In this document: in pieces, positions 1 to 64,000 of the stretch
How the letters are laid out: each line of letters starts with the position of its first letter
Numbering within the stretch: position 1 is the stretch's first letter
Assembly (NCBI RefSeq): GCF_000422725.1
Contig: NZ_AUGP01000018.1
Location: forward strand, 62,001-126,000
DNA length: 64,000 nucleotides
Source of the DNA: Flavobacterium subsaxonicum WB 4.1-42 = DSM 21790
GTDB lineage: Bacteria; Bacteroidota; Bacteroidia; Flavobacteriales; Flavobacteriaceae
Direction of reading: 5' to 3'
Made by a program: the position numbers and the translations under genes
The notes under the pieces: generated by a model
Seen by the model: the letters and a program-made list of their open reading frames with translations, nothing else
Told to the model about the DNA's origin: nothing
The model's database searches: none

Positions 1-1420
1 AATTGGCCATTCTGATGGCACCTTGTATGATACTAATGGTAACTCGCAAGCAGTATCGCCTCAATGGCCGTCAGGTAATTCGTCGTCTTTTCTAATGAAG
101 TTCGATGAAAATGGCGGGTTTTTATGGAAAACGCTTATTTACAGTGTAGAGCCTAAACGTGTGGCTATAGATAAAGAAGACAATATTGTTGTTTGTGGCA
201 GCTTTTGGGGGCAGAACGGAGCAGAACTATTTCATAATGACCAATATGCAGGAGAATATACAAATATTACTAACAATGATGTAAACTATTATATTGCTAA
301 ATATGCCCCTAACGGAATGCCTTTATGGGATGCTGGAGTTTACATTGATTCTGTTAATGCAGAATTTCTTGAGGGTATAACTTTTGATGGCGATAATAAT
401 ATTTATCTTAATGGTATATTTGAAATGAACCTTAAAGTTTATGATGCAGATGAACAGGATTATATAGAAAAAGTCTGGTCTAACCAATATGGAGGAAGCA
501 TGTTTATTGCAAAATATACACCTGATGGCGATGGGCAATGGATTGTTAATAGTGATCAGACATTATTATCTAAAATAATTACCAATGATGATGGCAGCCA
601 CTTTGTTACAGGCAGTAACACTGTTAATTATAGTAGTGAGTCGCAAATTATGACTAATGCAGACGGTACGATAATTACCCAAAGCGCCTATGGTCCGTAT
701 TATTTTGCTAAAATAAGTACAGAGGGTAATTGGGAGTGGGTTACAGGCTCAACCGGCACTTATTCTGGCGGAGGTCAGGATATGGTTAAATATAACGACA
801 AAATAAGTATAATTGGTGCTCTTCTAAGTAATGCGTTTAATACCCCTGCTACCGGAGCACTATATGGAACTACCGGTTTTAGCCCAATTACTATTAATGC
901 TGACGATAGTTTTATAGCAACGTATAATCTTGATGGTAGCCTTGTTAGTATTAGTAAAAGCGGTAATAATGTACATAATTTGGTGGGAAGAAGAACATCA
1001 GGTTTTATAAGAGGGGAAGATGACGCTTTCTATGTTCAGAGAAACTTAGGTTTTTTAATAGATGGTGGCCCACACACTTTCTATGGGCAAACTATTGGTC
1101 CTATATCAGGAACAGATGCTACAATTACAAAATTTTATGAAGCCGACGGCGAAATGGTAATGTCTGCTAAAGAATCAAATGGCATTGGGGTAGTAACCCT
1201 TGCTCCTAACCCAACCGAAAAAGATTTTATTATTACCTTTAACAATACCTATGCACACGTAAATTTAATTATAACTGATATTTCCGGTAAAGCCATACTG
1301 CAAAAAGACTATAATAACGTTAGTCAGGTTCCTGCCGAAATTATTGGTTCTGCCGGAGTTTACTTTGTAAAAGTTATTGCCGATGATAATTTACAATGGT
1401 TTAAGATAATTAAAAGATAG
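1..1420 (+). CDS. T9SS-sorted secreted beta-propeller-like protein (5' end outside window)
   Basis: The frame is open to the left edge of the window (first full codon at base 2), so the N-terminus and any signal peptide are missing. The visible 470 or so residues carry repeated short motifs of the form 'FIAKYTPDG', 'YYFAKISTEG' and 'ATYNLDG', spaced as in SBBP/beta-propeller repeats of secreted flavobacterial proteins. The last 75 residues, beginning 'VTLAPNPTEKDF' and ending 'GVYFVKVIADDNLQWFKIIKR' minus a few residues, match the type A T9SS C-terminal sorting domain (TIGR04183 style: APNP, DISGK, GVYFVKV, basic end). It is inferred to be exported by T9SS and processed by PorU. A strong terminator follows the stop codon. 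Substrate or ligand is unknown. Confidence 0.8.
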   Translation, partial: IGHSDGTLYDTNGNSQAVSPQWPSGNSSSFLMKFDENGGFLWKTLIYSVEPKRVAIDKEDNIVVCGSFWGQNGAELFHNDQYAGEYTNITNNDVNYYIAKYAPNGMPLWDAGVYIDSVNAEFLEGITFDGDNNIYLNGIFEMNLKVYDADEQDYIEKVWSNQYGGSMFIAKYTPDGDGQWIVNSDQTLLSKIITNDDGSHFVTGSNTVNYSSESQIMTNADGTIITQSAYGPYYFAKISTEGNWEWVTGSTGTYSGGGQDMVKYNDKISIIGALLSNAFNTPATGALYGTTGFSPITINADDSFIATYNLDGSLVSISKSGNNVHNLVGRRTSGFIRGEDDAFYVQRNLGFLIDGGPHTFYGQTIGPISGTDATITKFYEADGEMVMSAKESNGIGVVTLAPNPTEKDFIITFNNTYAHVNLIITDISGKAILQKDYNNVSQVPAEIIGSAGVYFVKVIADDNLQWFKIIKR

Positions 1421-1427
1421 CAACTCT

Positions 1428-1454
1428 AAACCCGTATAAAATACGGGTTTTTTT
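1428..1454 (+). terminator. Rho-independent terminator
   Basis: Inverted repeat AAACCCGTAT / ATACGGGTTT with a 3-base loop, followed by a T run, 8 bases after the stop of the first secreted protein gene. Confidence 0.85.
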
Positions 1455-1506
1455 ATGGATTGTCTTTTCTGTAAGGTAATATTTTCTGCTAAAAGTGTGC
1501 CAACGG

Positions 1507-1540
1507 TTGGGCTTTTTATCCTCATAAAAACATACATTTG
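1507..1540 (+). promoter_or_regulatory. Bacteroidota-type promoter for the caspase-like gene
   Basis: TTG at 1507-1509, 23 bases, then TACATTTG at 1533-1540, matching the TTG-N17-23-TAnnTTTG flavobacterial consensus. It gives a leader of roughly 25 bases before the ATG at 1574. Confidence 0.6.
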
Positions 1541-1573
1541 TTAGTTATTGATTACCTATAAAAACATAATTGT

Positions 1574-2134
1574 ATGGATTATGATAAATTTATTTTCTGC
1601 CTCGAAGCTGTAGACGATGTAGAAACAGAAACCACTACAGTAGTGGTTAAAAACTTAGAACAATTGGCGTTTGAGCAGGGTATAGACAGCATTTACAAAA
1701 CCTGCGATACCATTGAGGGCCTGGAAGAAAGCCTGAATGCCTTGCTCTACGAAGATCATAATTTTAAGAATTATGAAATTATTTACCTGGTTATGCAGGG
1801 CGAAGAAAACAACATTGAGCTTAACGGATATTACTACAGCTTAGAAGAAATAGCCGAACTTTTTGAGGGCAGGATGAAGGGCAAGATTCTGCATTTTGCC
1901 AACGCAAAGGTGCTGGACTTAACCGAAGAAGAAGCGCAATATTTTTTAGATATTACCGGGGCAAGGGCTGTGTCGGGCTACGGACTGGCGTTTAACGAGG
2001 TTACCAGCAGTGGCCTTGATAAAGCTTTTTTTAGCCTGTGCCAGGACGAGGATGATGTGGTGGAAATTGTAGAAGAACTGCACGAAAAACATTATACCCT
2101 TTGCAAAATGCTGGATTTCAGGTTGTATTATTAG
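1574..2134 (+). CDS. Caspase-like (DUF6642-like) protein lacking apparent catalytic residues
   Basis: A 186-residue acidic cytoplasmic protein with no signal peptide or membrane segment. Its middle resembles small caspase-fold proteins of the DUF6642 type: 'YEIIYLVMQG' (residues 67-76) occupies the place of the usual strand-plus-His-Gly, and 'KILHFANAKVL' (104-114) the place of the usual 'HFSSC' nucleophile segment, followed by 'DITGARAVSGYG' (126-137). In this copy the expected His is Gln75 and the expected Cys is Ala111, so it is predicted to be inactive as a peptidase. The family assignment comes from remembered motifs, not from a search. The gene has its own promoter and is a single unit between two T9SS cargo genes. 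A scaffold or sensor role is possible but unproven. Confidence 0.5.
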   Translation: MDYDKFIFCLEAVDDVETETTTVVVKNLEQLAFEQGIDSIYKTCDTIEGLEESLNALLYEDHNFKNYEIIYLVMQGEENNIELNGYYYSLEEIAELFEGRMKGKILHFANAKVLDLTEEEAQYFLDITGARAVSGYGLAFNEVTSSGLDKAFFSLCQDEDDVVEIVEELHEKHYTLCKMLDFRLYY

Positions 2135-2209
2135 CCAATATAATTGTGTTAAAATAAATTTTGTTATACATAATTAAAACTTACATTGCGCTCTTAAATT
2201 AAATATTAA

Positions 2210-3070
2210 ATGAAATCGTTACGACTATTTGTAGTGTTGCTTGTATTAGTAACCACTAATTTAAGGGCTCAAAGCGGAATTGTATTGTCTCATAGTATAG
2301 GTAATGACCTTTTGCCTGATGGTAAAATATTTGCCTGCTCAGGTGGTGGGTTACGATGGGCAAGAACCTTTGTGCTTGAAGATTTTGGAATTGAGCCTGA
2401 TAAAGATTTTGTAATTACGTCAGGAGATATGGGAATTCATTCCGTTAGCAGTTTTGATACCAATATAAAATTTAATATTTACATTATTGACCAAAATTTT
2501 CCTGAATCTTTACCAAGTGCTACATTATTAGGTAGTAGTCAGGTATATCCACTTTATTATTCTTCGGGTTTACCCCAAATAAAAACAATAACATTTGATA
2601 CGCCGGTAACCGTTCCTGCCGGTACAGAGATTATACTTGTAGAGGTGGAGCAGGTACAGCTTTATGGTAACAGTAGCCCCGCGATATTTGCTGCATCTAC
2701 CGCCGAAGATAATGATGTTTCCTGGTTTAAAAGTTGCGTTGCACCCGGCTATATGGATACCGTTGATGTTAACTATCCTGATGCAAATTTTTATATTACT
2801 GTAACAGGAGATATTACTGCCAGTACAGAGAATTTTGTGTACAATTATATTGATGTATATCCTAATCCTGCAAGGGATAATATTAATATTAAAACTCATA
2901 AAAATCTGAAAAGTTATGAGATAACAAGTTTATTAGGGCAGGTATTTACAAAAGGAAGTTTTCAGTCTGGCCAATCGATAGACTTAGGAAATCTTAATAC
3001 GGGAGTGTATCTTTTAAGTATGTACGCAGATGATGGGAGCACAATAAGCAGGAAAATTGTAAAGGAATAA
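2210..3070 (+). CDS. Secreted protein with T9SS type A sorting domain
   Basis: A 286-residue protein with a clear signal peptide (MKSLRLFVVLLVLVTTNLRAQ) and a C-terminal sorting domain starting 'VYPNPARDNINIK' (about residue 216) and ending in 'ISRKIVKE', with 'GVYLLSMY' as the final strand. The central 170 residues are a beta-rich module with 'TVPAGTEIILVEVEQ', as seen in extracellular adhesive or lectin-like domains of this phylum, but no catalytic motif is visible. It is predicted to cross the outer membrane by T9SS. It ends 4 bases before the next ORF, so the two are probably co-transcribed even though the products seem unrelated. The ligand is unknown. Confidence 0.8.
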   Translation: MKSLRLFVVLLVLVTTNLRAQSGIVLSHSIGNDLLPDGKIFACSGGGLRWARTFVLEDFGIEPDKDFVITSGDMGIHSVSSFDTNIKFNIYIIDQNFPESLPSATLLGSSQVYPLYYSSGLPQIKTITFDTPVTVPAGTEIILVEVEQVQLYGNSSPAIFAASTAEDNDVSWFKSCVAPGYMDTVDVNYPDANFYITVTGDITASTENFVYNYIDVYPNPARDNINIKTHKNLKSYEITSLLGQVFTKGSFQSGQSIDLGNLNTGVYLLSMYADDGSTISRKIVKE

Positions 3071-3074
3071 AATT

Positions 3075-3395
3075 ATGGAAACATCAGATCTTGATAAACT
3101 TATAGAGCGATCTTTAGCTATTCGCGATAAATACCACGAACTGGAACTGGAGCACCACGGCAGTAAATGGACGGTGGAAGAAGATGCCCTGGCTTTTTTA
3201 ACCGATGCCGGCTTAGTGGGCCGCCTGACTATGAGCCAGCAGGGCCGCTGGCCGAAAGGGGAGGGCACTGTACCCGAACTTAAACACAAACTTGGCGAAA
3301 GCATGTGGTGGCTTATGGTTTTGGCCGATAGGATGGATATTGACCCAAAAGAGGCGCTGGAGGCGTTTTTAACCAAAACCGAAAAGTTATTCTAA
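3075..3395 (+). CDS. MazG-like pyrophosphohydrolase-fold protein, metal site degenerate
   Basis: A 106-residue all-helical protein. The layout 'KWTVEEDALAFLTDAGLVGRL' minus its first residue, a short linker, then 'KLGESMWWLMVLADRMDID' follows the MazG-like NTP pyrophosphohydrolase fold, in which helix 2 carries EExxE and helix 3 ExxD. Here the second motif reads K-L-G-E and the first lacks the paired glutamates, so magnesium binding and catalysis are doubtful. Typical single-domain MazG-like proteins are 100-120 residues, so the length fits. It starts 4 bases after the preceding secreted protein gene and is followed by a strong bidirectional terminator. House-cleaning activity is uncertain; the fold call is moderately secure. 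Confidence 0.55.
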   Translation: METSDLDKLIERSLAIRDKYHELELEHHGSKWTVEEDALAFLTDAGLVGRLTMSQQGRWPKGEGTVPELKHKLGESMWWLMVLADRMDIDPKEALEAFLTKTEKLF

Positions 3396-3400
3396 ATACA

Positions 3401-3428
3401 AAAAGCTTCAGCGTAAACTGAAGCTTTT
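3401..3428. terminator. Bidirectional terminator between convergent genes
   Basis: AAAAGCTTCAG / CTGAAGCTTTT with a 6-base loop, between the MazG-like gene (+) and the AraC gene (-). A and T runs flank both sides. Confidence 0.85.
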
Positions 3429-3450
3429 GTTTTAGTATTCAATAGTATAT

Positions 3451-4365
3451 CTAATTAAAAGACTGCCTGAACTCTAAAGGAGAGAGGCTGGTTTTTGTTT
3501 TAAACAGTTTGCTGAACGACTGCGAATGTTCGAAACCCAGCTCAAAAGCAATTTCGCCTACTGTCAGGTTGGTGGTAGACAGTTTTTCTTTGGCCTTTTC
3601 TATCAGCTTGTCGTGTATGTGTTGTTGCGTGCTCTGGCCGGTTAGCACCTTTAGCAGCGCACTTAAATAACCGGGAGAAGTGTTTAGCGTCTCGGCAATG
3701 TAGTGCACGGTTGGCAGGCCATTGGTGGCTAAGGCATCGCTGTTAAACGATTCGGTTAGCAGATTTTCCAGTTTGGTTAATATCTTATGGTTGGCCGCTT
3801 TACGGGTAATAAACTGGCGGTTGTAAAACCGTTCGGCATAGGTAAGCAACAGCTCAAACTGGGCAAGCATAACATCCTGGCTAAAGGTGTCTATGTTAGA
3901 GCGGTACTCCTGCTGAATGTTTTGCATAATGCCTGCCAGTATAGTCTCTTCTTTTTCTGAAACATGCAGCGCCTCATGCACCGAGTAATTAAAAAACTCG
4001 TACTTTTTTATGGTTTTAGCCATGTTGGTATTCCACAAAAAATCTGGGTGAATAAGCAGGAACCATCCTTCGTGCCGCGACTCACTGTTAGATGCTATAG
4101 AAAAAATCTGCCCCGGCGCTATAAAAAACAAGATGCCTTCATCAAAATCATATTCCTGCTGGCCGTACCTCATTTTGGCGTTTACACACCTTTTAAGCGC
4201 AATAGAATAAAAATCGAGCATCAGGCTTTTAGGCTCGTCATCGCCCAAAAATTTCATGCTCTCAAAATTTACCACACTAATTAACGGATGCTCGGGCTTG
4301 GGCAAACCCCTTAACTGGTGGTATTCGCTTATCGTTCTTATCCTGAGTGGTTGTGTGCCTGCCAT
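3451..4365 (-). CDS. AraC-family transcriptional regulator
   Basis: 304 residues. The C-terminal 100 residues form the double helix-turn-helix of AraC/XylS: 'TVHYIAETLNTSPGYLSALL' for the first HTH and 'TVGEIAFELGFEHSQSFSKL' for the second, followed by 'FKTKTSLSPLEFRQSFN'. The N-terminal 180 residues look like a cupin-type sensing domain ('DEGILFFIAPGQIFSI'). It lies 11 bases downstream of the NmrA-type reductase gene on the same strand, so it is very likely in one operon with it and may regulate it. Candidate inverted repeats lie upstream of that operon (5328-5376). The inducer is unknown. Confidence 0.9.
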   Translation of the reverse strand: MAGTQPLRIRTISEYHQLRGLPKPEHPLISVVNFESMKFLGDDEPKSLMLDFYSIALKRCVNAKMRYGQQEYDFDEGILFFIAPGQIFSIASNSESRHEGWFLLIHPDFLWNTNMAKTIKKYEFFNYSVHEALHVSEKEETILAGIMQNIQQEYRSNIDTFSQDVMLAQFELLLTYAERFYNRQFITRKAANHKILTKLENLLTESFNSDALATNGLPTVHYIAETLNTSPGYLSALLKVLTGQSTQQHIHDKLIEKAKEKLSTTNLTVGEIAFELGFEHSQSFSKLFKTKTSLSPLEFRQSFN

Positions 4366-4376
4366 AATTAAAGGTA

Positions 4377-5276
4377 CTAATTTTGTTTAAAAGCTGTAGC
4401 AAATTCTTTAGCAAAATCGGCCAGTTTTACCTTGCCCATAACGGCAGGCCTGTTGCGTACATAATCTTCAGATAGTAAACCTGTATAAAGGCTACCATAC
4501 ATTTCTACCAGTCCGGCAGCAATTTGCGGTGCCATACCAATGCTTGTAAGGCCATTCAGCGTTTCTTCGTCCGATATTAAAACCCATTGTAAGTCGGGCT
4601 TGCCAATAGCAGCACCTAAAATAGCGGCACTCTCATGGCCGGTAAGTTCTTCGCTGGCTACGTAGCGCACTTTTCTGCCGTCAAAAGGCGTTACCAATTC
4701 TTCCGCTACAGCGGCAGCAATATCAATGGGCGAAACCCAGGGTATCATTCTGTCGGCACCATAATTTGCTGCAATAACACTTGCATTCTTAATCATATCG
4801 GTATAACCGTATAAATTGTAGTAAAACGATACCGGGCGCATGTGCGTAATGGCAACATAGGCCGGTAGTGCGTTGAGTATCTTCTCTACATTATGGGCTC
4901 CAAACAAAATACCCGACCCTTTTTCTAAATGCGCCCCAATGGTGCTAAGGTTAACCACACGCTTAACGCCCGACTGGCTAATGGCCTGTGCATAGTTAGT
5001 GCCAAGGCCGCGGTAATAAGCAAGCAGGTCCAGGCTGTGGTTAAAGTAATTGTTGGGCGGCACCATGGTGTAAACGGCATCGGCACCGGTAAAAGTTGCA
5101 GTTAAAAAATCAACATCTCGTAAAGAGCCAATGGCGGCGGTTGCGCCAAGGGCTTCAATATCTGCTTGCCTTTCTGCATTACTGCTAATAACAATAACGT
5201 TGTGGCCCTCGCTAATAAGTTGTTGCGTAAGGGGTTTGCTAATGTGGCCTATAGAGCCTGTAACTATAATTTTCAT
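4377..5276 (-). CDS. NmrA/SDR-a type NAD(P)-binding reductase
   Basis: 299 residues from the chosen ATG at 5276; a longer frame starting at 5300 adds eight residues before the Rossmann strand, which is unlikely. 'MKIIVTGSIGHISKPLTQQL' is a Rossmann start of the NmrA-like kind (GxxGxxG variant TGSIGHIS), followed by 'VVNLSTIGAHLEKGSG' and 'HMRPVSFYYNLYGY', typical of atypical SDRs such as NmrA-like sensors and quinone or azo reductases. There is no classical YxxxK. Proteins of this kind bound to AraC regulators often deal with electrophile or quinone stress, which is an inference here. It is first in a two-gene operon with the AraC gene. Confidence 0.8.
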   Translation of the reverse strand: MKIIVTGSIGHISKPLTQQLISEGHNVIVISSNAERQADIEALGATAAIGSLRDVDFLTATFTGADAVYTMVPPNNYFNHSLDLLAYYRGLGTNYAQAISQSGVKRVVNLSTIGAHLEKGSGILFGAHNVEKILNALPAYVAITHMRPVSFYYNLYGYTDMIKNASVIAANYGADRMIPWVSPIDIAAAVAEELVTPFDGRKVRYVASEELTGHESAAILGAAIGKPDLQWVLISDEETLNGLTSIGMAPQIAAGLVEMYGSLYTGLLSEDYVRNRPAVMGKVKLADFAKEFATAFKQN

Positions 5277-5327
5277 AATTCTGTTTATTTGATACTGCAA
5301 AGTTGCGCAACAATAAACAATCAGATG

Positions 5328-5376
5328 TAGGCTAAACTACTGTTGTTGTAGCCTAATATAATATTGGGTCAATATT
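5328..5376. promoter_or_regulatory. Two adjacent inverted repeats upstream of the reductase-AraC operon
   Basis: TAGGCTA-N14-TAGCCTA at 5328-5355 and AATATTG-GGT-CAATATT at 5360-5376 fill the gap between the DUF3095 stop and the reductase start. They could be a regulator site for the reductase-AraC operon or transcription-termination hairpins for the DUF3095 gene. There is no T run after either, which makes termination less likely. Confidence 0.35.
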
Positions 5377-5378
5377 GC

Positions 5379-6530
5379 TTATAGTTTAGCCTTAAGTACT
5401 TTAGCAGCCCTTGTATAGCCACCATCGGCGCCATCTACAAAATGAATGTGGCCATCGTCCAGGTTTCTGACATAGCACGACATTACCGATGCACTACTAA
5501 TATTAAGGCCGTAGATAATTTCGCCATCGTTTTCCATTTGGTCTAATAATTCCTGTAAGGAAGCACGTTGTTGTGCGTTGCCCGATATTACCGTGTTTAT
5601 TTTACCGTCGATTACAAGCGTGTCCGACATTTCTACCATGCTTTTAAGGTATTCTTTGCCGCCGCGGGTATTAAAATAAATGTGCCCGTACAGGCTAATA
5701 AACCAGGTGCGAACCAGTTCGAACCACTTTATTTTGCCCAGGCGGGCACGCATCTCTGTACTTAATTTATTAAAGGTGCTTTGAAATTTTAGTTTGGCTA
5801 CCGATATAGGCTGGCGCTTTTCGGGCGTGCCATACAGGTCGTCCATCTTTTGGAGCACTTTTTTAAATGCCTCGGCCTGTCCGTTTACATTTCGTGCCAC
5901 AACCAGCAGTGTAACAATTTCTTCCTTATCCTCAGGGGGTGCAATTTTATCCCAACGGCATTGCATGCCACTAAGGTCGAGTTCTTCATTATTGGGCTCA
6001 TGGCCCGATAGCAGGTAGTTTTCGCCTTTAATGATCTGCTCGGCATAATTTAGTCCGTTACCCAAAACAATAGGAATAGAAAATGATACCGAACTGCTGA
6101 ATTTTGCAATATGTATCTTATGGCCTTCGGTATAGATATCTTTAACGGATACGGTACCCGTTCGCAGGTCCAGATTAAAATTGTTTAGGGTGTTAATGCG
6201 ATAAAGGGCAAGGGCCGGCATAACCTTAACTAATACCTCGGGCGGCACAATAAACGTGGCACCATCTCCGCCGAAAAAAAAGGGCACGGTAATATTCATG
6301 CCATAAGCAATATTAAGCACCGTAACAATACTGCCGGTGGCAATAAGGTTAACATCCTGATGGCGGCCTGTAAGTGTTGCCTGGGTAGAGCCGGTAATAT
6401 CTGTAATAATAACATGCCAGTCCTGGGGCACGGCACTAAACAGGTTTTCTTTAATTAAAAGGTCGCTTAGCGGTAGGGTGCTTAGCGGCAGGTTAGCATA
6501 AAAATGTTCGTTATCAGTAATAGTTGGCAT
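5379..6530 (-). CDS. DUF3095 family protein with class III cyclase-like core
   Basis: 383 residues, no signal peptide or membrane helix. The N-terminal 100 residues contain 'VIITDITGSTQA' (residues 40-51) and 'FFFGGDGATFIVPP' (84-97). These two segments look like the metal-binding strands of class III nucleotidyl cyclases ('F-x-DI-x-G-[FS]-T' and 'GDG'), and the two aspartates, D44 and D89, are 45 residues apart, close to the spacing in such cyclases. The remaining 280 residues are family-specific. The family name is DUF3095 from recognition of the sequence; no function is established and nucleotide cyclase activity is only a hypothesis. It appears to be monocistronic, on the same strand as the downstream reductase-AraC pair. 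Confidence 0.7.
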   Translation of the reverse strand: MPTITDNEHFYANLPLSTLPLSDLLIKENLFSAVPQDWHVIITDITGSTQATLTGRHQDVNLIATGSIVTVLNIAYGMNITVPFFFGGDGATFIVPPEVLVKVMPALALYRINTLNNFNLDLRTGTVSVKDIYTEGHKIHIAKFSSSVSFSIPIVLGNGLNYAEQIIKGENYLLSGHEPNNEELDLSGMQCRWDKIAPPEDKEEIVTLLVVARNVNGQAEAFKKVLQKMDDLYGTPEKRQPISVAKLKFQSTFNKLSTEMRARLGKIKWFELVRTWFISLYGHIYFNTRGGKEYLKSMVEMSDTLVIDGKINTVISGNAQQRASLQELLDQMENDGEIIYGLNISSASVMSCYVRNLDDGHIHFVDGADGGYTRAAKVLKAKL

Positions 6531-6632
6531 CTGTGCAGCTATGTTTTATCGCATATAAAAATAAGCAATTAGCAGTAACTTAATTCTTAAACAGCTGTTA
6601 TTATTATGTTTAAGGTTACAATAGTATATAAC

Positions 6633-6664
6633 AAAAAAGAGAGACCGCTAAGTCTCTCTTTTTT
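6633..6664 (-). terminator. Terminator of the small secreted protein gene
   Basis: AAAAAAGAGAGAC / GTCTCTCTTTTTT with a 6-base loop, about 20 bases past the stop at 6685 on the minus strand; the U run lies on the minus-strand transcript (and also on the plus). Confidence 0.8.
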
Positions 6665-6684
6665 AGAAATAAGTGTGCGCTTAA

Positions 6685-7116
6685 TTAAGCTGCAACTTCT
6701 TTAATAAATTCGCCATTACTTTTAAAGTAAGCAGCTACGTCTTTACCATCTTTGGTAAGTACTAATTTATATTGGCTACCGTCTTCGGCTACAAGGGCTT
6801 CCACTAACGAAAATCCTTCATATTTAGCAACGGCTGGTTTAAGTACGTCCATTGCAATTTCTGCCTGCGATATTTTTTTAAATGCTTTATCGTCCTGATT
6901 TGCTGCTGTTGCCGGTGCTGCCTGGTCTGTGCTCATGGCTTGTGCCGGAGCTGCCTGGTCTGTGCTCATGGCTTGTGCCGGAGCTGTAGTGGCAGTAGTT
7001 TGTGCAGCTGTATTAGTGGCCGGTGATTGAGTTGGTGTAGTTTGAGTTTGTTCTGGTGTCTGTGCAAATGATGCTATTGAAAGCATTAAAGCTGCTGATA
7101 AAAATAAATTTTTCAT
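6685..7116 (-). CDS. Small periplasmic/secreted protein with Ala-Pro-Gln-Thr-rich linker and PepSY-like tail
   Basis: 143 residues. A signal peptide (MKNLFLSAALMLSIASFAQ) is followed by a 60-residue low-complexity region rich in Thr, Pro, Gln and Ala, which includes two exact copies of APAQAMSTDQA, and then by a 65-residue folded tail ('KISQAEIAMDVLKPAVAKY' to 'YFKSNGEFIKEVAA'). The tail has the strand-helix look of short PepSY/beta-lactamase-inhibitor-like domains of Bacteroidota, but I cannot assign it firmly. It is monocistronic with a strong terminator. Function unknown. Confidence 0.7.
   Translation of the reverse strand: MKNLFLSAALMLSIASFAQTPEQTQTTPTQSPATNTAAQTTATTAPAQAMSTDQAAPAQAMSTDQAAPATAANQDDKAFKKISQAEIAMDVLKPAVAKYEGFSLVEALVAEDGSQYKLVLTKDGKDVAAYFKSNGEFIKEVAA
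6917..6982. repeat. 33-bp tandem repeat, two exact copies
   Basis: Units at 6917-6949 and 6950-6982 are identical and in frame, encoding the duplicated 11-residue APAQAMSTDQA-type unit in the small secreted protein. A likely site of repeat-number variation between strains. Confidence 0.85.
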
Positions 7117-7364
7117 GATATTATATTTATTGTGTTTATACTAATACATACTGAAAGAACCGTACCATAACTACCAATGCCTACTTTCTATCCGTTATTT
7201 TGTTGTTTTACAGGTTTTTATGTTTTTTATCGGAAATTCCCAATTTGTAGAAGTCCACATTTTTTGGGGAATTATCCACAGTAAAATGGCATGTTTATGG
7301 GTAATTTAGATGGTATATAGACCTAAGATTATTTTGTGGGATATAAAATACCTATTAATGGGTA

Positions 7365-7372
7365 TATTTTTG
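7365..7372 (+). promoter_or_regulatory. Possible -7 box for the patatin gene
   Basis: TATTTTTG matches TAnnTTTG, with no well-spaced TTG upstream. It lies inside the longest patatin reading frame and supports translation starting at the downstream ATG 7478. Confidence 0.3.
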
Positions 7373-7477
7373 TGGTATCATTACTTATACATTTACATTG
7401 CTTTTAGTTTGCTGATTATAAGTATTTTAATATTTTTTTTTAACTTAAAACACCTTATTAGGTTTAAAAATAATTTT

Positions 7478-9385
7478 ATGGAAAACCAGGAAAATACATT
7501 TCATGCCGGTATTTGTATGGCGGGGGCAGTATCGGCCGGGGCGTATACCGCCGGTGTTATGGACTATATACTCGAATCGCTGGAGCATTGGGAAAAAGCC
7601 AAGCAGCTACAGCGGGAAGGGAAGCTTACCGGCGTGCCCAAACATAATTTTATAATAGATGTGCTGGGCGGGGCTTCGGCCGGTGGAATGACGGCTGCTA
7701 TTACCGCCGCTGCCGTACAGCAGGACTTTGAAGCCGTAACGCAGGATAATGTTGCTGATGCCGCCATAGCATCGGGCAATGCGCTGTACAACTCCTGGGT
7801 AAACTTAAAAGAAGATGCAGGCAGGGATATGATGGATTACATGCTCTCTACCGATGATATTTTAAACGATGCATTTAACAAGTCTAAAGAGGTTAGGGCG
7901 GGTTTTAATTCGGCTTTTGTAAAAGACCTTGCCAGTGCTGTTCTCGATAAAAGGGTTACAGAAAGGTACACGCGCCCTTATATTTCGGCCGACCTGGATA
8001 TTTTTACAACCATTACCAACCTTAGGGGTTTTGCCTATAAGGTAATTTTTGATACCAGTACAGGAACCAGAGAGCATCGCATGAAAATGCACCGCGATTA
8101 CGCCTTTTTTAAGCTAAGCGATACCAAGGCCGAAGAGCCGGTTACAAGAGATGTTGATATTAAAGAAACTACAGCTTCTACAGAATTGCCCAATGATGGC
8201 CGTATACCGGTAAACTTTGCTACCGGAGAAAACACTGATGTTTTAAAACAGGCCGCCATGTCTACAGGCGCGTTTCCGGTAGGGCTGGAGAGCAGAGACC
8301 TGAACAGGAAGAGCAAATACATTCAGCAAAATAAATATTTGAACCTTATTTTATCTGGGCAGAATTCTGATAAGATCCAGTACGATTTTCTGCCTGAAGG
8401 CGATGACTATCTATCTTTAAACGTAGATGGTGGTGTTATAAATAACGAACCTTACGAGATTACACAGCAACTGCTGGACGACAGGCAAAAAAATACTATT
8501 ACTGATAATGCAGCCCGTTTGGCTTATACTCCTAAGACCAAAGCGTCGGAGTTTGACTCTGTCGTGCTTATGATAGATCCTTTTCCTAACGACGAAGAGG
8601 CAGAAGCCACTACTTTTGTACCCAAAAAGGCATGGATAAACGTACTGCCGTCTATACTTTCGGCCATGCGCGGCCAGCTGATGATGAAAGACGACCAGGT
8701 TAAAAGGGCTTACCTAAGCGATGATTATACGCGCTTTCTTATAATGCCGGTACGCGAAAAAGAAAAGTACACTATTGCATGCGGGTCGTTGGGTGGTTTT
8801 GGAGGGTTCTTCTCTAAAGATTTCCGTAAGCACGATTACTTTTTAGGCCGCCGTAACTGCCAGTATTTTTTAAAGAAACATTTTACAGCTCCGCAGTCAG
8901 CGGGTAACCCTATATTGAAATTTGGTTATGAGGGTGTTGATAAATGGGGTATTGTAAATGGATACCTGGCACTATTGCCCGATTTGCGTGTTGTTGGAGA
9001 TGAGGTTAATGGCTATAGCCTAACCGAATCTAAAGAAGAGGTTTTATATCCATATCCTCAAATTAAGCTTAGCTATATTCTTGGCCTTAGAGATAAAATG
9101 GAAAAGCGTATTAAGTGTGTGCTGGATAATGTACAGAATTATGAGGGCAGGGTTGTGCGTAACCCTAATGGACCGCATCCATCCGGAAGTGCTATCCTGA
9201 CAAGGATACGTAAAAAATCATGGTGGGGCAGAAGTGTTGGATATTTGAAAGGTAAGGGCACAGATGCTTACCTATGGCTTGGAAAAACACTCGGTAAAGG
9301 CCCCGCAGCCGAAATGCTTATAGATGCCATTATAATAGATATGGAAAAACGCGGTTTAATTAATGACGATCATCCAAAGGTGTAA
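7478..9385 (+). CDS. Patatin-like phospholipase
   Basis: 635 residues from ATG 7478. The frame extends up to 7310, but that extension is a 56-residue hydrophobic AT-rich stretch unlike the start of patatins, and a possible promoter lies inside it. The catalytic signature is visible: nucleophile elbow G-A-S-A-G with Ser67, and the dyad Asp317 in 'NVDGGVINNEP'. The oxyanion segment 'CMAGAVSAGAYTAGV' (13-27) is the Gly/Ala-rich form found in large bacterial patatins. Expected activity is hydrolysis of phospholipid or other acyl esters. The large C-terminal half (about 300 residues) has no recognised domain. The gene stands alone and converges on murF over a shared terminator. Without a signal peptide it is predicted cytoplasmic or peripheral to the membrane. 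Confidence 0.85.
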   Translation: MENQENTFHAGICMAGAVSAGAYTAGVMDYILESLEHWEKAKQLQREGKLTGVPKHNFIIDVLGGASAGGMTAAITAAAVQQDFEAVTQDNVADAAIASGNALYNSWVNLKEDAGRDMMDYMLSTDDILNDAFNKSKEVRAGFNSAFVKDLASAVLDKRVTERYTRPYISADLDIFTTITNLRGFAYKVIFDTSTGTREHRMKMHRDYAFFKLSDTKAEEPVTRDVDIKETTASTELPNDGRIPVNFATGENTDVLKQAAMSTGAFPVGLESRDLNRKSKYIQQNKYLNLILSGQNSDKIQYDFLPEGDDYLSLNVDGGVINNEPYEITQQLLDDRQKNTITDNAARLAYTPKTKASEFDSVVLMIDPFPNDEEAEATTFVPKKAWINVLPSILSAMRGQLMMKDDQVKRAYLSDDYTRFLIMPVREKEKYTIACGSLGGFGGFFSKDFRKHDYFLGRRNCQYFLKKHFTAPQSAGNPILKFGYEGVDKWGIVNGYLALLPDLRVVGDEVNGYSLTESKEEVLYPYPQIKLSYILGLRDKMEKRIKCVLDNVQNYEGRVVRNPNGPHPSGSAILTRIRKKSWWGRSVGYLKGKGTDAYLWLGKTLGKGPAAEMLIDAIIIDMEKRGLINDDHPKV

Positions 9386-9395
9386 TGTCTTGTAC

Positions 9396-9447
9396 TACAT
9401 ATAAACAAAAGGCTCCCAATAGTATTAGGAGCCTTTGTTTATATGTA
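9396..9447. terminator. Bidirectional terminator between patatin and murF
   Basis: Long hairpin: the right arm repeats the complement of the left with one bulged A; core GGCTCC / GGAGCC, 11-base loop. It sits between convergent stops at 9385 and 9459. Confidence 0.85.
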
Positions 9448-9458
9448 GAAATGAAGGG

Positions 9459-10742
9459 TTATAGTAAATCAAGTGTGCGCTCTAAAGCCATACCTCTCGA
9501 CCCTTTTATAAGTATATTTTTATTGATAAATTTTACATCGGCCAGGTAGTTTTTAAAATCATCAAATGTTTTGTAAAAAAACAAATGAGGCTGCTCGACC
9601 CTGTTGTTGTAAAAATCGTTACCAATAAAATAGGTTTCAATATCCGTTTCCGGAACAAGCAGGCCAACTACTTTGGCGTGCTCTTCAGGGCTTTCGGGGC
9701 CAAGCTCAAACATGTCGCCCAATATGGCTACTTTGCCGGTAGCGTCTAATTGGGCAAAATTAGCAACAGCTGCGGCTATGCTGCTTGGGTTGGCATTGTA
9801 GGCATCCAGTATTATTTTGTTACCGTTTTTTTCTAAAAGTTGCGAACGGTTGTTGGCCGGTATGTACGCTTCTATTGCCTCTTTAATACTGCTGTCTTCT
9901 ACCTTAAAGTAGTTGCCAATAGCAATGGCGGCACTTATGTTGGTAGCATTGTAAATGCCAATAAGGTGCGATTGTATGGTTTGGTCGTTATAATACAGCC
10001 TAACCATAGGGTTGGCGGTTACATCGTCAATACGCACATCGCCATCATAACTGTCGGTTGCAAAGGTAAAGCGGGGCAGGTCTTTTGTTTTTTGATTTTG
10101 GGTATCATCATCAAGATTAACAAAAGCCATCTTGGTGTTTTGTTCAAGGTAGGTGTACAGTTCGCTTTTGCCTTTTATTACACCTTCAAAACCACCAAAA
10201 CCTTCCAGGTGGGCCTTACCAAAATTGGTAATGTAGCCAAAGTTAGGCTCGGCAATGGTACATAAAAATTCTATTTCTTTTTGATGGTTGGCACCCATCT
10301 CTACAATGCCAATTTCTGTAGCGGTAGTAAAAGACAATAACGTAAGCGGAACCCCAATATGGTTGTTGAGGTTGCCAACGGTAGCTTTGGTATTATACTT
10401 TTTTGCGAGTACAACATTAATAAGTTCTTTGGTGGTGGTTTTGCCATTGCTGCCGGTTAGGGCTATTATTGGCAAACCCAATTGCCTGCGGTGGTATTGC
10501 GCAAGTTGCTGTAGTGCTTCAAGGCTGTTGTTTACCAAAAGCATTTTATCGCCGGTTTTATAGTCGGCATTGTCTATAACAACATATTTTGCACCTTTTG
10601 CAAGGGCTTCCTGTGCAAAAGTATTGGCATCAAAATTATCGCCTTTAAGGGCAACAAATAACGAGCCGGGTTCAATTTTACGGGTATCTGTAGCAATGCT
10701 GCTGCACTCTAAAAAATAATTGTAAAGTTGGTTGGTTTCCAT
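9459..10742 (-). CDS. murF: UDP-N-acetylmuramoyl-tripeptide--D-alanyl-D-alanine ligase
   Basis: 427 residues, the usual MurF length for Bacteroidota. It adds D-Ala-D-Ala to UDP-MurNAc-tripeptide in cytoplasmic peptidoglycan precursor synthesis. Visible motifs are the N-terminal substrate domain with 'IATDTRKIEPGSLFVALKG' (residues 16-34), the ATP-binding P-loop 'LTGSNGKTTTKEL' (95-107), the 'EMGANHQKEI' segment, and 'LDAYNANPSSI' in the C-terminal third, all typical of MurF. It lies downstream of gldJ on the same strand, an order found widely in flavobacteria, but a hairpin lies in the 77-base gap, so it is partly uncoupled from gldJ. Confidence 0.95.
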   Translation of the reverse strand: METNQLYNYFLECSSIATDTRKIEPGSLFVALKGDNFDANTFAQEALAKGAKYVVIDNADYKTGDKMLLVNNSLEALQQLAQYHRRQLGLPIIALTGSNGKTTTKELINVVLAKKYNTKATVGNLNNHIGVPLTLLSFTTATEIGIVEMGANHQKEIEFLCTIAEPNFGYITNFGKAHLEGFGGFEGVIKGKSELYTYLEQNTKMAFVNLDDDTQNQKTKDLPRFTFATDSYDGDVRIDDVTANPMVRLYYNDQTIQSHLIGIYNATNISAAIAIGNYFKVEDSSIKEAIEAYIPANNRSQLLEKNGNKIILDAYNANPSSIAAAVANFAQLDATGKVAILGDMFELGPESPEEHAKVVGLLVPETDIETYFIGNDFYNNRVEQPHLFFYKTFDDFKNYLADVKFINKNILIKGSRGMALERTLDLL

Positions 10743-10766
10743 ACAAAAGGTAAAAGTATATAAAAA

Positions 10767-10795
10767 AATAAAAGCCCTAAATTAGGGCTTTTATT
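10767..10795 (-). terminator. Terminator/attenuator between gldJ and murF
   Basis: Perfect hairpin AATAAAAGCCCTAA / TTAGGGCTTTTATT with a 1-base centre, 24 bases past the gldJ stop; minus-strand U-rich tail from the A-rich flank. Some read-through into murF is possible. Confidence 0.75.
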
Positions 10796-10819
10796 GATAA
10801 TTTATATTGTAACAGAAAT

Positions 10820-12493
10820 TTAATTTCTTGCAGTTTTTCTGCTGCTTTTTGGTCCTACTTTAGACATTGCACACCTAAAACCAATGTAGTCGGTTGCCAT
10901 ATCCTGAGGGAAGTACCTTCTTTGAGCCGGGTCTAACCAGTAAGCCCTGTCTCTCCAAGAGCCACCTTTAAATACCCTTACGTTATCGTTAATAAGCGTA
11001 GTTCTCTTAGCAGATTTATCGTACTCTCTTAGCATGTTACCAAGGCTGTCTTTAGCAACAAGGTGTTTAGGAGAGTCGTACATCCTTTCGGCATCTGTTA
11101 AACCGCTTGTTTCCTCATCGGTTGTACCAAAGTCGTAGTAACGGGTAGACTGCCTGTCGCCGTCTCTGTAGTTCCTGTTATCGCCTTTGTTGTAGTTTTG
11201 CCTAAGGTAGGTATCTTCTTTAGTAATTTGAGTTTGAGCAATTTGTCCAGGAAGGTTTCTGTACTGTATTCTACCATTACTTAAAGTATCGTACTCAATA
11301 GTTTCGGCAGTTACAAGCTCAGCACGTCCGTCTTCGCCAATTTTATTTTTCATGTAAACGTTACCCCTGTAGTAGTTAAAGTCGTTAGCTTCATCATCAA
11401 CTATAGGGCGATAAACGTCGGCAACCCACTCAGCTACGTTACCGGCCATATCGTATAAACCAAAATCATTTGGTGGGTACGATTTAGCAGGGGCAGTAAT
11501 ATCAGCATTGTCATCAGACCATCCTGCAATTCCGCCGTAGTCACCTTTACCTTGTTTAAAGTTGGCTAACTGGTCGCCTTTAGTTTGTCTTTTACCGTTA
11601 CGTGTGTACTGGCCTTTCCAAGGGTATTTTTTGTTACCTCTGTATAAGTTGTACTCACGGTTACCCACAAGGGCAACAGCAGCATATTCCCACTCAGCTT
11701 CGGTTGGAAGCCTGTATTCCGGTAAAATTAAGCCAGAAGTTCTTTGGGCATAAACGTTTTTAGCATCTTCTTTATTAGCAAGTTTATTTCTTGGGCCTTT
11801 AAGCACAATTTCTTCGTTACCACCGTAGCTTTTTGTAGGGCTTTCAAGGTAAGATTCTGTACTAAAAGTGCTTTCTGCAGTTACATCAGTAAGTTTAGCG
11901 TCCCTTTTAAGGTAGCCTTCCTGCTCAAGCGTATTTTCGTTAACACGGTCTGTTCTCCATTTACTAAATTCAACAGCCTGGATCCAGTTAACACCAACTA
12001 CAGGGTAGTTAGCATAGCCCGGGTGCCTAAGGTAGTTGTTAGTCATGGTTTCGTTATATCCAAGAGCGCTTCTCCATACAAGAGTATCGGGTAGTGCGCC
12101 TACATAGATATTTTTGTAGTTTTCTTCTGTAGGAGGGAAAACTCTTTTAAGCCAGTCAAGGTACTCCATGTACATAACATTGGTAACCTCAGTTTCGTCC
12201 ATAAAGAAAGACTGAACGTGCTGTTGTGTTGGAGTGTTGTTCCAATCGTGCATAACATCGTCCTGAACTTTACCCATGGTAAACGTTCCGCCTTCTACTT
12301 CAACCAGTCCAGGAGCAGTGGTTTGCGGTTTGTACCTGGAATTGTGCTGGAAACCACCTTTTCTGTCATTGATTTTCCATCCCGTAGCAGATGAGGTGTC
12401 GCCACCTGCACCTTTTTTGCTGCAGCCGGTAAAACCCACTGTTACCGCCATTGCAAGCAACACTCTTAAAGCCGTGATTTTGTTAACTTTCAT
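10820..12493 (-). CDS. gldJ: Gliding motility lipoprotein GldJ
   Basis: 557 residues from ATG 12493; the frame reaches 12541, but the signal peptide begins at 'MKVNKITALRVLLAMAVTV' and so fixes the start. The lipobox ends in Cys24 (GFTGC). The mature protein has the sulfatase-modifying-factor-like (FGE/SUMF1, C-type-lectin fold) domain: 'GGTFTMGKVQDD', 'VTNVMYMEYLDW', 'RLPTEAEWEYAAVAL', 'YDMAGNVAEWVADVY', 'FKGGSWRDRAYWL' and 'IGFRCA'. A large insertion separates the parts of the domain. In F. johnsoniae GldJ is an outer-membrane lipoprotein needed for gliding and for stability of T9SS parts including GldK. It is divergent from porU, a linkage typical of the family. Confidence 0.95.
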   Translation of the reverse strand: MKVNKITALRVLLAMAVTVGFTGCSKKGAGGDTSSATGWKINDRKGGFQHNSRYKPQTTAPGLVEVEGGTFTMGKVQDDVMHDWNNTPTQQHVQSFFMDETEVTNVMYMEYLDWLKRVFPPTEENYKNIYVGALPDTLVWRSALGYNETMTNNYLRHPGYANYPVVGVNWIQAVEFSKWRTDRVNENTLEQEGYLKRDAKLTDVTAESTFSTESYLESPTKSYGGNEEIVLKGPRNKLANKEDAKNVYAQRTSGLILPEYRLPTEAEWEYAAVALVGNREYNLYRGNKKYPWKGQYTRNGKRQTKGDQLANFKQGKGDYGGIAGWSDDNADITAPAKSYPPNDFGLYDMAGNVAEWVADVYRPIVDDEANDFNYYRGNVYMKNKIGEDGRAELVTAETIEYDTLSNGRIQYRNLPGQIAQTQITKEDTYLRQNYNKGDNRNYRDGDRQSTRYYDFGTTDEETSGLTDAERMYDSPKHLVAKDSLGNMLREYDKSAKRTTLINDNVRVFKGGSWRDRAYWLDPAQRRYFPQDMATDYIGFRCAMSKVGPKSSRKTARN

Positions 12494-12579
12494 CTTTCTG
12501 TAGGTAAATAAATTTCGTGGCGCAATATAATAATTAACCATTAAACTGCAACACGTTTTTAAAATTTTTAATAAAATTC

Positions 12580-12587
12580 CAAAATTA
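12580..12587 (-). promoter_or_regulatory. Possible -7 box for gldJ
   Basis: On the minus strand it reads TAATTTTG, matching TAnnTTTG, about 85 bases upstream of the gldJ start. No spaced TTG was found; low confidence. Confidence 0.25.
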
Positions 12588-12697
12588 TGTTAAATGTGTC
12601 TTTTAATAACGCTGTATTTAAAGTAATATTGCAACTTGTATCACAAAAAAAAATTACGCTCCTGTAATATATTGGCCGTATCTGCGTTGTTTGAATA

Positions 12698-15600
12698 ATG
12701 AAAAATAGGTTACTTTTTTTTGCTTTGCTATGTTTTTTGGTGTCTTACGGGCAGCAAAGAACCGAGGTTGTTTTAAACTGGGTAGATAATGTATCTTCTG
12801 CTGTGGGTACATCTACCATTATTATGCCCCAGTTTACGGGCGGTAATATGGATTATAATGCCGATAAAAAACAACTGTTTTTTGTGTCTTCTGTTGCTGT
12901 TGGCGCTCCTGCCAATGCAAATTCGCTGCAATTATCTAACATAATATACGAGAGCATTACCCGCGAGCAGCTGGGCGGGCTGTCAATATCTGCCATACCG
13001 GCTACAGAAAGTGCCGTGCTTAGTTCTTATTTAGCGCGTGAGCAGTGGTATGTAAACCTAAAGTTATCTCCTATAATAAAAGATGGGGCTGGTTTTAAAA
13101 GAATCAAGTCGTTTTCTTACTCCTATATAACAGATGCATCCGGCAGTGCTTTGCGCGGTGCCTTAAATACCACTGCAGTTAGCAACTCTGTGCTGGCATC
13201 CGGAGACTGGTACCGTTTTTATGTAGAAAAATCGGGTGTTTATAAATTAACCCGCAGTTTTTTATCATCGCTGGGGCTGGATGTTAATACAGACCCCCGT
13301 AAAATAAAAATATATGGTAATGGCGGGCGTATGCTGCCGCTGCTTAATAGTACCGATTATCCTATGGACCTGGCCGAAAACGCGGTTAAGTTTGTGGGCG
13401 AAGAGGATGGTAAGTTTGATAACGCCGATTATATTTTGTTTTATGCAGAAGGTGTAGATAACTGGAATGCTGAGAGCCAGACAAACAATAACCTATTTGC
13501 CGATAAAACCTATTATTACGTAACCACGGTGGGTAATACAGGTAAAAGGATACAGCAGGCTATACAGCCAACGGGTACGCCCAATTTACAAACCGGTAAT
13601 TTTGACGAATATCTTTTTCATGAAGAAGACCTTGTTAGTATTGCAAGGCTGGGCCGTAAATGGCACGGCGAGCAGTTTAATGTAGAGAATTTACAGGAAT
13701 TTGACTTTAAATTTCCAGATGCCGAGGGGCCAATTACCGTAAAGGTTAGTGCGGCTGCCAATGCTACCACCGCAACATCTATGGAGGTTAAGGCTAACGA
13801 TGCTACTGTGGGCTCGTTTTCTTTTCTGGCTAATGGTGATAGTGATATTGCTGCAAGAGATGGTGCCTTTACCGGTACATTTACCGGCAGTGGCGATATT
13901 ACTATTGCGCTTAATTATAGCAATTCTGGCAATCCAAGTGCTAATGCGTGGCTGGATTATATAATATTAGAAGGTAAAAGAACATTAAAAGGCAACAGCA
14001 AGCAGTTTAGGTTTAGGCTTAATAGTGCCGATGACGACAACGGGGTTTTACAATATAATTTTACTAATGCATCCGGTATTGCCGAAGTTTGGGATATTAC
14101 AGATATTTATAATACAACATCAATAACTAATACCGGCGGGCAGGCTAATTTTTCTTTTAAAGCCAACAGGGGCGAGATAAGGCAGTATATAAGTGTGGTG
14201 TCCGCCGATTATTATACGCCATTGCGCGATACAAAAACGCGTGTGGCCAACCAAAACTTAAAAGGCACCGTGTTTAATAATTCGCAGGGCGTATTTCAGG
14301 ATGTAGATTATATAATTGTAACGCCCGAAATTCTTAACGCATCGGCCGAGACACTGGCTAATTTGCACCGCACCGGTTCGGGTTTAAATGTTAAAGTGGT
14401 AAACCTTGAGAGTATTTACCAGGAGTTTTCGTCGGGCAAGCAAGACGTTGGTGCTATACGAAATTTTGTAAAATACGTTTACAGCAATGCTTCTACTACG
14501 GCTAAACGAATAAAATACCTTAACCTTTTTGGCGATGCCTCTTTTGATTATAAAAACCGCATACCTAATAATACCAATGTAGTGCCTACTTTTCATGGGT
14601 TTGGCTCTGGTGTGCCCGACTATAGCGAGGTGTTAACGTTTGTTTCAGACGACTTTTACGGACTAATGGATCCTACCGAGGGGCCAATGACGTCTAACGA
14701 CGGCCTTGATGTTGCGGTGGGCAGGATGCTGGTTAATGATAAAACCCAGGCAGACCAGATGGTTGCCAAGGTTGCCGAATATATGGGGCCTGAAGCTTAC
14801 GGAAGGTGGCGTAATGAGTATATTATGATATCTGATGATGTTGATGCTACGAGCGATGATTTTGTGCCAACGTTAGAAGATGTTGCTCACGATGTAAATA
14901 CCTACCGCCCTTTTATAAATGTAAGAAAGGTGTATACAGATGCCTTTGTGCAGCAATCAGCGGCAGGCGGGTTTAGGTATCCGGAGGCGCACGATGAGCT
15001 AATGCGGAATATAAATAATGGGGCATTGGTGGTTAATTATTTAGGGCATGGTGGCGAAAATGGTATGGCCGGCGAGCGTATTTTTGAAATAAGCGATGCT
15101 CAAAAGCTTACCAACAGGTATAAATACCCATTGTTTATAACGGCAACCTGCCAGCTTACCAAGTTTGATAATCCGTACAAAACAACGGCCGGCGAATATA
15201 TTTACTGGAATACCAGTGGCGGTGCTATTGCCATGATTACTACTACAAGGTCTATTTTTATAAGTGTTGCGTTTAGTTTTAATAAAGACCTGTCCAGGCT
15301 GTTGTATAATTATACAGATAATACCGGGTTAGATTATCCTACAATGGCCGAGGCGTTAAGGCGAACCAAGCTGGTATCGTCTCAATATGTAAGGTGTGTG
15401 TCTTTTATTGGAGACCCTGCCCTTAAACTGGCTATACCTAAGCCAAAAATTGTGCTTACTACAATTAACGATGTGCCTGTTGCCCAGTCTACAGATGTGT
15501 TGCAGTCTTTATCTTATGTTAAGCTGGGTGGTCGCGTTACAGATGGTAATGGCAGCCAGCTTAGTAATTATAATGGCGAACTCGAGGTTAGCGTTTTTGA

Positions 15601-16564
15601 TAAGCCTACGGCGCGTGTAACGTTAGGTAATGATGGAACTTCAAAAAATATAGGTACGCAGCTGAATCCTATTATGGTTCCGATAATTAATAATTTTAGT
15701 ACCCTTGGCGAAACTATTTTTAGGGGCAACGTAAGTGTTACCAACGGGCAGTTTTCTTTTGGGTTTGTAGTGCCGCGCGATATACGTATACCGGTAAGCG
15801 AAGGGCGCGTTAGTTTTTACTCTAAACGCAATAATGTGCTCGAAGATCAAACCGGCCAGGATACCATTATTAAGATAGGTGGTGTAAATATTAACGCAGA
15901 GGTAGATAATATTGCGCCAACTGTAAAGTTATATATGAACGACGAATCGTTTGTGGCAGGTGGCATAACTAACGAGTCGCCTATATTGCTTGCTTTTCTG
16001 GCAGATGCCCACGGTATAAACACTGCCAGTGGTATTGGCCATGATATTATAGGGATACTGGATGGCGATGAAACCAATCCGTACCTTATGAACGACTATT
16101 ACGAGGCATCGTTAGACGATTACACAACCGGTACGGTACGTTTTCCGTTTGTTAACCTTGCCGAAGGGCTGCATACCCTTACCTTTAAGGCGTGGGATGT
16201 TTATAATAATTTAGTAACAACCGAGATTCAGTTTGTGGTAGCCAGCAGCGATGAGCTTAAGCTGGAGCATGTGCTTAATTATCCTAACCCGTTTGTAAGT
16301 TATACCGAGTTTTGGTTTTCGCACAACAGGCCGTTCGAACTGCTTGATGTTCAGGTGCAAATATTTACGGTAACCGGTAAAATTGTAAAAACCATTAACC
16401 AGAGTGTTACTACAGATGGCTTTTTATGCCGCGATATTAAATGGGATGGACGAGACGATTTTGGCGACAAAATAGGCAAGGGAGTTTATGTTTATAAGCT
16501 CACTGTTAGGTCGTCTTCTACCAATAAAAGAGCAGAAAAGTATGAAAAACTTGTTTTGCTGTAA
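12698..16564 (+). CDS. porU: T9SS C-terminal signal peptidase/sortase PorU
   Basis: 1288 residues, matching the usual PorU length. Signal peptide MKNRLLFFALLCFLVSYGQQ. The central gingipain-type C25 peptidase domain is clear: catalytic His784 in 'VNYLGHGGENGMAG' and Cys818 in 'ITATCQLTKFDNP', with the upstream 'LNLFGDASFDYKNR'. The C-terminus carries a FlgD-like/CTD-like module ('NYPNPFVSYTEFWF' to 'GKGVYVYKLTV'). PorU acts on the cell surface with PorV, cutting off the C-terminal sorting domain of T9SS cargo and, in some species, attaching it to lipopolysaccharide. Cargo with such domains is encoded at both ends of the window. porV follows with a 40-base gap. Confidence 0.95.
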   Translation: MKNRLLFFALLCFLVSYGQQRTEVVLNWVDNVSSAVGTSTIIMPQFTGGNMDYNADKKQLFFVSSVAVGAPANANSLQLSNIIYESITREQLGGLSISAIPATESAVLSSYLAREQWYVNLKLSPIIKDGAGFKRIKSFSYSYITDASGSALRGALNTTAVSNSVLASGDWYRFYVEKSGVYKLTRSFLSSLGLDVNTDPRKIKIYGNGGRMLPLLNSTDYPMDLAENAVKFVGEEDGKFDNADYILFYAEGVDNWNAESQTNNNLFADKTYYYVTTVGNTGKRIQQAIQPTGTPNLQTGNFDEYLFHEEDLVSIARLGRKWHGEQFNVENLQEFDFKFPDAEGPITVKVSAAANATTATSMEVKANDATVGSFSFLANGDSDIAARDGAFTGTFTGSGDITIALNYSNSGNPSANAWLDYIILEGKRTLKGNSKQFRFRLNSADDDNGVLQYNFTNASGIAEVWDITDIYNTTSITNTGGQANFSFKANRGEIRQYISVVSADYYTPLRDTKTRVANQNLKGTVFNNSQGVFQDVDYIIVTPEILNASAETLANLHRTGSGLNVKVVNLESIYQEFSSGKQDVGAIRNFVKYVYSNASTTAKRIKYLNLFGDASFDYKNRIPNNTNVVPTFHGFGSGVPDYSEVLTFVSDDFYGLMDPTEGPMTSNDGLDVAVGRMLVNDKTQADQMVAKVAEYMGPEAYGRWRNEYIMISDDVDATSDDFVPTLEDVAHDVNTYRPFINVRKVYTDAFVQQSAAGGFRYPEAHDELMRNINNGALVVNYLGHGGENGMAGERIFEISDAQKLTNRYKYPLFITATCQLTKFDNPYKTTAGEYIYWNTSGGAIAMITTTRSIFISVAFSFNKDLSRLLYNYTDNTGLDYPTMAEALRRTKLVSSQYVRCVSFIGDPALKLAIPKPKIVLTTINDVPVAQSTDVLQSLSYVKLGGRVTDGNGSQLSNYNGELEVSVFDKPTARVTLGNDGTSKNIGTQLNPIMVPIINNFSTLGETIFRGNVSVTNGQFSFGFVVPRDIRIPVSEGRVSFYSKRNNVLEDQTGQDTIIKIGGVNINAEVDNIAPTVKLYMNDESFVAGGITNESPILLAFLADAHGINTASGIGHDIIGILDGDETNPYLMNDYYEASLDDYTTGTVRFPFVNLAEGLHTLTFKAWDVYNNLVTTEIQFVVASSDELKLEHVLNYPNPFVSYTEFWFSHNRPFELLDVQVQIFTVTGKIVKTINQSVTTDGFLCRDIKWDGRDDFGDKIGKGVYVYKLTVRSSSTNKRAEKYEKLVLL

Positions 16565-16579
16565 AAAATAGTATATTTG
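16551..16579 (+). promoter_or_regulatory. Promoter for porV
   Basis: TTG at 16551-16553, 18 bases, then TATATTTG at 16572-16579, a good match to the flavobacterial consensus. It lies at the very end of porU, so porV can be expressed alone as well as by read-through. Confidence 0.65.
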
Positions 16580-16604
16580 TGACCCTTAAATTATCAATAA
16601 CAGA

Positions 16605-17813
16605 ATGAAAAAAATACTTTTTATTGCCCTGTGTTTTGTAGGATTTCAATCGGCAAAAGCCCAGGATAACGATCGGGTAATAACTACGGGTGTACCGTTT
16701 TTACTTATCGCAGCAGATGCCAGGGCCGCCGGTATGGCAGATCAGGGTGTGGCTACATCTACAGATGTTTTCTCACAACAGTGGAATCCCGCAAAATATG
16801 CCTTCGCGCTTAAGTCGCAGGGCCTTTCTGCAAGTTATACGCCTTACCTTACCAGTATTGCTAACGATATTTCGCTTGGGCAGGTAACGTATTACAACAA
16901 ATTCGACGAGCGTATGGCCTTTGCCGGTAGCCTTCGTTATTTTGGACTTGGTGATATTGAATTAAGAAACAGCCCGGATGATATTGGCGTAACCAGAAGG
17001 CCAAGTGAGCTTGCGGTAGATTTATCGTACTCGCTAAAGCTTGACGAACGCTTTTCGATGGCAGTTGCGGGTCGTTTTATCAGTTCTAACTTAAGGATTC
17101 CTGAAACATCGGGTGGAAGCTCTGATGCAAGTGCGGCTACATCATATGCGTTTGATATCGCAGCGTTCTACCAGTCTGAAGAAACAGCTTATGCTGATTT
17201 TGATGGTCGTTGGAGGGCAGGTTTCAATATGCAGAACTTAGGTCCTAAAATCAGTTATGATAATGATGATACAAGCGACAACTTTTTGCCATCTAACCTT
17301 AGGCTGGGTGCAGGTTTCGATTTTATTTTCGACGAATACAACACCGTTGGTGTAAACGTAGAGTTCGCAAAACTATTAGTGCCAACACCTCCGGCTACTA
17401 TAGCGCCCGATGTTAACAACGATGGCGAGGTTACCGATGAAGAGCAGGCTGCTGCCACAGCAGAATACCAACAGAGGTTGCAGGATTATAACGATGTTAA
17501 CTGGGTATCTGGTATCTTTAAATCGTTTGGCGATGCGCCCGATGGCCTTAAAGAAGAACTAAAAGAAATTACTTACTCTATTGGTGCAGAATATACGTAT
17601 AACAACGCCTTTATGTTCCGTCTTGGTTATTTTAACGAAAATGAGCTAAAAGGAGCCCGTAAGTTTTTCTCTATGGGTGCAGGTTTTAAATACAATGTAA
17701 TTAAAATAGATGTGTCTTACCTGTTCTCTGCTTCTAAAGTAAGAAACCCGTTAGAAAACACACTTCGTTTCTCGCTTACATTTAACTTTGGCGACGACTG
17801 GGACGAGTATTAG
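16605..17813 (+). CDS. porV: T9SS outer-membrane channel/shuttle protein PorV
   Basis: 402 residues with signal peptide MKKILFIALCFVGFQSAKAQ. It belongs to the FadL-like outer-membrane barrel family: 'GVPFLLIAADARAAGMADQG' opens the mature protein, as in PorV/LptO, and 'SQQWNPAKYAF', 'SYTPYLTSIAND' and the terminal strand 'LRFSLTFNFGDDW' fit. A loop with 'PDVNNDGEVTDEEQAAATAEY' minus its last residue looks like an EF-hand/dockerin-like insert. PorV takes cargo from the SprA translocon and passes it to PorU. It follows porU and has its own promoter and a perfect hairpin terminator. Confidence 0.95.
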   Translation: MKKILFIALCFVGFQSAKAQDNDRVITTGVPFLLIAADARAAGMADQGVATSTDVFSQQWNPAKYAFALKSQGLSASYTPYLTSIANDISLGQVTYYNKFDERMAFAGSLRYFGLGDIELRNSPDDIGVTRRPSELAVDLSYSLKLDERFSMAVAGRFISSNLRIPETSGGSSDASAATSYAFDIAAFYQSEETAYADFDGRWRAGFNMQNLGPKISYDNDDTSDNFLPSNLRLGAGFDFIFDEYNTVGVNVEFAKLLVPTPPATIAPDVNNDGEVTDEEQAAATAEYQQRLQDYNDVNWVSGIFKSFGDAPDGLKEELKEITYSIGAEYTYNNAFMFRLGYFNENELKGARKFFSMGAGFKYNVIKIDVSYLFSASKVRNPLENTLRFSLTFNFGDDWDEY

Positions 17814-17861
17814 TAGGGTAGAACTTTTCCGGGTTAAATTAATCGGGGGTAGTATTACAAC

Positions 17862-17909
17862 ATAAAACAGTAAAGGAGATTTAGTTTTAAATCTCCTTTA
17901 CTGTTTTAT
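17862..17909 (+). terminator. Perfect 22-bp-arm terminator after porV
   Basis: Arms of 22 bases (17862-17883 and 17888-17909) pair without mismatch around a GTTT loop; the core is AAAGGAGATTTA. Unusually long and perfect. Confidence 0.85.
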
Positions 17910-17975
17910 AACATTACGGTTTTAAAAATAAATAAAATACTTGGTTTAAATTTTTTAGTTATTAAATTGAAATAG

Positions 17976-17983
17976 TATTTTTG
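17976..17983 (+). promoter_or_regulatory. -7 box for pdhA-pdhC
   Basis: TATTTTTG fits TAnnTTTG and predicts a leader of about 70 bases before the pdhA ATG. No well-placed TTG is present. Confidence 0.4.
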
Positions 17984-18059
17984 CATTTCGCAAATTAGTG
18001 TGAGGAAACTTTTTGCGTATCTCTAAATTTTTTATTTACACGAGCAACATAATTGAGCA

Positions 18060-19061
18060 ATGAAAGAAATCACAAAAGAAGTCTACCTAAAATGGTATGA
18101 AGACATGCAGTTTTGGAGAAAGTTTGAAGATAAACTTGCAGCTTTATACATTCAGCAAAAAGTTAGGGGTTTCCTCCACTTATACAACGGCCAGGAAGCA
18201 GTACTTGCAGGAGCACTGCACGCTATGGACCTTTCTAAAGATAAAATGATAACTGCTTACCGTAATCACCCGCAACCAATTGGTATGGGTGTAGACCCTC
18301 GCCGCGTTATGGCAGAGCTTCTTGGTAAAGCAACCGGTACCTCTAAAGGTTTAGGTGGCTCTATGCACATATTTTCTAAAGAAAAAGGTTTTTATGGCGG
18401 CCACGGTATCGTTGGTGGTCAAATTCCTCTTGGAGCAGGTTTGGCTTTTGCCGATAAATATTTTGAAACCGGTGGTGTTACCCTTACTTATTTTGGTGAT
18501 GGTGCTGCCCGCCAGGGATCGTTACACGAGGCATTTAACATGGCAATGCTATGGAAACTGCCTGTAGTATTTATTGTAGAGAATAACGGTTACGCAATGG
18601 GTACCTCTGTAGAGCGTACTGCTAACCACACCGATATCTGGAAACTGGGCCTTGGCTACGAAATGCCATGCGGGCCGGTAGATGGTATGAACCCCGTTAA
18701 AGTTGCCGAAGCTATGAGCGAAGCGATTGACAGGGCACGCCGCGGAGACGGGCCAACGTTTTTAGAAATGAAAACGTACCGTTACAGAGGCCACTCTATG
18801 AGTGATGCACAACATTACAGAACTAAAGACGAAGTAGAAGAGTACCGTAAAATAGATCCTATTACACAGGTGCTTGATATTATAAAAGAAAACAAATACG
18901 CTACAGACGAAGAAATTGAAACAATCGATGCAAGGGTTAAAGACCTTGTTGCAGAGTGCGAACAATTTGCAGAAGAGTCTCCGTACCCGGATCTTAGCGT
19001 TATGTACGACGTTGTTTACGATCAGGAAAATTATCCTTTTTTACCACATAAACTACAATAA
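18060..19061 (+). CDS. pdhA: Pyruvate dehydrogenase E1 component, alpha subunit
   Basis: 333 residues. It decarboxylates pyruvate with thiamine diphosphate and passes the acetyl group to the E2 lipoyl arm. The ThDP motif runs from G146-D147-G148 to N175-N176 ('GDGAARQGSLHEAFNMA' ... 'VENNGYAMGTSVERT'). 'TAYRNHPQPIGMG' near residue 65 and the phosphorylation-loop-like 'TYRYRGHSMSDAQHYRTKDE' region support E1-alpha of the two-subunit (alpha2beta2) type. The stop is 5 bases before pdhC, so the two genes form an operon. The beta subunit gene is not in the window, so it must be elsewhere. Confidence 0.95.
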   Translation: MKEITKEVYLKWYEDMQFWRKFEDKLAALYIQQKVRGFLHLYNGQEAVLAGALHAMDLSKDKMITAYRNHPQPIGMGVDPRRVMAELLGKATGTSKGLGGSMHIFSKEKGFYGGHGIVGGQIPLGAGLAFADKYFETGGVTLTYFGDGAARQGSLHEAFNMAMLWKLPVVFIVENNGYAMGTSVERTANHTDIWKLGLGYEMPCGPVDGMNPVKVAEAMSEAIDRARRGDGPTFLEMKTYRYRGHSMSDAQHYRTKDEVEEYRKIDPITQVLDIIKENKYATDEEIETIDARVKDLVAECEQFAEESPYPDLSVMYDVVYDQENYPFLPHKLQ

Positions 19062-19066
19062 TAACC

Positions 19067-20779
19067 ATGGCAAAAATTATTACCATGCCACGCCTTAGCG
19101 ATACCATGACTGAGGGTACTGTGGCAACGTGGCTTAAAAAAGTAGGTGACACCATAAGAGAAGGTGATATACTTGCAGAAATTGAAACAGATAAAGCAAC
19201 TATGGAGTTTGAGGCATTTGATGCCGGAACTTTATTATATATAGGAATCAAAGAGGGCGATACTGCCCCGGTAGATAGTGTTCTTGCTGTTATTGGTAAA
19301 GAAGGCGAAGACTACCAGGCGCTTCTTGACGGTAAAGGCGGATCATCTGAAGGTGCTTCTGATAAAAAAGAAGAAGCTCCTAAAGAAGAGAAAGCTGAAG
19401 CTAAAACCGAAGAAAAAGCGGCTGAACCTAAAGCTGAAGAAAAACCTACAGAAGATAAAAAAGCAGCCCCTGCGGCATTGCCTAAAGGTGTTGTTGTAGT
19501 TACTATGCCTCGCCTTAGCGATACAATGACCGAAGGTACTGTGGCTACATGGCTTAAAAAAGTAGGCGATGAGATTAAAGAAGGCGACATTCTTGCTGAG
19601 ATAGAGACGGATAAAGCTACTATGGAGTTTGAATCGTTTAACGCCGGTACTTTATTGTCTATTGGTATTAAAGAAGGCGAGTCGGCCCCGGTTGATAGCG
19701 TTCTTGCCATTATAGGCCCTGCAGGTACAGATGTTAGCAATATTGGTAAAGGTGCTCCTGCTGCTGCCGAAAGCAAAAGCGAAGACAAACCTGCCGAAGC
19801 TAAAGCTGACGATAAAAAAGAAGAAACTAAAGAAGCTCCTAAAGCCCAGGAGGCTGCCCCGGCAGCATCTAACGATGGCGGCAGGGTGTTTGTTTCGCCA
19901 CTTGCCCGTAAAATTGCCCAGGATAAAGGTGTTAGCCTTGACCAGGTAAAAGGATCTGGTGAGAACGGACGTATAGTTAAAAAAGACATCGAGAACTTTA
20001 CACCGGCTGCCGCCGCTGCTCCTGCTAAAGAAGCTGCTGCATCTGCACCGGCTAAAGAGCAGGCTGCTGCTAAACCGGCTTATGTGCCAACTGGCGAAGT
20101 TGCTACAGAAGAGGTTAAAAACAACCAAATGCGTAAAGTTATTGCACGCCGTTTGGCCGAATCTAAATTTACTGCACCGGAGTACAGCTTAACGATAGAG
20201 CTTGATATGGACAATGCTATGGCAAGCCGTGGTGTTATAAATGCAGTGCCGGATACAAAAGTGTCGTTTAACGACCTTGTTATTAAGGCATGTGCTATGG
20301 CGCTTCGCAAGCACCCACAGGTTAATACCCAGTGGAAAGACGATGTTACCATTTACAACAAACACATAAGTATTGGTGTTGCCGTTGCTGTAGAAGATGG
20401 CCTTTTGGTGCCGGTACTTAAATTTACCGATAACATGAGCCTTTCTCAAATTGGCGGTGCTGTTAAAGACCTTGCCGGTAAAGCAAGAAACAAAAAACTT
20501 GCTCCTGCCGAAATGGAAGGCAGCACGTTTACAGTATCTAACTTAGGTATGTTTGGTATCCAGGAGTTTACTTCTATCATCAACCAGCCTAACTCGGCTA
20601 TACTTTCGGTAGGTGCCATTGTACAAAAACCGGTTGTTAAAAACGGGCAAATTGTAGTGGGTAATACCATGATGGTTACTTTAACCTGCGACCACCGTAC
20701 TATAGACGGCGCAACGGGTGCACAGTTCCTTCAAACACTTAAATTGTACATAGAAAACCCGGTTACTATGCTGGCATAA
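19067..20779 (+). CDS. pdhC: Pyruvate dehydrogenase E2, dihydrolipoamide acetyltransferase
   Basis: 570 residues. Order of domains: lipoyl domain 1 (residues 1-80, lipoylated Lys43 in 'ETDKATMEFE'), Ala/Glu/Lys linker, lipoyl domain 2 (about 143-220, Lys183), second linker, peripheral-subunit-binding domain ('VSPLARKIAQDKGVSLDQV'), third Ala/Pro linker, and the acyltransferase core ending with the active-site His543 and Asp547 in 'DHRTIDGATGAQFL'. It transfers the acetyl group to CoA and is the core of the complex. The two lipoyl domains are nearly identical in protein but differ at many synonymous sites, so the duplication is old and under selection. A strong terminator follows. Gene symbol follows the common naming for E2 in such operons (also aceF). 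Confidence 0.95.
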   Translation: MAKIITMPRLSDTMTEGTVATWLKKVGDTIREGDILAEIETDKATMEFEAFDAGTLLYIGIKEGDTAPVDSVLAVIGKEGEDYQALLDGKGGSSEGASDKKEEAPKEEKAEAKTEEKAAEPKAEEKPTEDKKAAPAALPKGVVVVTMPRLSDTMTEGTVATWLKKVGDEIKEGDILAEIETDKATMEFESFNAGTLLSIGIKEGESAPVDSVLAIIGPAGTDVSNIGKGAPAAAESKSEDKPAEAKADDKKEETKEAPKAQEAAPAASNDGGRVFVSPLARKIAQDKGVSLDQVKGSGENGRIVKKDIENFTPAAAAAPAKEAAASAPAKEQAAAKPAYVPTGEVATEEVKNNQMRKVIARRLAESKFTAPEYSLTIELDMDNAMASRGVINAVPDTKVSFNDLVIKACAMALRKHPQVNTQWKDDVTIYNKHISIGVAVAVEDGLLVPVLKFTDNMSLSQIGGAVKDLAGKARNKKLAPAEMEGSTFTVSNLGMFGIQEFTSIINQPNSAILSVGAIVQKPVVKNGQIVVGNTMMVTLTCDHRTIDGATGAQFLQTLKLYIENPVTMLA

Positions 20780-20799
20780 GCCACACTGCAACTGGTATA

Positions 20800-20836
20800 A
20801 AAATACCCGTCCTGATTTTTTCAGGACGGGTATTTT
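20800..20836 (+). terminator. Terminator after pdhC
   Basis: AAAATACCCGTCCTGA / TCAGGACGGGTATTTT with a TTTTT loop, followed by a T-rich tail. Confidence 0.85.
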
Positions 20837-20848
20837 GTTTAAAATAAG

Positions 20849-20866
20849 TATGTTTGTAATTACAAA
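20849..20866 (+). promoter_or_regulatory. -7 box with overlapping palindrome, LRR gene
   Basis: TATGTTTG (20849-20856) matches TAnnTTTG. A perfect 14-base palindrome TTTGTAATTACAAA (20853-20866) overlaps its 3' half and the expected transcription start, so it could be an operator. The leader would be only about 12 bases. Confidence 0.4.
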
Positions 20867-20875
20867 CTACGTGGT

Positions 20876-21457
20876 ATGGGCAGATTTAGAGAATTGTTTT
20901 TTGGCGAATTTAATAACCTAAGCAGGGCATTGCTAAAACCTGGGCGGGTAAAGAAATTACGTCTTTCATTTCCTGATAACCTGAATGATCATGGTGCTGA
21001 ATTTTTAAAATTCACAAAGATACGATCGTTAAATATTCAGACGAACATTTATCATGCGCCTTATCTGCCAAAACAAATCGGGCAGTTAAAAACGCTTACA
21101 AAGTTAAGCATCCTCAACGTGCCTTTTGAGGAGTTTCCTGAATGGATACCGGGTTTAACCAATTTAGAATATTTAATGGTACGGGGTTGCGAAATTACAG
21201 AGATACCTCCCGGTATTAAAAACCTGCAAAAAATAAAAGTATTGCGTATAGAAAATTGCGAGGTTACCGCATTGCCTGTTCAGCTTGCAGCAATACCAAA
21301 TCTAAAGTATTTATCGTTAACCGATACCAGGATTAAAAAGTTGGATGTTAGCAGCCTTCCACCCAATCTGGAAACGTTAGGCATTATTATGACATTAATT
21401 AATACCGATGAAAAGTTTAGGATAAAAGAACACAAACCTACATTAAAATTTGATTGA
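20876..21457 (+). CDS. Leucine-rich repeat protein
   Basis: 193 residues, no signal peptide. About five LRR units of roughly 23 residues are visible between residues 45 and 175: 'IRSLNIQTN', 'LKTLTKLSILNVPFEEFPEW', 'LTNLEYLMVRGCEITEIPPG', 'LQKIKVLRIENCEVTALPVQ' and 'IPNLKYLSLTDTRIKKLDVS', with the LxxLxLxxxxIxxLP pattern of the bacterial/plant-like class. It is probably a cytoplasmic protein-binding scaffold. It is a single gene between strong terminators. Partner unknown. Confidence 0.85.
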   Translation: MGRFRELFFGEFNNLSRALLKPGRVKKLRLSFPDNLNDHGAEFLKFTKIRSLNIQTNIYHAPYLPKQIGQLKTLTKLSILNVPFEEFPEWIPGLTNLEYLMVRGCEITEIPPGIKNLQKIKVLRIENCEVTALPVQLAAIPNLKYLSLTDTRIKKLDVSSLPPNLETLGIIMTLINTDEKFRIKEHKPTLKFD

Positions 21458-21460
21458 GTA

Positions 21461-21505
21461 TTAAAACACAAAAGCCGGCAGAATATGCCGGCTTTTGTGT
21501 TTTAA
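21461..21505. terminator. Bidirectional terminator, LRR gene / response regulator
   Basis: 20-base perfect arms (21461-21480 and 21486-21505) with a 5-base loop, core AAAGCCGGCA / TGCCGGCTTT, between convergent genes. Confidence 0.9.
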
Positions 21506-21518
21506 CGTATGTTGTGCC

Positions 21519-21968
21519 TTAACCGTTATAGCCAACGCGGTTGGCAATCTTGGCTACCTTCCAGTATCTGATAATGTCAGACATTAAGAGTTTGTACTCT
21601 GCATAGTCGTTAGGCTTTGTAAAATAACCCTGAATAGAAAGTCCGTAGGCTTTTTTCATCAGCTCCACATTATCTCCAGATGTGGTTAAAAAAATGTAGG
21701 GTATGCATTTATCATTTAAATCCTGGTCTTCAAATATTTGCTGCCTCAACTTAAAGCCATCCATGCCTGGCATATTAATATCAGAGATAATTAAAAAAGG
21801 CGACTCTGATGCAGCTCTCAGATAGCTTAGCACTTTAGAGCTGTCGTCGATCATCACAATTTTATTGTTATAGCCGTTATGCGCCAGTACCTCTACAATT
21901 ATTTCATTCAAAAACTCCCTGTCTTCGTAATCATCTTCGATTATTATTATATCGCCATTTAAATTCAT
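21519..21968 (-). CDS. Single-domain response regulator (CheY-like)
   Basis: 149 residues consisting of one receiver domain only. Acidic pair E11-D12 ('IIIIEDDYEDREFL'), phospho-acceptor Asp63 in 'ISDINMPGMDG', switch Thr95/Thr96 ('FLTTSGD') and Lys118 ('FTKP') are all present, so it should be phosphorylatable. No output domain follows and no histidine kinase gene lies nearby, so the partner is an orphan kinase or phosphorelay elsewhere. Such stand-alone regulators are common in flavobacteria. It is transcribed alone and converges on the LRR gene. Confidence 0.92.
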   Translation of the reverse strand: MNLNGDIIIIEDDYEDREFLNEIIVEVLAHNGYNNKIVMIDDSSKVLSYLRAASESPFLIISDINMPGMDGFKLRQQIFEDQDLNDKCIPYIFLTTSGDNVELMKKAYGLSIQGYFTKPNDYAEYKLLMSDIIRYWKVAKIANRVGYNG

Positions 21969-22058
21969 TCAGTATTGTTTTTTATTCACTGTAAAGATAA
22001 TAATATTTTTTTATTTACTTATTATGCCCTGTTATGCAGCATAGGCAGCCCTTATAAT

Positions 22059-22092
22059 TTGCCATAAACAAATAATATTCTGCGTAACTTTG
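22059..22092 (+). promoter_or_regulatory. Promoter for alkB-like gene
   Basis: TTG at 22059-22061, 23 bases, then TAACTTTG at 22085-22092, matching the TTG-N17-23-TAnnTTTG consensus. Confidence 0.6.
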
Positions 22093-22130
22093 CAAAGGTC
22101 AGTAGCGTTTAAATCATCAATAAAATAGTA

Positions 22131-22736
22131 ATGGATTTATTTGGTAACGAGGTAACCAGCACCCATAATTTTTTGCCCAAAGACGGTACTGTAAATTATT
22201 ACGGCAAGCTAATGCCGTTTGATAAAGCCAACCATTACTTAAAAGTGCTGCTTGAAACCATTGAGTGGAAAAACGACGAAGCCGTTATTTTTGGCAAGCA
22301 CATTATTACCAAACGCAAAGTGGCCTGGTATGGCGAACTTCCGTTTGAGTATACTTACAGCAATACCACCAAACAGGCGCTACCCTGGACGCCCGAACTG
22401 TTAGAACTAAAAGCCATTATCGAAGCGCAAACCGGCGAGACATTTAACTCCTGCCTGCTTAACCTATACCACGACGGTACAGAGGGTATGGCGTGGCATA
22501 GCGATGGCGAAAAAGACCTTAAAAAGAATGGTGCTATAGGTTCGCTTAGTTTTGGTGCCGAACGCAAATTTGCATTTAAACATAAAGAAACTAAAGAGGT
22601 AGTTGCAATGGTGTTAGAGCACGGCAGCCTCCTGGTTATGAAAGACCAGACCCAAACCCACTGGCTGCACCGCCTGCCGCCCACAAAACTGGTTAACAAG
22701 CCAAGGGTAAACCTAACGTTTAGGACAATTGTTTAA
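22131..22736 (+). CDS. alkB: AlkB-type 2-oxoglutarate/Fe(II) dioxygenase
   Basis: 201 residues, the usual length for the ALKBH2-like AlkB class. It removes methyl groups oxidatively from 1-methyladenine and 3-methylcytosine in DNA or RNA. Iron ligands are H123-x-D125 in 'AWHSDGEKDL' and H180 in 'THWLHRLPP'; the 2-oxoglutarate arginines are in the C-terminal 'KPRVNLTFRTIV'. 'GAIGSLSFGAERKFAFKHK' is the nucleotide-recognition hairpin region. It has its own promoter and no ada or alkA partner nearby. Confidence 0.92.
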   Translation: MDLFGNEVTSTHNFLPKDGTVNYYGKLMPFDKANHYLKVLLETIEWKNDEAVIFGKHIITKRKVAWYGELPFEYTYSNTTKQALPWTPELLELKAIIEAQTGETFNSCLLNLYHDGTEGMAWHSDGEKDLKKNGAIGSLSFGAERKFAFKHKETKEVVAMVLEHGSLLVMKDQTQTHWLHRLPPTKLVNKPRVNLTFRTIV

Positions 22737-22864
22737 AATGATGGCATCAGGATTATGAATCCTGCGCTCGTAAAAATAGATGTCTTACGCCCTGCCTCTT
22801 CATCTTCTAAAGTAAAACGGTCGTAGCCATTTTTTTATTACTTTAGCTAAGTAAACAAACCTTT

Positions 22865-23818
22865 ATGAAAAGAACATTCCTTCTTCTGGTGGCTTTGGGC
22901 TGCTCGGCATTATCGTGTGCACAAAAAACGTCGGCTAAAAATTATAAGGTAGACGAAAAATCGGTGGCGGCAACGCTTAAGTTTTTGTCGGCAGACGAGT
23001 TAAAAGGCCGCGAAGCGGGGAGTAAAGGCCTGGAGCAGGCAGCACAATATTTAGAAGATGTTTTTGTAAAAAATGGGGTTAAGCCTTATTTTGCTACGTA
23101 TAAAGATACGCTTACCAATTTCGAGAAACCTACTTACAATGTAATTGGTTACTTGGAGGGCACCGACCCAAAACTTAAAAATGAGTTTGTGGTTTTTGGT
23201 GCACATTACGACCATATTGGTACAGAGCTTAAGGCAGCTGTGGGGGCTGATAGTATTTACAACGGTGCTAACGATGATGCCAGTGGGGTAACTACGGTAA
23301 GCGAACTGGTAAACTATTTTGGCAAGACCAAAAACAACAAGCGCAGTATTTTGTTCTGCTATTTTTCGGGGGAAGAGAAAGGCCTTTTGGGTTCGCAAAG
23401 CCTTGCGGTAAAGCTAAAGGCGCAAAACTTTAACCTGTATGCAATGCTTAACTTTGAAATGGTGGGCGTAGCCATGAACCGCGATATTATGGCTTACCTT
23501 ACCGGATACGGAATGAGCACCATGGGCGACAAGATTAACGAATATGCCGGTAAAAAACTTATTGGCTACCTTGATGTGGAGATGAAATACCAGCTGTTCC
23601 GCAGGTCAGACAACTACTCATTTTACAACGAATTCCAAAAACCATCGCAAACAATATGTACCTTTGACTTCGAAAATTTTGCCTACTACCACAAGGTAGA
23701 AGACGATTTTGAACACATGGATACCAAACACATGACGTTGTTTATACAGGAGATGATTCCGGTTACCGATAAAATGGTAAACTCCAAAACAAACGATATT
23801 GTAATGAAGAAAAAATAA
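22865..23818 (+). CDS. M28 family metallopeptidase (lipoprotein)
   Basis: 317 residues. A short lipoprotein signal ends in Cys18 (ALSC), so it should be anchored in a membrane facing the periplasm. The M28 di-zinc site is intact: His114 and Asp116 in 'FGAHYDHIG', Asp137 in 'NGANDDASGV', Glu170/Glu171 in 'FSGEEKGLLGS', and a late His in 'YYHKVEDDFEHMD'. Members are aminopeptidases or glutaminyl cyclases; an aminopeptidase is more likely here. The SDR gene begins 2 bases after its stop, so the two are co-transcribed, probably with the SprT-like gene too. Confidence 0.9.
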   Translation: MKRTFLLLVALGCSALSCAQKTSAKNYKVDEKSVAATLKFLSADELKGREAGSKGLEQAAQYLEDVFVKNGVKPYFATYKDTLTNFEKPTYNVIGYLEGTDPKLKNEFVVFGAHYDHIGTELKAAVGADSIYNGANDDASGVTTVSELVNYFGKTKNNKRSILFCYFSGEEKGLLGSQSLAVKLKAQNFNLYAMLNFEMVGVAMNRDIMAYLTGYGMSTMGDKINEYAGKKLIGYLDVEMKYQLFRRSDNYSFYNEFQKPSQTICTFDFENFAYYHKVEDDFEHMDTKHMTLFIQEMIPVTDKMVNSKTNDIVMKKK

Positions 23819-23820
23819 CA

Positions 23821-24498
23821 ATGAAAAATATTATTATTACCGGTACCAGCAGGGGCATAGGCTATGAGCTTGCCCTTCAGTTTGCTGCTGCCGGGCACAA
23901 CATACTGGCCATTTCGCGTAAAACGCCACAGGCACTTTTAGAAAATGCTAATATTACATGCCTGCAACTGGACCTTGCCGAAACCCAGAACGCCACCGCT
24001 GTAAAAGAGATTGTACAAAATACATGGCACAGTGTAGATATTGTTATACACAATGCCGGGGCTTTGATCTTAAAACCTTTCGGCGAAATTTCTGCCGAAG
24101 AATTTGAATACATCTATAAAGTAAACGTATTTGGTGTAGCGGCTTTAAACAGGGCTGTGCTGCCGTTTATGGCTAAGGGCAGCCACGTGGTTACCATAAG
24201 CAGTATGGGCGGCGTACAGGGCACCATGAAGTTTGGCGGGCTATCGGCCTATAGCTCCAGCAAAGGGGCGGTAATTACCTTATCAGAACTTTTGGCCGAA
24301 GAATACAAAGAGCAGGGTATTGCCTTTAATGTGCTGGCTTTGGGCGCTGTTAATACAGAGATGCTCCAGGAGGCTTTTCCGGGGTATGAGGCTCCGCTTT
24401 CGCCTAAGCAAATGGCCGACTATATTTATAATTTTGCCTTAACCGGCAATACTTACTACAACGGTAAGGTGCTACAGGTAAGCAGCACTACGCCATAA
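23821..24498 (+). CDS. Short-chain dehydrogenase/reductase (SDR)
   Basis: 225 residues with the classical SDR elements: TGTSRGIG (7-14) for NAD(P) binding, NAG at 78-80, Ser127/Ser128, and the catalytic Y144-x-x-x-K148 in 'YSSSKGA'. It is an oxidoreductase on a carbonyl or hydroxyl substrate that the sequence does not reveal. It is the second gene of a tight cluster (2 bases after the M28 gene, 12 before the SprT-like gene). Confidence 0.92.
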   Translation: MKNIIITGTSRGIGYELALQFAAAGHNILAISRKTPQALLENANITCLQLDLAETQNATAVKEIVQNTWHSVDIVIHNAGALILKPFGEISAEEFEYIYKVNVFGVAALNRAVLPFMAKGSHVVTISSMGGVQGTMKFGGLSAYSSSKGAVITLSELLAEEYKEQGIAFNVLALGAVNTEMLQEAFPGYEAPLSPKQMADYIYNFALTGNTYYNGKVLQVSSTTP

Positions 24499-24510
24499 AT
24501 TTTTATAAGT

Positions 24511-25107
24511 TTGACAGACGTATTAGCACGCTATTTGCCCGAACATGCTGTTGCGCCACTCTTTGAGCTCATAAAGCTGTACGGCGTACACCTAAAAATT
24601 GTAAACGACCGCGTTACCCGCCATGGCGATTATCATCGCGATGCCAGCGGGTACCACCGTATTACGGTAAATGCCAGCCTAAACCAATACCGTTTTTTAA
24701 TTACGCTGGTGCACGAAATTGCCCACCTTGCCGCTTTCGAAAAATTTGGACGCAATATTAAACCCCACGGCGACGAGTGGAAACTTACTTTTCAAAGACT
24801 TATGGTACCCTTTATACGGCCCGAGATTTTTCCCGGGCATTTGCTGCCGTTGCTGGCAAGGCATTTCAGGAATCCTAAAGCCAGTAGCGATACCGATGCT
24901 ACACTGTCTTTGGCGTTAAAGCAGTTTGACGAAAAAACGGATAAAAATTATATTTTCGAAGTTCCGTATGGGGCGTTATTCCGCATACACAACGGCAAGG
25001 TCTTTAAAAAAGGGGCACAACGCATAAAACGTTTTGAATGCCAGGAAATAAGTAGCGGCAGGGTGTACCTTTTTAACCCTAATGCCGAGGTAGAATTATT
25101 GCCGTAA
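24511..25107 (+). CDS. SprT-like zinc metallopeptidase-domain protein
   Basis: 198 residues. The start is a TTG codon (24511), 12 bases after the SDR stop; the first ATG in frame would remove part of the domain. The SprT signature is complete: His68-Glu69-x-x-His72 in 'TLVHEIAHLAAF' and third ligand His86 in 'KPHGDEWK'. The C-terminal 60 residues lack the four-Cys zinc ribbon of full-length SprT/SPRTN proteins. Related eukaryotic proteins cleave DNA-protein crosslinks; the bacterial role is not established. Probably in an operon with the M28 and SDR genes. Confidence 0.85.
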   Translation: MTDVLARYLPEHAVAPLFELIKLYGVHLKIVNDRVTRHGDYHRDASGYHRITVNASLNQYRFLITLVHEIAHLAAFEKFGRNIKPHGDEWKLTFQRLMVPFIRPEIFPGHLLPLLARHFRNPKASSDTDATLSLALKQFDEKTDKNYIFEVPYGALFRIHNGKVFKKGAQRIKRFECQEISSGRVYLFNPNAEVELLP

Positions 25108-25318
25108 AATTTGTAATACTTCTTTATTTTAAGATTTTGATTAACAACAACGCAACCTTTTAAGTTTTTTTGCGTCTCCTATATATATGTGGTGTATAAG
25201 ATGTTAGAAATATCGTTTTCGTAAGTAGGGTATTGGCAGTTATAACTGTTATGTTAAATTTAAGAAAGTTTTTCTTACCCAACTTAAACCACTATATTTA
25301 TTGCAAAATCTCCCCTAT

Positions 25319-28300
25319 ATGAAACAAACTTTACACGCCAAAACGTTTTTTACACTATTGTTTTTCCTGCTCTTTACAGCAACCTCTTTTGCGCAGCTGG
25401 CTAACTTTACCCTTACGGCCACCCCAACCCCGCAAACCTGCCTTGGCAATGGTACCCTTACATTTACAGTTACAGGCACCACACCGGGTGCAAGTATAGA
25501 TTATAACGTGTATTTACTGCCCAATACCACCGTTCCTGTGGCTACCACAACCACCAATAATGTTGTGGGCTTAGTTGCCGGTAACTACCAGGTTGTGGCA
25601 ACACAATCTTTAGGGGGGCAAACCAATACAAGTACAGCTACTGCAACTATTATAAACAATGTAGTGCTGCTTACTTTTACGCCGGTGCCCACCCATGTGC
25701 GTTGTGGTAACGATGGTAAAATAACCGTAAACGTGTTAACGGGCACCGCTGTTTCTTACGAAATTAACGCCGGCCCCGTAACCGCACCCGCACAGGCATC
25801 TAACGTATTTAATAACCTGCCAACAGGCCTTTACCAGGTTAGGGTTTTTGATAACTGTGGCGAAGCCGTTGTAGTTAGTGTAACGCTTATACAATTAACC
25901 ACCAACATTAATATAGATCCTGTAATCTTTCCGGGTGGCGAGCTGCCATCGTGTACTACCATAAATATTCAGCACCATTACTATTGCCTGCCAAGCCAGG
26001 ATATATTTTTTCCGCTAACGTTTCAGTACACAGTAACACCTCCGGGTGGTGGCACACCAATTATAGTAACACAAACCGTTACAGCCGGTGGAGACGATAA
26101 CCAAATTGTAAGTACAATACCTTTTTACCATAACCAGCAGTATACCTACAATTTAAAAATTACCGATGCCTGCGGCAACGTCTATACAAAAAACAATAAT
26201 ATTGTAAACCAAAAATTAACGGTGGCGGCTATACCCGCCTACCCAAATTGCGATGACCAGTATTTTCAAGTAATACCTAACAATTATTTTGGGGCATTTA
26301 CGCTAAACTTTACATCGGCACCGGAAGGTTTTGTGCCTGCCGATTTTAACGATGACTATCCTAATTATGCTAACGGAGATGAAGAGATATTTTTTGGCGG
26401 TGCCGGCAATGCTGTACCCAGCGGAAGTTATACTGTTGGCATAACCGATAGCTGTGGGCATACCGCTACATTTACTTTTGAAGTAGATCCGCCGGATGTA
26501 AACCCCATTATAACCGTTGTTGCACTTTGTGGCAGTACCACCGGTACTGTAACCATTTTGGTGCCGGGCAGGTTTATAGAAGCTATAGAAATTACGGCAG
26601 GCCCTCCGGGTTTTACAGTACCGCAGGATGTGCTTGCTTTTGTTAATGCCTTTGGTGCTTTTGAAATGGCTAACCTGCCACTGGGTACCTATGTTTTTGA
26701 ATTTACAGATAGCTGTGGCGATGAGTATACCGAGACTATTATTGTACAGCCCGGTAACGGAGGCCCTAATGTTAACGTGGCACAGCACCCTGGCTGTGCA
26801 GAGGGAGAAGGATCGGTACGCCTTTCGGCGGAAGCCAGCTTTGAAACCGTAATTATAACACAAACCACAGCGCCGGATTTTAACCAGCAGCTTCCGTTAG
26901 ATGTATCGGCAAACATTGCTGCTAACGGTGCTTTTTATATGAATTCTTTACCCGCAGGTACCTATACTTTTTTTACTGTAGACGAATGTGGTACCACGCG
27001 TACCAAAGATGTAGTTATAGAAGGTTACCACGAACAAATTAATAACTTTACCATAGAACCGCATTGCGGCTCTTTTTACCTTAATGCACAACATTTGTCT
27101 AACGGCTACCTTGAGGCGTTTTTTCTTCAAAAATATAATACGGTTACCGGTACATGGGGGCATCCCTACACAGGAGTTGCTTATACAGAGGGTACGTTGC
27201 CTGCACTGGCTAACTCGCTTACCATACTTAATAACCAGCTAAATTTAGACATACAGTCTACAGGCCAGTTCAGGGTATTAAAAGTATATTATGTATATAG
27301 CAACGGTGTAATAACGGTTAGCCGCTGTATAAAAGAAGTGTATAATTTCGAATTTCTTGGCCTGCCTGTAATTACAAATGTATACGGTTTTCCGTGTACT
27401 AATGGCCTTACAGAGGTTATTGTAGAGGTTTTTGGCGTACCGCCGTTTAATTACTCTATTACTACTAAAGATGGCCTTCCGTTTCCTGTAGATAATGGCA
27501 GCTCTAACCTTTTTGCCGGCCTTGCCGAAGGTTTATATAATTTCTCGGTTACAGACGATTGCGGCAATATAGTAAACCAGGTGGTAGATATTAGCGAGCT
27601 GGACGAATTTGGAATTGAGCAAACCGGCACCTGCGAGGGCGACCCTATAACGCTTGCCATACCAGAGTTCTCGTTTGTTTCGTACCAATGGTATGCACAG
27701 GATAACCCCGGTGTAATTTTAAGCACTACAGGTACGTTAACCTTCCCGGCGTATAATTCGGCTACAGATGCCGGTAACTACGTTTTGGTTATAACGTCTA
27801 CTAATCCTAACTCATGCCTTAACCAGACCCTTATTTATCCGCTATTGCCAAACATACTGCCCAATGCAGGTACAGGCACGGCTGCATCATTTTGTAACGA
27901 TGGGTCGGTTATAGATCTTTCTACCTACCTTACTGCACCTTTTGATGCCGGCGGTATATGGCAAAATGTTAGCAGTGTTGGTACCCTTACCGGCAGTATG
28001 CTAAATACGAGCGGTGTGGCAGCGGGCACTTACGAATTTAAATACATCGTTAGCGGTACCTGTAACCTTTCAGACGATACTACCGTAACAATAACCATAA
28101 AAAACATTCCTTCTGCCCCGGTTGTAACACAGGTGGCAAGCTTGTGCGAAGGTGGCAACATACAGCTAATTGCTACAGCGCCAAATGGTGCTATTTACCA
28201 GTGGACGGGTCCTAACGGCTTTACATCGTCATTTGCCAGCCCGGTTATAAATAACGCAGGCGTAGCGGCATCGGGCACATATTCGGTTATGGTAACGATA

Positions 28301-29086
28301 GATGGCTGCCCGTCGCCTTTAGCGTCGGTTGCAGTAAACGTTAAGCCGATACCGCAATTTACATTACAGGGTGCTGCGCAGCTTTGTAATGGGCAGTCTA
28401 CCGTGCTATCGGTTGTACCTGTTAACTTTACACCAAATCCGTCAATAGTATACACGTGGTATCATAACAGCATTGTACAGCCCGATGCTACCAACGGCGA
28501 TGTAGAAATATCTGAAACCGGCGTTTATCTTGTTATTGTAAATAACGATGGCTGCACGGCTGCCCAGCAAATAATAGTTTCGCCTAACGATAATGCTTTT
28601 GATATAACTGTTGAAGGTGGCTGCGTTAATTACGAATATATTATTAGTGTTACCAACCAGGACGAACTTGGCGATACTGCCCAGTACAGCTGGACAGGCC
28701 CCAATAACTTTACATTTAACGGGCCTGAGGCTACCATTACTAATTTTACTACGGGAGATTATATTGTAACAGTTGTAAATGCCGATGGCTGTATAGCCAC
28801 TGCAACGCTGCCTATAGAAAATACAAGTTGTATTATACCAAAAGGTATATCGCCTAATGCAGATGGCCTTAACGATAGCTTTGATCTTTCTAACCTTGAT
28901 GTTAGGCACTTAAAGATATTTAATCGCTATGGTTTAAAGGTTTATGAAAAAGCAATGTACCTAAACGAATGGTATGGCCAGTCGGACAAAGGCGACCTGG
29001 TTACCGGTACGTATTATTATGTAATAACCCTCTCTGCCGGTAAAGAAGTTACCGGGTGGATATACCTGCAGCGAGAACTGAATTAA
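25319..29086 (+). CDS. Giant T9SS surface protein with type B (gliding-associated) sorting domain
   Basis: 1255 residues from ATG 25319; six extra codons from a TTG at 25301 precede the signal peptide and are discarded. Signal peptide MKQTLHAKTFFTLLFFLLF...FAQ. The body is a chain of beta-sandwich (Ig/PKD/SprB-like) modules with recurring 'DxCGN' motifs ('ITDACGNVYT', 'FDNCGEAVV', 'TDSCGHTATF', 'TDDCGNIVNQ'). The C-terminus 'CIIPKGISPNADGLND' ... 'FNRYGLKVYEK' ... 'GTYYYVITL' is the type B T9SS domain (TIGR04131/CHU_C). It is probably a cell-surface adhesin. A paralogue follows 12 bases downstream. Compared with it, this protein has about 170 extra residues forming two further Ig-like modules before the sorting domain. 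Confidence 0.9.
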   Translation: MKQTLHAKTFFTLLFFLLFTATSFAQLANFTLTATPTPQTCLGNGTLTFTVTGTTPGASIDYNVYLLPNTTVPVATTTTNNVVGLVAGNYQVVATQSLGGQTNTSTATATIINNVVLLTFTPVPTHVRCGNDGKITVNVLTGTAVSYEINAGPVTAPAQASNVFNNLPTGLYQVRVFDNCGEAVVVSVTLIQLTTNINIDPVIFPGGELPSCTTINIQHHYYCLPSQDIFFPLTFQYTVTPPGGGTPIIVTQTVTAGGDDNQIVSTIPFYHNQQYTYNLKITDACGNVYTKNNNIVNQKLTVAAIPAYPNCDDQYFQVIPNNYFGAFTLNFTSAPEGFVPADFNDDYPNYANGDEEIFFGGAGNAVPSGSYTVGITDSCGHTATFTFEVDPPDVNPIITVVALCGSTTGTVTILVPGRFIEAIEITAGPPGFTVPQDVLAFVNAFGAFEMANLPLGTYVFEFTDSCGDEYTETIIVQPGNGGPNVNVAQHPGCAEGEGSVRLSAEASFETVIITQTTAPDFNQQLPLDVSANIAANGAFYMNSLPAGTYTFFTVDECGTTRTKDVVIEGYHEQINNFTIEPHCGSFYLNAQHLSNGYLEAFFLQKYNTVTGTWGHPYTGVAYTEGTLPALANSLTILNNQLNLDIQSTGQFRVLKVYYVYSNGVITVSRCIKEVYNFEFLGLPVITNVYGFPCTNGLTEVIVEVFGVPPFNYSITTKDGLPFPVDNGSSNLFAGLAEGLYNFSVTDDCGNIVNQVVDISELDEFGIEQTGTCEGDPITLAIPEFSFVSYQWYAQDNPGVILSTTGTLTFPAYNSATDAGNYVLVITSTNPNSCLNQTLIYPLLPNILPNAGTGTAASFCNDGSVIDLSTYLTAPFDAGGIWQNVSSVGTLTGSMLNTSGVAAGTYEFKYIVSGTCNLSDDTTVTITIKNIPSAPVVTQVASLCEGGNIQLIATAPNGAIYQWTGPNGFTSSFASPVINNAGVAASGTYSVMVTIDGCPSPLASVAVNVKPIPQFTLQGAAQLCNGQSTVLSVVPVNFTPNPSIVYTWYHNSIVQPDATNGDVEISETGVYLVIVNNDGCTAAQQIIVSPNDNAFDITVEGGCVNYEYIISVTNQDELGDTAQYSWTGPNNFTFNGPEATITNFTTGDYIVTVVNADGCIATATLPIENTSCIIPKGISPNADGLNDSFDLSNLDVRHLKIFNRYGLKVYEKAMYLNEWYGQSDKGDLVTGTYYYVITLSAGKEVTGWIYLQRELN

Positions 29087-29098
29087 GCCCTACACACT

Positions 29099-32000
29099 AT
29101 GAAAAAATTATTGTTTCGGTTATGCACAATCCTGTTATTGTGCATAGCCCAAAGCTCTTATGCCCAGTTGGCACCGTTTACTATTGGCGTTACTGCTACA
29201 CATCAAACCTGTTTAGGCAATGGTTCGTTAAGCTTTACAGTTAACGGCACAACCCCCGGCGCATCTATAGAGTTTGAAGTTTACTTACTGCCCAATACTA
29301 CTACGCCTGTTACAACTGTTACGGTAAATAATGCCCAAAACCTTGTTGCGGGTAATTATATGGTACTGGCAACCCAAACCTTAAACAATACGTTTAATAC
29401 TGCCACAGGCAATGCTACCATTATAGATAACATAGTGCCGTTAAGCTATACAGCGGAAGGCACGCTTTGTGGCACTACTGGCACAATAACGGTTAATGTA
29501 CTATCTGGTACTGCCATTGGCTACGAAATTATTGCCGGCCCTGTACTGGTGGGGCAGCAGGCCTCTAATGTTTTTACCGGCCTGCCGGCAGGGCAGTATC
29601 AGGTAAGGGTTTATGATGCCTGTGGCGATGCCTTTGTTACCACAGTGCAATTGCAGACAGCCCTTACGGGTATAGATTTTTTTGGGCAGGAATTTCCGTA
29701 CGGGCAATTGCCATCGTGCAATACTATAACGGTAAAGCATAGTTTTAGTGCAGTGTTAAACGGAGCACAAATTTTGTGGCCGCTAAATTTCGAGTTTATT
29801 GTGCACCCACCCGGCGGGGGTGCTAATGTGGTGGTTACACAACAGGTAGAAATGGGCACTGTGCCACAAATAAACTTACTGTTTACTGAACTGCCTTTTT
29901 ATAACGATCAGGAATATTCTTATGATGTGGTTATAACCGATGCCTGCGGCAATGAGTTTGCCTATAACGAATTTATAATAAACCGTAAGTTTGATTTTGT
30001 GGCAGGGTTAGAAACCGATAGCTGTAATAATTTTTATTTTGGTTTTATAATGGCTAATTACCGTTTGCCGGGTAGTATAGCCTTTACCAACGCGCCTGCC
30101 GGTTTTAACCCGGGGGCATACAATACATCGTATCCTGCAATTACTACAGAGGCTCTTATGTATGGGTCAGACAGCAACCCGCTGCCTTACGGCGATTATA
30201 CCATACAAATTACCGATGCCTGCGGGCGCACAGCTACGCACGATATACAAATTCTGGGCGAAGGCATACCACTGGCCACCGGTAGTGTAGAGCAGGCAAC
30301 CTGCCAGGGCGTAATATATATAAAAACTGCTTTTAATCGTAATATAGTTTCGGTGCATATTGTGGCGGCTCCTGCCGGATATGCTGTTCCGCAGGATGTA
30401 TCGTCTTACATAGATGGTTTTGAATTTTTAATTGGCAATATGCCCTTGGGAGATTACGTTCTTGAGCTTGTAGACGAATGCGGAAATTCTCATACTATTC
30501 CTGTTAGTATAATTGCCCCGCCTGTAAATTATAATGTTTTTTCGGGGCAGGCCCCGGGATGCAATGTGGGCGAGGGCAGTGTTGTGTTATTTATTACAGG
30601 CAATGTATTAGATACGGCATCTATTACGGTAGCGCCGGATGACTTTGGGCAATTGCCTTTTGATGCCTCTGCGGGTATTAGTGAGGATGGCAGCGCTGTT
30701 TACCTTAATTCGTTACCCGCCGGAACCTATACTTTTGAGATGACAGATACCTGCGGAAATTTAAGAACCACCACTTTGGAGATTGAAGGGTATGAGATTT
30801 TTAATAACAATACCCAGATAATACCCAATTGCGGATCTTTTGATATCGATCTTGAATTTAGCGATAATACGCAGAGCTTACCGGTAACATTTTGGCTGCA
30901 AAAATTTAATGAGGTAACCCAGCAGTGGGAAAACCCTTTAACGGGGCAGCCCTTTCCGGGGTTTTTTAGTCCGCAAAATTCGTATCAGCTATTTAATAAT
31001 CAGTATAATGCCAACAACCCGTTTACAGGCACATTCAGGATCGTTAAGGCTTTTTATGTGCTGCCTAATGGTACTAATTATACTGCTGCGTATTGCACTA
31101 ACCAAATATATACTTTTACCTATACCGGCAAGCCTCAAATTACGGCTGCCTATGCCTTTCCGTGCGATAACGGCCTTGCCGAGGTAATTATAGAGGCTAC
31201 AGGCAAAGCACCGTTGCAATACAGTATTACTACAAAAAACGGACAGCCCTTTGTGGTTAATAATGCCGGATCTAATGTGTTTTTAGCGTTAGAAGAGGCT
31301 GTTTATAATTTTCAGGTTACAGATGCCTGCAGTAACGTAATTAATATACTGTATGATATTACAACACTAAACCCCTTGGAAATAGAGGGAGATGGCTTTT
31401 GTACCGGCGGAATTAGCTATTTAACGGTGCCGCAATATACTTTTTTAACCTACCAGTGGTGGAAGGAAGGTAACCCGGGTACTATATTAAGTACCACTAA
31501 TACGCTGGATTTTCCTGCTTTTATCCCTCAGGACGATGCCGGTACCTATATGCTGCACATTGTATCTACCACACCGGGCTCTTGTATAGATATGGTACTG
31601 CAGTATACAACACCATTACAGGTGCCACAGGCGGGTAATGATGCTACTATTGCCTTTTGCAACCCTGATTTAAGTATCGACCTTTCGGCGTACTTATCGG
31701 GCACGTATGATGCCGGTGGCACATGGCAAAATGTAAGCAACGCAGGCACGCTTACAGGCAGTGTATTTGGCACAGCAGCGGTTCCGTCCGGTACCTATGT
31801 TTTTAAATATATTGTAAACCGTTGCGATGGTACCGACACCGCACTGATAACGCTGGAAATTGGTAACATTCCGTTTGAGGTTGCAATAGAGGGCAGCTGC
31901 ACCGGGACCGACTTTGTTTTAGGCATTACTAACCTTGCCTCTTTAACCAATGTTAAAACTATAGTGTGGTCTGGCCCTGCCGGATACAGCTATACCGGTA

Positions 32001-32362
32001 CCGAAGCTGCTATTACAGGCCTTGCTCCGGGCGATTATAAGGTAACCGTTACTAATACAGATGGATGTAAGGGTACGGCAACGCTAAATGTGCCCAATAC
32101 CGGCTGCACCATAAGCAAAGGTATATCGCCTAACGGAGATGGCCTTAACGACAATTTAAACCTTGCCGGGCTTAACGTTAAATACTTAAAAATATTTAAC
32201 CGCTATGGCCTGCAGGTGTACGAAAAAGAAAATTACATAGACGAATGGTACGGCCAGTCTAATAAAGGCGACCTTGTTACCGGTACCTATTTTTATGCCA
32301 TTACCCTTTTAGATGGCAAACAGGTAACGGGCTGGGTATACCTGCAACGCGATATGCACTAA
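29099..32362 (+). CDS. Giant T9SS surface protein, tandem paralogue of the preceding gene
   Basis: 1087 residues, signal peptide MKKLLFRLCTILLLCIAQ...YAQ. It aligns with the preceding protein from the N-terminus ('TCLGNGSLSFTVNGTTPGAS' versus 'TCLGNGTLTFTVTGTTPGAS') through nearly the whole body, including 'DxCGN' motifs and the 'QWW/QWY' Ig-like module, and ends in the same type B sorting domain ('CTISKGISPNGDGLND'). It lacks two modules found upstream. The 12-base gap and the absence of a terminator between them show one transcript. A tandem duplication with module gain or loss is inferred. A terminator lies at 32387-32416. Confidence 0.9.
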   Translation: MKKLLFRLCTILLLCIAQSSYAQLAPFTIGVTATHQTCLGNGSLSFTVNGTTPGASIEFEVYLLPNTTTPVTTVTVNNAQNLVAGNYMVLATQTLNNTFNTATGNATIIDNIVPLSYTAEGTLCGTTGTITVNVLSGTAIGYEIIAGPVLVGQQASNVFTGLPAGQYQVRVYDACGDAFVTTVQLQTALTGIDFFGQEFPYGQLPSCNTITVKHSFSAVLNGAQILWPLNFEFIVHPPGGGANVVVTQQVEMGTVPQINLLFTELPFYNDQEYSYDVVITDACGNEFAYNEFIINRKFDFVAGLETDSCNNFYFGFIMANYRLPGSIAFTNAPAGFNPGAYNTSYPAITTEALMYGSDSNPLPYGDYTIQITDACGRTATHDIQILGEGIPLATGSVEQATCQGVIYIKTAFNRNIVSVHIVAAPAGYAVPQDVSSYIDGFEFLIGNMPLGDYVLELVDECGNSHTIPVSIIAPPVNYNVFSGQAPGCNVGEGSVVLFITGNVLDTASITVAPDDFGQLPFDASAGISEDGSAVYLNSLPAGTYTFEMTDTCGNLRTTTLEIEGYEIFNNNTQIIPNCGSFDIDLEFSDNTQSLPVTFWLQKFNEVTQQWENPLTGQPFPGFFSPQNSYQLFNNQYNANNPFTGTFRIVKAFYVLPNGTNYTAAYCTNQIYTFTYTGKPQITAAYAFPCDNGLAEVIIEATGKAPLQYSITTKNGQPFVVNNAGSNVFLALEEAVYNFQVTDACSNVINILYDITTLNPLEIEGDGFCTGGISYLTVPQYTFLTYQWWKEGNPGTILSTTNTLDFPAFIPQDDAGTYMLHIVSTTPGSCIDMVLQYTTPLQVPQAGNDATIAFCNPDLSIDLSAYLSGTYDAGGTWQNVSNAGTLTGSVFGTAAVPSGTYVFKYIVNRCDGTDTALITLEIGNIPFEVAIEGSCTGTDFVLGITNLASLTNVKTIVWSGPAGYSYTGTEAAITGLAPGDYKVTVTNTDGCKGTATLNVPNTGCTISKGISPNGDGLNDNLNLAGLNVKYLKIFNRYGLQVYEKENYIDEWYGQSNKGDLVTGTYFYAITLLDGKQVTGWVYLQRDMH

Positions 32363-32386
32363 CTTACACTACTACTTTTATAGAGA

Positions 32387-32416
32387 AAGGAGCTTGGGGA
32401 AACCCGGGCTCTTTTT
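32387..32416 (+). terminator. Terminator after the surface-protein pair
   Basis: GAGCTTGGG / CCCGGGCTC with two G-T wobble pairs and a GAAA tetraloop, followed by TTTTT. Confidence 0.75.
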
Positions 32417-32454
32417 GATTTTGGATGTTTTGGCTTTCGTTGAAAGGCAGTCGT

Positions 32455-32495
32455 AACCTCACCCCAACCCCTCTTTAAAGGATAGGGACAGCTTC
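32455..32495. repeat. REP-like interspersed repeat, copy 1
   Basis: Contains CCTCACCCCAACCCCTCT, shared with a copy near 39365 (CCTCACCCCAAACCCTCTCC) and, reversed, with the copy at 32557-32600. Found only in non-coding DNA here. Confidence 0.6.
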
Positions 32496-32556
32496 ACTTA
32501 ACCGTTTTGGATTGTGTTAAAATATCAGACGATTTCGCAAACTGTACCCGTTACAG

Positions 32557-32600
32557 GCTCCCCTCTTCTTCGGAGAGGGGTTTGGGGGAGAGGACTAACG
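32557..32600. repeat. REP-like interspersed repeat, copy 2 (inverted)
   Basis: CCCCTCTTC / GAGAGGGG hairpin followed by TTTGGGGGAGAGGAC, the reverse complement of the copy-1 core, about 100 bases from it. Confidence 0.6.
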
Positions 32601-32668
32601 GCAATTTTATTATAGAAATCAGTATAACACTATCTCGTTTGCCGCCGCGGTTGTGGCACAACTCGCTG

Positions 32669-32710
32669 TGCTCTCTTTTCAGGAGCCGATAGCTATCGGG
32701 AGGAAGAGAG
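32669..32710. repeat. Palindromic repeat with CCGATAGCTATCGG core
   Basis: A perfect 14-base palindrome at 32686-32699 is flanked by imperfect complementary CTCTCTT / AAGAGAG arms and ends in GAGAGGAC, as in copy 2. Confidence 0.55.
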
Positions 32711-32732
32711 GACTATTTTACCGGCAGGGCAT

Positions 32733-32761
32733 AAAAAAAGCTTAGGGGTTACCTAAGCTTT
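32733..32761 (-). terminator. Terminator of the ABC ATPase gene
   Basis: AAAGCTTAGG / CCTAAGCTTT with a 5-base loop; a run of seven A on the plus strand gives the minus-strand U tail. The gene's stop codon lies within the hairpin. Confidence 0.8.
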
Positions 32762-33559
32762 ATCGTTATTATGGTTGTGGTGGTTGTGATTCTCTTCCTC
32801 TTCGGCAAGCAGGCTTTCGCGTACTTTTTTAAACAGGTCAGACGAATACACAAACTCTACGATCGATTTATTCCTGGTTTCCAGTATCTGCTCGTTATCG
32901 CCTTCCCACTCTTTAAGTCCGTTTTTTAAGAAGACGATCTTTTCGCCAATCTGTAAAACCGAGTTCATATCGTGGGTGTTGATAACCGTAGTAATGTTAT
33001 ACTCTTTTGTAATTTCCTGCACCAGCTCATCAATAACAATCGATGTTTCTGGGTCAAGGCCGGAGTTGGGCTCATCGCAAAACAAATACTTGGGGTTGTT
33101 TACAATGGCACGGGCAATGGCTACCCTTTTTTGCATACCGCCCGATATTTCGTTAGGAAATTTGCGGTTGGCATCTTTAAGGTTAACGCGGTCTAACACC
33201 TCGTTTACACGCGATTTTATCTCTTTAGTGCGGTTGTTGGTAAACATACGCAGCGGAAACGCCACATTTTCTTCAACCGTCATCGAGTCAAACAGGGCGC
33301 TACCCTGAAAAACCATTCCAATTTCGGTTCGCAATGCCCTTTTTTCATCGGGCGACAGTTGGTCGTATATCCTTCCGTCAAACGAAATGGTACCTGCATC
33401 TGGGGTATGTATGCCCAAAAGTGTTTTAAGCATAACGGTTTTACCGCTACCGCTTCGCCCAATAATAAGGTTGGTTTTACCGGACTCAAAAGTGGCCGAA
33501 ATACCCTTAAGTACTTTACTGTCGCCAAATGATTTTTCAATGTCTTTAATTTCTATCAT
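32753..33559 (-). CDS. ABC transporter ATPase, MlaF (lipid-asymmetry/MCE) type
   Basis: 268 residues from ATG 33559; the frame extends to 33619, but that extension overlaps the permease gene and precedes the typical start 'MIEIKDIEKSFGDSKVLKGI'. Walker A is G34-RSGSGK-T41, the signature is 'SGGMQKRVAIARAI', and Walker B is 'YLFCDEPNSGLDP'. The C-terminus is His/Asn-rich. The ATG shares its A with the permease stop codon (TAATG), so the two are translationally coupled. MlaF-MlaE complexes move phospholipid between inner and outer membrane; no MlaD/MCE gene is present here. Confidence 0.9.
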   Translation of the reverse strand: MIEIKDIEKSFGDSKVLKGISATFESGKTNLIIGRSGSGKTVMLKTLLGIHTPDAGTISFDGRIYDQLSPDEKRALRTEIGMVFQGSALFDSMTVEENVAFPLRMFTNNRTKEIKSRVNEVLDRVNLKDANRKFPNEISGGMQKRVAIARAIVNNPKYLFCDEPNSGLDPETSIVIDELVQEITKEYNITTVINTHDMNSVLQIGEKIVFLKNGLKEWEGDNEQILETRNKSIVEFVYSSDLFKKVRESLLAEEEENHNHHNHNNDKA

Positions 33560-34299
33560 TAGCTTAGTAGTATTTGGGTTAATAGATAATCGATTAAGAT
33601 AATTACCACACAGCACCAAACAAATGATGTTGTACTGGCTTTACCTACTTCGAGTGCGCCACCCTTCATGTAAAAGCCATGAAACGATGGTATGGTTGCC
33701 AAAACAAACCCAAAAAGGAATGTTTTAATAAATGCGTATGCTATGTGGAACGGTATAAAGCCCGACTGTATACCGGTAATAAATTCGTCGCTCGAAATAA
33801 AGCCGCCGTAAACACCGGCTAACCATCCCCCAATGATACCTAAAAATATAGATACCGATATTACGAAAGGGTACAATAACAAAGCAATGATTTTAGGGAA
33901 AACAAGGTAGTTAAGCGAGTTAACACCCATAACCTCTAACGCGTCTATTTGCTCTGTAACCCTCATAGTACCAATACTCGATGTTATGTAAGAACCGGCA
34001 CGACCCGCCATAATAATAGAAATAAAGGTAGGGGAGAACTCTAATATAACCGATTGCCTTGTTGCAAATGCAATAAGCGATTTTGGTATAAGCGGGTTGG
34101 TAAGGTTAAGTGCTGTTTGTATGGCAACAACACCTCCTATAAAGAAAGAAATAAAGGCTACTATAGCCATAGATCCTACAATAAGGTCGTCCATTTCCTT
34201 AAATATTAAGGGCTTCATAACCACCCATTTGGTTGGTTTGTTAAAAACCTCCTTTAACATAAGGAAATATTTGCCTATCTGGTTTAATATCTTGATCAT
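33559..34299 (-). CDS. ABC transporter permease, MlaE type
   Basis: 246 residues with five to six membrane segments. The family-typical core is present: 'VVAIQTALNLTNPLIPKSLI', 'TRQSVILEFSPTFISIIMAG', 'ITSSIGTMRVTEQIDALEVM' and 'SLNYLVFPKIIALLLYPFV'. It pairs with the following ATPase (TAATG overlap) as the inner-membrane part of a lipid transporter. The start at 34299 has no competing ATG with better context. Regulatory sequence upstream was not identified. Confidence 0.9.
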   Translation of the reverse strand: MIKILNQIGKYFLMLKEVFNKPTKWVVMKPLIFKEMDDLIVGSMAIVAFISFFIGGVVAIQTALNLTNPLIPKSLIAFATRQSVILEFSPTFISIIMAGRAGSYITSSIGTMRVTEQIDALEVMGVNSLNYLVFPKIIALLLYPFVISVSIFLGIIGGWLAGVYGGFISSDEFITGIQSGFIPFHIAYAFIKTFLFGFVLATIPSFHGFYMKGGALEVGKASTTSFVWCCVVIILIDYLLTQILLS

Positions 34300-34383
34300 T
34301 TATTAGCGGGGAAAATATTGGCTAATGTACCGATTTGTATTCGGTTTACATTATTAGTTAATAGTTTTTTAATACTTTTCTGC

Positions 34384-35232
34384 TTAAAAAATCTTGGCTT
34401 TCATCTTCTTCCAACGGTAGGCTTTAATAAATTTAGCCTGCTCTGCGGTTACCAAAAGCGGCCTTTTTTCGGCTTTAGCCTTTAAAAAACCTTTAATGTA
34501 ATCTATAAAAAGCAGCGGCTTGTTTTTGCGCATGGCAAGCTTGGCGCCTGCAATGGTAGTAATTAGCAGCCCATAGCCCAGGGTGTAAAAGGCCTCGCCC
34601 TGTTTGTAGCGCGCCGCTTTGTTGTAGTTGGCCCCGGTAGGCTTAAGGTGCTTTACCTTTAGGCGCTCTATGGTAACCACCTGCCAACCGTAAAATTTGG
34701 CCAGGAGCTCATCGGCCGTATCCCAGCCCATAGCGGTGCGCAGGCCGCCCATTTGCATAAACAGTGCCTTGCGGTAGGCTTTAAACGCCCCACGTATGTG
34801 GTCCTTATCAGTAAGGCTCTCAATAACCCAGTCGCCATTCTTTTCAATATAGGCAAAACCACCCACCATACCTATCTTCTCATCTTTTTTAAACTCGTTT
34901 AAAACGGTCTCAAAATAATCAGGGGGTAGTATCAGGTCGGCATCCAGTTTAACTATAATGTCGTAATCTTCGTCAATAGTGGCATAGCCGGCAGTAAAAG
35001 CCTGTATAACCTTGCTGCCGGGCATGTGTACGGCATCGCTTTGCTTGTTTACAAGGCTTATCCACGGGTATTTGTGGCTAAAGGCAGTAACTATTGCAGC
35101 AGTGCCATCGGTACTGTTATCGTTAACCACAACCGCTCTTGCGGGCAGTAGGGTTTGTGCCGCAAGCGACTCCAGAGTTACGCCCATAAAGGCTTCTTCG
35201 TTGTGCGCGGGTATAATGGCGTAGTATTTCAT
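34384..35232 (-). CDS. Family 2 glycosyltransferase
   Basis: 282 residues from ATG 35232, whose product begins directly with the GT2 strand 'YYAIIPAHNEEAFMGVTLES'; the longer frame from 35256 adds eight residues that no GT2 needs. Features: 'VVVNDNSTDGTAAIV' for nucleotide-sugar binding, the D-x-D in 'VKLDADLILPPDY', and 'YRKALFMQMGGLRTAMGWDT' downstream. The C-terminus has no clear membrane helix. It is divergent from a second GT2 gene and a flippase, so it probably acts in the same surface-glycan pathway. The acceptor is unknown. Confidence 0.88.
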   Translation of the reverse strand: MKYYAIIPAHNEEAFMGVTLESLAAQTLLPARAVVVNDNSTDGTAAIVTAFSHKYPWISLVNKQSDAVHMPGSKVIQAFTAGYATIDEDYDIIVKLDADLILPPDYFETVLNEFKKDEKIGMVGGFAYIEKNGDWVIESLTDKDHIRGAFKAYRKALFMQMGGLRTAMGWDTADELLAKFYGWQVVTIERLKVKHLKPTGANYNKAARYKQGEAFYTLGYGLLITTIAGAKLAMRKNKPLLFIDYIKGFLKAKAEKRPLLVTAEQAKFIKAYRWKKMKAKIF

Positions 35233-35263
35233 GTTTTTGTGTAGAAGTGCATGCAAATATCTT

Positions 35264-35271
35264 TATTTTTG
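35264..35271 (+). promoter_or_regulatory. -7 box for the GT2-flippase operon
   Basis: TATTTTTG (TAnnTTTG) lies downstream of the first in-frame ATG (35251) and upstream of TTG 35293, so the mRNA would begin about 35278 and favour the TTG start. Confidence 0.4.
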
Positions 35272-35292
35272 CGTTACCGGAAAAGCGAAACC

Positions 35293-36162
35293 TTGGATAA
35301 GACTGTTTTTGTAATTATTGTAACCTACAACGGCGCCCGCTGGATAGATAAGAACATCACTTCGCTGCTGCGTTCCACCTATCCTGTGCGCATTATTGCG
35401 GTAGATAATAACAGTACCGATAATTCGGTCGCGCTCCTAAAAAAGTACCCCGAAGTGGAGCTTATCCAGAGCCCCGAAAATTTGGGTTTTGGCAAGGCAA
35501 ATAATATTGGTATGAAGTGCGCTTTAGAGCTTGGTGCCGATTATCTTTTTTTGCTAAACCAGGATGCGTGGATTTTTGACAAAACTATCGAAAGTCTGAC
35601 TCTAAAAGTGAAATATCAACCCCTTTTTGGCATTATTAGCCCTATGCATTATGCCGCAAATGAGTTAGATCTGGATGCTGCTTTTGCCACCTATTACAGC
35701 CGAAAAACAGACGAAAAGAATAACGTTGCCACTGTGCCGTTTGTAAATGCTGCCGCCTGGCTGGTTAGCCGCGCCTGTATTGAAAAGGTAGGCTACTTTG
35801 AACCGCTTTTTGGCCACTACGGCGAAGATAGAAACTACTGTGACAGAGTGCTTTATCATAATTTTTTGATTGGCATTGATGCCGATGCTAAAATTGTGCA
35901 CGACCGCACCATTACCCGAAATTTTAATAAAGACCTGATACAGAGTAGATTTAAGATACTCTCAACACTTATAAATCCGAACCACAGCTTTGCAAAAGCC
36001 TGGTTTTTAGGCTTGAAGGATGTTGCAGGCCTGCCCAAATACTTTACTAAATTTTATGGGATACGGAAGGTTATGAGTTTGTTTTTTAGTCTGTTATGTT
36101 ATTATATTGCTGCGATTTTTAAGATTGGGAAGCTAATAAACGCCCGTAAAAACGCCCAATAA
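35293..36162 (+). CDS. Family 2 glycosyltransferase (rhamnosyltransferase-like)
   Basis: 289 residues from TTG 35293. An ATG at 35251 is also in frame, but a promoter box lies between the two and the TTG product starts right before the GT2 strand 'VFVIIVTYNGARWIDKNI'. It has 'IIAVDNNSTDNSVALLKKYP', 'LGFGKANNIGMKCALE' and the D-x-D-like 'LFLLNQDAWIFDK', as in WbbL/RfbF-like glycosyltransferases. The final 30 residues ('SLFFSLLCYYIAAIFKI') form one hydrophobic segment. Its stop overlaps the flippase start (TAATG), so both act in one operon, likely for a cell-surface polysaccharide. Confidence 0.85.
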   Translation: MDKTVFVIIVTYNGARWIDKNITSLLRSTYPVRIIAVDNNSTDNSVALLKKYPEVELIQSPENLGFGKANNIGMKCALELGADYLFLLNQDAWIFDKTIESLTLKVKYQPLFGIISPMHYAANELDLDAAFATYYSRKTDEKNNVATVPFVNAAAWLVSRACIEKVGYFEPLFGHYGEDRNYCDRVLYHNFLIGIDADAKIVHDRTITRNFNKDLIQSRFKILSTLINPNHSFAKAWFLGLKDVAGLPKYFTKFYGIRKVMSLFFSLLCYYIAAIFKIGKLINARKNAQ

Positions 36163-37634
36163 TGGAAAAGGAGAAAGTAGCCCCGTTGCAACAGGTTGTG
36201 CTTTATGCTATTATAAATTATGCGGGTACTGCTATTGGTATAATCTCGGCGTTGTTTATTTATCCGCTGGATTTCAGGTTTTTAGGTACGGTTAGGTTTG
36301 TAGATAACATATCGCAACTGCTGTTTCCTATCATGGTGCTGGGCGCGAGCCATGCCCTTATAAAATTTTATCCGGCGCTGGATGAGCGCCACCGCAAGCA
36401 GCTGTTTAACTATAGTTTGCTGTCGGTCAGTGTTATAAGCCTGCTGGTGTTGGGCGGAATCTTTGGATTTTCTGCAATGGCTGATTATAAGGACAGTATG
36501 TTGCTGTACTTTGCGTTTCCGGTAGCGGTGGCCCTTGCATTTGTAGAGCTGTTTAAAAAGCAGGCGCAGGATTTACAGAAAATTGCGGTGCCCACCCTGT
36601 ACGAAAAGATCTTCCCTAAAATAGCATTACCTGCCATTTTCTTGTTGTTGATAGGTGGTTTTGTGTCTGAATATCAGTCGTTGGCGTTGTATGCTGCCAG
36701 CTATGTGCTTATTTTTATACTTACGGGTATCTACCTTTTTAAGCGCTTTAGCCCCGGTTTTAACTACCGTTTTAAAACACTTTTTGGTACTATATCTCGT
36801 AAAGACTACTTTAGGTACAGCCTGTACTCATTTGCGGGTTCATTGGGGTCACTACTCGCCTTTAGGATAGATGGTATTATTATCTATAACCTTATCTCTG
36901 AGGAGGCTAACGGTATTTTTAGTACAGCTGTAACACTGGCTTCTACCTTGCAGATACCCGCTGTGGGCATGTTTGCTTTGTATGCGCCCATTATTTCTAC
37001 CTATCTTAAAAACAATAACTTACCCGATCTTAACATCAAATATAAAGAAATTGCCCGCCTGCTCTTTTTTATAGGTGCGGTACTATACAGTTGTATTTTT
37101 CTTGGGATAGAAGACCTCTTCCGCATCCTGCCTGCTTATGAGAAGCTAAAAGACACCATCCCAATTATTATTGTGCTGGGCTTTAGTGTATTAATAAATA
37201 TGGCTACGGGCTTTAATGGCGAAATTATTACCTATTCTAAGTACTATCGCTTTAATCTGGTGGCTATTTTGGTGCTGATATTGCTTAATGTATCGCTTAA
37301 CCTCTACTTTATTTATTATACCAACACGGGGATTATGGGTGTTGCTTATGCCTCGTTTTTTAGCATGACGTTATTTAACATCTCTAAACTGGTGTTTATC
37401 TATAAGAAATTCAGATTATTACCTTTTGATAAAAGCTTTGCCAAGCTTGCAGTGGTGTTTGTATCATCGGGCATCGCAATCTATTTTTTACCGAATTTTG
37501 AGTCGCACATCATTAACCTTATCTATAAAACGGGATTGTCTATCCTTATAAATGTTGTTGTGGTTTATAAGCTAAGGCTTGTTTATCAGGTTAATATCTG
37601 GGCTGATAAGGTGTTTGCTAAGATTGGCCGGTAA
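36162..37634 (+). CDS. Polysaccharide flippase (Wzx/oligosaccharide exporter family)
   Basis: 490 residues and about 14 membrane segments, the expected number for the MOP/PST exporter family. The N-terminus 'LYAIINYAGTAIGIISALFI' is typical, as are the helix pairs through 'FRYSLYSFAGSLGSLLAFRI' and the later 'GVAYASFFSMTLFNISKLVF'. It would move lipid-linked glycan units across the inner membrane. It is coupled by TAATG overlap to the preceding glycosyltransferase, implying that they work on the same glycan. Gene ends with a repeat element and a shared terminator. Confidence 0.88.
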   Translation: MEKEKVAPLQQVVLYAIINYAGTAIGIISALFIYPLDFRFLGTVRFVDNISQLLFPIMVLGASHALIKFYPALDERHRKQLFNYSLLSVSVISLLVLGGIFGFSAMADYKDSMLLYFAFPVAVALAFVELFKKQAQDLQKIAVPTLYEKIFPKIALPAIFLLLIGGFVSEYQSLALYAASYVLIFILTGIYLFKRFSPGFNYRFKTLFGTISRKDYFRYSLYSFAGSLGSLLAFRIDGIIIYNLISEEANGIFSTAVTLASTLQIPAVGMFALYAPIISTYLKNNNLPDLNIKYKEIARLLFFIGAVLYSCIFLGIEDLFRILPAYEKLKDTIPIIIVLGFSVLINMATGFNGEIITYSKYYRFNLVAILVLILLNVSLNLYFIYYTNTGIMGVAYASFFSMTLFNISKLVFIYKKFRLLPFDKSFAKLAVVFVSSGIAIYFLPNFESHIINLIYKTGLSILINVVVVYKLRLVYQVNIWADKVFAKIGR

Positions 37635-37647
37635 TTTAATCGTTTTT

Positions 37648-37712
37648 AGCTCCGGAGCTCTATTACTCTTGCTTTCAAATTGCTATAAATATGCCGCCCT
37701 TTCAGGGCTTTA
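37648..37712. repeat. Interspersed repeat with GCTATAAATAT core, copy A
   Basis: Begins with AGCTCCGGAGCT (12-base palindrome), then GCTATAAATAT at 37682-37692 and hairpin GCCC-TTTCA-GGGC with CTTT. The same order occurs at 62500-62567. Confidence 0.6.
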
Positions 37713-37725
37713 GCATACGTCAACA

Positions 37726-37757
37726 AAAAAGCTCCATTATTTCTAATGGAGCTTTTT
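37726..37757. terminator. Bidirectional terminator, flippase / KAS III-like gene
   Basis: AAAAAGCTCCATTA / TAATGGAGCTTTTT with a TTTC loop between convergent stops. Confidence 0.85.
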
Positions 37758-37778
37758 GTATAAATGGGTGTAGTAAAC

Positions 37779-38837
37779 TTATATTTTGTACACTATAGCA
37801 TTGATATTCATACCGGCACCAACCGATGCAAACAGTACAATATCGCCTTTGGTAAGCACCTGGTCGTCTAACTGGCCTTTAAGCATAAGGTCGTACAGGG
37901 TAGGTATGGTAGCCACACTGCTGTTGCCCAGTTTATGAATGCTCATAGGCATAACACGCTCAGGGGTAACCATATCATGAAGTTTGTAAAAACGGTTCAC
38001 AATAGCCTCGTCCATCTTTTCGTTGGCCTGGTGTATTAGTATCTTGGTAACATCTTTAATATCTATACCGCTGGTTTCAAGGCACTCTTTCATGGCTTGC
38101 GGTACGCGGTTAAGCGCGAATTCGTATATCTTACGTCCGTACATTTTTATGTAACGGATGTCTTCATCATGGTCTTTGTTGTACGAGTTGCCAAAAAACA
38201 GTAGATAAGCCTCATCATACGTGTACGATGCTGTTTCGTGGGCCAGTATGCCACCTTCGTCATCCGTGCCTTCAATAATACTGGCGCCGGCACCATCGCT
38301 ATAGATCATGCTATCCCTGTCGTGCGGGTCTACCACGCGCGATAAAGTCTCAGCACCTATAACAAGGCAGCGTTTAGCCATACCCGATTTTATGTACGAT
38401 TGTGCCTGTATAACACCCTCAAGCCAGCCCGGGCAGCCAAACAAAATATCGTAAGCTACACATTTTGGGTTCTTTATCCTAAGGCTGTGCTTAACCCTGG
38501 CAGCAAGGCTGGGTACCAGGTCGCCTTGTATAGCACCTGCTTTTACATTGCCAAAATTGTGTGCAAAAATTATATAATCAAGTGTTTCCGGATCGATGTT
38601 GGCATCTTCTATAGCCCTTTGCGCTGCAAAAAAGGCAATGTCTGATGTTACAAGATCGCTCTCTACATAACGGCGTTCGTCTATACCTGTAATTTGCCTG
38701 AATTTATCTGCAACCACCTCGTTAGAATACGTAAGGGGTGCACCTTTCTCGTCTAAAAAAACATGTTGGGCAAAATCAGCATTCGCAACTATACGGTTAG
38801 GGATGTAGCTCCCTGATCCGGTGATTTTAATATTCAT
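37779..38837 (-). CDS. 3-oxoacyl-ACP synthase III family protein
   Basis: 352 residues, longer than FabH of E. coli (about 317). The KAS III triad is present: Cys135 in 'LFGCPGWLEG', His269 in 'LIHQANEKMDE' and Asn305 in 'LGNSSVAT'. It could start fatty acid chains from acyl-CoA or act in a side pathway. Many Bacteroidota carry several such genes, and the insertion in the N-terminal third (residues 27-45) and the unlinked location suggest it is not the housekeeping fabH of a fab cluster. A -7-like box lies 65 bases upstream. Confidence 0.88.
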   Translation of the reverse strand: MNIKITGSGSYIPNRIVANADFAQHVFLDEKGAPLTYSNEVVADKFRQITGIDERRYVESDLVTSDIAFFAAQRAIEDANIDPETLDYIIFAHNFGNVKAGAIQGDLVPSLAARVKHSLRIKNPKCVAYDILFGCPGWLEGVIQAQSYIKSGMAKRCLVIGAETLSRVVDPHDRDSMIYSDGAGASIIEGTDDEGGILAHETASYTYDEAYLLFFGNSYNKDHDEDIRYIKMYGRKIYEFALNRVPQAMKECLETSGIDIKDVTKILIHQANEKMDEAIVNRFYKLHDMVTPERVMPMSIHKLGNSSVATIPTLYDLMLKGQLDDQVLTKGDIVLFASVGAGMNINAIVYKI

Positions 38838-38900
38838 TTCTCAGAATCTGGATTTGTTTATTTACAGGCTAAATTAATTATAAATAACGTTAAAACAATG

Positions 38901-38908
38901 CAAAAGTA
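38901..38908 (-). promoter_or_regulatory. Possible -7 box for the KAS III-like gene
   Basis: Minus strand reads TACTTTTG (TAnnTTTG); the expected leader is about 55 bases. No well-spaced TTG. Confidence 0.3.
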
Positions 38909-38973
38909 CTATGCTTGCATATAAATTATAATTTGCTCAAATATAAAACATTTGTTCTAATAATATAGCAAAA

Positions 38974-39345
38974 TTATGATGGGTATATTTTTATTTTCAT
39001 AACTGTAGCGATAGATTGGGCACGCGTCTTAATTTTTTCGGAATTACTGCCTGCAAACAAGGCGTCGGTTGTGTTAAAAAAATGACCCAACCATACATCA
39101 AAATGCGCGTTGGTTAGCTTTTCTTTCCCGTTAAGCTCAAGGTGCAGTTGCATAACATTGGTTTTGTAGCCGCCGGTAGCAAAAAGCACCTGCTCCCAAA
39201 AACTGACAATATGGGGCAAATGCGCGGCGATATCTGTTTTGGCAACATCGGTAAAAATATAGTTTATGGCAGGGTCGGCCAGGAGCCTGTTATAAAACTC
39301 GCTCATAAGCAATTCGAGATCGGCCCTGTTTTCAATGTCTTTCAT
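38974..39345 (-). CDS. Group III truncated haemoglobin
   Basis: 123 residues, right size for a truncated 2-on-2 globin. 'ELLMSEFYNRLLADPAINYI' is the helix A-B region, Trp50 in 'SFWEQVLFATGGY' is the E-helix Trp typical of group III, and His81 in 'NAHFDVWLGHFF' is the proximal haem ligand. It lacks the Gly-Gly motifs of groups I and II. Function in this group is not settled; roles in oxygen or nitric oxide handling are proposed. A gcvP gene lies upstream, separated by a terminator and repeats, so it is its own transcript. Confidence 0.88.
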   Translation of the reverse strand: MKDIENRADLELLMSEFYNRLLADPAINYIFTDVAKTDIAAHLPHIVSFWEQVLFATGGYKTNVMQLHLELNGKEKLTNAHFDVWLGHFFNTTDALFAGSNSEKIKTRAQSIATVMKIKIYPS

Positions 39346-39362
39346 AATTCAAAATTTATTAT

Positions 39363-39475
39363 TTGTCCTCACCCCAAACCCTCTCCGAATGGAGGGCAGC
39401 TACACTCTTACGCTTAGCGTTATCAATAAAGCGAACAATATCCATCGTGACTCCCCTCTCCATTATACAAAGGCT
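39363..39475. repeat. REP-like repeat pair between gcvP and the globin gene
   Basis: CCTCACCCCAAACCCTCTCC at 39366-39385 followed by TGGAGGGCAGC, and a second CTCCCCTCTCC-containing part near 39446. Same family as 32455-32600. Confidence 0.55.
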
Positions 39476-39491
39476 TGGGATAAGGATGTAT

Positions 39492-39517
39492 AAAAAAAGC
39501 TGCCCGAAGGCAGCTTT
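39492..39517 (-). terminator. Terminator of gcvP
   Basis: AAAGCTGCC / GGCAGCTTT with a CGAA loop, just past the gcvP stop; the plus-strand A run gives the minus-strand U tail. Confidence 0.85.
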
Positions 39518-39521
39518 CAAA

Positions 39522-42371
39522 TTAGTTTTCCATGTAAGCCTCAATTGGCGCACAAGAGCAGATAAGGTTACGATCGCCGTAAGCGTCGTCTACCCTGCGT
39601 ACTCCAGGCCAGAATTTATTTTCGTGAAGATAATCCAGTGGGAATGCCGCTTTTTCGCGGGTGTAAGGTAATACCCAATTATCTGTAGTTAGCATGGCCA
39701 GTGTGTGCGGAGAATTTTTTAGCACGTTGTTTTTGTCATCGGCACTTGCCTCATCAATTTCTTTACGGATAGATATCATCGCATCGCAAAAACGGTCAAG
39801 TTCCTCAAGGTTTTCACTTTCGGTAGGCTCGATCATTAATGTACCCGCAACGGGGAATGATACTGTTGGCGCGTGGAAACCGTAGTCCATTAAACGCTTG
39901 GCAATATCAGTAACCTCGATACCATTCGCTTTAAACGGACGGCATTCTAATATCATTTCGTGGGCAGCACGGTTCATTTCGCCCGTGTATAGCGTGTCGT
40001 AATGACCTGCAAGCCTTTCTTTAATATAGTTAGCATTAAGTATAGCGTGGTGTGTAGAGCTGGTTAAGCCTTCTTCGCCAAGCATGGTAATATAACCGTA
40101 AGAGATTAGGCAAACTAATGCCGAACCCCAAGGGGCAGCAGAAATTGCTGTAATAGCGCTGTCGCCACCTGTAGTTATCACCGGGTTGGTAGGTAAAAAA
40201 GGTACAAGGTGTTTAGCCACGCAAATAGGGCCAACGCCAGGGCCACCACCACCGTGAGGTATAGCAAAGGTTTTGTGCAGGTTAAGGTGGCAAACATCGG
40301 CACCAATGTGGCCCGGGTTGGTTAAACCAACCTGTGCGTTCATGTTAGCACCGTCCATATAAACCTGTCCGCCATTTTCGTGTATAATTTTAATAACCTC
40401 TATAATAGAAGCCTCGTATACACCGTGGGTAGAAGGGTAGGTAACCATAAGGCAGGCAAGGTTATCTTTATGTAAGATAGCTTTAGCCCTTAGGTCTTCT
40501 ACATCAATATTTCCGTTTTCGGATGTTTTGGTAACCACAACCTCCATACCGGCCATGTGGGCAGTAGCAGGGTTAGTGCCGTGGGCCGAAGCCGGGATAA
40601 GTGCAATGTTACGGTGCTCCTGGCCAATAGATTTTTGGTAAGCACGTATAACCATAAGGCCGGCGTATTCGCCTTGTGCACCACTGTTTGGCTGTAGCGT
40701 AGTACCGGCAAAACCCGTAATAACGTTAAGTTGCTCTTCTAATTTTTTAAGCATTATCTGGTAACCTTCCGCCTGCTCAATTGGAGCAAATGGGTGAATG
40801 CTGTTCCAGTTAGGGTAGCTTAGCGGCAGCATCTCTGCCGCAGCGTTAAGCTTCATGGTGCACGATCCAAGCGATATCATAGAATGATTAAGGGCAAGGT
40901 CTAAACGTTCCAGTTTTTTAATGTAACGCATTAAAGCGGTTTCGCTGTGGTGCTTGTTAAACACATCGTGCTTAAGGAAATCTGATGTCCTGACCAAATT
41001 TTCAGGCAGGGCAACCGTTTCGGTAAGCGAGGTAACTTTTTCTGCAGATTTGCCGGTGGCCTCTGCAAAAACAGCAAGAATATCGTTAATATCTTTTATA
41101 GACGTGGTCTCGTTAAAAGAGATAGAAACCGTATCGGCATCTACGTAGTAAAAGTTAATTTCTTTAGCTTCGGCAGCAGCCTTAACTTTAGCAGCATCGG
41201 CTTTAACTAAAATCGTATCGAAGAACGATGTATTGGTTTGGTAAACGCCCAATTTGTTAAGCGCATCGGCCGTAGTAACGGCGCTTGCGTGTACTTTATC
41301 GGCAATGTACTGTAAGCCTTTAGGGCCGTGGTATACTGCATACATACCTGCCATTACAGCAAGCAATACCTGAGCCGTACAAATGTTAGAAGTAGCTTTT
41401 TCGCGTTTAATGTGCTGCTCGCGGGTTTGTAACGCCATGCGTAGCGCACGGTTACCGTTAACATCTATAGTAACGCCAATAATCCTGCCCGGCATAGAGC
41501 GCTTGTACTCTTCTTTAGTAGCAAAGAAAGCAGCGTGAGGCCCGCCGTAGCCCATTGGTATACCAAAACGCTGGGTAGTACCTACCACAACATCGGCACC
41601 CAATTCGCCCGGAGACGTTAGCTTAACAAGGCTTAAAATATCGGCGGCAACAGCAATTTTAATATCTTTTGCTTTTGCATTGGTTATAAACGATGCATAA
41701 TCGTGCACCTGGCCAAATTTGCCCGGGTACTGAAGTATAGCACCAAAAAATTCGTCAGAAAAATCAAACTCCTCATGGTTGCCTATAACAAGCTCAACAC
41801 CAATTGGCGTAGAACGTGTTTGAAGAACCGACAGGGTTTGCGGCAGTATCTCTTCAGATACAAAGAATTTAGCTACTTTGTTTTTCTTTTGGTCGCGGGT
41901 ACGAACATCAAACAAAAGTGCCATAGCCTCTGCAGCCGATGTACCTTCATCCAGCAACGATGCATTGGCAATTTCCATACCTGTAAGCTCAATAACCGTA
42001 GTCTGGTAGTTAAGCAGGGCTTCTAAACGGCCTTGTGCAATCTCTGCCTGGTAAGGCGTGTAGGCAGTGTACCATCCCGGGTTTTCGAAAATGTTACGCT
42101 GTATAGGTGCCGGTACAATAGCAGGGTGGTAGCCCAAACCAATGTACGACTTGTATATTTTGTTTTTGTTGCCTAACTGTGCTATGTGGTTAAGATACTC
42201 ATATTCAGTTAACGCAGGCTCAAGGTTTAAAGGGGCCTTAAGTCGGATGTCATCCGGTAGTGTTTCATATATCAATTGGTCGATAGAATCTACACCAATT
42301 GTTTTAAACATATGTTGGAGGTCATTCTCCCTCGGGCCAATATGCCTTAAAGCGAAAGCATCTGTTTTCAT
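39522..42371 (-). CDS. gcvP: Glycine dehydrogenase (decarboxylating), glycine cleavage P-protein
   Basis: 949 residues from ATG 42371; the frame to 42401 adds ten residues, and a -7-like box lies at 42401-42408, so the shorter start is preferred ('MKTDAFALRHIGPRENDLQ'). It decarboxylates glycine with PLP and passes the methylamine to the H-protein. This is the fused single-chain form. The PLP lysine lies in 'NLHKTFAIPHGGGGPG', preceded by 'GADVCHLNLHK', and 'GQVYMDGANMNAQVGL' precedes it. The other cleavage genes (gcvT, gcvH) are not here, so the system is scattered. No riboswitch could be recognised upstream. Confidence 0.96.
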   Translation of the reverse strand: MKTDAFALRHIGPRENDLQHMFKTIGVDSIDQLIYETLPDDIRLKAPLNLEPALTEYEYLNHIAQLGNKNKIYKSYIGLGYHPAIVPAPIQRNIFENPGWYTAYTPYQAEIAQGRLEALLNYQTTVIELTGMEIANASLLDEGTSAAEAMALLFDVRTRDQKKNKVAKFFVSEEILPQTLSVLQTRSTPIGVELVIGNHEEFDFSDEFFGAILQYPGKFGQVHDYASFITNAKAKDIKIAVAADILSLVKLTSPGELGADVVVGTTQRFGIPMGYGGPHAAFFATKEEYKRSMPGRIIGVTIDVNGNRALRMALQTREQHIKREKATSNICTAQVLLAVMAGMYAVYHGPKGLQYIADKVHASAVTTADALNKLGVYQTNTSFFDTILVKADAAKVKAAAEAKEINFYYVDADTVSISFNETTSIKDINDILAVFAEATGKSAEKVTSLTETVALPENLVRTSDFLKHDVFNKHHSETALMRYIKKLERLDLALNHSMISLGSCTMKLNAAAEMLPLSYPNWNSIHPFAPIEQAEGYQIMLKKLEEQLNVITGFAGTTLQPNSGAQGEYAGLMVIRAYQKSIGQEHRNIALIPASAHGTNPATAHMAGMEVVVTKTSENGNIDVEDLRAKAILHKDNLACLMVTYPSTHGVYEASIIEVIKIIHENGGQVYMDGANMNAQVGLTNPGHIGADVCHLNLHKTFAIPHGGGGPGVGPICVAKHLVPFLPTNPVITTGGDSAITAISAAPWGSALVCLISYGYITMLGEEGLTSSTHHAILNANYIKERLAGHYDTLYTGEMNRAAHEMILECRPFKANGIEVTDIAKRLMDYGFHAPTVSFPVAGTLMIEPTESENLEELDRFCDAMISIRKEIDEASADDKNNVLKNSPHTLAMLTTDNWVLPYTREKAAFPLDYLHENKFWPGVRRVDDAYGDRNLICSCAPIEAYMEN

Positions 42372-42400
42372 GTGTGTTGTGCTGTTGTTTTTTAAAGGCA

Positions 42401-42408
42401 CAAAATTA
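42401..42408 (-). promoter_or_regulatory. Possible -7 box for gcvP
   Basis: Minus strand reads TAATTTTG (TAnnTTTG), about 30 bases upstream of the chosen ATG. Confidence 0.35.
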
Positions 42409-42540
42409 GTTATTTATATTCAAATTAAAATGTTTTTTAGGGGGCGATTTTGTGAATTTTTCAACGCAAATCAGTTGCTATTAGCATATTGATCAATTTT
42501 GTAAGATAGCGGCGGTTAAACACGCGGTTTGCTGCTTTTT

Positions 42541-43452
42541 TTATTGTTTTACAAGCTCTTTTAACGCTTTATCTGCAGTGCTGTATTCAAACAAAAAACC
42601 GCTTTGGGTTAGGCGTTTGGGTATAACGTTACGGCTTTTAAGCACCAGCTCGGGTTCGGTGCCAATAATTGCAGCGCCAAACGTTAACAACCCTATTGGG
42701 ATGTTGATGCCAATTGGTATCTTAACCGCCTGCCTCAGTGCCTTCATAAAGTCGGCGTTGCGAATAGGGGCAGGCGACACCACATTAACCGCACCCTCCA
42801 TTTTATGGCTGATGATAAACGCCACGGCGCGGGCAAAATCTTCTTCATGAATCCAGCTTACAAACTGGTTGCCGCTGCCCTGGCTTCCGCCGAAGCCTAA
42901 CTGGGCCAGCCTTTTAAGCGGAACAAATGCCCCGCCATCTTTACCCAGAACTATAGAGGTGCGCAATGCAGTTTGAAGCGTATTTGGCGTATCGGCCTCA
43001 AAAAAGGCGCGTTCCCACATTTTGGCAACATTCATCGAAAAGTCGTGGCCAATTTCTCCGGTAGCCTCATCCATCTGCTTATCGGTAGAGTGCCTGTAAA
43101 TGGTTGCGGTACTTGAGTTTAGCCAATGCTTGGGTGGATTGCTGCACGCATTTATGGCTTTGCCTATAATTACGGTGCTGTCAACCCGCGATGCCATGAT
43201 CTCGTTCTTATTGGTCTCGGTATACCTACAGTCTACCGACTTACCCGCCAGGTTTATCAACACATCGGCACCCTCCAGTTCGGCTTCCCACCCGGTAAGG
43301 GTTTTGGCATCCCAGTTAATGTACCTAACCCCATTCTTGGTAGCCGACTTGCCACGGGTTAGTACCACTATATCATCAATACTATCTTTAAAATGGTTTA
43401 TAAGTACGTTACCCAGAAAACCGGTTCCGGCAGCTATGATTATTTTTTTCAT
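42541..43452 (-). CDS. TIGR01777-type NAD(P)-dependent epimerase
   Basis: 303 residues. The Rossmann start 'KKIIIAAGTGFLGNVLINHF' and the family blocks 'GADVLINLAGKSVDCRYT', 'NSSTATIYRHSTDKQMDE', 'ALRTSIVLGKDGGAFVPL' and 'FVSWIHEEDFARAVAF' match the YfcH/TIGR01777 family (SDR type), whose substrate is unknown. The first Gly of the usual GxTG is Ala-Gly here ('AAGTGFLG'). It is the last gene of the run that begins with the GbsR/MarR regulator, but it also has its own 16-base palindrome 18 bases upstream. Confidence 0.88.
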   Translation of the reverse strand: MKKIIIAAGTGFLGNVLINHFKDSIDDIVVLTRGKSATKNGVRYINWDAKTLTGWEAELEGADVLINLAGKSVDCRYTETNKNEIMASRVDSTVIIGKAINACSNPPKHWLNSSTATIYRHSTDKQMDEATGEIGHDFSMNVAKMWERAFFEADTPNTLQTALRTSIVLGKDGGAFVPLKRLAQLGFGGSQGSGNQFVSWIHEEDFARAVAFIISHKMEGAVNVVSPAPIRNADFMKALRQAVKIPIGINIPIGLLTFGAAIIGTEPELVLKSRNVIPKRLTQSGFLFEYSTADKALKELVKQ

Positions 43453-43469
43453 GATGTTAGTTTTGAGAA

Positions 43470-43485
43470 TATACCAATCGGTATA
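43470..43485 (-). promoter_or_regulatory. Palindromic operator candidate upstream of the epimerase gene
   Basis: TATACC-AATC-GGTATA, 16 bases, perfect two-fold symmetry of the arms, 18 bases upstream of the ATG at 43452. The form resembles TetR-family operators. No TetR gene is in the window. Confidence 0.45.
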
Positions 43486-43515
43486 AAGTTTGTTTGGTAT
43501 GTTAGAGGCCTATTT

Positions 43516-44334
43516 TTAAAGACTTAAGATGAGTGCCAATGCAATTATACGATACAGAACCCATGTTAAGCATAAGTAGTGTGGTAATTCCAGAATTTTA
43601 ACCCTCCTGTAATGTTCTGTAAACATTAAGGCAGCGGTAAGGCCAAACCAACCCAATACTATTATTTGATGGAACGCTATAAATTGGGCAAGCAACAGCA
43701 TTGGCACCAGCAACAACGACCCCATTATCGATACCGTGATTAAATTGCCAAAGTAATTTATTGATATTTTGGTGTCTTTTTTAATGAAGAACATTCCCTG
43801 AAATGCTACCTGGCCGGCAGCAAGCAACAACTCGCGGTTAAAACTGCCCGCGGGCAGCATAGTAATTAACCCGGAATAGTTATAAAGTGCAAAGGCTGTA
43901 ACCAATGTGGCAAAAATAATATAGGCAATGCGGTAGCTGTAATTAAAATCGGGGACGCATTGCAGCGTAGCATTACTCTTTTTATTTGGTATGATTACTT
44001 TACGGTTGTACGATATAAACGAGTATAGTTTTTTAAGCATATAATGTACTGACTTAGTAGTGCCTATTTTTTCTATTATGGGAAAAGAGTTTCCTATAAC
44101 TTTTAAAAGGCTGTCTATGCCATAAGTTACCGTTTTATTGTGGTTGTCTACAAGGGCAATTTCGTTAGCTGCGCGTTGCACATCTACATACAGCATTTCG
44201 CTATTGGTTAACTGGGCATAGGGCTTACGACCGTTGGCGTCCAGCATTCCGGTTTTTATAAAGCCGGTGGTATACACGCTGCATAGCGGGCAGGCATCAT
44301 CATACAAAAGTGTTTGGTTGGCAAGGGTTTTCAT
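43516..44334 (-). CDS. DCC-type (DUF393) thiol oxidoreductase fused to a membrane domain
   Basis: 272 residues. The N-terminal 115 residues match the DCC/DUF393 fold: 'LLYDDACPLCSVY' supplies the D-x-x-C-x-x-C motif (Cys15 and Cys18), predicted to be a thiol-disulfide site. The C-terminal 150 residues contain four to five membrane helices ('IAYIIFATLVTAFALYNYSG' onwards). Redox reactions at the membrane are likely, with unknown substrate. Its ATG overlaps the stop of the preceding small membrane protein (4 bases), so it is translationally coupled within the putative regulon. Confidence 0.8.
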   Translation of the reverse strand: MKTLANQTLLYDDACPLCSVYTTGFIKTGMLDANGRKPYAQLTNSEMLYVDVQRAANEIALVDNHNKTVTYGIDSLLKVIGNSFPIIEKIGTTKSVHYMLKKLYSFISYNRKVIIPNKKSNATLQCVPDFNYSYRIAYIIFATLVTAFALYNYSGLITMLPAGSFNRELLLAAGQVAFQGMFFIKKDTKISINYFGNLITVSIMGSLLLVPMLLLAQFIAFHQIIVLGWFGLTAALMFTEHYRRVKILELPHYLCLTWVLYRIIALALILSL

Positions 44335-44702
44335 GATTCATGTTGGTTAAAATGTTGATTACTACGATAGGTTACATACACAAAATAGGCCGCAATACAC
44401 ATGGGTACCGGGAAAGCAATCACATTGGTAAGCCCCATATACAAAATATCGCTATAAATAGGATTTTGCAAAATTAATACTAAACAAATAAGATCTGATA
44501 TTGCCAAAAGCCAATATATAATTAGTAGCCATTGTAAAGATGGGGTTAGTACTTTATAGAACTTTACAGTGATTATTAATGCGATGATAAGCTGCACAGG
44601 CCCTAAAATTAATTGGAATAACATGCCTACACTGGGAGATAGGTATAACAGCACATTAAGGCTAAAAGCTATAGAATTTATTATGTGTAATATTCGTATC
44701 AT
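44331..44702 (-). CDS. Small four-helix membrane protein, paralogue 4
   Basis: 123 residues almost entirely of membrane helices, with 'YLSPSVGMLFQLILGPVQLI' and 'LLIIYWLLAISDLICLV'. It shares 'GML-Q', 'QLIIA-IIT-K', 'YWL' and 'FP-M-IA' with the neighbour at 44699-45100. No known domain. Start and stop overlap neighbours by 4 bases (ATGA) on both sides, showing a tight operon. Confidence 0.75.
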   Translation of the reverse strand: MIRILHIINSIAFSLNVLLYLSPSVGMLFQLILGPVQLIIALIITVKFYKVLTPSLQWLLIIYWLLAISDLICLVLILQNPIYSDILYMGLTNVIAFPVPMCIAAYFVYVTYRSNQHFNQHES

Positions 44703-45100
44703 CGTTTTATAAGTAAATATTTAGTAATAGAGAAAGTAGTATAGCCAGAATAAAAGGCAATGAACATTGGGAAGACAAACAATACAGAGCAAATAATTAT
44801 GCCCGGGAGTATCATAAAAAGATTATTTGAATATTTAAAGTCGTAATTTTTTGCTATTGCTGCTCCTATACAAAGAGCTACAATTAAAATAAATGCAGTG
44901 AGCACCATAAGCCAGTATTTTTTTAGCATTGCCCTGTGTTTATTGTCCAGTTGGGTTTTATACTTACTGGTTATAATGCTTGCTATTATTAATTGTATAA
45001 TAGCTAAAGGTATTTGTAATAGCATCCCGAAATAAGGAATAATATATACTACGGTTGTTAAACCCAATGCGACTACGTTTATTTGATGGATACGTTTCAT
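44699..45100 (-). CDS. Small four-helix membrane protein, paralogue 3
   Basis: 133 residues, four predicted membrane segments ('LGLTTVVYIIPYFGML', 'IPLAIIQLIIASIIT', 'YWLMVLTAFILIVALCIG', 'FMILPGIIICSVLFVFPM'). It clearly resembles paralogue 4 (same order of P-x-x-GML, QLIIA-IIT-K and YWL motifs) and more weakly paralogues 1 and 2. Function unknown. ATGA overlaps with both neighbours. Confidence 0.75.
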   Translation of the reverse strand: MKRIHQINVVALGLTTVVYIIPYFGMLLQIPLAIIQLIIASIITSKYKTQLDNKHRAMLKKYWLMVLTAFILIVALCIGAAIAKNYDFKYSNNLFMILPGIIICSVLFVFPMFIAFYSGYTTFSITKYLLIKR

Positions 45101-45420
45101 AGCTTCTCCAGCTTTGCTTTAATAAATAGTAAAACAGACATATAGGTTGCTAAAATTGGTGGCATGTACACAACGTTTTCCCAATTGGTTATTATCCAAA
45201 GTATAAAGAATAGTGCTACTCCCAGTAAGTAAATAAGGTATATAGGTTTGCCATTAGTTTCTATGCATAGGCCAATACCCACAACTATATGAAAAGCACC
45301 GGTAACCATTGTAAGCAGCGCTCCTATCATCCAGACAGACGATGCAAATAGCCACCCTGCAAGCAGCAGGATAGGCGGTATGCCGGTTATAAAATAGTTC
45401 ATTCGGTTAATGTTTTTCAT
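45097..45420 (-). CDS. Small four-helix membrane protein, paralogue 2
   Basis: 107 residues. Shared with paralogue 1: 'TGA' after helix 2, 'LFFILW' in helix 3 and 'PP-LA-Y' in helix 4 ('VALFFILWIITNWENV', 'MPPILATYMSVLLF'). No signal peptide separate from helix 1. An inverted repeat of the regulon (45437-45454) lies 17 bases upstream, so it can start its own transcript and drive paralogues 3 and 4 and the DCC gene. Confidence 0.75.
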   Translation of the reverse strand: MKNINRMNYFITGIPPILLLAGWLFASSVWMIGALLTMVTGAFHIVVGIGLCIETNGKPIYLIYLLGVALFFILWIITNWENVVYMPPILATYMSVLLFIKAKLEKL

Positions 45421-45436
45421 ATTTATTGTTTTAAAC

Positions 45437-45454
45437 TTTCAGAAAAAAATGAAA
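45437..45454 (-). promoter_or_regulatory. Putative GbsR/MarR operator, copy 3
   Basis: TTTCA-N8-TGAAA preceded by AC on the plus strand, 17 bases upstream of paralogue 2. Same geometry as the copies at 45849 and 46416. Confidence 0.6.
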
Positions 45455-45493
45455 CATTTTTATGCTTTTATATCTGTGAATTAGTTAGGTTAA

Positions 45494-45829
45494 TTAAACT
45501 TTAGGCTGGAGTGTTTTTTCTTTTTGCCTTTCAATATAAATAATATAGGTAAGGTACAGGGCCAATGCAGGTGGCAGTGCAAAGATGTAAAAATTGGTGC
45601 CTAAAAATTCCCACAGTATAAAGAACAAGCCCGTTATAGCAAAGTAAATGTATAATAAATTACTGCTGTGCTTAGAGAGCATAAACAGTGCAATAATTAC
45701 CTGTACAGCACCCGTAACAATCGAGGCAAGTGCGGCGTGAATTAAATACTCTTCATCCGTAAGGCCTAAAAGGCCGAATAAGATAGGGCCAATAACTACA
45801 ATAAAATTAATAATGCTCGCTGCTTTCAT
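45494..45829 (-). CDS. Small four-helix membrane protein, paralogue 1
   Basis: 111 residues: helices at 'IINFIVVIGPILFGLLGL', 'LASIVTGAVQVIIALFML', 'YIYFAITGLFFILWEFLG' and 'IFALPPALALYLTYIIYI', then a short basic tail. It resembles paralogue 2 closely (VTGA, LFFILW, PP-LA-Y). It follows the regulator gene by 54 bases, with an inverted repeat 20 bases upstream that overlaps a -7 box. Function unknown; an envelope role is inferred from the redox and epimerase neighbours. Confidence 0.75.
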   Translation of the reverse strand: MKAASIINFIVVIGPILFGLLGLTDEEYLIHAALASIVTGAVQVIIALFMLSKHSSNLLYIYFAITGLFFILWEFLGTNFYIFALPPALALYLTYIIYIERQKEKTLQPKV

Positions 45830-45848
45830 GGTTGGGAGGTCTTTAAAC

Positions 45849-45866
45849 TTTCAAAAATAATTGAAA
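45849..45866 (-). promoter_or_regulatory. Putative GbsR/MarR operator, copy 2, overlapping a -7 box
   Basis: TTTCA-N8-TGAAA, 20 bases upstream of paralogue 1. On the minus strand the box TATTTTTG (45852-45859) lies within it, so a bound protein would block transcription. Confidence 0.65.
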
Positions 45867-45883
45867 TATACAGATAAATTTTT

Positions 45884-46387
45884 TTACTTCATAATTTTAA
45901 CCACCAGCCTTGCCAGCCAGTTGTCTTTAAATTCGGTTACTTTTTCCAGCATATTATCGGCTTTAAGTACAAAGTCGTACAGCTTGGTGGTTTGCTCTGT
46001 AAAATGTTTGGCTTCTGCCGATGTGCCCCCAACCGATGTAGATACTTCTTTTAGCACCTTAAGTGCCGGTTTAATTTCGCGTTTGCTGCGTTCCTGGGCA
46101 ATTTTAACGGCCAGTTCGTCCAGGTCTTTTTCCGATGTAAAAAACTCACGTCGTTCGCCGGGCTTATACTCTTTGTAAATAATACCCCAATCCATTAAAG
46201 CCCTAAGGTTCATGCTGGCATTGCCGCGCGATATTTGCAGCTCTTCCATAATGTCTTCCATGCTCAGTGGCTCGGGTGCTATCATAAGCAGGGCGTGTAT
46301 CTGGGCCATCGTTTTATTTATGCCCCATTGCGAACCCAGTGCCCCCCAAGTTTGTACAAACTTATTTTTTGCTTCGCTAAATTCCAT
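45884..46387 (-). CDS. GbsR/MarR-family transcriptional regulator
   Basis: 167 residues. A winged-helix DNA-binding domain is visible: 'INKTMAQIHALLMIAPEPLS', recognition helix 'EELQISRGNASMNLRALM', and wing 'YKEYKPGERREFFTSE'. The C-terminal 70 residues form a helical coiled-coil-like dimer region ('KLYDFVLKADNMLEKVTEF'). GbsR-type proteins usually repress their own or neighbouring operons. Here the same inverted repeat is found upstream of this gene and of two following membrane genes, so autoregulation is likely. Ligand unknown. Confidence 0.88.
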   Translation of the reverse strand: MEFSEAKNKFVQTWGALGSQWGINKTMAQIHALLMIAPEPLSMEDIMEELQISRGNASMNLRALMDWGIIYKEYKPGERREFFTSEKDLDELAVKIAQERSKREIKPALKVLKEVSTSVGGTSAEAKHFTEQTTKLYDFVLKADNMLEKVTEFKDNWLARLVVKIMK

Positions 46388-46415
46388 ACATCAAATGTAT
46401 AACATCTTATTGAAC

Positions 46416-46433
46416 TTTCAAAAATAAATGAAA
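46416..46433 (-). promoter_or_regulatory. Putative GbsR/MarR operator, copy 1, overlapping a -7 box
   Basis: TTTCA-N8-TGAAA, 29 bases upstream of the regulator start. The minus-strand box TATTTTTG (46419-46426) lies inside it, as in copy 2, which fits self-repression. Confidence 0.65.
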
Positions 46434-46518
46434 CTTATTTTTACTGGAATTTTGTAATTACCCTAAAAACCATAATTCTTGGCGGTTTTTTAATAAGCAG
46501 TTCATAATGGAATGGTAG

Positions 46519-46526
46519 TAGCTTTG
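46519..46526 (+). promoter_or_regulatory. Possible -7 box of an unannotated transcript
   Basis: TAGCTTTG matches TAnnTTTG, about 95 bases before a good terminator hairpin. No spaced TTG. Confidence 0.3.
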
Positions 46527-46532
46527 TTAAAA

Positions 46533-46644
46533 GATAATCAGTTAGTGTAATTAAGCACTGCATACGGCCTTTAATGCTAAGAGTAATAAGTGTTGTTTTT
46601 GTATATAGTTTGCCACCTAAGAAGTTTTCTTGGGTGGTTTTTTT
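46533..46644 (+). ncRNA. Possible small RNA of about 110 bases
   Basis: Bounded by a -7 box (46519-46526) and a hairpin with a seven-T tail (46613-46644); there is no open frame with a plausible start. Candidate only; it could instead be the remnant of a lost gene. Confidence 0.3.
46613..46644 (+). terminator. Orphan terminator hairpin
   Basis: CCACCTAAGAA / TTCTTGGGTGG with a GTT loop and one T-G wobble pair, followed by seven T. No coding gene on this strand lies upstream. Confidence 0.75.
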
Positions 46645-47031
46645 CTCAACTACTGTAATAGTACAGATTAAGACAGATGGTAAGGTGAAAGGACTTAAAA
46701 GTCAAAACATGTCGCTTTAATATGCTGATTTTAAGATTTTTATAAATACTATGTCGCTGTATTTACTTTATAATGTCACTTTTTTCTCAACGTTAATATT
46801 TTAGCAACTATGCCCTTGTGCAATTTTTTTATCTAACGTTGCGCTTTATTATAATTCTTTAGATTTTAAATTATAACCTAAATATTAGTACTGCTATTAA
46901 TTTCTCAGGTTTAAAAAATAATAAGCAGTAAAACAATAATGTAAATAGTAGTGTTTTTCTTTCCCGAGATTATCACTTTGTAGGGCTTGTTGTTCTATAA
47001 AAGTGCTTTATTTACAAATTAGTTGGTTGAA

Positions 47032-47061
47032 AAAATGCTGCCGGGCAACCGGCAGCATTTT
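47032..47061 (-). terminator. Terminator of the LuxR-type regulator gene
   Basis: AAAATGCTGCCGG / CCGGCAGCATTTT with a GCAA loop; the plus-strand A run gives the minus-strand U tail. Confidence 0.85.
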
Positions 47062-47082
47062 AATTTTTATAAGTTCGGTAAG

Positions 47083-47844
47083 TTATATCCAGCCGTTTAC
47101 AATTGATTTTTTGATCATTTCTGACACCGACTTAGAGTTAGTTTTTTCCAGCAGGTGCTTTCGGTGCGAGTCTACAGTATATTTAGAAATGTTGAGGCGG
47201 CAGCTTATCTCTTTACTTATAAGGCCTTCGAGCATTAGTTTGAGCACCTGCTTTTCTCTTGGCGATAAAATACCTTTAGAAGGCTTGTAGACCGATTTTA
47301 CCACAACATCAAAAAAGCTGGGGCCATCATCGAGCGCCACAAAAGAGAGCATGGGCCGGTTGTCTTTTTTAAGGTGGGTAATGTTGGCATTTACACCAAA
47401 GGTAAGTATGGTGTTGCTGGCCTTATTGTAGCCTACTACTATCATTTGATTGAGTATACGCACATAGTGCCCCTTGGCATGCAGCACCCTGAAATCGTAT
47501 TGCAACTTGTAATTAAAACGTTCGCGGTAATGCATAGGCCTGAAAAAGTCGGCAATGGCTACCTCAAAATTAAGAATGTGGGCTTTGTCTTCTTCATGTA
47601 TCAGGTCGAACATTAGTGGGAAATCAAAATCATCGGCATCATAGCCCAGCACGTTTTTTACTTCGGGGCTAATCATTTCAAAGCGCGATTCTTTAATGTT
47701 AAGTATCCAGTAAAAGCTTGGCCCGGGCTGAAAACTCAGTAAATACCTTTTGTGGGCTTCGATCTCTATGGCATGGTCTTCCCAGTTATCATTAGATACT
47801 TTTTCGTGAATTAATTGTAGTTGTTGGATGTAAGGTGCTTTCAT
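47083..47844 (-). CDS. PAS-LuxR family transcriptional regulator
   Basis: 253 residues. The N-terminal 170 residues carry a PAS-like sensor: 'SFYWILNIKESRFEMISPEV' and 'VLGYDADDF', then 'FPLMFDLIHEEDKAHILNFE' and 'YDFRVLHAKGHYVRIL'. The C-terminal 65 residues form the LuxR helix-turn-helix: 'LSPREKQVLKLMLEGLISKE', 'LNISKYTVDSHRKHLLEKTN' and 'SVSEM'. No receiver domain, so it senses directly. It is flanked by long non-coding DNA and terminators, alone in its unit; target genes are unknown. No promoter box was recognised. Confidence 0.88.
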   Translation of the reverse strand: MKAPYIQQLQLIHEKVSNDNWEDHAIEIEAHKRYLLSFQPGPSFYWILNIKESRFEMISPEVKNVLGYDADDFDFPLMFDLIHEEDKAHILNFEVAIADFFRPMHYRERFNYKLQYDFRVLHAKGHYVRILNQMIVVGYNKASNTILTFGVNANITHLKKDNRPMLSFVALDDGPSFFDVVVKSVYKPSKGILSPREKQVLKLMLEGLISKEISCRLNISKYTVDSHRKHLLEKTNSKSVSEMIKKSIVNGWI

Positions 47845-47990
47845 AAGTCTTTAAGTTAAATTACTGAATTTAAGTCAAGTACTTTGTGAAAGGTATGGAA
47901 ATTTCTTAATAAATTGTTGTGAAATGTAATGTTTTTATGTTAAGTATTATGCATGCCGTCTAATTGCTTAGTAATGCAAAATTATACTCA

Positions 47991-48024
47991 AAAAAGAACC
48001 CCGAAATTGAAAAGTTTCGGGGTT
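47991..48024 (-). terminator. Terminator of the M3 peptidase gene
   Basis: AACCCCGAAA / TTTCGGGGTT with an 8-base loop, plus-strand A run giving the minus-strand U tail. Confidence 0.8.
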
Positions 48025-48064
48025 AAATATATCTAAGAATCTAATTGTCAGAATATCTGATAGT

Positions 48065-50092
48065 CTACAAAAGCCCAGCCCTTTTTAGTAGTGCTTCGGG
48101 TTTAGGCTCCTGGCCCCTAAAGCGTTTGTACAGTAGCATAGGATGTTCTGTGCCGCCTTTAGAAAGTATATTTTCTTTAAACTTAGTAGCAGTCTCTTTA
48201 TCAAAAATGCCCTTTTCCTGAAAAAATTCAAACGCATCGGCATCCAGCACCTCAGCCCATTTATAGCTGTAATAACCTGATGAATAGCCACCCTGGAATA
48301 TATGCGAAAATGCCGTGCTCATAGCATTTTCTTTAACTTCCGGATACAGTTGCGTAGCAGCAAATTGTTCGGTCTCAAAAGCCTTAACATCGGTAATGCC
48401 ACTTGGATCGGCGCTATGCCAGCCCATGTCCAACAATCCAAAACTTAGCTGGCGCATGGTAGCAATACCCTCCTGAAAGCTTGCGCTCTCTTTAATTTTG
48501 GTAATATATTCCATTGGTATAACCTCGCCGGTTTGGTAATGATGGGCAAACAGGGCCAGGGCTTCCGGCTCGTAGCACCAGTTTTCCATAACCTGGCTTG
48601 GCAGCTCTACAAAGTCCCAATACACGCTGGTGCCGCTCAGGCTCGGGTAAATAGTATCGGCAAGCATGCCGTGCAGGGCGTGGCCAAACTCATGGAAAAG
48701 CGTAGTAACCTCGTTAAACGTAAGCAACGATGGCTTAGTTTCTGTAGGTTTGGTAAAGTTGCATACAATAGATACGTGTGGCCTCTCGTTAACGCCGCTT
48801 AAAACGTACTGCGATTTAAACGATGTCATCCATGCGCCATTGCGCTTGCCCTTACGGGGAAAGAAATCGGCGTAGAAAATAGCAACCAGGTCGCCGTTTT
48901 CGCCTACTACCTCATAGGTGGTAACATCTTTATGGTATTTATCAATATCCTGAACCTCTTTAAACGTTAGCCCATACAATTTACCGGCAATAACAAACGC
49001 ACCGTTAAGCACGTTTTCCAGTTTAAAGTACGGTTTAAGTTTCTCGTCGTCCAGGTTAAATAATTTCTGTTTTAGTTTTTCAGAATAGTAGGCGCCGTCC
49101 CATTTTTCTAAATGGTCCAGGCCGTCAAGTTCTTTTGCAAACGCAGTAAGCTCGGCAAATTCTTTTTGGGCAGCCGGTTTGGCTTTTGCCAGAAGATCGT
49201 TTAAAAAAGTTTTTACTTTCTCCGGACTTTCGGCCATGCGCTCTTCTAATACAAAGTTGGCATGCGAATCATAACCCAATAACTTAGCGCGGTCGTAACG
49301 CAGTTTAGCTATTTGTAAAACTATCTGTTGGTTATCGTGCTCATTGCCCTGAAATGCCTTGGCACCAAAAGCAATGGCCATTTCTTTACGAAGTTCGCGG
49401 TTATCGGCATACGTTAAAAACGGAACGTAGCTTGGGTAATCCAATGTAAACACCCAACCTTCTTTTTCCAGGCTGGCAGCTAATTCTTTAGCGGCCTCAA
49501 CAGTTCCTTCAGGCAGGCCTGATAAATCAGCCTCGTTAGTAATGTGCAATTGGTAGGCATGAGTTTCGGCCAGAACATTCTCGCCAAACTCCAGGCTTAG
49601 CCTGCTAAGCTCTTTATCAATATCGCGCAGCATGGTTTTTTTATCCTCTGGCAGGTTGGCACCGTTACGGCTAAAGCTTTTGTACTGCTTGTCTAAAAGC
49701 GTAGTTTGCTCAGGCGTTAAATTAAGCGTGTCTTTTGTATTGTAGACTGCTTTAACACGTTCAAATAAGTCTTTGTTAAGACGAATATCGTTGCCAAAAT
49801 CAGATAGCAGCGGAGAAACCTCCTGGGCTATCTTCTGGATATCATCGTTAGTTTCCGCCGAATGCAGGTTAAAGAAAATACTCGAAACGCGCTCCAGCAT
49901 ATCGCCGCTAAAGGTCATTGCTTCTATAGTATTTTCAAAAGTAGGAGCCTCGGGGTTGACCACAATAGCATCAACTTCTGTACGGGCTTTTTCTATACCG
50001 GCTGTAAAAGCAGGCATAAAATCTTCGGTTTTTATTCCGCTAAAAGGCGCGGTATCGTGTTTGGTTGTAAATTTTTGTGTGAGTAGGTTCAT
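48065..50092 (-). CDS. M3 family oligopeptidase (oligopeptidase A/Dcp type)
   Basis: 675 residues from ATG 50092; the frame reaches 50167, but the extra 25 residues would overlap the toxin gene and do not match the family start 'MNLLTQKFTTKHDTAPFSGI'. The gluzincin motif is His467-Glu468-Phe-Gly-His471 in 'LFHEFGHALHGM', and a third ligand follows in the family. 'FAATQLYPEVKENAMSTAFS' and 'SGYYSYKWAEVLDADAF' are conserved C-terminal blocks. It digests short peptides in the cytoplasm. It begins 10 bases after the toxin gene, so it may share that transcript. Otherwise the purK-purE-M3 order looks ancestral. Confidence 0.92.
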   Translation of the reverse strand: MNLLTQKFTTKHDTAPFSGIKTEDFMPAFTAGIEKARTEVDAIVVNPEAPTFENTIEAMTFSGDMLERVSSIFFNLHSAETNDDIQKIAQEVSPLLSDFGNDIRLNKDLFERVKAVYNTKDTLNLTPEQTTLLDKQYKSFSRNGANLPEDKKTMLRDIDKELSRLSLEFGENVLAETHAYQLHITNEADLSGLPEGTVEAAKELAASLEKEGWVFTLDYPSYVPFLTYADNRELRKEMAIAFGAKAFQGNEHDNQQIVLQIAKLRYDRAKLLGYDSHANFVLEERMAESPEKVKTFLNDLLAKAKPAAQKEFAELTAFAKELDGLDHLEKWDGAYYSEKLKQKLFNLDDEKLKPYFKLENVLNGAFVIAGKLYGLTFKEVQDIDKYHKDVTTYEVVGENGDLVAIFYADFFPRKGKRNGAWMTSFKSQYVLSGVNERPHVSIVCNFTKPTETKPSLLTFNEVTTLFHEFGHALHGMLADTIYPSLSGTSVYWDFVELPSQVMENWCYEPEALALFAHHYQTGEVIPMEYITKIKESASFQEGIATMRQLSFGLLDMGWHSADPSGITDVKAFETEQFAATQLYPEVKENAMSTAFSHIFQGGYSSGYYSYKWAEVLDADAFEFFQEKGIFDKETATKFKENILSKGGTEHPMLLYKRFRGQEPKPEALLKRAGLL

Positions 50093-50102
50093 GGTAGTGT
50101 TT

Positions 50103-50426
50103 TTAGATACGGCCATAGTATTTACGTATCTCTTTAGTAATAGATTTAAAACTGCTGCGGTTGTCAAAAACCGTTACAACTTCAATTTCGTCATTTTTAA
50201 TTCTGTATAAAAATGACGTTTGCTTAGTAACAATGCAAAGGTAAAGATTAAAAAAATCAGTTGATTTTATGCAACTATACGGATAAAGTGAAACCTGGTC
50301 AAGTTTCTCGTCAAGAATCTGCTTAAAATTATCCTTAACCTTTACAGACCATTCTTCAATTAAATAGTTTAGTAATTGTATAAGCTTTTTTTCGGCAAGT
50401 GGAGAAAAATAAAAATTATATCTCAA
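50103..50426 (-). CDS. RelE/ParE-family toxin
   Basis: 107 residues. The ParE/RelE fold is seen in 'MRYNFYFSPLAEKKLIQLLN', the basic second part and the strand 'FLYRIKNDEIEVVTVFDNR', typical of the ParE side of the superfamily. ParE proteins attack gyrase and RelE cuts mRNA; the sequence does not decide which. Its start overlaps the antitoxin stop by 4 bases (ATGA). It is placed between purE and the M3 peptidase gene, with its own promoter ahead of the antitoxin. Confidence 0.85.
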   Translation of the reverse strand: MRYNFYFSPLAEKKLIQLLNYLIEEWSVKVKDNFKQILDEKLDQVSLYPYSCIKSTDFFNLYLCIVTKQTSFLYRIKNDEIEVVTVFDNRSSFKSITKEIRKYYGRI

Positions 50427-50641
50427 GGCAATCTTTTCTTAAGATCCTCCCAAGAAATACGTTCTCCCCTGTCAAGCTGTTCAATTCCATATTGAATTTC
50501 CAGCTTTTGGTCTTCGGTAAATTCATCGTAAAAATCTTTCTTCTCTTTAGTAAGAAGTTTGCGTACTTTTTCAATCAATTTAGAATCTTCTAAATCAAGT
50601 ATCATTTTTGCTAATTCTATTTTAGACGCCTGAATATCCAT
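50423..50641 (-). CDS. Antitoxin of the RelE/ParE pair
   Basis: 72 acidic residues. The N-terminus 'MDIQASKIELAKMILDLEDS' and the C-terminal 'GIEQLDRGERISWEDLKKRL' are typical of Bacteroidota antitoxins of the addiction-module family, in which the C-terminal part wraps the toxin. It comes first in the operon and overlaps the toxin by 4 bases. A -7 box lies at 50656-50663. No separate DNA-binding motif is clear. Confidence 0.82.
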   Translation of the reverse strand: MDIQASKIELAKMILDLEDSKLIEKVRKLLTKEKKDFYDEFTEDQKLEIQYGIEQLDRGERISWEDLKKRLP

Positions 50642-50655
50642 TGCGAGCTTTTTAT

Positions 50656-50663
50656 CAAAGTTA
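50656..50663 (-). promoter_or_regulatory. -7 box of the toxin-antitoxin module
   Basis: Minus strand reads TAACTTTG (TAnnTTTG), with TTTTG 15 bases upstream, in the 51-base gap after purE. The purE hairpin lies just upstream, so the module is an independent unit. Confidence 0.45.
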
Positions 50664-50683
50664 CAAAATTTAAAAACGCAAAA

Positions 50684-50702
50684 CAGGGAATTTTATTCCC
50701 TG
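50684..50702 (-). terminator. Hairpin at the end of purE
   Basis: CAGGGAA / TTCCCTG with a TTTTA loop overlapping the purE stop, then TTTTGCGTTTTT on the minus strand. Moderately good terminator. Confidence 0.55.
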
Positions 50703-51181
50703 CTCCTTAAACCTTCACTTGCCTTATTAACCGCTTCTTTAAGGCTTAGTTTATAAGCAATAATTTTTGCCTGTACCAGTTTATCGTGGCTGCCCAGTAT
50801 TTGAGCGGCAAGTATACCGGCATTTTTAGCGCCGTTAAGGGCTACCGTTGCAACGGGTACCCCACCAGGCATTTGCAGTATAGAGAGTACGCTATCCCAC
50901 CCATCTATAGAGTTGCTTGATTTTACAGGCACCCCAATAACCGGTAGCGGAGACATACTGGCTACCATGCCCGGTAAATGGGCTGCGCCGCCTGCGCCCG
51001 CAATTATTACATTAATACCGCGGGTGTGGGCGGTGGTACTGTATTCGAACAACTTCTCTGGTGTGCGGTGTGCCGAAACAATATCTACCTCGGTTGCTAT
51101 GCCAAACTCTTTTAATATATCTATGGCATCCTGCATTACCGGCATATCCGATATGCTGCCCATTATAATTCCTATTTTCAT
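50693..51181 (-). CDS. purE: N5-carboxyaminoimidazole ribonucleotide mutase
   Basis: 162 residues, a class I PurE. It converts N5-CAIR to CAIR in purine synthesis, using the product of PurK. Motifs: '[20 protein letters not shown]' at the N-terminus, '[13 protein letters not shown]' with the catalytic His, '[20 protein letters not shown]' and '[20 protein letters not shown]'. purK is upstream on the same strand with a 162-base gap holding repeats. The module is followed directly by a toxin-antitoxin pair. Confidence 0.96.
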
Positions 51182-51343
51182 TTCTTTATATTATTTAGTT
51201 GTTGGTTGATGGTTGTTGGGAGCTTCGCATAACCGAATCAACAAATTACCAAATCCACGCATTATTTTATAGATTCTTCGACTTCGCTGCACTGCGCACA
51301 GAATGACAGGGCCTGTAAACTGATCACTGTAAACTGCGACTGC
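51182..51343. repeat. Repeat-bearing purK-purE spacer
   Basis: Holds a TTCTTCGACTTCGCTGC..AGAATGACA element (51271-51310), a kind widely dispersed in flavobacterial intergenic DNA, and two direct copies of CTGTAAACTG (51313-51322 and 51327-51336). Confidence 0.55.
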
Positions 51344-52498
51344 TTACTGGCTTATTACGCGTATAGTGCTTTTAACTTCCTGTGCTACTCGTCGTGCCTC
51401 GGCAATGTCTTGGTTTACTATGGTAACATGCCCCATTTTTCTAAAAGGCCTTGTTTCTTTTTTGCCGTATATGTGTGGTGTAACACCATCCTGACCTAAT
51501 ATTTTCTCGATGTTCTCGTAAATAACGTTGCCGCTGTAGCCTTCTTCGCCTACAAGGTTTACCATAATACCGGCCACTTTACTATCGGTATTACCCAATG
51601 GCAAATCTAAAATGGCGCGCAGATGCTGCTCAAATTGCGATGTATAACTGGCCTCTATAGAATAGTGTCCGCTATTGTGCGGCCTTGGGGCAACCTCGTT
51701 AACCAATATCCGATCGTCTTCGGTCTGGAACATCTCTACAGCAAGTAGACCAACATGGTTAAAATGCTCCGACACTTTAAGGGCAATGGCACGGGCGTTT
51801 TCGGCCACGGCATCGTCTATACGAGCCGGGCAAATAACATACTCTACCTGGTTGGCCTCCGGGTGAAATTCCATTTCAACCACAGGGTAGGTTTTAATCT
51901 CTCCGCTTGGAGTGCGGGTAACTATAACGGCAAGCTCGTTCTTAAACGGAATCATAGTCTCTGCAATGCACTGCACATCTGGCAGGCCATTAAAGCTATC
52001 GCTGTTGCGAATAACCTTTACGCCATTGCCATCATAACCGCCTTCGGTGCTTTTCCAGACAAAAGGCAGGGCAATCTCGTTATTAGCTACAGCAGTTTTA
52101 AGGGCGGTTACATTTTCGAACCTTTTGTAAGCTGCAGTAGGTATATTATTGGTGGTATAAAAATCTTTTTGTGTGCCTTTGTTCTGTATAAGTCGCAATG
52201 TTTTTGGCGATGGGTACACTTTAATACCTTCGCTTTCCAGTTTTTCCAGAGCCTCTATGTTTACAAGCTCAATCTCAAAAGTAAGCACATCTACCTGTTT
52301 GCCAAAGTTGTAAACAGTATCAAAATCCATAAGGCTGCCCTTAAAAAATTTGTTGCTGCCTATTTTGCAGGGCGCTTCATCGCTGGGGTCCAGCACATAG
52401 GTTTGTATGTCGAATTTACGGGTTTCGGTAAGCAGCATTTTGCCAAGCTGGCCGCCGCCTAAAATTCCGAGCTTAAAATCAGAAGAAAAATAGTTCAT
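51344..52498 (-). CDS. purK: N5-carboxyaminoimidazole ribonucleotide synthetase
   Basis: 384 residues. ATP-grasp enzyme that carboxylates AIR in purine synthesis; it works with PurE. Motifs: 'LGILGGGQLGKMLLTETRKF' (nucleotide-binding start), 'LPFVWKSTEGGYDGNGV', 'ENARAIALKVSEHFNHVGLL', and the C-terminal 'VNEVAPRPHNSGHYSIEASY' with the metal-binding block. Family length is 350-390, so it is complete. A -7 box (minus TATCTTTG) lies 23 bases before the start. The gap to purE contains repeat sequence. Confidence 0.96.
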   Translation of the reverse strand: MNYFSSDFKLGILGGGQLGKMLLTETRKFDIQTYVLDPSDEAPCKIGSNKFFKGSLMDFDTVYNFGKQVDVLTFEIELVNIEALEKLESEGIKVYPSPKTLRLIQNKGTQKDFYTTNNIPTAAYKRFENVTALKTAVANNEIALPFVWKSTEGGYDGNGVKVIRNSDSFNGLPDVQCIAETMIPFKNELAVIVTRTPSGEIKTYPVVEMEFHPEANQVEYVICPARIDDAVAENARAIALKVSEHFNHVGLLAVEMFQTEDDRILVNEVAPRPHNSGHYSIEASYTSQFEQHLRAILDLPLGNTDSKVAGIMVNLVGEEGYSGNVIYENIEKILGQDGVTPHIYGKKETRPFRKMGHVTIVNQDIAEARRVAQEVKSTIRVISQ

Positions 52499-52520
52499 TA
52501 TAATAGCGTGTTTGCAGCGC

Positions 52521-52528
52521 CAAAGATA
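52521..52528 (-). promoter_or_regulatory. -7 box of purK
   Basis: Minus strand reads TATCTTTG (TAnnTTTG), giving a leader of about 15 bases before the ATG at 52498. Confidence 0.45.
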
Positions 52529-52535
52529 CTTAAAA

Positions 52536-53105
52536 TTATTGTTTTGTTTGCGGGCGATACACTAACGAAAGTACACCGGTTGTATAAGTTTTGCTTTTTA
52601 CTAATTCCATATCCAGCCATTCTTTATCGTTGGGTAAAAAACGCATCCCGTTACCTACAAATGCCGGGGCTAAAGTTAAATGGTATTCGTCAAATAAATT
52701 TTGCGCCGCCAATGCCCTGCATAAAGTAAGGCTGCCCCATACTATAATATCTTTACCGGGTTGTTCTTTTAGTTGTTTTACATAAGCAACTGCATCATGG
52801 TTTACTATGGTTGCAGGCTGCCATTTGCCCCAGGGGGCATCTTTAAGCTTTGTTGAAAAAACTATTTTAGGGGTACTGTTAAGGGCGGGGGCTACGGCTT
52901 CTTTTTCAGGGTCGGCATCGGGCCAGTACTCTAAAAACATTTTATAAGTGTTTGCGCCTAACAATATGGTGTCTATATTTTTCATCAGCTGATCTTCTTC
53001 CCAACCGGTATTGTATTTTGGGTATTCAAAAAAATTTGTAGTGCCGTTACTGTCTGATGCAAAACCATCTGCCGAAATCCACTGCTGTGCAATAAGCTTT
53101 CTCAT
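52536..53105 (-). CDS. Dihydrofolate reductase family protein (RibD C-terminal domain)
   Basis: 189 residues. 'RKLIAQQWISADGFASDSNG', 'LLGANTYKMFLEYWPDAD', 'FSTKLKDAPWGKW' and 'IIVWGSLTLCRALAAQNLFD' match the RibD-C/DHFR-like reductases often found alone in Bacteroidota. They use NADPH on unknown substrates; the true DHFR substrate residues are not confirmed. The gene lies 37 bases upstream of purK on the same strand, but purK has its own -7 box, so co-transcription is optional. Confidence 0.85.
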   Translation of the reverse strand: MRKLIAQQWISADGFASDSNGTTNFFEYPKYNTGWEEDQLMKNIDTILLGANTYKMFLEYWPDADPEKEAVAPALNSTPKIVFSTKLKDAPWGKWQPATIVNHDAVAYVKQLKEQPGKDIIVWGSLTLCRALAAQNLFDEYHLTLAPAFVGNGMRFLPNDKEWLDMELVKSKTYTTGVLSLVYRPQTKQ

Positions 53106-53257
53106 AACTCTTTATGTTAAAATTACTTCGGTTAAATTTAGCAAATCATATAATATACCTTATTTAAAGGTTAGTGAAAGTTTTGCCTGGGAATAGAATA
53201 ATTTCTGTAGTACTTTTCACTTAAATTTAGCATTTAGGGCAAGGGCTTATGTAAATT

Positions 53258-53265
53258 TATATTTG
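53258..53265 (+). promoter_or_regulatory. -7 box of the GH130 gene
   Basis: TATATTTG (TAnnTTTG), about 60 bases upstream of the ATG at 53324; no well-spaced TTG. Confidence 0.35.
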
Positions 53266-53323
53266 TATTTTAGAGGTTCGATAAACTTTAGGCGCATGTT
53301 GCCTGACTAAAATTCCCCAAACA

Positions 53324-54787
53324 ATGAGATTATCTGTAGAAAGAAAACCCGTTAAGGTACTGCCGGATACAAAGCGCGTAATTGCCCGCTACTTTTTTAA
53401 TGGCGAAGAGCGTGCCGTAGAGCTTATAAAAAAAATAATGCAGCTGGATAAAGAAGAAACCTTTGCGCTTATATCGCCCCTGCTACAGGATTTCTCTAAA
53501 AGGCACCGTAACATTACCCGCAAGCTGTTGCGCAATGCAGAGCGTGTAAGAAAATATGTAGTGGCAGCAGGCTTTGAGTTCGAAAAACTCGACGAATACT
53601 GCAAGCTGCTTATTGGCTCGTATTTTACACATGAGTACAGTATTGAGTCGGCGGCATTTTTTAACCCGTCTATTATACCCGACCCCGACCAGAGTAACCT
53701 CGAAGAAGGCCAGTTAAGGGTAATCATCAGCTTTAGGGCTGTGGGCGAGGGGCACGTATCATCAGTAGTGTTCAGGCGTGCCATGATCGATAAAAACAGC
53801 GATATAACTGTTATACCTGCGGGTAATTATATAGATGAGGCCGAAAAAGTACATAACGTTATGTACCAGAAAAGGCTGTTTCTTAAAAAAGCAGCTGAAG
53901 CCGATATTAACAGCGAGTTTATGCATTCGGTTTCAGATAAGCTGGAGGATCGTTTTAATTACGACCAGCTTAAGCAGCTTATTATAGAGGCCAAGCAGCA
54001 AACTGATGATGTTAAGATATTAAGGGAGTATAACCTTATACTGGCGCTATCTGACAGTTACAGGCGCATTACCTTTTCTAAAGATACCGATATTAGCGAC
54101 AGGGTTATTTTTCCGTTATCCGACTTTGAAAGTAAAGGTATAGAGGATGCCCGTTTTGTATTGTTTACCGATGAGAATGGCAAGAAAACTTACTATGCTA
54201 CTTATACCGCTTATGATGGTGTACACATTATGCCCAAGCTGCTAAAAACCTACGACTTTTACGATTTTAAAACCAGTCCGTTAAACGGGGCAGGGGCAAA
54301 AAATAAAAACCTGGCGTTGTTTCCTCGTAAGATAAACGGCAAATTTGCCATGCTTTCCAGGATAGATGGGTGGAACAACTACTTAATGTATTCTGATAAT
54401 ATTAATGAGTGGGAAGACCCAATTAAAATTCAGGGACCGGAATATCCGTGGGAGTTTGTACAGATAGGCAACTGTGGCTCGCCTATAGAAACACCCGATG
54501 GATGGCTGGTAATAACTCACTCTGTAGGCTCTATGCGCCGTTACAGCATTGGTGCGTCGTTACTGGATATAAATGACCCTTCTATAGAAATTGGCCGTCT
54601 TAAAGACCCGCTTATTGTGCCTAACCCGGATGAGCGCGAAGGCTATGTGCCTAACGTAGTATACTCGTGCGGCTCTATAATTCATAACGACGAACTTATT
54701 TTGCCTTACGGATTATCGGATCACAGCTCTGGCTTTGCTACTGTTAAATTACAGGTTTTACTGGACCGACTTAAAACGGGAGGATGA
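53324..54787 (+). CDS. GH130-family protein (oligosaccharide phosphorylase-like)
   Basis: 487 residues. The N-terminal 120 residues are helical, then a five-bladed beta-propeller of the GH130 family follows: 'SAAFFNPSIIPDPDQSNL', 'GQLRVIISFRAVGEGHVSS' and 'GIEDARFVLFTDENGKKTYY' with the likely catalytic Asp275 (E274-D275-A-R277). Later blocks 'MLSRIDGWNNYLMYS' and 'WLVITHSVGSMRRYSIGASL' fit. Most characterised members cut beta-mannosides with phosphate; the mannoside substrate is an inference, and the helical N-terminus suggests a subfamily other than the well-studied GH130_1. An MFS transporter gene follows, in its own transcription unit. Confidence 0.82.
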   Translation: MRLSVERKPVKVLPDTKRVIARYFFNGEERAVELIKKIMQLDKEETFALISPLLQDFSKRHRNITRKLLRNAERVRKYVVAAGFEFEKLDEYCKLLIGSYFTHEYSIESAAFFNPSIIPDPDQSNLEEGQLRVIISFRAVGEGHVSSVVFRRAMIDKNSDITVIPAGNYIDEAEKVHNVMYQKRLFLKKAAEADINSEFMHSVSDKLEDRFNYDQLKQLIIEAKQQTDDVKILREYNLILALSDSYRRITFSKDTDISDRVIFPLSDFESKGIEDARFVLFTDENGKKTYYATYTAYDGVHIMPKLLKTYDFYDFKTSPLNGAGAKNKNLALFPRKINGKFAMLSRIDGWNNYLMYSDNINEWEDPIKIQGPEYPWEFVQIGNCGSPIETPDGWLVITHSVGSMRRYSIGASLLDINDPSIEIGRLKDPLIVPNPDEREGYVPNVVYSCGSIIHNDELILPYGLSDHSSGFATVKLQVLLDRLKTGG

Positions 54788-54811
54788 TAACCAACAATAA
54801 TAAATAATTAG

Positions 54812-54862
54812 TTACCCTGATGTTATTTTGCTAATAGTAAATAATATCAGGGTAATTTTTTT
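54812..54862 (+). terminator. Terminator after the GH130 gene
   Basis: TTACCCTGATGTTATTT / AAATAATATCAGGGTAA with one mismatch, then a run of T. Confidence 0.8.
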
Positions 54863-54942
54863 GATACGATAAAAGTGCGCTGCCTGTTAAGTTTTATGAA
54901 ATATTTGAGAACCGTAAGCTTAGCCGTTTAGCAATCGCAATG

Positions 54943-54950
54943 TACCTTTG
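54943..54950 (+). promoter_or_regulatory. -7 box of the MFS transporter gene
   Basis: TACCTTTG (TAnnTTTG), about 25 bases before the GTG start; supports that start and a separate transcript from GH130. Confidence 0.45.
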
Positions 54951-54975
54951 CACTACTAAATAATACATTACACAA

Positions 54976-56265
54976 GTGGAGGAGTCAGAGTCGGTACCTG
55001 AAGTATCAGGTTTTTTTGGCAAGAACCCCGTTTTAAAAAACAGGGAATTTTTATCTTTTCTAAGCATACGGTTCGGGTTGCTTTTTAGCCTGAACATGCA
55101 GGTTACCATAATATTTTACTGGGTTTACCATTTAACCCGCGATAAGTTATCGCTGGGTTTTGTAGGCCTTGCCGAGGTTATACCCGCAGTGGGTTTCTCG
55201 TTACTGGCAGGCCATTTTGTAGACCTTAACGAAAAGCGCAAAATGCTTATGTTTTGCATTATAGGCTACATATTTTTAGGGGCAAGCCTCTTTACCCTGA
55301 CCACGCCGCTCTCTTTAGGCGAACTGGGTATGAAAACCACCTTATATCTTATTTATTTCTTTGTATTTATCGGGGGCATTATACGCTCGTTTATGGGGCC
55401 ATCGGTGTTTTCGCTGTTTGGACTTGTGGTGGCCGACAGAAAGCTTTTTCCTAACGGTACCAGCTGGAGCAGTATGGCGGCGCAAACCGGCGGTGTACTC
55501 GGGCCACTTGTCGCCGGGCTTATGATTGCCTTAGATGGCGTTATACTGGGCATGTTTACAGTGGTTATCATTCAGATACTATTACTCTTCCCCATCCTTC
55601 ATATAAAATCGAAACCCATATTAAAAACCGAGAAAGAACCCATACTGCAAAGCCTCTCGCAGGGTATTAAGTTTGTGGTTAAAACACCGGCACTATTGGG
55701 TGCGCAGATGTTAGATATGTTCTCTGTACTGTTTGGTGGCGCGGTGGCACTGCTGCCCGTGTATCAGGTAGAGATACTGCATACCGATGAGGTTGGTTTT
55801 GGATTGCTACGCTCTGCACCCGGCATAGGGGCATTGCTTACGCTTGGGCTACTGGCATTTTTGCCGTTGCGAACCCATCCGGGTAAAAAGCTGTTTATAG
55901 CCGTTACGGGCTTTGCACTGTCTATAATAATATTTGGGCTCTCTACCAACTTTGTGCTGTCGTTTGCTATGCTGTTGCTATCGGGTATGTTTGATGCCGT
56001 TAGTGTAGTAGTGCGCAGCACCATATTACAGCTTGTAACGCCCGACCATATGCGTGGGCGTGTGGCTGCCGTTAACACCATGTTTGTAAGCTCCAGCAAC
56101 GAGCTGGGCGATTTTGAAAGCGGTGTTATGGCACACTGGCTGGGCACGGTTAGGGCTGTGGTAATGGGCGGCTGCCTAACGCTTGGTGTGGTTGCCGTTA
56201 CATTTTTTAGCGCACCGCAATTGCGTGAATTTAACTTTGACGACGAGGAAAAAAAGAAGGCATAA
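54976..56265 (+). CDS. MFS transporter
   Basis: 429 residues, 12 membrane helices, from a GTG codon; an ATG start would cut into helix 1. Motifs: 'LVDLNEKRKMLMF' (between helices 2 and 3, major facilitator loop form) and 'DHMRGRVAAVNTMFVSSSNE' in the second half, typical of the EntS/drug-efflux-like branch. It may export or import a sugar or drug; position next to the GH130 gene suggests a sugar but there is a terminator between the genes. The C-terminus is Lys-rich and merges with an A run. Confidence 0.82.
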   Translation: MEESESVPEVSGFFGKNPVLKNREFLSFLSIRFGLLFSLNMQVTIIFYWVYHLTRDKLSLGFVGLAEVIPAVGFSLLAGHFVDLNEKRKMLMFCIIGYIFLGASLFTLTTPLSLGELGMKTTLYLIYFFVFIGGIIRSFMGPSVFSLFGLVVADRKLFPNGTSWSSMAAQTGGVLGPLVAGLMIALDGVILGMFTVVIIQILLLFPILHIKSKPILKTEKEPILQSLSQGIKFVVKTPALLGAQMLDMFSVLFGGAVALLPVYQVEILHTDEVGFGLLRSAPGIGALLTLGLLAFLPLRTHPGKKLFIAVTGFALSIIIFGLSTNFVLSFAMLLLSGMFDAVSVVVRSTILQLVTPDHMRGRVAAVNTMFVSSSNELGDFESGVMAHWLGTVRAVVMGGCLTLGVVAVTFFSAPQLREFNFDDEEKKKA

Positions 56266-56293
56266 AAAAAGGCCCGTACTTTTGGTACGGGCC
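56264..56293 (-). terminator. Hairpin oriented for the minus strand, after the MFS gene
   Basis: GGCCCGTAC / GTACGGGCC with a 5-base loop. The A run lies on the 5' side on the plus strand, so the U tail is on the minus-strand RNA; the plus strand lacks a T run. It could end transcripts from the symporter gene, 320 bases past its stop. Confidence 0.6.
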
Positions 56294-56611
56294 TCCCCCA
56301 AAAAGAAGAAAGTTGTTTGTTAATTGTACTGATAAAACCCCAAAAAACTTTTGCTCTTTGCTTAAATAAATGGTATAATAAATTTAAGCGAAGCATGCTA
56401 TTTTGATTGCTTATAAGAGCATTACTAAAGTATATAAAATAATAATTGAATAATAATAACGCTCGATTTTTATTGAATTATCATAAAGTAACCTTTTAAA
56501 AACAATTTCTTTAAACTGAATTATGCTTATTTATTATTTAACTGAGAATTGTGAGTTAAAAGTTTATAGTTTTAACTACATCGTTTTAGTTGGTGTTTAA
56601 GAAATATCCTC
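56294..56611. other. AT-rich gene-free gap
   Basis: About 320 bases between the hairpin and the symporter stop; no frame, repeat or promoter box recognised. It may be the 3' region of the symporter transcript. Confidence 0.5.
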
Positions 56612-57865
56612 TTAAAATTGTTGCTGTTCGTCTAAAATAGGTTCAACGGCTACAAATTCCCTTTCAGATTTGCTAATTACGATGGTTGCAACACCGTTGC
56701 CAATAAAGTTGGTTATGGCCCGTGCCTCACTCATAAACTTATCTACTCCCAATAAAAAAGCCAATCCTTCTACCGGTATTTTGCCAATTGCGGTAAGGGT
56801 AGATGCCAGTACTATAAAGCCACTGCCGGTTACACCCGCGGCACCTTTAGAGGTTATCATTAGTAATCCTATAATGGTAAGTATCTCGGCAAAAGACAAG
56901 TGCACATCATAGAGCTGTGCCAAAAATATAACCGACATCGATAAGTAAATCGACGTTCCATCTAAATTAAACGAATATCCTGTGGGTACCACCAATCCTA
57001 CAACAGGTTTGCTGCACCCCATTTTTTCCAGCTTTTCCATAAGGTTGGGCAACGCTGCTTCTGATGATGAGGTGCCTAATACAATAAGCAATTCGGCTTT
57101 TATGTACTTAAGGAAACTCCAGATGCTCATTTTGTAATAGCGCATTATGCTGCCTAAAATAACAAATATAAATATGGCCATGGTTACATAAACGGTTAAC
57201 ATAAGTTTGCCCAGTGGCAGCAGTGTATGCAGCCCAAATTTACCGATAGTGTACGCCATACCGCCAAAGGCACCCAGTGGCGCCAGGTACATAACCCACT
57301 TAAGGGCCTTGAAAACGTAGCCACTTAGTTTATAGAGTACAGCAATTACAGATTCGCGCTGTTTTAAATAGTTTACAATAATGCCTACTATAATTGCCGC
57401 CAGCAAAACCTGTAGTGTAAGGTTATCCATAAAAAAGGTTAGCCAGTTAAACTCTTTTGGGGCTGCTGTAGTATATTTCGTGGCATCTTCCATATCCAGG
57501 CCGGTGCGGTCTATTTTACCGGGTTGTATAAAATAGGCTACGGCTATACCAATGGCGAGTGCAAAGGTGGTAACAACTTCAAAATAAAGCAGCGCCTTTA
57601 TGCCAATACGCCCCACTTTTTTAAGGTCGCCCATGCCGCTTATGCCTAAAACAATGGTTAGGAAAATAATGGGCGCAATAAATACTTTGATAATACTTAT
57701 AAAAGCATCGCCAACAATTTTCATCTGCATGCCTTCTTTCGGATGAAAATGCCCCAGCAATACACCGGCTATAATGGCAATCAGTACCCAGAAGGTCAGG
57801 TTGGTGGTAATAGTATAAAGGAGGCTCTTGTTAGGCTGTATCTCGTTATTGGGATTTAATTTCAT
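56612..57865 (-). CDS. Dicarboxylate/amino acid:cation symporter (DAACS family)
   Basis: 417 residues from ATG 57865; nine residues of the frame to 57892 are dropped because the family begins with a short hydrophilic head. It has 8 membrane helices plus the two re-entrant hairpins. Markers: 'VFIAPIIFLTIVLGISGMGD', 'LGTSSSEAALPNLMEKLEKM' with the serine-rich HP1 loop, 'PTGYSFNLDGTSIYLSMSVI' and 'TSKGAAGVTGSGFIVLASTL'. It takes up glutamate, aspartate or C4-dicarboxylates with protons or sodium; the exact substrate cannot be told. Confidence 0.9.
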   Translation of the reverse strand: MKLNPNNEIQPNKSLLYTITTNLTFWVLIAIIAGVLLGHFHPKEGMQMKIVGDAFISIIKVFIAPIIFLTIVLGISGMGDLKKVGRIGIKALLYFEVVTTFALAIGIAVAYFIQPGKIDRTGLDMEDATKYTTAAPKEFNWLTFFMDNLTLQVLLAAIIVGIIVNYLKQRESVIAVLYKLSGYVFKALKWVMYLAPLGAFGGMAYTIGKFGLHTLLPLGKLMLTVYVTMAIFIFVILGSIMRYYKMSIWSFLKYIKAELLIVLGTSSSEAALPNLMEKLEKMGCSKPVVGLVVPTGYSFNLDGTSIYLSMSVIFLAQLYDVHLSFAEILTIIGLLMITSKGAAGVTGSGFIVLASTLTAIGKIPVEGLAFLLGVDKFMSEARAITNFIGNGVATIVISKSEREFVAVEPILDEQQQF

Positions 57866-57923
57866 AAACCCGAAGATAACAATTTTTAGCAATTCGCAAA
57901 TGTTTGCGTAAATGGGGGCTGAA

Positions 57924-58472
57924 TTATTTATTGATCTTCCTTAAAATATCTTTTGCCGCCGCAACATAAGCGGGTGAATGCCGGGCAGCATCTTCAGAAA
58001 GTATGCGGATAAGCTCGGGATAGATCCAATCGGTATCTTTACCTATTATATAGAGTGTACGCATGGCATAGGCCTTGGTAGCAACTTTACCGTTGGGGTC
58101 AATCAGCCAGTCAAAACACGCCTCGGTAATTTGCTGTAATTGCTTCTCGGTTATAAAATTTCCTGTTTTTTGATGTTGCGTTACCGCGAACAGGCAAATT
58201 TTAGAAGTTGACCGCATGGCACCTTCATGTTTGTAAATAGCCAGCGTAACGCAAAAGTGATTGAGATAATCTGATAACCATGTAATCTTTGCTTCCATAA
58301 CAAGCTCTAAGATCCAGCAGGCTTTGTGGTGGTTTTTATCCGATGGTGCAAGCGCTATGGCAAACAGTTCCGGCAGCAGGGCAGGGTTGTTTAATATTGC
58401 ACCCGAAAGGGTATCGCGTATGGGGCGATGGGCGGTACTATTGGCCACTCGGTTGTAAAAGCTATTTTGCAT
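57924..58472 (-). CDS. Helical-repeat (HEAT-like) protein of unknown function
   Basis: 182 residues, entirely alpha-helical in appearance with about four repeated helical pairs ('LPELFAIALAPSDKNHHKAC', 'WLSDYLNHFCVTLAIYKHEG', 'KVATKAYAMRTLYIIGKDTD', 'YVAAAKDILRKINK'). The pattern with periodic A-x-x-x-L helices and 'K-A-Y-A-M-R-T-L' resembles HEAT-like repeats. No catalytic motif and no signal peptide. It is next to the symporter gene on the same strand with a 58-base gap, so possibly co-transcribed. Function unknown. Confidence 0.7.
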   Translation of the reverse strand: MQNSFYNRVANSTAHRPIRDTLSGAILNNPALLPELFAIALAPSDKNHHKACWILELVMEAKITWLSDYLNHFCVTLAIYKHEGAMRSTSKICLFAVTQHQKTGNFITEKQLQQITEACFDWLIDPNGKVATKAYAMRTLYIIGKDTDWIYPELIRILSEDAARHSPAYVAAAKDILRKINK

Positions 58473-58531
58473 AGGTTAAAACAGATACCGAAAAATACAA
58501 ATTATGGCTTATAATTTACCCGATGCATACA

Positions 58532-58564
58532 AAAAAAAACGGAACCTTTGTGGGGCTCCGTTTT
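58532..58564 (-). terminator. Terminator-like hairpin
   Basis: AAAACGGAACC / GGCTCCGTTTT with one mismatch; a long A run on the plus strand gives the minus-strand U tail. It lies upstream of the helical-repeat gene and about 270 bases past the T9SS gene stop. Confidence 0.55.
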
Positions 58565-58775
58565 AATAGTAAAAATAATTGGTTGGATGTATTTGTATAA
58601 TACATGCGCCTGTTGCAATGTGCATTAGCACACGTAAAAAAAATGTATTTGTAAATTGCTGTTGCCTGTAGTAAGCAGGTAACAGTTTTTTACCCCGATA
58701 CAAATGAAACTATAAAAAAGGCTTAAAATTGTTAAAGAATTGTTAAGTGCGGAAAGTCCGTAAAGGATTTTATAC

Positions 58776-58807
58776 AAAAAAAGAGCGGAACCTGAGTTCC
58801 GCTCTTT
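58776..58807 (-). terminator. Terminator of the duplicated-domain T9SS gene
   Basis: AAAGAGCGGAA / TTCCGCTCTTT with a 6-base loop and a minus-strand U tail, 24 bases past the stop. Confidence 0.85.
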
Positions 58808-58830
58808 GCAATTTAATTAACTAACACTAC

Positions 58831-60267
58831 TTATTGTTTAACAAACATCTGGGTGGCCTGGGCCTGCCCGCCGTTTAGTTTAATTATGTAAGATCCTGCT
58901 GCAAGGCTACTAACGTCTATAGTTGTTTGCGTAGCGTTTACACTGCCGTTTATTAACTGTTTACCTGTAACATCATAAACACTATAGGCTTCAAACGCTG
59001 CATTTGCAGGAAGCTGAATGTTTACTACGTTGGTAGCCGGGTTAGGGTATAGTACAAAATCTTTATTGCTGTCAGGGTTGTTTACACCGGCAGTACAATC
59101 TGCTTTCCACGAAACTATAACCTCATTACCGGCGGTGCTGCTTGTAGCATCAGAGCAAACTGCCGGTGCAGCCACTACGTGATAAGCTCCCGGTTCTGTA
59201 ATTACATAAACGACTTCGTTGGCGCCTGCTATAGGCTCTCCGTCTTTATACCATTGTATGTTGCTGTCGTATGGGCTGTTTAATGTGTTTGTAATGGTGT
59301 CGCCTTCGCAAATCAGGTAAGAAAAAGTAGCATCATCAGCCACTACACCTTCGCTAAATTCCATCAAAAAAGTTAACGAAGCCCAGTTGTAGCTGTCGAT
59401 TTGTATAGTGTTAGATTCGTAAGTTTCGCCATCCTGTGTAACAACCAGTTTTAAGATAGCCTGGTCGTAAGTATACCAGTCATATGTAAACGACGGAGAT
59501 GTTGCGCCTTCTATAGGAGCAAAATCATCATCTAAAAACCAGTATTTAAAGTACCATTGGTAGGTTTCATACGTTTGGTTGTTGGTTATGCTGGCAACAC
59601 TATTTGTAAAAGGGCACATCATAAGGTTTTCGCCGGCAATTACAGGAGCAACAACCTCAGGAGGGGTGCCACAGTTAGGGTTGTTGGCAACCGTTATAGG
59701 TAGTGTAAAGCTTACACTGGCCGGGCAAAAGCCTGGTGCAGCACTTGCATGATAAACACCCGGTGCCGTAATTACATAAGTCTGCGCAGTAGCACCGGCT
59801 ATAGCAGTGCCATCTTTAAACCATTGTACATTGGTATAAGGGCTGCCTATAGAGTTAGTAATGGCCCCACCTTCGCATAATAAAAAGCCACCGTTGCCAT
59901 CTTCGCTAACGGCATCGTTGGTAGAGTGCATTACGGTTAAGCCTACCCATGCATAGCTGTCTATTTGTATTGCGTTAGACTCGTACGTTTGGCCATTTAA
60001 AGTAACAACTACTTTTAATAGAGCCTGGTCGTAGGTCATCCAGTCATACGTAAAAGATGACGATGTAGCACCTTCTATAGCCGCATACTCGTCGTTTAAA
60101 AACCAGTATTTATAATACCACTGGTAGGTTGTGTAGGTAGTAGAACCTGTAATTGTTGCGGTGCCGTTTGTGTTAGGGCACAGCAACAGGTCGCCGGTAA
60201 TTACCGGAGCCTGTGCAAAAGCAAAGGGTGCGATAAGAAACAGGCATGCAAGTAGAAAATTTTTCAT
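58831..60267 (-). CDS. T9SS-secreted protein with internal domain duplication
   Basis: 478 residues from ATG 60267, where the signal peptide MKNFLLACLFLIAPFAFAQ begins; 26 residues of the longer frame are dropped. Residues 25-205 and 210-385 are two copies of one unit, sharing 'TYQWYYKYWFLNDEYAAIEG' versus 'TYQWYFKYWFLDDDFAPIEG', 'SFTYDW', 'YDQA-LKLVV', 'YESN-IQIDSY' and 'VQWFKDG/IQWYKDG' blocks. Each unit looks like two Ig-like beta-sandwiches. A type A sorting domain follows ('LYPNPATNVVNIQLP' ... 'GSYIIKLNGG'). It is secreted by T9SS. Ligand unknown; the paired aromatic-rich blocks suggest a carbohydrate-binding surface, an inference. Confidence 0.85.
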   Translation of the reverse strand: MKNFLLACLFLIAPFAFAQAPVITGDLLLCPNTNGTATITGSTTYTTYQWYYKYWFLNDEYAAIEGATSSSFTYDWMTYDQALLKVVVTLNGQTYESNAIQIDSYAWVGLTVMHSTNDAVSEDGNGGFLLCEGGAITNSIGSPYTNVQWFKDGTAIAGATAQTYVITAPGVYHASAAPGFCPASVSFTLPITVANNPNCGTPPEVVAPVIAGENLMMCPFTNSVASITNNQTYETYQWYFKYWFLDDDFAPIEGATSPSFTYDWYTYDQAILKLVVTQDGETYESNTIQIDSYNWASLTFLMEFSEGVVADDATFSYLICEGDTITNTLNSPYDSNIQWYKDGEPIAGANEVVYVITEPGAYHVVAAPAVCSDATSSTAGNEVIVSWKADCTAGVNNPDSNKDFVLYPNPATNVVNIQLPANAAFEAYSVYDVTGKQLINGSVNATQTTIDVSSLAAGSYIIKLNGGQAQATQMFVKQ

Positions 60268-60402
60268 AGCGTTTTGTTTATAAGTTATTTTGTGTGTTAC
60301 GGCAGCCATAGCACTGCCGAGGATAAAATTACTTATAAAACCCAACGCACGTGTATATTACATAGTGATAAAGCGTGACAGGGAGCGTGACATTTTGTGA
60401 CA

Positions 60403-62484
60403 CTAAAAGCTATAGCTTAACGCTACGTTGCCGTAATAGTTTACCGGTAACCCGGGGTAATAATAGCGGGGCTGTGCGCCGTTAACGCCTGTAGCATTAA
60501 CCAAAACCATACCCGCATAATGGGTATTGGTAACATTATTTACCCCTGCAGAGATGTGCGATGTTAGCCCTTTTAAGATCTCGAACCTCCAACCGGCTTT
60601 TGCGTTTAACAAGTTATAGCTGTTGGCGTAAAGCGAATTGGCATCGTTAAGCGGAATGTCGTCCACGTAATAATAGTCGGCACTAAGGTAAAGCCCAAAG
60701 GGAGCCAGTAACGTTATGCCACCATTAACTTTATTTGAAGGAACACCCGTTAAATCGTTACCGCTGTAATCAACATCGTTATTTATAAACTCCTTAAATT
60801 CGTAATGGCCAATCGAAGCCGCCGCATACGGTTGCAAGGCAAAATCTGGGCTTATTTGCCAGTTGTAGTTTACATAAGCTTCTATGCCCTGGTGCAGCGT
60901 TTCGCCGGCATTAATGCCAATGTACTGGTCGTCGCCTACACGTTGTGCCACCAACAGGTCTTTTATTTGCATACGATAGGCCGATAACTCTATATACAGG
61001 TTTTTGTTGGCAAGGTAAAATTTGCCGCCCACCTCAAAATTATAACCGTTCTCGGGTTTAATATTTGGGTTAATGGTACCATCTGCTGTAAGGGTTTCTT
61101 CTATAGAGGGTAACGAGAATCCACGGCTTACCGATGCATAAATAGTTTGTAATGCCGATGGTTTATAAAGTAACGATACCTGTGGCGACCAGATGCCGTT
61201 GTAGCTGTACTCTTCGGATGAAGTGCTTTCGGCAGGGAAGGTATTATCTAAACTAAACTGGGTTTTGTTGTAATTAACACCTGCCTGGATCTCGAACTTT
61301 TTAGTAAGCTGTACGCGAAGCTGCGCAAAGGCGTTAATAAAATCACGGTCCTGCTCGGTACCGGTTATCCTGTTGCCCTGCACGCTGCCGTTGCCGTTGT
61401 TGTCCTGGTATAGGTTCTCAAAGGTGCTGCCCTTAAAACCGTCTTTAAAATATTCCATGCCGGCTATAAACTGCGCTTTGGTAGCGCCTACCTTAAAATC
61501 GCCAAAAAACTGGGTGCGTGCGCCATAAGCCGTTGTGTTTTGGCTAAGGATATCAAACGGACGCGGTTCGTAATTTTCTTTGGAATTTACAAATATCGAG
61601 GTACTGTTTTTTAACCACGATGTAGCTTCCCAATCATACGCCAGACCGCCCAGGTACGAGTCGTATTGCTCATAACCTTTAGATGCCGCCCATGTTGGTG
61701 CCGCCGCCCTGGGGTTGGTATCAAAGCTGGTTTGGTTAACAGAACTGGGTATAAACGCTTTCATGTAGGTATAATTGCCAAAATACGTCAGCTTGCTTTT
61801 CTGGGTTCGGAAAAGCTCTCCCGCAAGGGTAACGCCTTCGCGGTTGTAATGGCTATTATCGCGGTAGCCATCAGTTTCCAGTTTGTGGTAGCTTAGGTTT
61901 AAGCTGGCACTATCGGTATTAAGGCTGTAGCCGATGGTGTTTTTTACTAATCCATACGACCCGTGCGTACTGCTAACATAGCCACGGCTGCCGTTGACCG
62001 ATAGTGCCAGTTTTGGCGTAAGCAAAATAGCACCGCCAAGTCCCGCGCCATATAAACTGGAGAGCGGGCCCTTTATAACCTCTACCTGGTCTATAATTTC
62101 GAGGTCTATGTCTTCTATAGTGGTTTCGCTGTCGCCCGATGTTAGGGGTATGCTGCCATAAAACGCACGGATTTTATTGGTGCCGTAAGGAGTTCTCGCA
62201 CCAATACCCCTAATGGATATCCTATTTGTATTAATACCACCCGATTGCATAAAAACACCGGGCAGTGTGTTGAGGATGGGAGAAATATCGGATAAATTAT
62301 TGCGCTGTATTTGCTCCGTTGATAGTATACTTACAGATGCCGGGGCATTGAGCAGGCTATCGTTAATGTGGTAACTGCTTATAACAACTTCTTTTAAATT
62401 ATTGTTTTTGGCAATGCTGTCTTGTTGAGCAAAACTGTATTGGCAAACAAATACTATAAGGATTAAAAATATTTTTTTTGACAT
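60403..62484 (-). CDS. TonB-dependent outer-membrane receptor
   Basis: 693 residues with signal peptide MSKKIFLILIVFVCQYSFAQ. The plug domain is visible: 'LKEVVISSYHINDSLLNAPA' holds the TonB box region, then 'ISPILNTLPGVFMQSGGINT', 'RISIRGIGARTPYG', 'DQVEVIKGPLSSLYGAGLGG'. The rest forms the 22-strand barrel, ending 'YGNVALSYSF'. It lacks the carboxypeptidase-like N-terminal domain of SusC proteins and no SusD follows, so it is a siderophore/haem/cobalamin-type receptor; the substrate is not clear. Alone in its unit, but 140 bases upstream of the T9SS gene on the same strand. Confidence 0.9.
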   Translation of the reverse strand: MSKKIFLILIVFVCQYSFAQQDSIAKNNNLKEVVISSYHINDSLLNAPASVSILSTEQIQRNNLSDISPILNTLPGVFMQSGGINTNRISIRGIGARTPYGTNKIRAFYGSIPLTSGDSETTIEDIDLEIIDQVEVIKGPLSSLYGAGLGGAILLTPKLALSVNGSRGYVSSTHGSYGLVKNTIGYSLNTDSASLNLSYHKLETDGYRDNSHYNREGVTLAGELFRTQKSKLTYFGNYTYMKAFIPSSVNQTSFDTNPRAAAPTWAASKGYEQYDSYLGGLAYDWEATSWLKNSTSIFVNSKENYEPRPFDILSQNTTAYGARTQFFGDFKVGATKAQFIAGMEYFKDGFKGSTFENLYQDNNGNGSVQGNRITGTEQDRDFINAFAQLRVQLTKKFEIQAGVNYNKTQFSLDNTFPAESTSSEEYSYNGIWSPQVSLLYKPSALQTIYASVSRGFSLPSIEETLTADGTINPNIKPENGYNFEVGGKFYLANKNLYIELSAYRMQIKDLLVAQRVGDDQYIGINAGETLHQGIEAYVNYNWQISPDFALQPYAAASIGHYEFKEFINNDVDYSGNDLTGVPSNKVNGGITLLAPFGLYLSADYYYVDDIPLNDANSLYANSYNLLNAKAGWRFEILKGLTSHISAGVNNVTNTHYAGMVLVNATGVNGAQPRYYYPGLPVNYYGNVALSYSF

Positions 62485-62499
62485 TATGTTTTATATGTC

Positions 62500-62567
62500 G
62501 CTCCTCCGGAGCTGTTAGTGTTGTGGGGTTTTCCTGCTATAAATATACCGCTCCTGCCGGAGCTTTT
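62500..62567. repeat. Interspersed repeat with GCTATAAATAT core, copy B
   Basis: Begins with GCTCC-TCC-GGAGC, then GCTATAAATAT (62536-62546) and hairpin GCTCC-TGCC-GGAGC with CTTTT. The same order occurs at 37648-37712. Confidence 0.6.
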
Positions 62568-62582
62568 AACAACAGCATTACA

Positions 62583-62614
62583 ATAAAAATCCTGCAGAGA
62601 TGAAGCTGCAGGAT
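62583..62614 (-). terminator. Terminator of the sugar dehydrogenase gene
   Basis: ATCCTGCAG / CTGCAGGAT with an 8-base loop, minus-strand U-rich tail, 35 bases past the stop. Confidence 0.8.
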
Positions 62615-62648
62615 CTAAAAAAATAATTAAAAGCAAGATGAATAAATA

Positions 62649-63923
62649 TTATTTGTTGGCGGTAACCTTCCAAAGGGTGTTGCCGCTGTCGTCGTTTACT
62701 AATAAAGAGCCGTCGTTCATAACGGTAACATCTACCGGGCGGCCATATACTTTGGCTTTATCTTCGTTAGATACAAAGCCGGTTAAAAAATCCTGTGGCG
62801 GCCCACTTGGCTTACCATTTTTAAACGGAATAAATATTACCTTATAACCACTTAGCTTAGAGCGGTTCCACGAGCCGTGCTGTCCGCCAAAAGCACCGTT
62901 TTTATATTGCGCCGGAAAAGCATCTTTGTTATAGAATGCCAAACCTAACGTAGCGGTATGCGGCCCAACGGGTACATCGGGCACAATGGCTTTAGCTACC
63001 AGGTCTTTGCCGGCACCCTTCATACGCGGGTCGGCAATTTGCCCGTAATAAGAGTACGGCCATCCGTAAAAACCACCTTCTTTAACGCTGGTAATATAAT
63101 CGGGCACTAACTCATCGCCAAGCTCATCGCGCTCGTTAACGGCAGTCCACAATTCTTTATTGGCCGGGTTCCAGTCCATGCCCACGGGGTTGCGCAGGCC
63201 GCTTGCATAAACACGTTCGCCGCTACCGTCGGGGTTAATTTCAAGAATGTTGGCACGTCGCACCTCGTTATCCATACCGTGTTCTGCAACGTTACTGCCA
63301 GAGCCTACTGATACATATATTTTAGATCCATCGGCATTAGCCAAAAGGTTACGGGTCCAGTGGTTGTTGTAGCCACCGGCAGGCAGGTTAAGTATTTTCT
63401 GGCCTTTACCGGTAATTTTCATATCGCCGGCCTTGTAGGGGTAGCGGTACAACCCATCGGTGCATCCTACATAAAAATAATCTTTTAAAATAAGGAGGCC
63501 AAAAGGCTGGTTAAGGTCTTCGGCAAAAACAGCACGGGTTTCAAAATTGCCATCTTTATCTTTATCACGAAGTATAGTTATCTGGTCGGCACTGTTAGAC
63601 GTGCCACTTTCGGCAACAAAAATATCGCCGTTAGGAGCAATGTACGTGTTACGCGGATTCTTTAAATCGGTCGCAAATTTGGTAACCGTAAAACCTTCGG
63701 GGGCTTTAGGGGTGGCGCCTTCGGGCCAGTCTTCCATTTTGCTGTTTTTTGTAACCGATTCAGATGTAAACGGTGCAACCAATACCAAATCGCCAATAGC
63801 GGTTTTAACGGTAGTGCTGCCCTCGGCCTTAGCCTCTTGTTTTTCTTCTTTGGTTACCTGTTGTTTGCAGGCGGTAAGCGATATTATGCCTAAAAGGGCA
63901 AGTGCAATGGACGAGTTTTTCAT
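62649..63923 (-). CDS. PQQ-type sugar dehydrogenase-like lipoprotein
   Basis: 424 residues with a lipoprotein signal (lipobox LTAC, Cys19), so it is attached to a membrane in the envelope. The beta-propeller resembles sorbosone/soluble glucose dehydrogenases: 'TVTKFATDLKNPRNTYIAPN', 'GDIFVAESGTSNSADQITIL', 'QPFGLLILKDYFYVG', 'YNNHWTRNLLANADG', 'GLRNPVGMDWNPANKELW' and 'GQHGSWNRSKLSGYK'. The His and Arg residues typical of PQQ and calcium sites are plausible but not proven. The 5' region beyond 63923 to the window end carries no recognised gene or promoter box. Confidence 0.85.
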   Translation of the reverse strand: MKNSSIALALLGIISLTACKQQVTKEEKQEAKAEGSTTVKTAIGDLVLVAPFTSESVTKNSKMEDWPEGATPKAPEGFTVTKFATDLKNPRNTYIAPNGDIFVAESGTSNSADQITILRDKDKDGNFETRAVFAEDLNQPFGLLILKDYFYVGCTDGLYRYPYKAGDMKITGKGQKILNLPAGGYNNHWTRNLLANADGSKIYVSVGSGSNVAEHGMDNEVRRANILEINPDGSGERVYASGLRNPVGMDWNPANKELWTAVNERDELGDELVPDYITSVKEGGFYGWPYSYYGQIADPRMKGAGKDLVAKAIVPDVPVGPHTATLGLAFYNKDAFPAQYKNGAFGGQHGSWNRSKLSGYKVIFIPFKNGKPSGPPQDFLTGFVSNEDKAKVYGRPVDVTVMNDGSLLVNDDSGNTLWKVTANK

Positions 63924-64000
63924 AGTGGTAATAGTGTAAAATTGTAATTGTACCCCAATTTACCCATTTCCTGCCGCTTTAGTTTGTTAACCCCCTGAAT

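Follow-up and report, generated by a model that had tools for sequence, protein, structure and literature searches.

The described system that lies closest to the locus reported here is that of the GbsR-type repressor CydE from Alishewanella sp. WH16-1, which is reportedly only 18.8% similar to GbsR of Bacillus subtilis and which represses and binds the cydE promoter (cytochrome bd operon), footprints and mobility shifts having been obtained with TATTTCAGAAATTTCTGAAAGTTCA (PMC6096048). Within the available portion of that paper, CydE differs from the protein considered here in its target, cytochrome bd, in its binding to a second, unrelated sequence, and in its reported derepression by sulfate (PMC6096048). 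Another GbsR-type protein, CioR of Chromobacterium violaceum, represses its own operon; its target is again cytochrome bd, unlike the membrane genes found here, and the available text gives no binding-site sequence (PMC11837568). GbsR and OpcR of B. subtilis belong to the same MarR-repressor subfamily, and GbsR is reported to work at gbsAB as a roadblock that lies past the start (PMC7396694). As far as the accessible text goes, however, B. subtilis GbsR recognizes an AT-rich inverted repeat whose half-sites are 4 bp apart, in contrast to the 8-base spacer described below, and its targets are genes for choline and glycine betaine, of which none was recognized at the present locus (PMC7396694). 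A survey has found GbsR-type genes in Bacteroidetes, with no consistent picture emerging from their neighbourhoods in the part of the survey available, and we here propose an operator and recurrent neighbour families as candidates for this group, which probably includes the regulator group studied here (PMC6207618). The closest solved structure by sequence is that of Mj223 from Methanocaldococcus jannaschii (PDB 1ku9; E 2.4e-17 with a profile), described as a protein of unknown function with an unknown operator. In the open-licence literature, the repeat motif described below was found only in the CydE paper (PMC6096048), and nothing was found on GbsR in Flavobacterium or on autoregulated flavobacterial MarR operators.

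The DNA analysed here is a stretch of 64,000 nucleotides from Flavobacterium subsaxonicum (the window), in which an operon on the minus strand extends from 46387 to about 42541, with a regulator gene in first position followed by membrane genes, all of them presumably transcribed together. The regulator (167 aa; 45884..46387, minus strand) is a GbsR/MarR-type protein. It scores 33.2 bits against Pfam MarR_2 (cut-off 27), which identifies a winged helix-turn-helix of the MarR kind, and its residues 4–142 are matched by sequence to Mj223 (1ku9, E 2e-15), in keeping with an Mj223-like architecture; no second copy was detected in the genome at E 0.001. Its score of 50.7 bits against the choline-linked equivalog CudC (NCBIfam NF047500) lies far below the cut-off of 218, and among the downstream genes of the window none was recognized as a gene for choline or glycine betaine or for Opu transport.

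The following genes, all on the minus strand, encode a small membrane protein of 111 aa with four hydrophobic stretches (45494..45829), a paralogue with 32% identity to the product of the next gene, and a small membrane protein of 107 aa (45097..45420), for which a confident four-helix model (mean pLDDT 91.5) gave no PDB match below E 0.8. Two further small membrane proteins, of 133 aa (44699..45100, its start overlapping the stop of the 107-aa gene) and 123 aa (44331..44702), are paralogues of each other (33%). Neighbouring membrane genes within 44331–45100 share 4-base start/stop overlaps and, with their 33% identity, look like tandem duplicates. Next come a DCC1-like protein of 272 aa (43516..44334), which remains below the Pfam cut-off (22.3 of 27.8 bits), and a TIGR01777-family oxidoreductase of 303 aa from the NAD-dependent epimerase family (42541..43452; 264 bits, cut-off 207), whose gene is probably the last of the operon. 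The operon is adjoined by a large gene (39522–42401), which we take, by eye, to encode glycine dehydrogenase; between operon and large gene, many of the loci L044–L122 carry a gene of roughly 270 aa on the opposite strand, without Pfam match. A regulator of the PAS plus LuxR type is encoded at 47083–47844, upstream of the operon and in the same orientation.

The inverted repeat TTTCA-N8-TGAAA occurs in the window exactly three times, each time after AC: at 46416–46433 (TTTCATTTATTTTTGAAA, hereinafter O1), upstream of the regulator; at 45849–45866 (TTTCAATTATTTTTGAAA, the middle copy), 17 bases past the regulator stop and before the 111-aa membrane gene; and at 45437–45454 (TTTCATTTTTTTCTGAAA, the third copy), all read on the minus strand. 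The three positions, the 8-base spacing, the preceding AC and the distances of 29, 20 and 17 bases to the gene starts had been given in a preliminary description of the locus, and all were borne out, the distances being coordinate differences to the start codons that leave 28, 19 and 16 bases in between. The number of copies expected by chance in the window is 0.08, and none of 100 shuffles contained at least three. Across the 4.64-Mb genome, the bare repeat was found at 11 places, as compared with 16 for a reversed control, so that without enrichment the bare repeat by itself says nothing. The extended form, AACTTTCANAAANAANTGAAA, had three perfect matches in the same 4.64 Mb, all of them at the locus, the next best having 2 mismatches. 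The doubt attached earlier to the repeat, that it might occur genome-wide at random frequency, applies to the bare form. A remote, genome-wide regulon was considered and rejected, since the bare repeat is at background and the extended sites away from the locus in same-genus genomes are isolated and equally frequent in genomes without the regulator.

In the window, O1 is followed directly by GTTCA, and the site of CydE, TATTTCAGAAATTTCTGAAAGTTCA, likewise contains TTTCA-GAAATTTC-TGAAA-GTTCA, although the available text on CydE, unlike the arrangement in the window, mentions no operator 3' of the regulator gene (PMC6096048). The window thus has TTTCA-N8-TGAAA, as in the operator of CydE, in the promoter of the regulator itself. 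Since the CydE footprint contains the repeat, the adjacent regulator is its likely binder, and as an operator the sequence has a precedent.

Conservation was followed in a close set, consisting of the best 80 of 577 confirmed relatives from a genome scan, nearly all of them named Flavobacterium. Within these best 80, the exact repeat precedes the regulator in 79 and follows it in all 80; the sole close relative lacking an exact upstream repeat (L069) has a 7-base spacer. Both sites are present in L079, which comes from a strain of F. johnsoniae. The second copy starts at most 107 bases past the regulator stop in 78 of the best 80, the other two being L044 (696 bases) and L045 (416 bases). The information content in the close relatives is near maximal over the arms of O1 and falls to background beyond about 9 bases upstream of it, and the fuller consensus reads AAAC-TTTCA-N8-TGAAA-GTTTAAAA.

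A distant set was assembled from 40 same-order loci, the order-level locus L224, and 40 loci spread over the families of the class. It samples 41 of 83 matching genomes at the former level and, chosen by hand, about one locus per family from 128 genomes at the latter, one genome being sampled twice in the class-wide 40. Exclusion from the order-level counts of L209, which lies at a contig end and has a misplaced reading frame, left 80 distant regulators, for which identity to the query was mostly 42–57%, with extremes of 33% and 70%. O1 was exact in 71 of these 80 Bacteroidia regulators and missing in exact form from 9, and an exact internal copy was present within 200 bases in 59 and missing from 21; dinucleotide shuffles of the same stretches gave means of only 0.155 for O1 (maximum, 1) and 0.16 for the internal site (maximum, 2). 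Conservation beside homologous regulators, for which the preliminary description had suggested a search in relatives, is therefore strong both in the close set (79/80) and in the distant one (71/80). Among the 41 loci L224–L264, regulators with at least 45% identity had O1 in 29/33 and the internal copy in 22/33 cases, and those below 45% in 4/8 and 1/8. When 12 of 13 weak paralogue matches were fetched, namely, remoter GbsR/MarR-like proteins of 23–32% identity, the exact site was found in none of the 12 stretches and a one-mismatch site in 5, at varied places. Collectively, the shuffle-controlled conservation and the CydE footprint make it very likely that the repeat is the operator of the regulator.

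These data also bear on the notion that the repeat is a product of chance in AT-rich DNA or forms an RNA hairpin instead of a protein site. The background frequency of the bare repeat genome-wide would be consistent with it; the shuffle controls, both in the window and in the distant loci, speak against it, as does the constancy of the arms, which are unchanged letter for letter even in O1 of L193 with its G/C-rich surroundings (TTTCAGTGCGAGCTGAAA), where the base pairs of an RNA stem could have been exchanged freely. We regard this explanation as having a practically negligible probability.

The regulator and the site also occur together. Among 25 same-genus genomes, the regulator is present in 12, and each of these carries near-exact extended sites at it, 11 of them two such sites and the genome of the window one at this stringency; the 13 genomes without the regulator showed isolated matches in two and a pair in none. 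In 15 genomes of other families, the regulator was present in three and a near-exact extended site at the regulator only in G028. For 299 genomes of the same family, a hand count gave a near-exact extended site in 55 of 59 genomes with the regulator as against 29 of 240 without it, where a match may lie anywhere in the genome and not always beside the regulator (that listed for G893 is elsewhere). The reversed control pattern matched about 60 of the 299 (also by hand count), so single matches are to be expected by chance. It follows from the co-occurrence with the regulator, together with the location of the site at the regulator's own promoter, its absence in exact form from the 12 paralogue stretches and the CydE footprint, that recognition of the repeat by a DNA-binding protein other than the adjacent regulator is highly improbable.

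In this phylum, the –33 element of promoters reads TTG or TTTG. A predicted –33 element (TTTG; 46419..46422, minus strand) lies inside the right arm of O1, where a conserved T gives TTG, and a predicted –7 box, TACATTTG (46392..46399, minus strand), lies 19 bases past its G. A TAnnTTTG box has been located at –12 to –5 in F. psychrophilum (PMC9723704). Because only 4 bases separate the box from the ATG, transcription is predicted to start at 46387, on the A of the regulator ATG, giving a leaderless message; in F. psychrophilum, 5.5% of the examined mRNAs are leaderless (PMC9723704). This geometry is widely kept. In 81 close loci (the best 80 of 577 plus the window, L069 being included with the spacer relaxed), TAnnTTT[GA] is present downstream of the TTG of O1 (TTTG in 78) in 81, at 19–20 bases in 80, and the gap between box and ATG is exactly 4 bases in 60. 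The order-level set has the TAnnTTT[GA] box downstream of O1 in 33/38 (4-base gap in 14) and the class-wide set a slightly relaxed box in 28/33 (4-base gap in 20). In eight loci (L061, L081, L083, L084, L090, L092, L096 and L116), a similar stretch of 54–64 bases lies between –7 box and start codon, forming a long leader, and the N-terminus of the regulator begins with MKF, not MEF.

The preliminary description had placed a –7 box inside the first two repeats, at TATTTTTG, and had supposed three promoters, with transcription blocked by the bound regulator. As letters, TATTTTTG is indeed present on the minus strand inside O1 (46426–46419) and the middle copy (45859–45852), that is, in two of the three repeats, being absent from the third, and TAnnTTTG occurs inside O1 in 48 of the 81 close loci. 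As a promoter box, however, it did not withstand the comparison with relatives: it is missing from O1 in 33/81 close loci and in all 38 order-level loci, in contrast to the downstream box (81/81 and 33/38), and no TTG is found in the 28 bases upstream of either inside box in the window. A –7 box within the repeat was thus rejected on conservation, and a promoter of this kind in each of the three repeats is very unlikely. Since the inside box is poorly kept and the downstream box is conserved, the repeat most likely covers the –33 element, so that by analogy O1 would block transcription much as OpcR, whose site lies over –35 according to the available text, does in B. subtilis (PMC7396694).

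The internal copies are different in this respect. In the close relatives (best 80 of 577), no TAnnTTTG was found in the 60 bases upstream or the 40 bases downstream of any of 82 internal copies, and only 1 of 82 has it inside, as does the middle copy of the window; between that middle copy and 44476 no TAnnTTTG was found, hence none near the third copy. The scan was keyed on TAnnTTTG, which an unconventional promoter would escape. The claim of one promoter per repeat is thus supported neither by the internal copies of the relatives nor by the third copy, which lacks TATTTTTG. The difference is also visible in the last base of the spacer, counted here with the window excluded. In the close relatives (best 80 of 577), this base is C in 80/82 internal copies and T in 79/79 O1 sites; with the order-level loci added, it is T, giving TTG, in 112/117 O1 sites as against 14/118 internal ones. 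A C at this position in the internal copies removes the TTG. In more distant loci the CTG signature of the internal sites becomes weaker (23/36 at order level and 12/23 class-wide), and in the class-wide set the base is T in 28/33 O1 sites and 11/23 internal copies.

In the window, the third copy, of the C type and without TTG, agrees in every letter with the internal operator most often seen in close relatives, and it probably represents the ancestral internal operator. The middle copy, of the T type, fronts an extra, related membrane gene carried by this lineage between the regulator and the third operator, and there may be a weak promoter at this copy, which contains TATTTTTG. The 107-aa protein shares 49% identity with the product of the gene next behind the internal operator in L046 but only 19% with that of the gene behind the operator in the nearer relative L045, so that the orthology of these genes is uncertain. 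In L044 and L045, too, regulator and operator are separated by extra genes, no middle copy being present, and L070 and L112 have two internal copies each. An A-tract, AAAAAAATTT (45876..45885, minus strand), lies just before the middle operator, overlapping the regulator stop codon, and is kept in close relatives some 20 bases ahead of the internal operator. By eye, the A-tract stays beside the operator also in relatives with a longer gap to the regulator, and some relatives have a T-tract instead.

It is conceivable, although we consider it rather unlikely, that the internal copies own unrecognized promoters, dependent on an alternative sigma factor or on activation by the same protein, from which the membrane genes would be expressed separately. 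The conserved A-tract resembles an upstream promoter element in its position, and the nearly invariant C at the last spacer base would not be needed for dimer binding alone. Against this stand the absence of TAnnTTTG around the 82 internal copies and the observation, by eye, that the gene start often lies within about 25 bases of the internal repeat, leaving little room for a start site. Alternatively, the protein might bridge O1 and the internal copy and so loop out the regulator gene, which the two sites flank at 558–711 bases from each other where both are found close by. Their distances show no helical phasing (vector length, 0.02–0.10 at a period of 10.5), a test that matters little at such length, and on balance we think a loop improbable.

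Several gene families recur beside the regulator: small membrane proteins of the 107/111-aa kind, DCC1-like, TIGR01777 and DUF2071 proteins, a pair of small membrane proteins, one of which is weakly DUF4149-like (below the cut-off), a methyltransferase with an additional match to the cyclopropane synthase family, a fatty-acid desaturase, and a family of 150 aa that matches nothing in Pfam. With profiles built from close relatives, 61 of the 80 distant regulators were seen to have at least one target family downstream, and the other 19 had none (hand count). Among L224–L264, the internal copy is present in 19/24 loci with a recognized target family as against 4/17 without one (p 0.001, for a target list compiled by hand and related loci that are not independent). 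L193, which keeps O1, has no internal copy and no recognized target genes, and the similar locus L194 has no site. The theme common to these target genes suggests an adjustment of the membrane or its lipids. Nothing was found in the open-licence literature on DUF2071 with DUF393 or on TIGR01777 with Flavobacterium operons.

We consider it probable, with good confidence, that the repeat is the operator of the adjacent GbsR/MarR-type protein, which would block the –33 element at O1 and act as a roadblock further in. A protein dimer on O1 would sit over the –33 element of the only conserved promoter detected and thereby shut off the regulator together with the operon, the internal copies, at which relatives showed no promoter of this type, would act as roadblocks before the membrane genes, and repression would presumably be released by a ligand. 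The roadblock role is the least certain of these steps. Of the self-regulated regulon with internal promoters that had been suggested before, the autoregulated local regulon is upheld by the conservation, the co-occurrence and the CydE precedent, and the internal promoters are not. More tentatively, and with rather less than even confidence, the arrangement may represent an ancient, class-wide switch with two locks, that is, a block at –33 of a leaderless promoter and then a stop at a promoterless operator. If so, a single T to C change would turn a promoter-operator into a pure roadblock, and the second lock would front modular membrane and lipid-related genes.

For the Bacteroidetes branch of GbsR proteins, these results provide a predicted operator, a promoter position and recurrent neighbour families. 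Alishewanella, the host of CydE, presumably belongs to a phylum different from that of the window, and the likeness of the sites suggests a CydE-type operator common to different phyla. Moreover, the near-identical promoter and promoterless operators would constitute a natural system in which steric block and roadblock may be compared with one and the same repressor.
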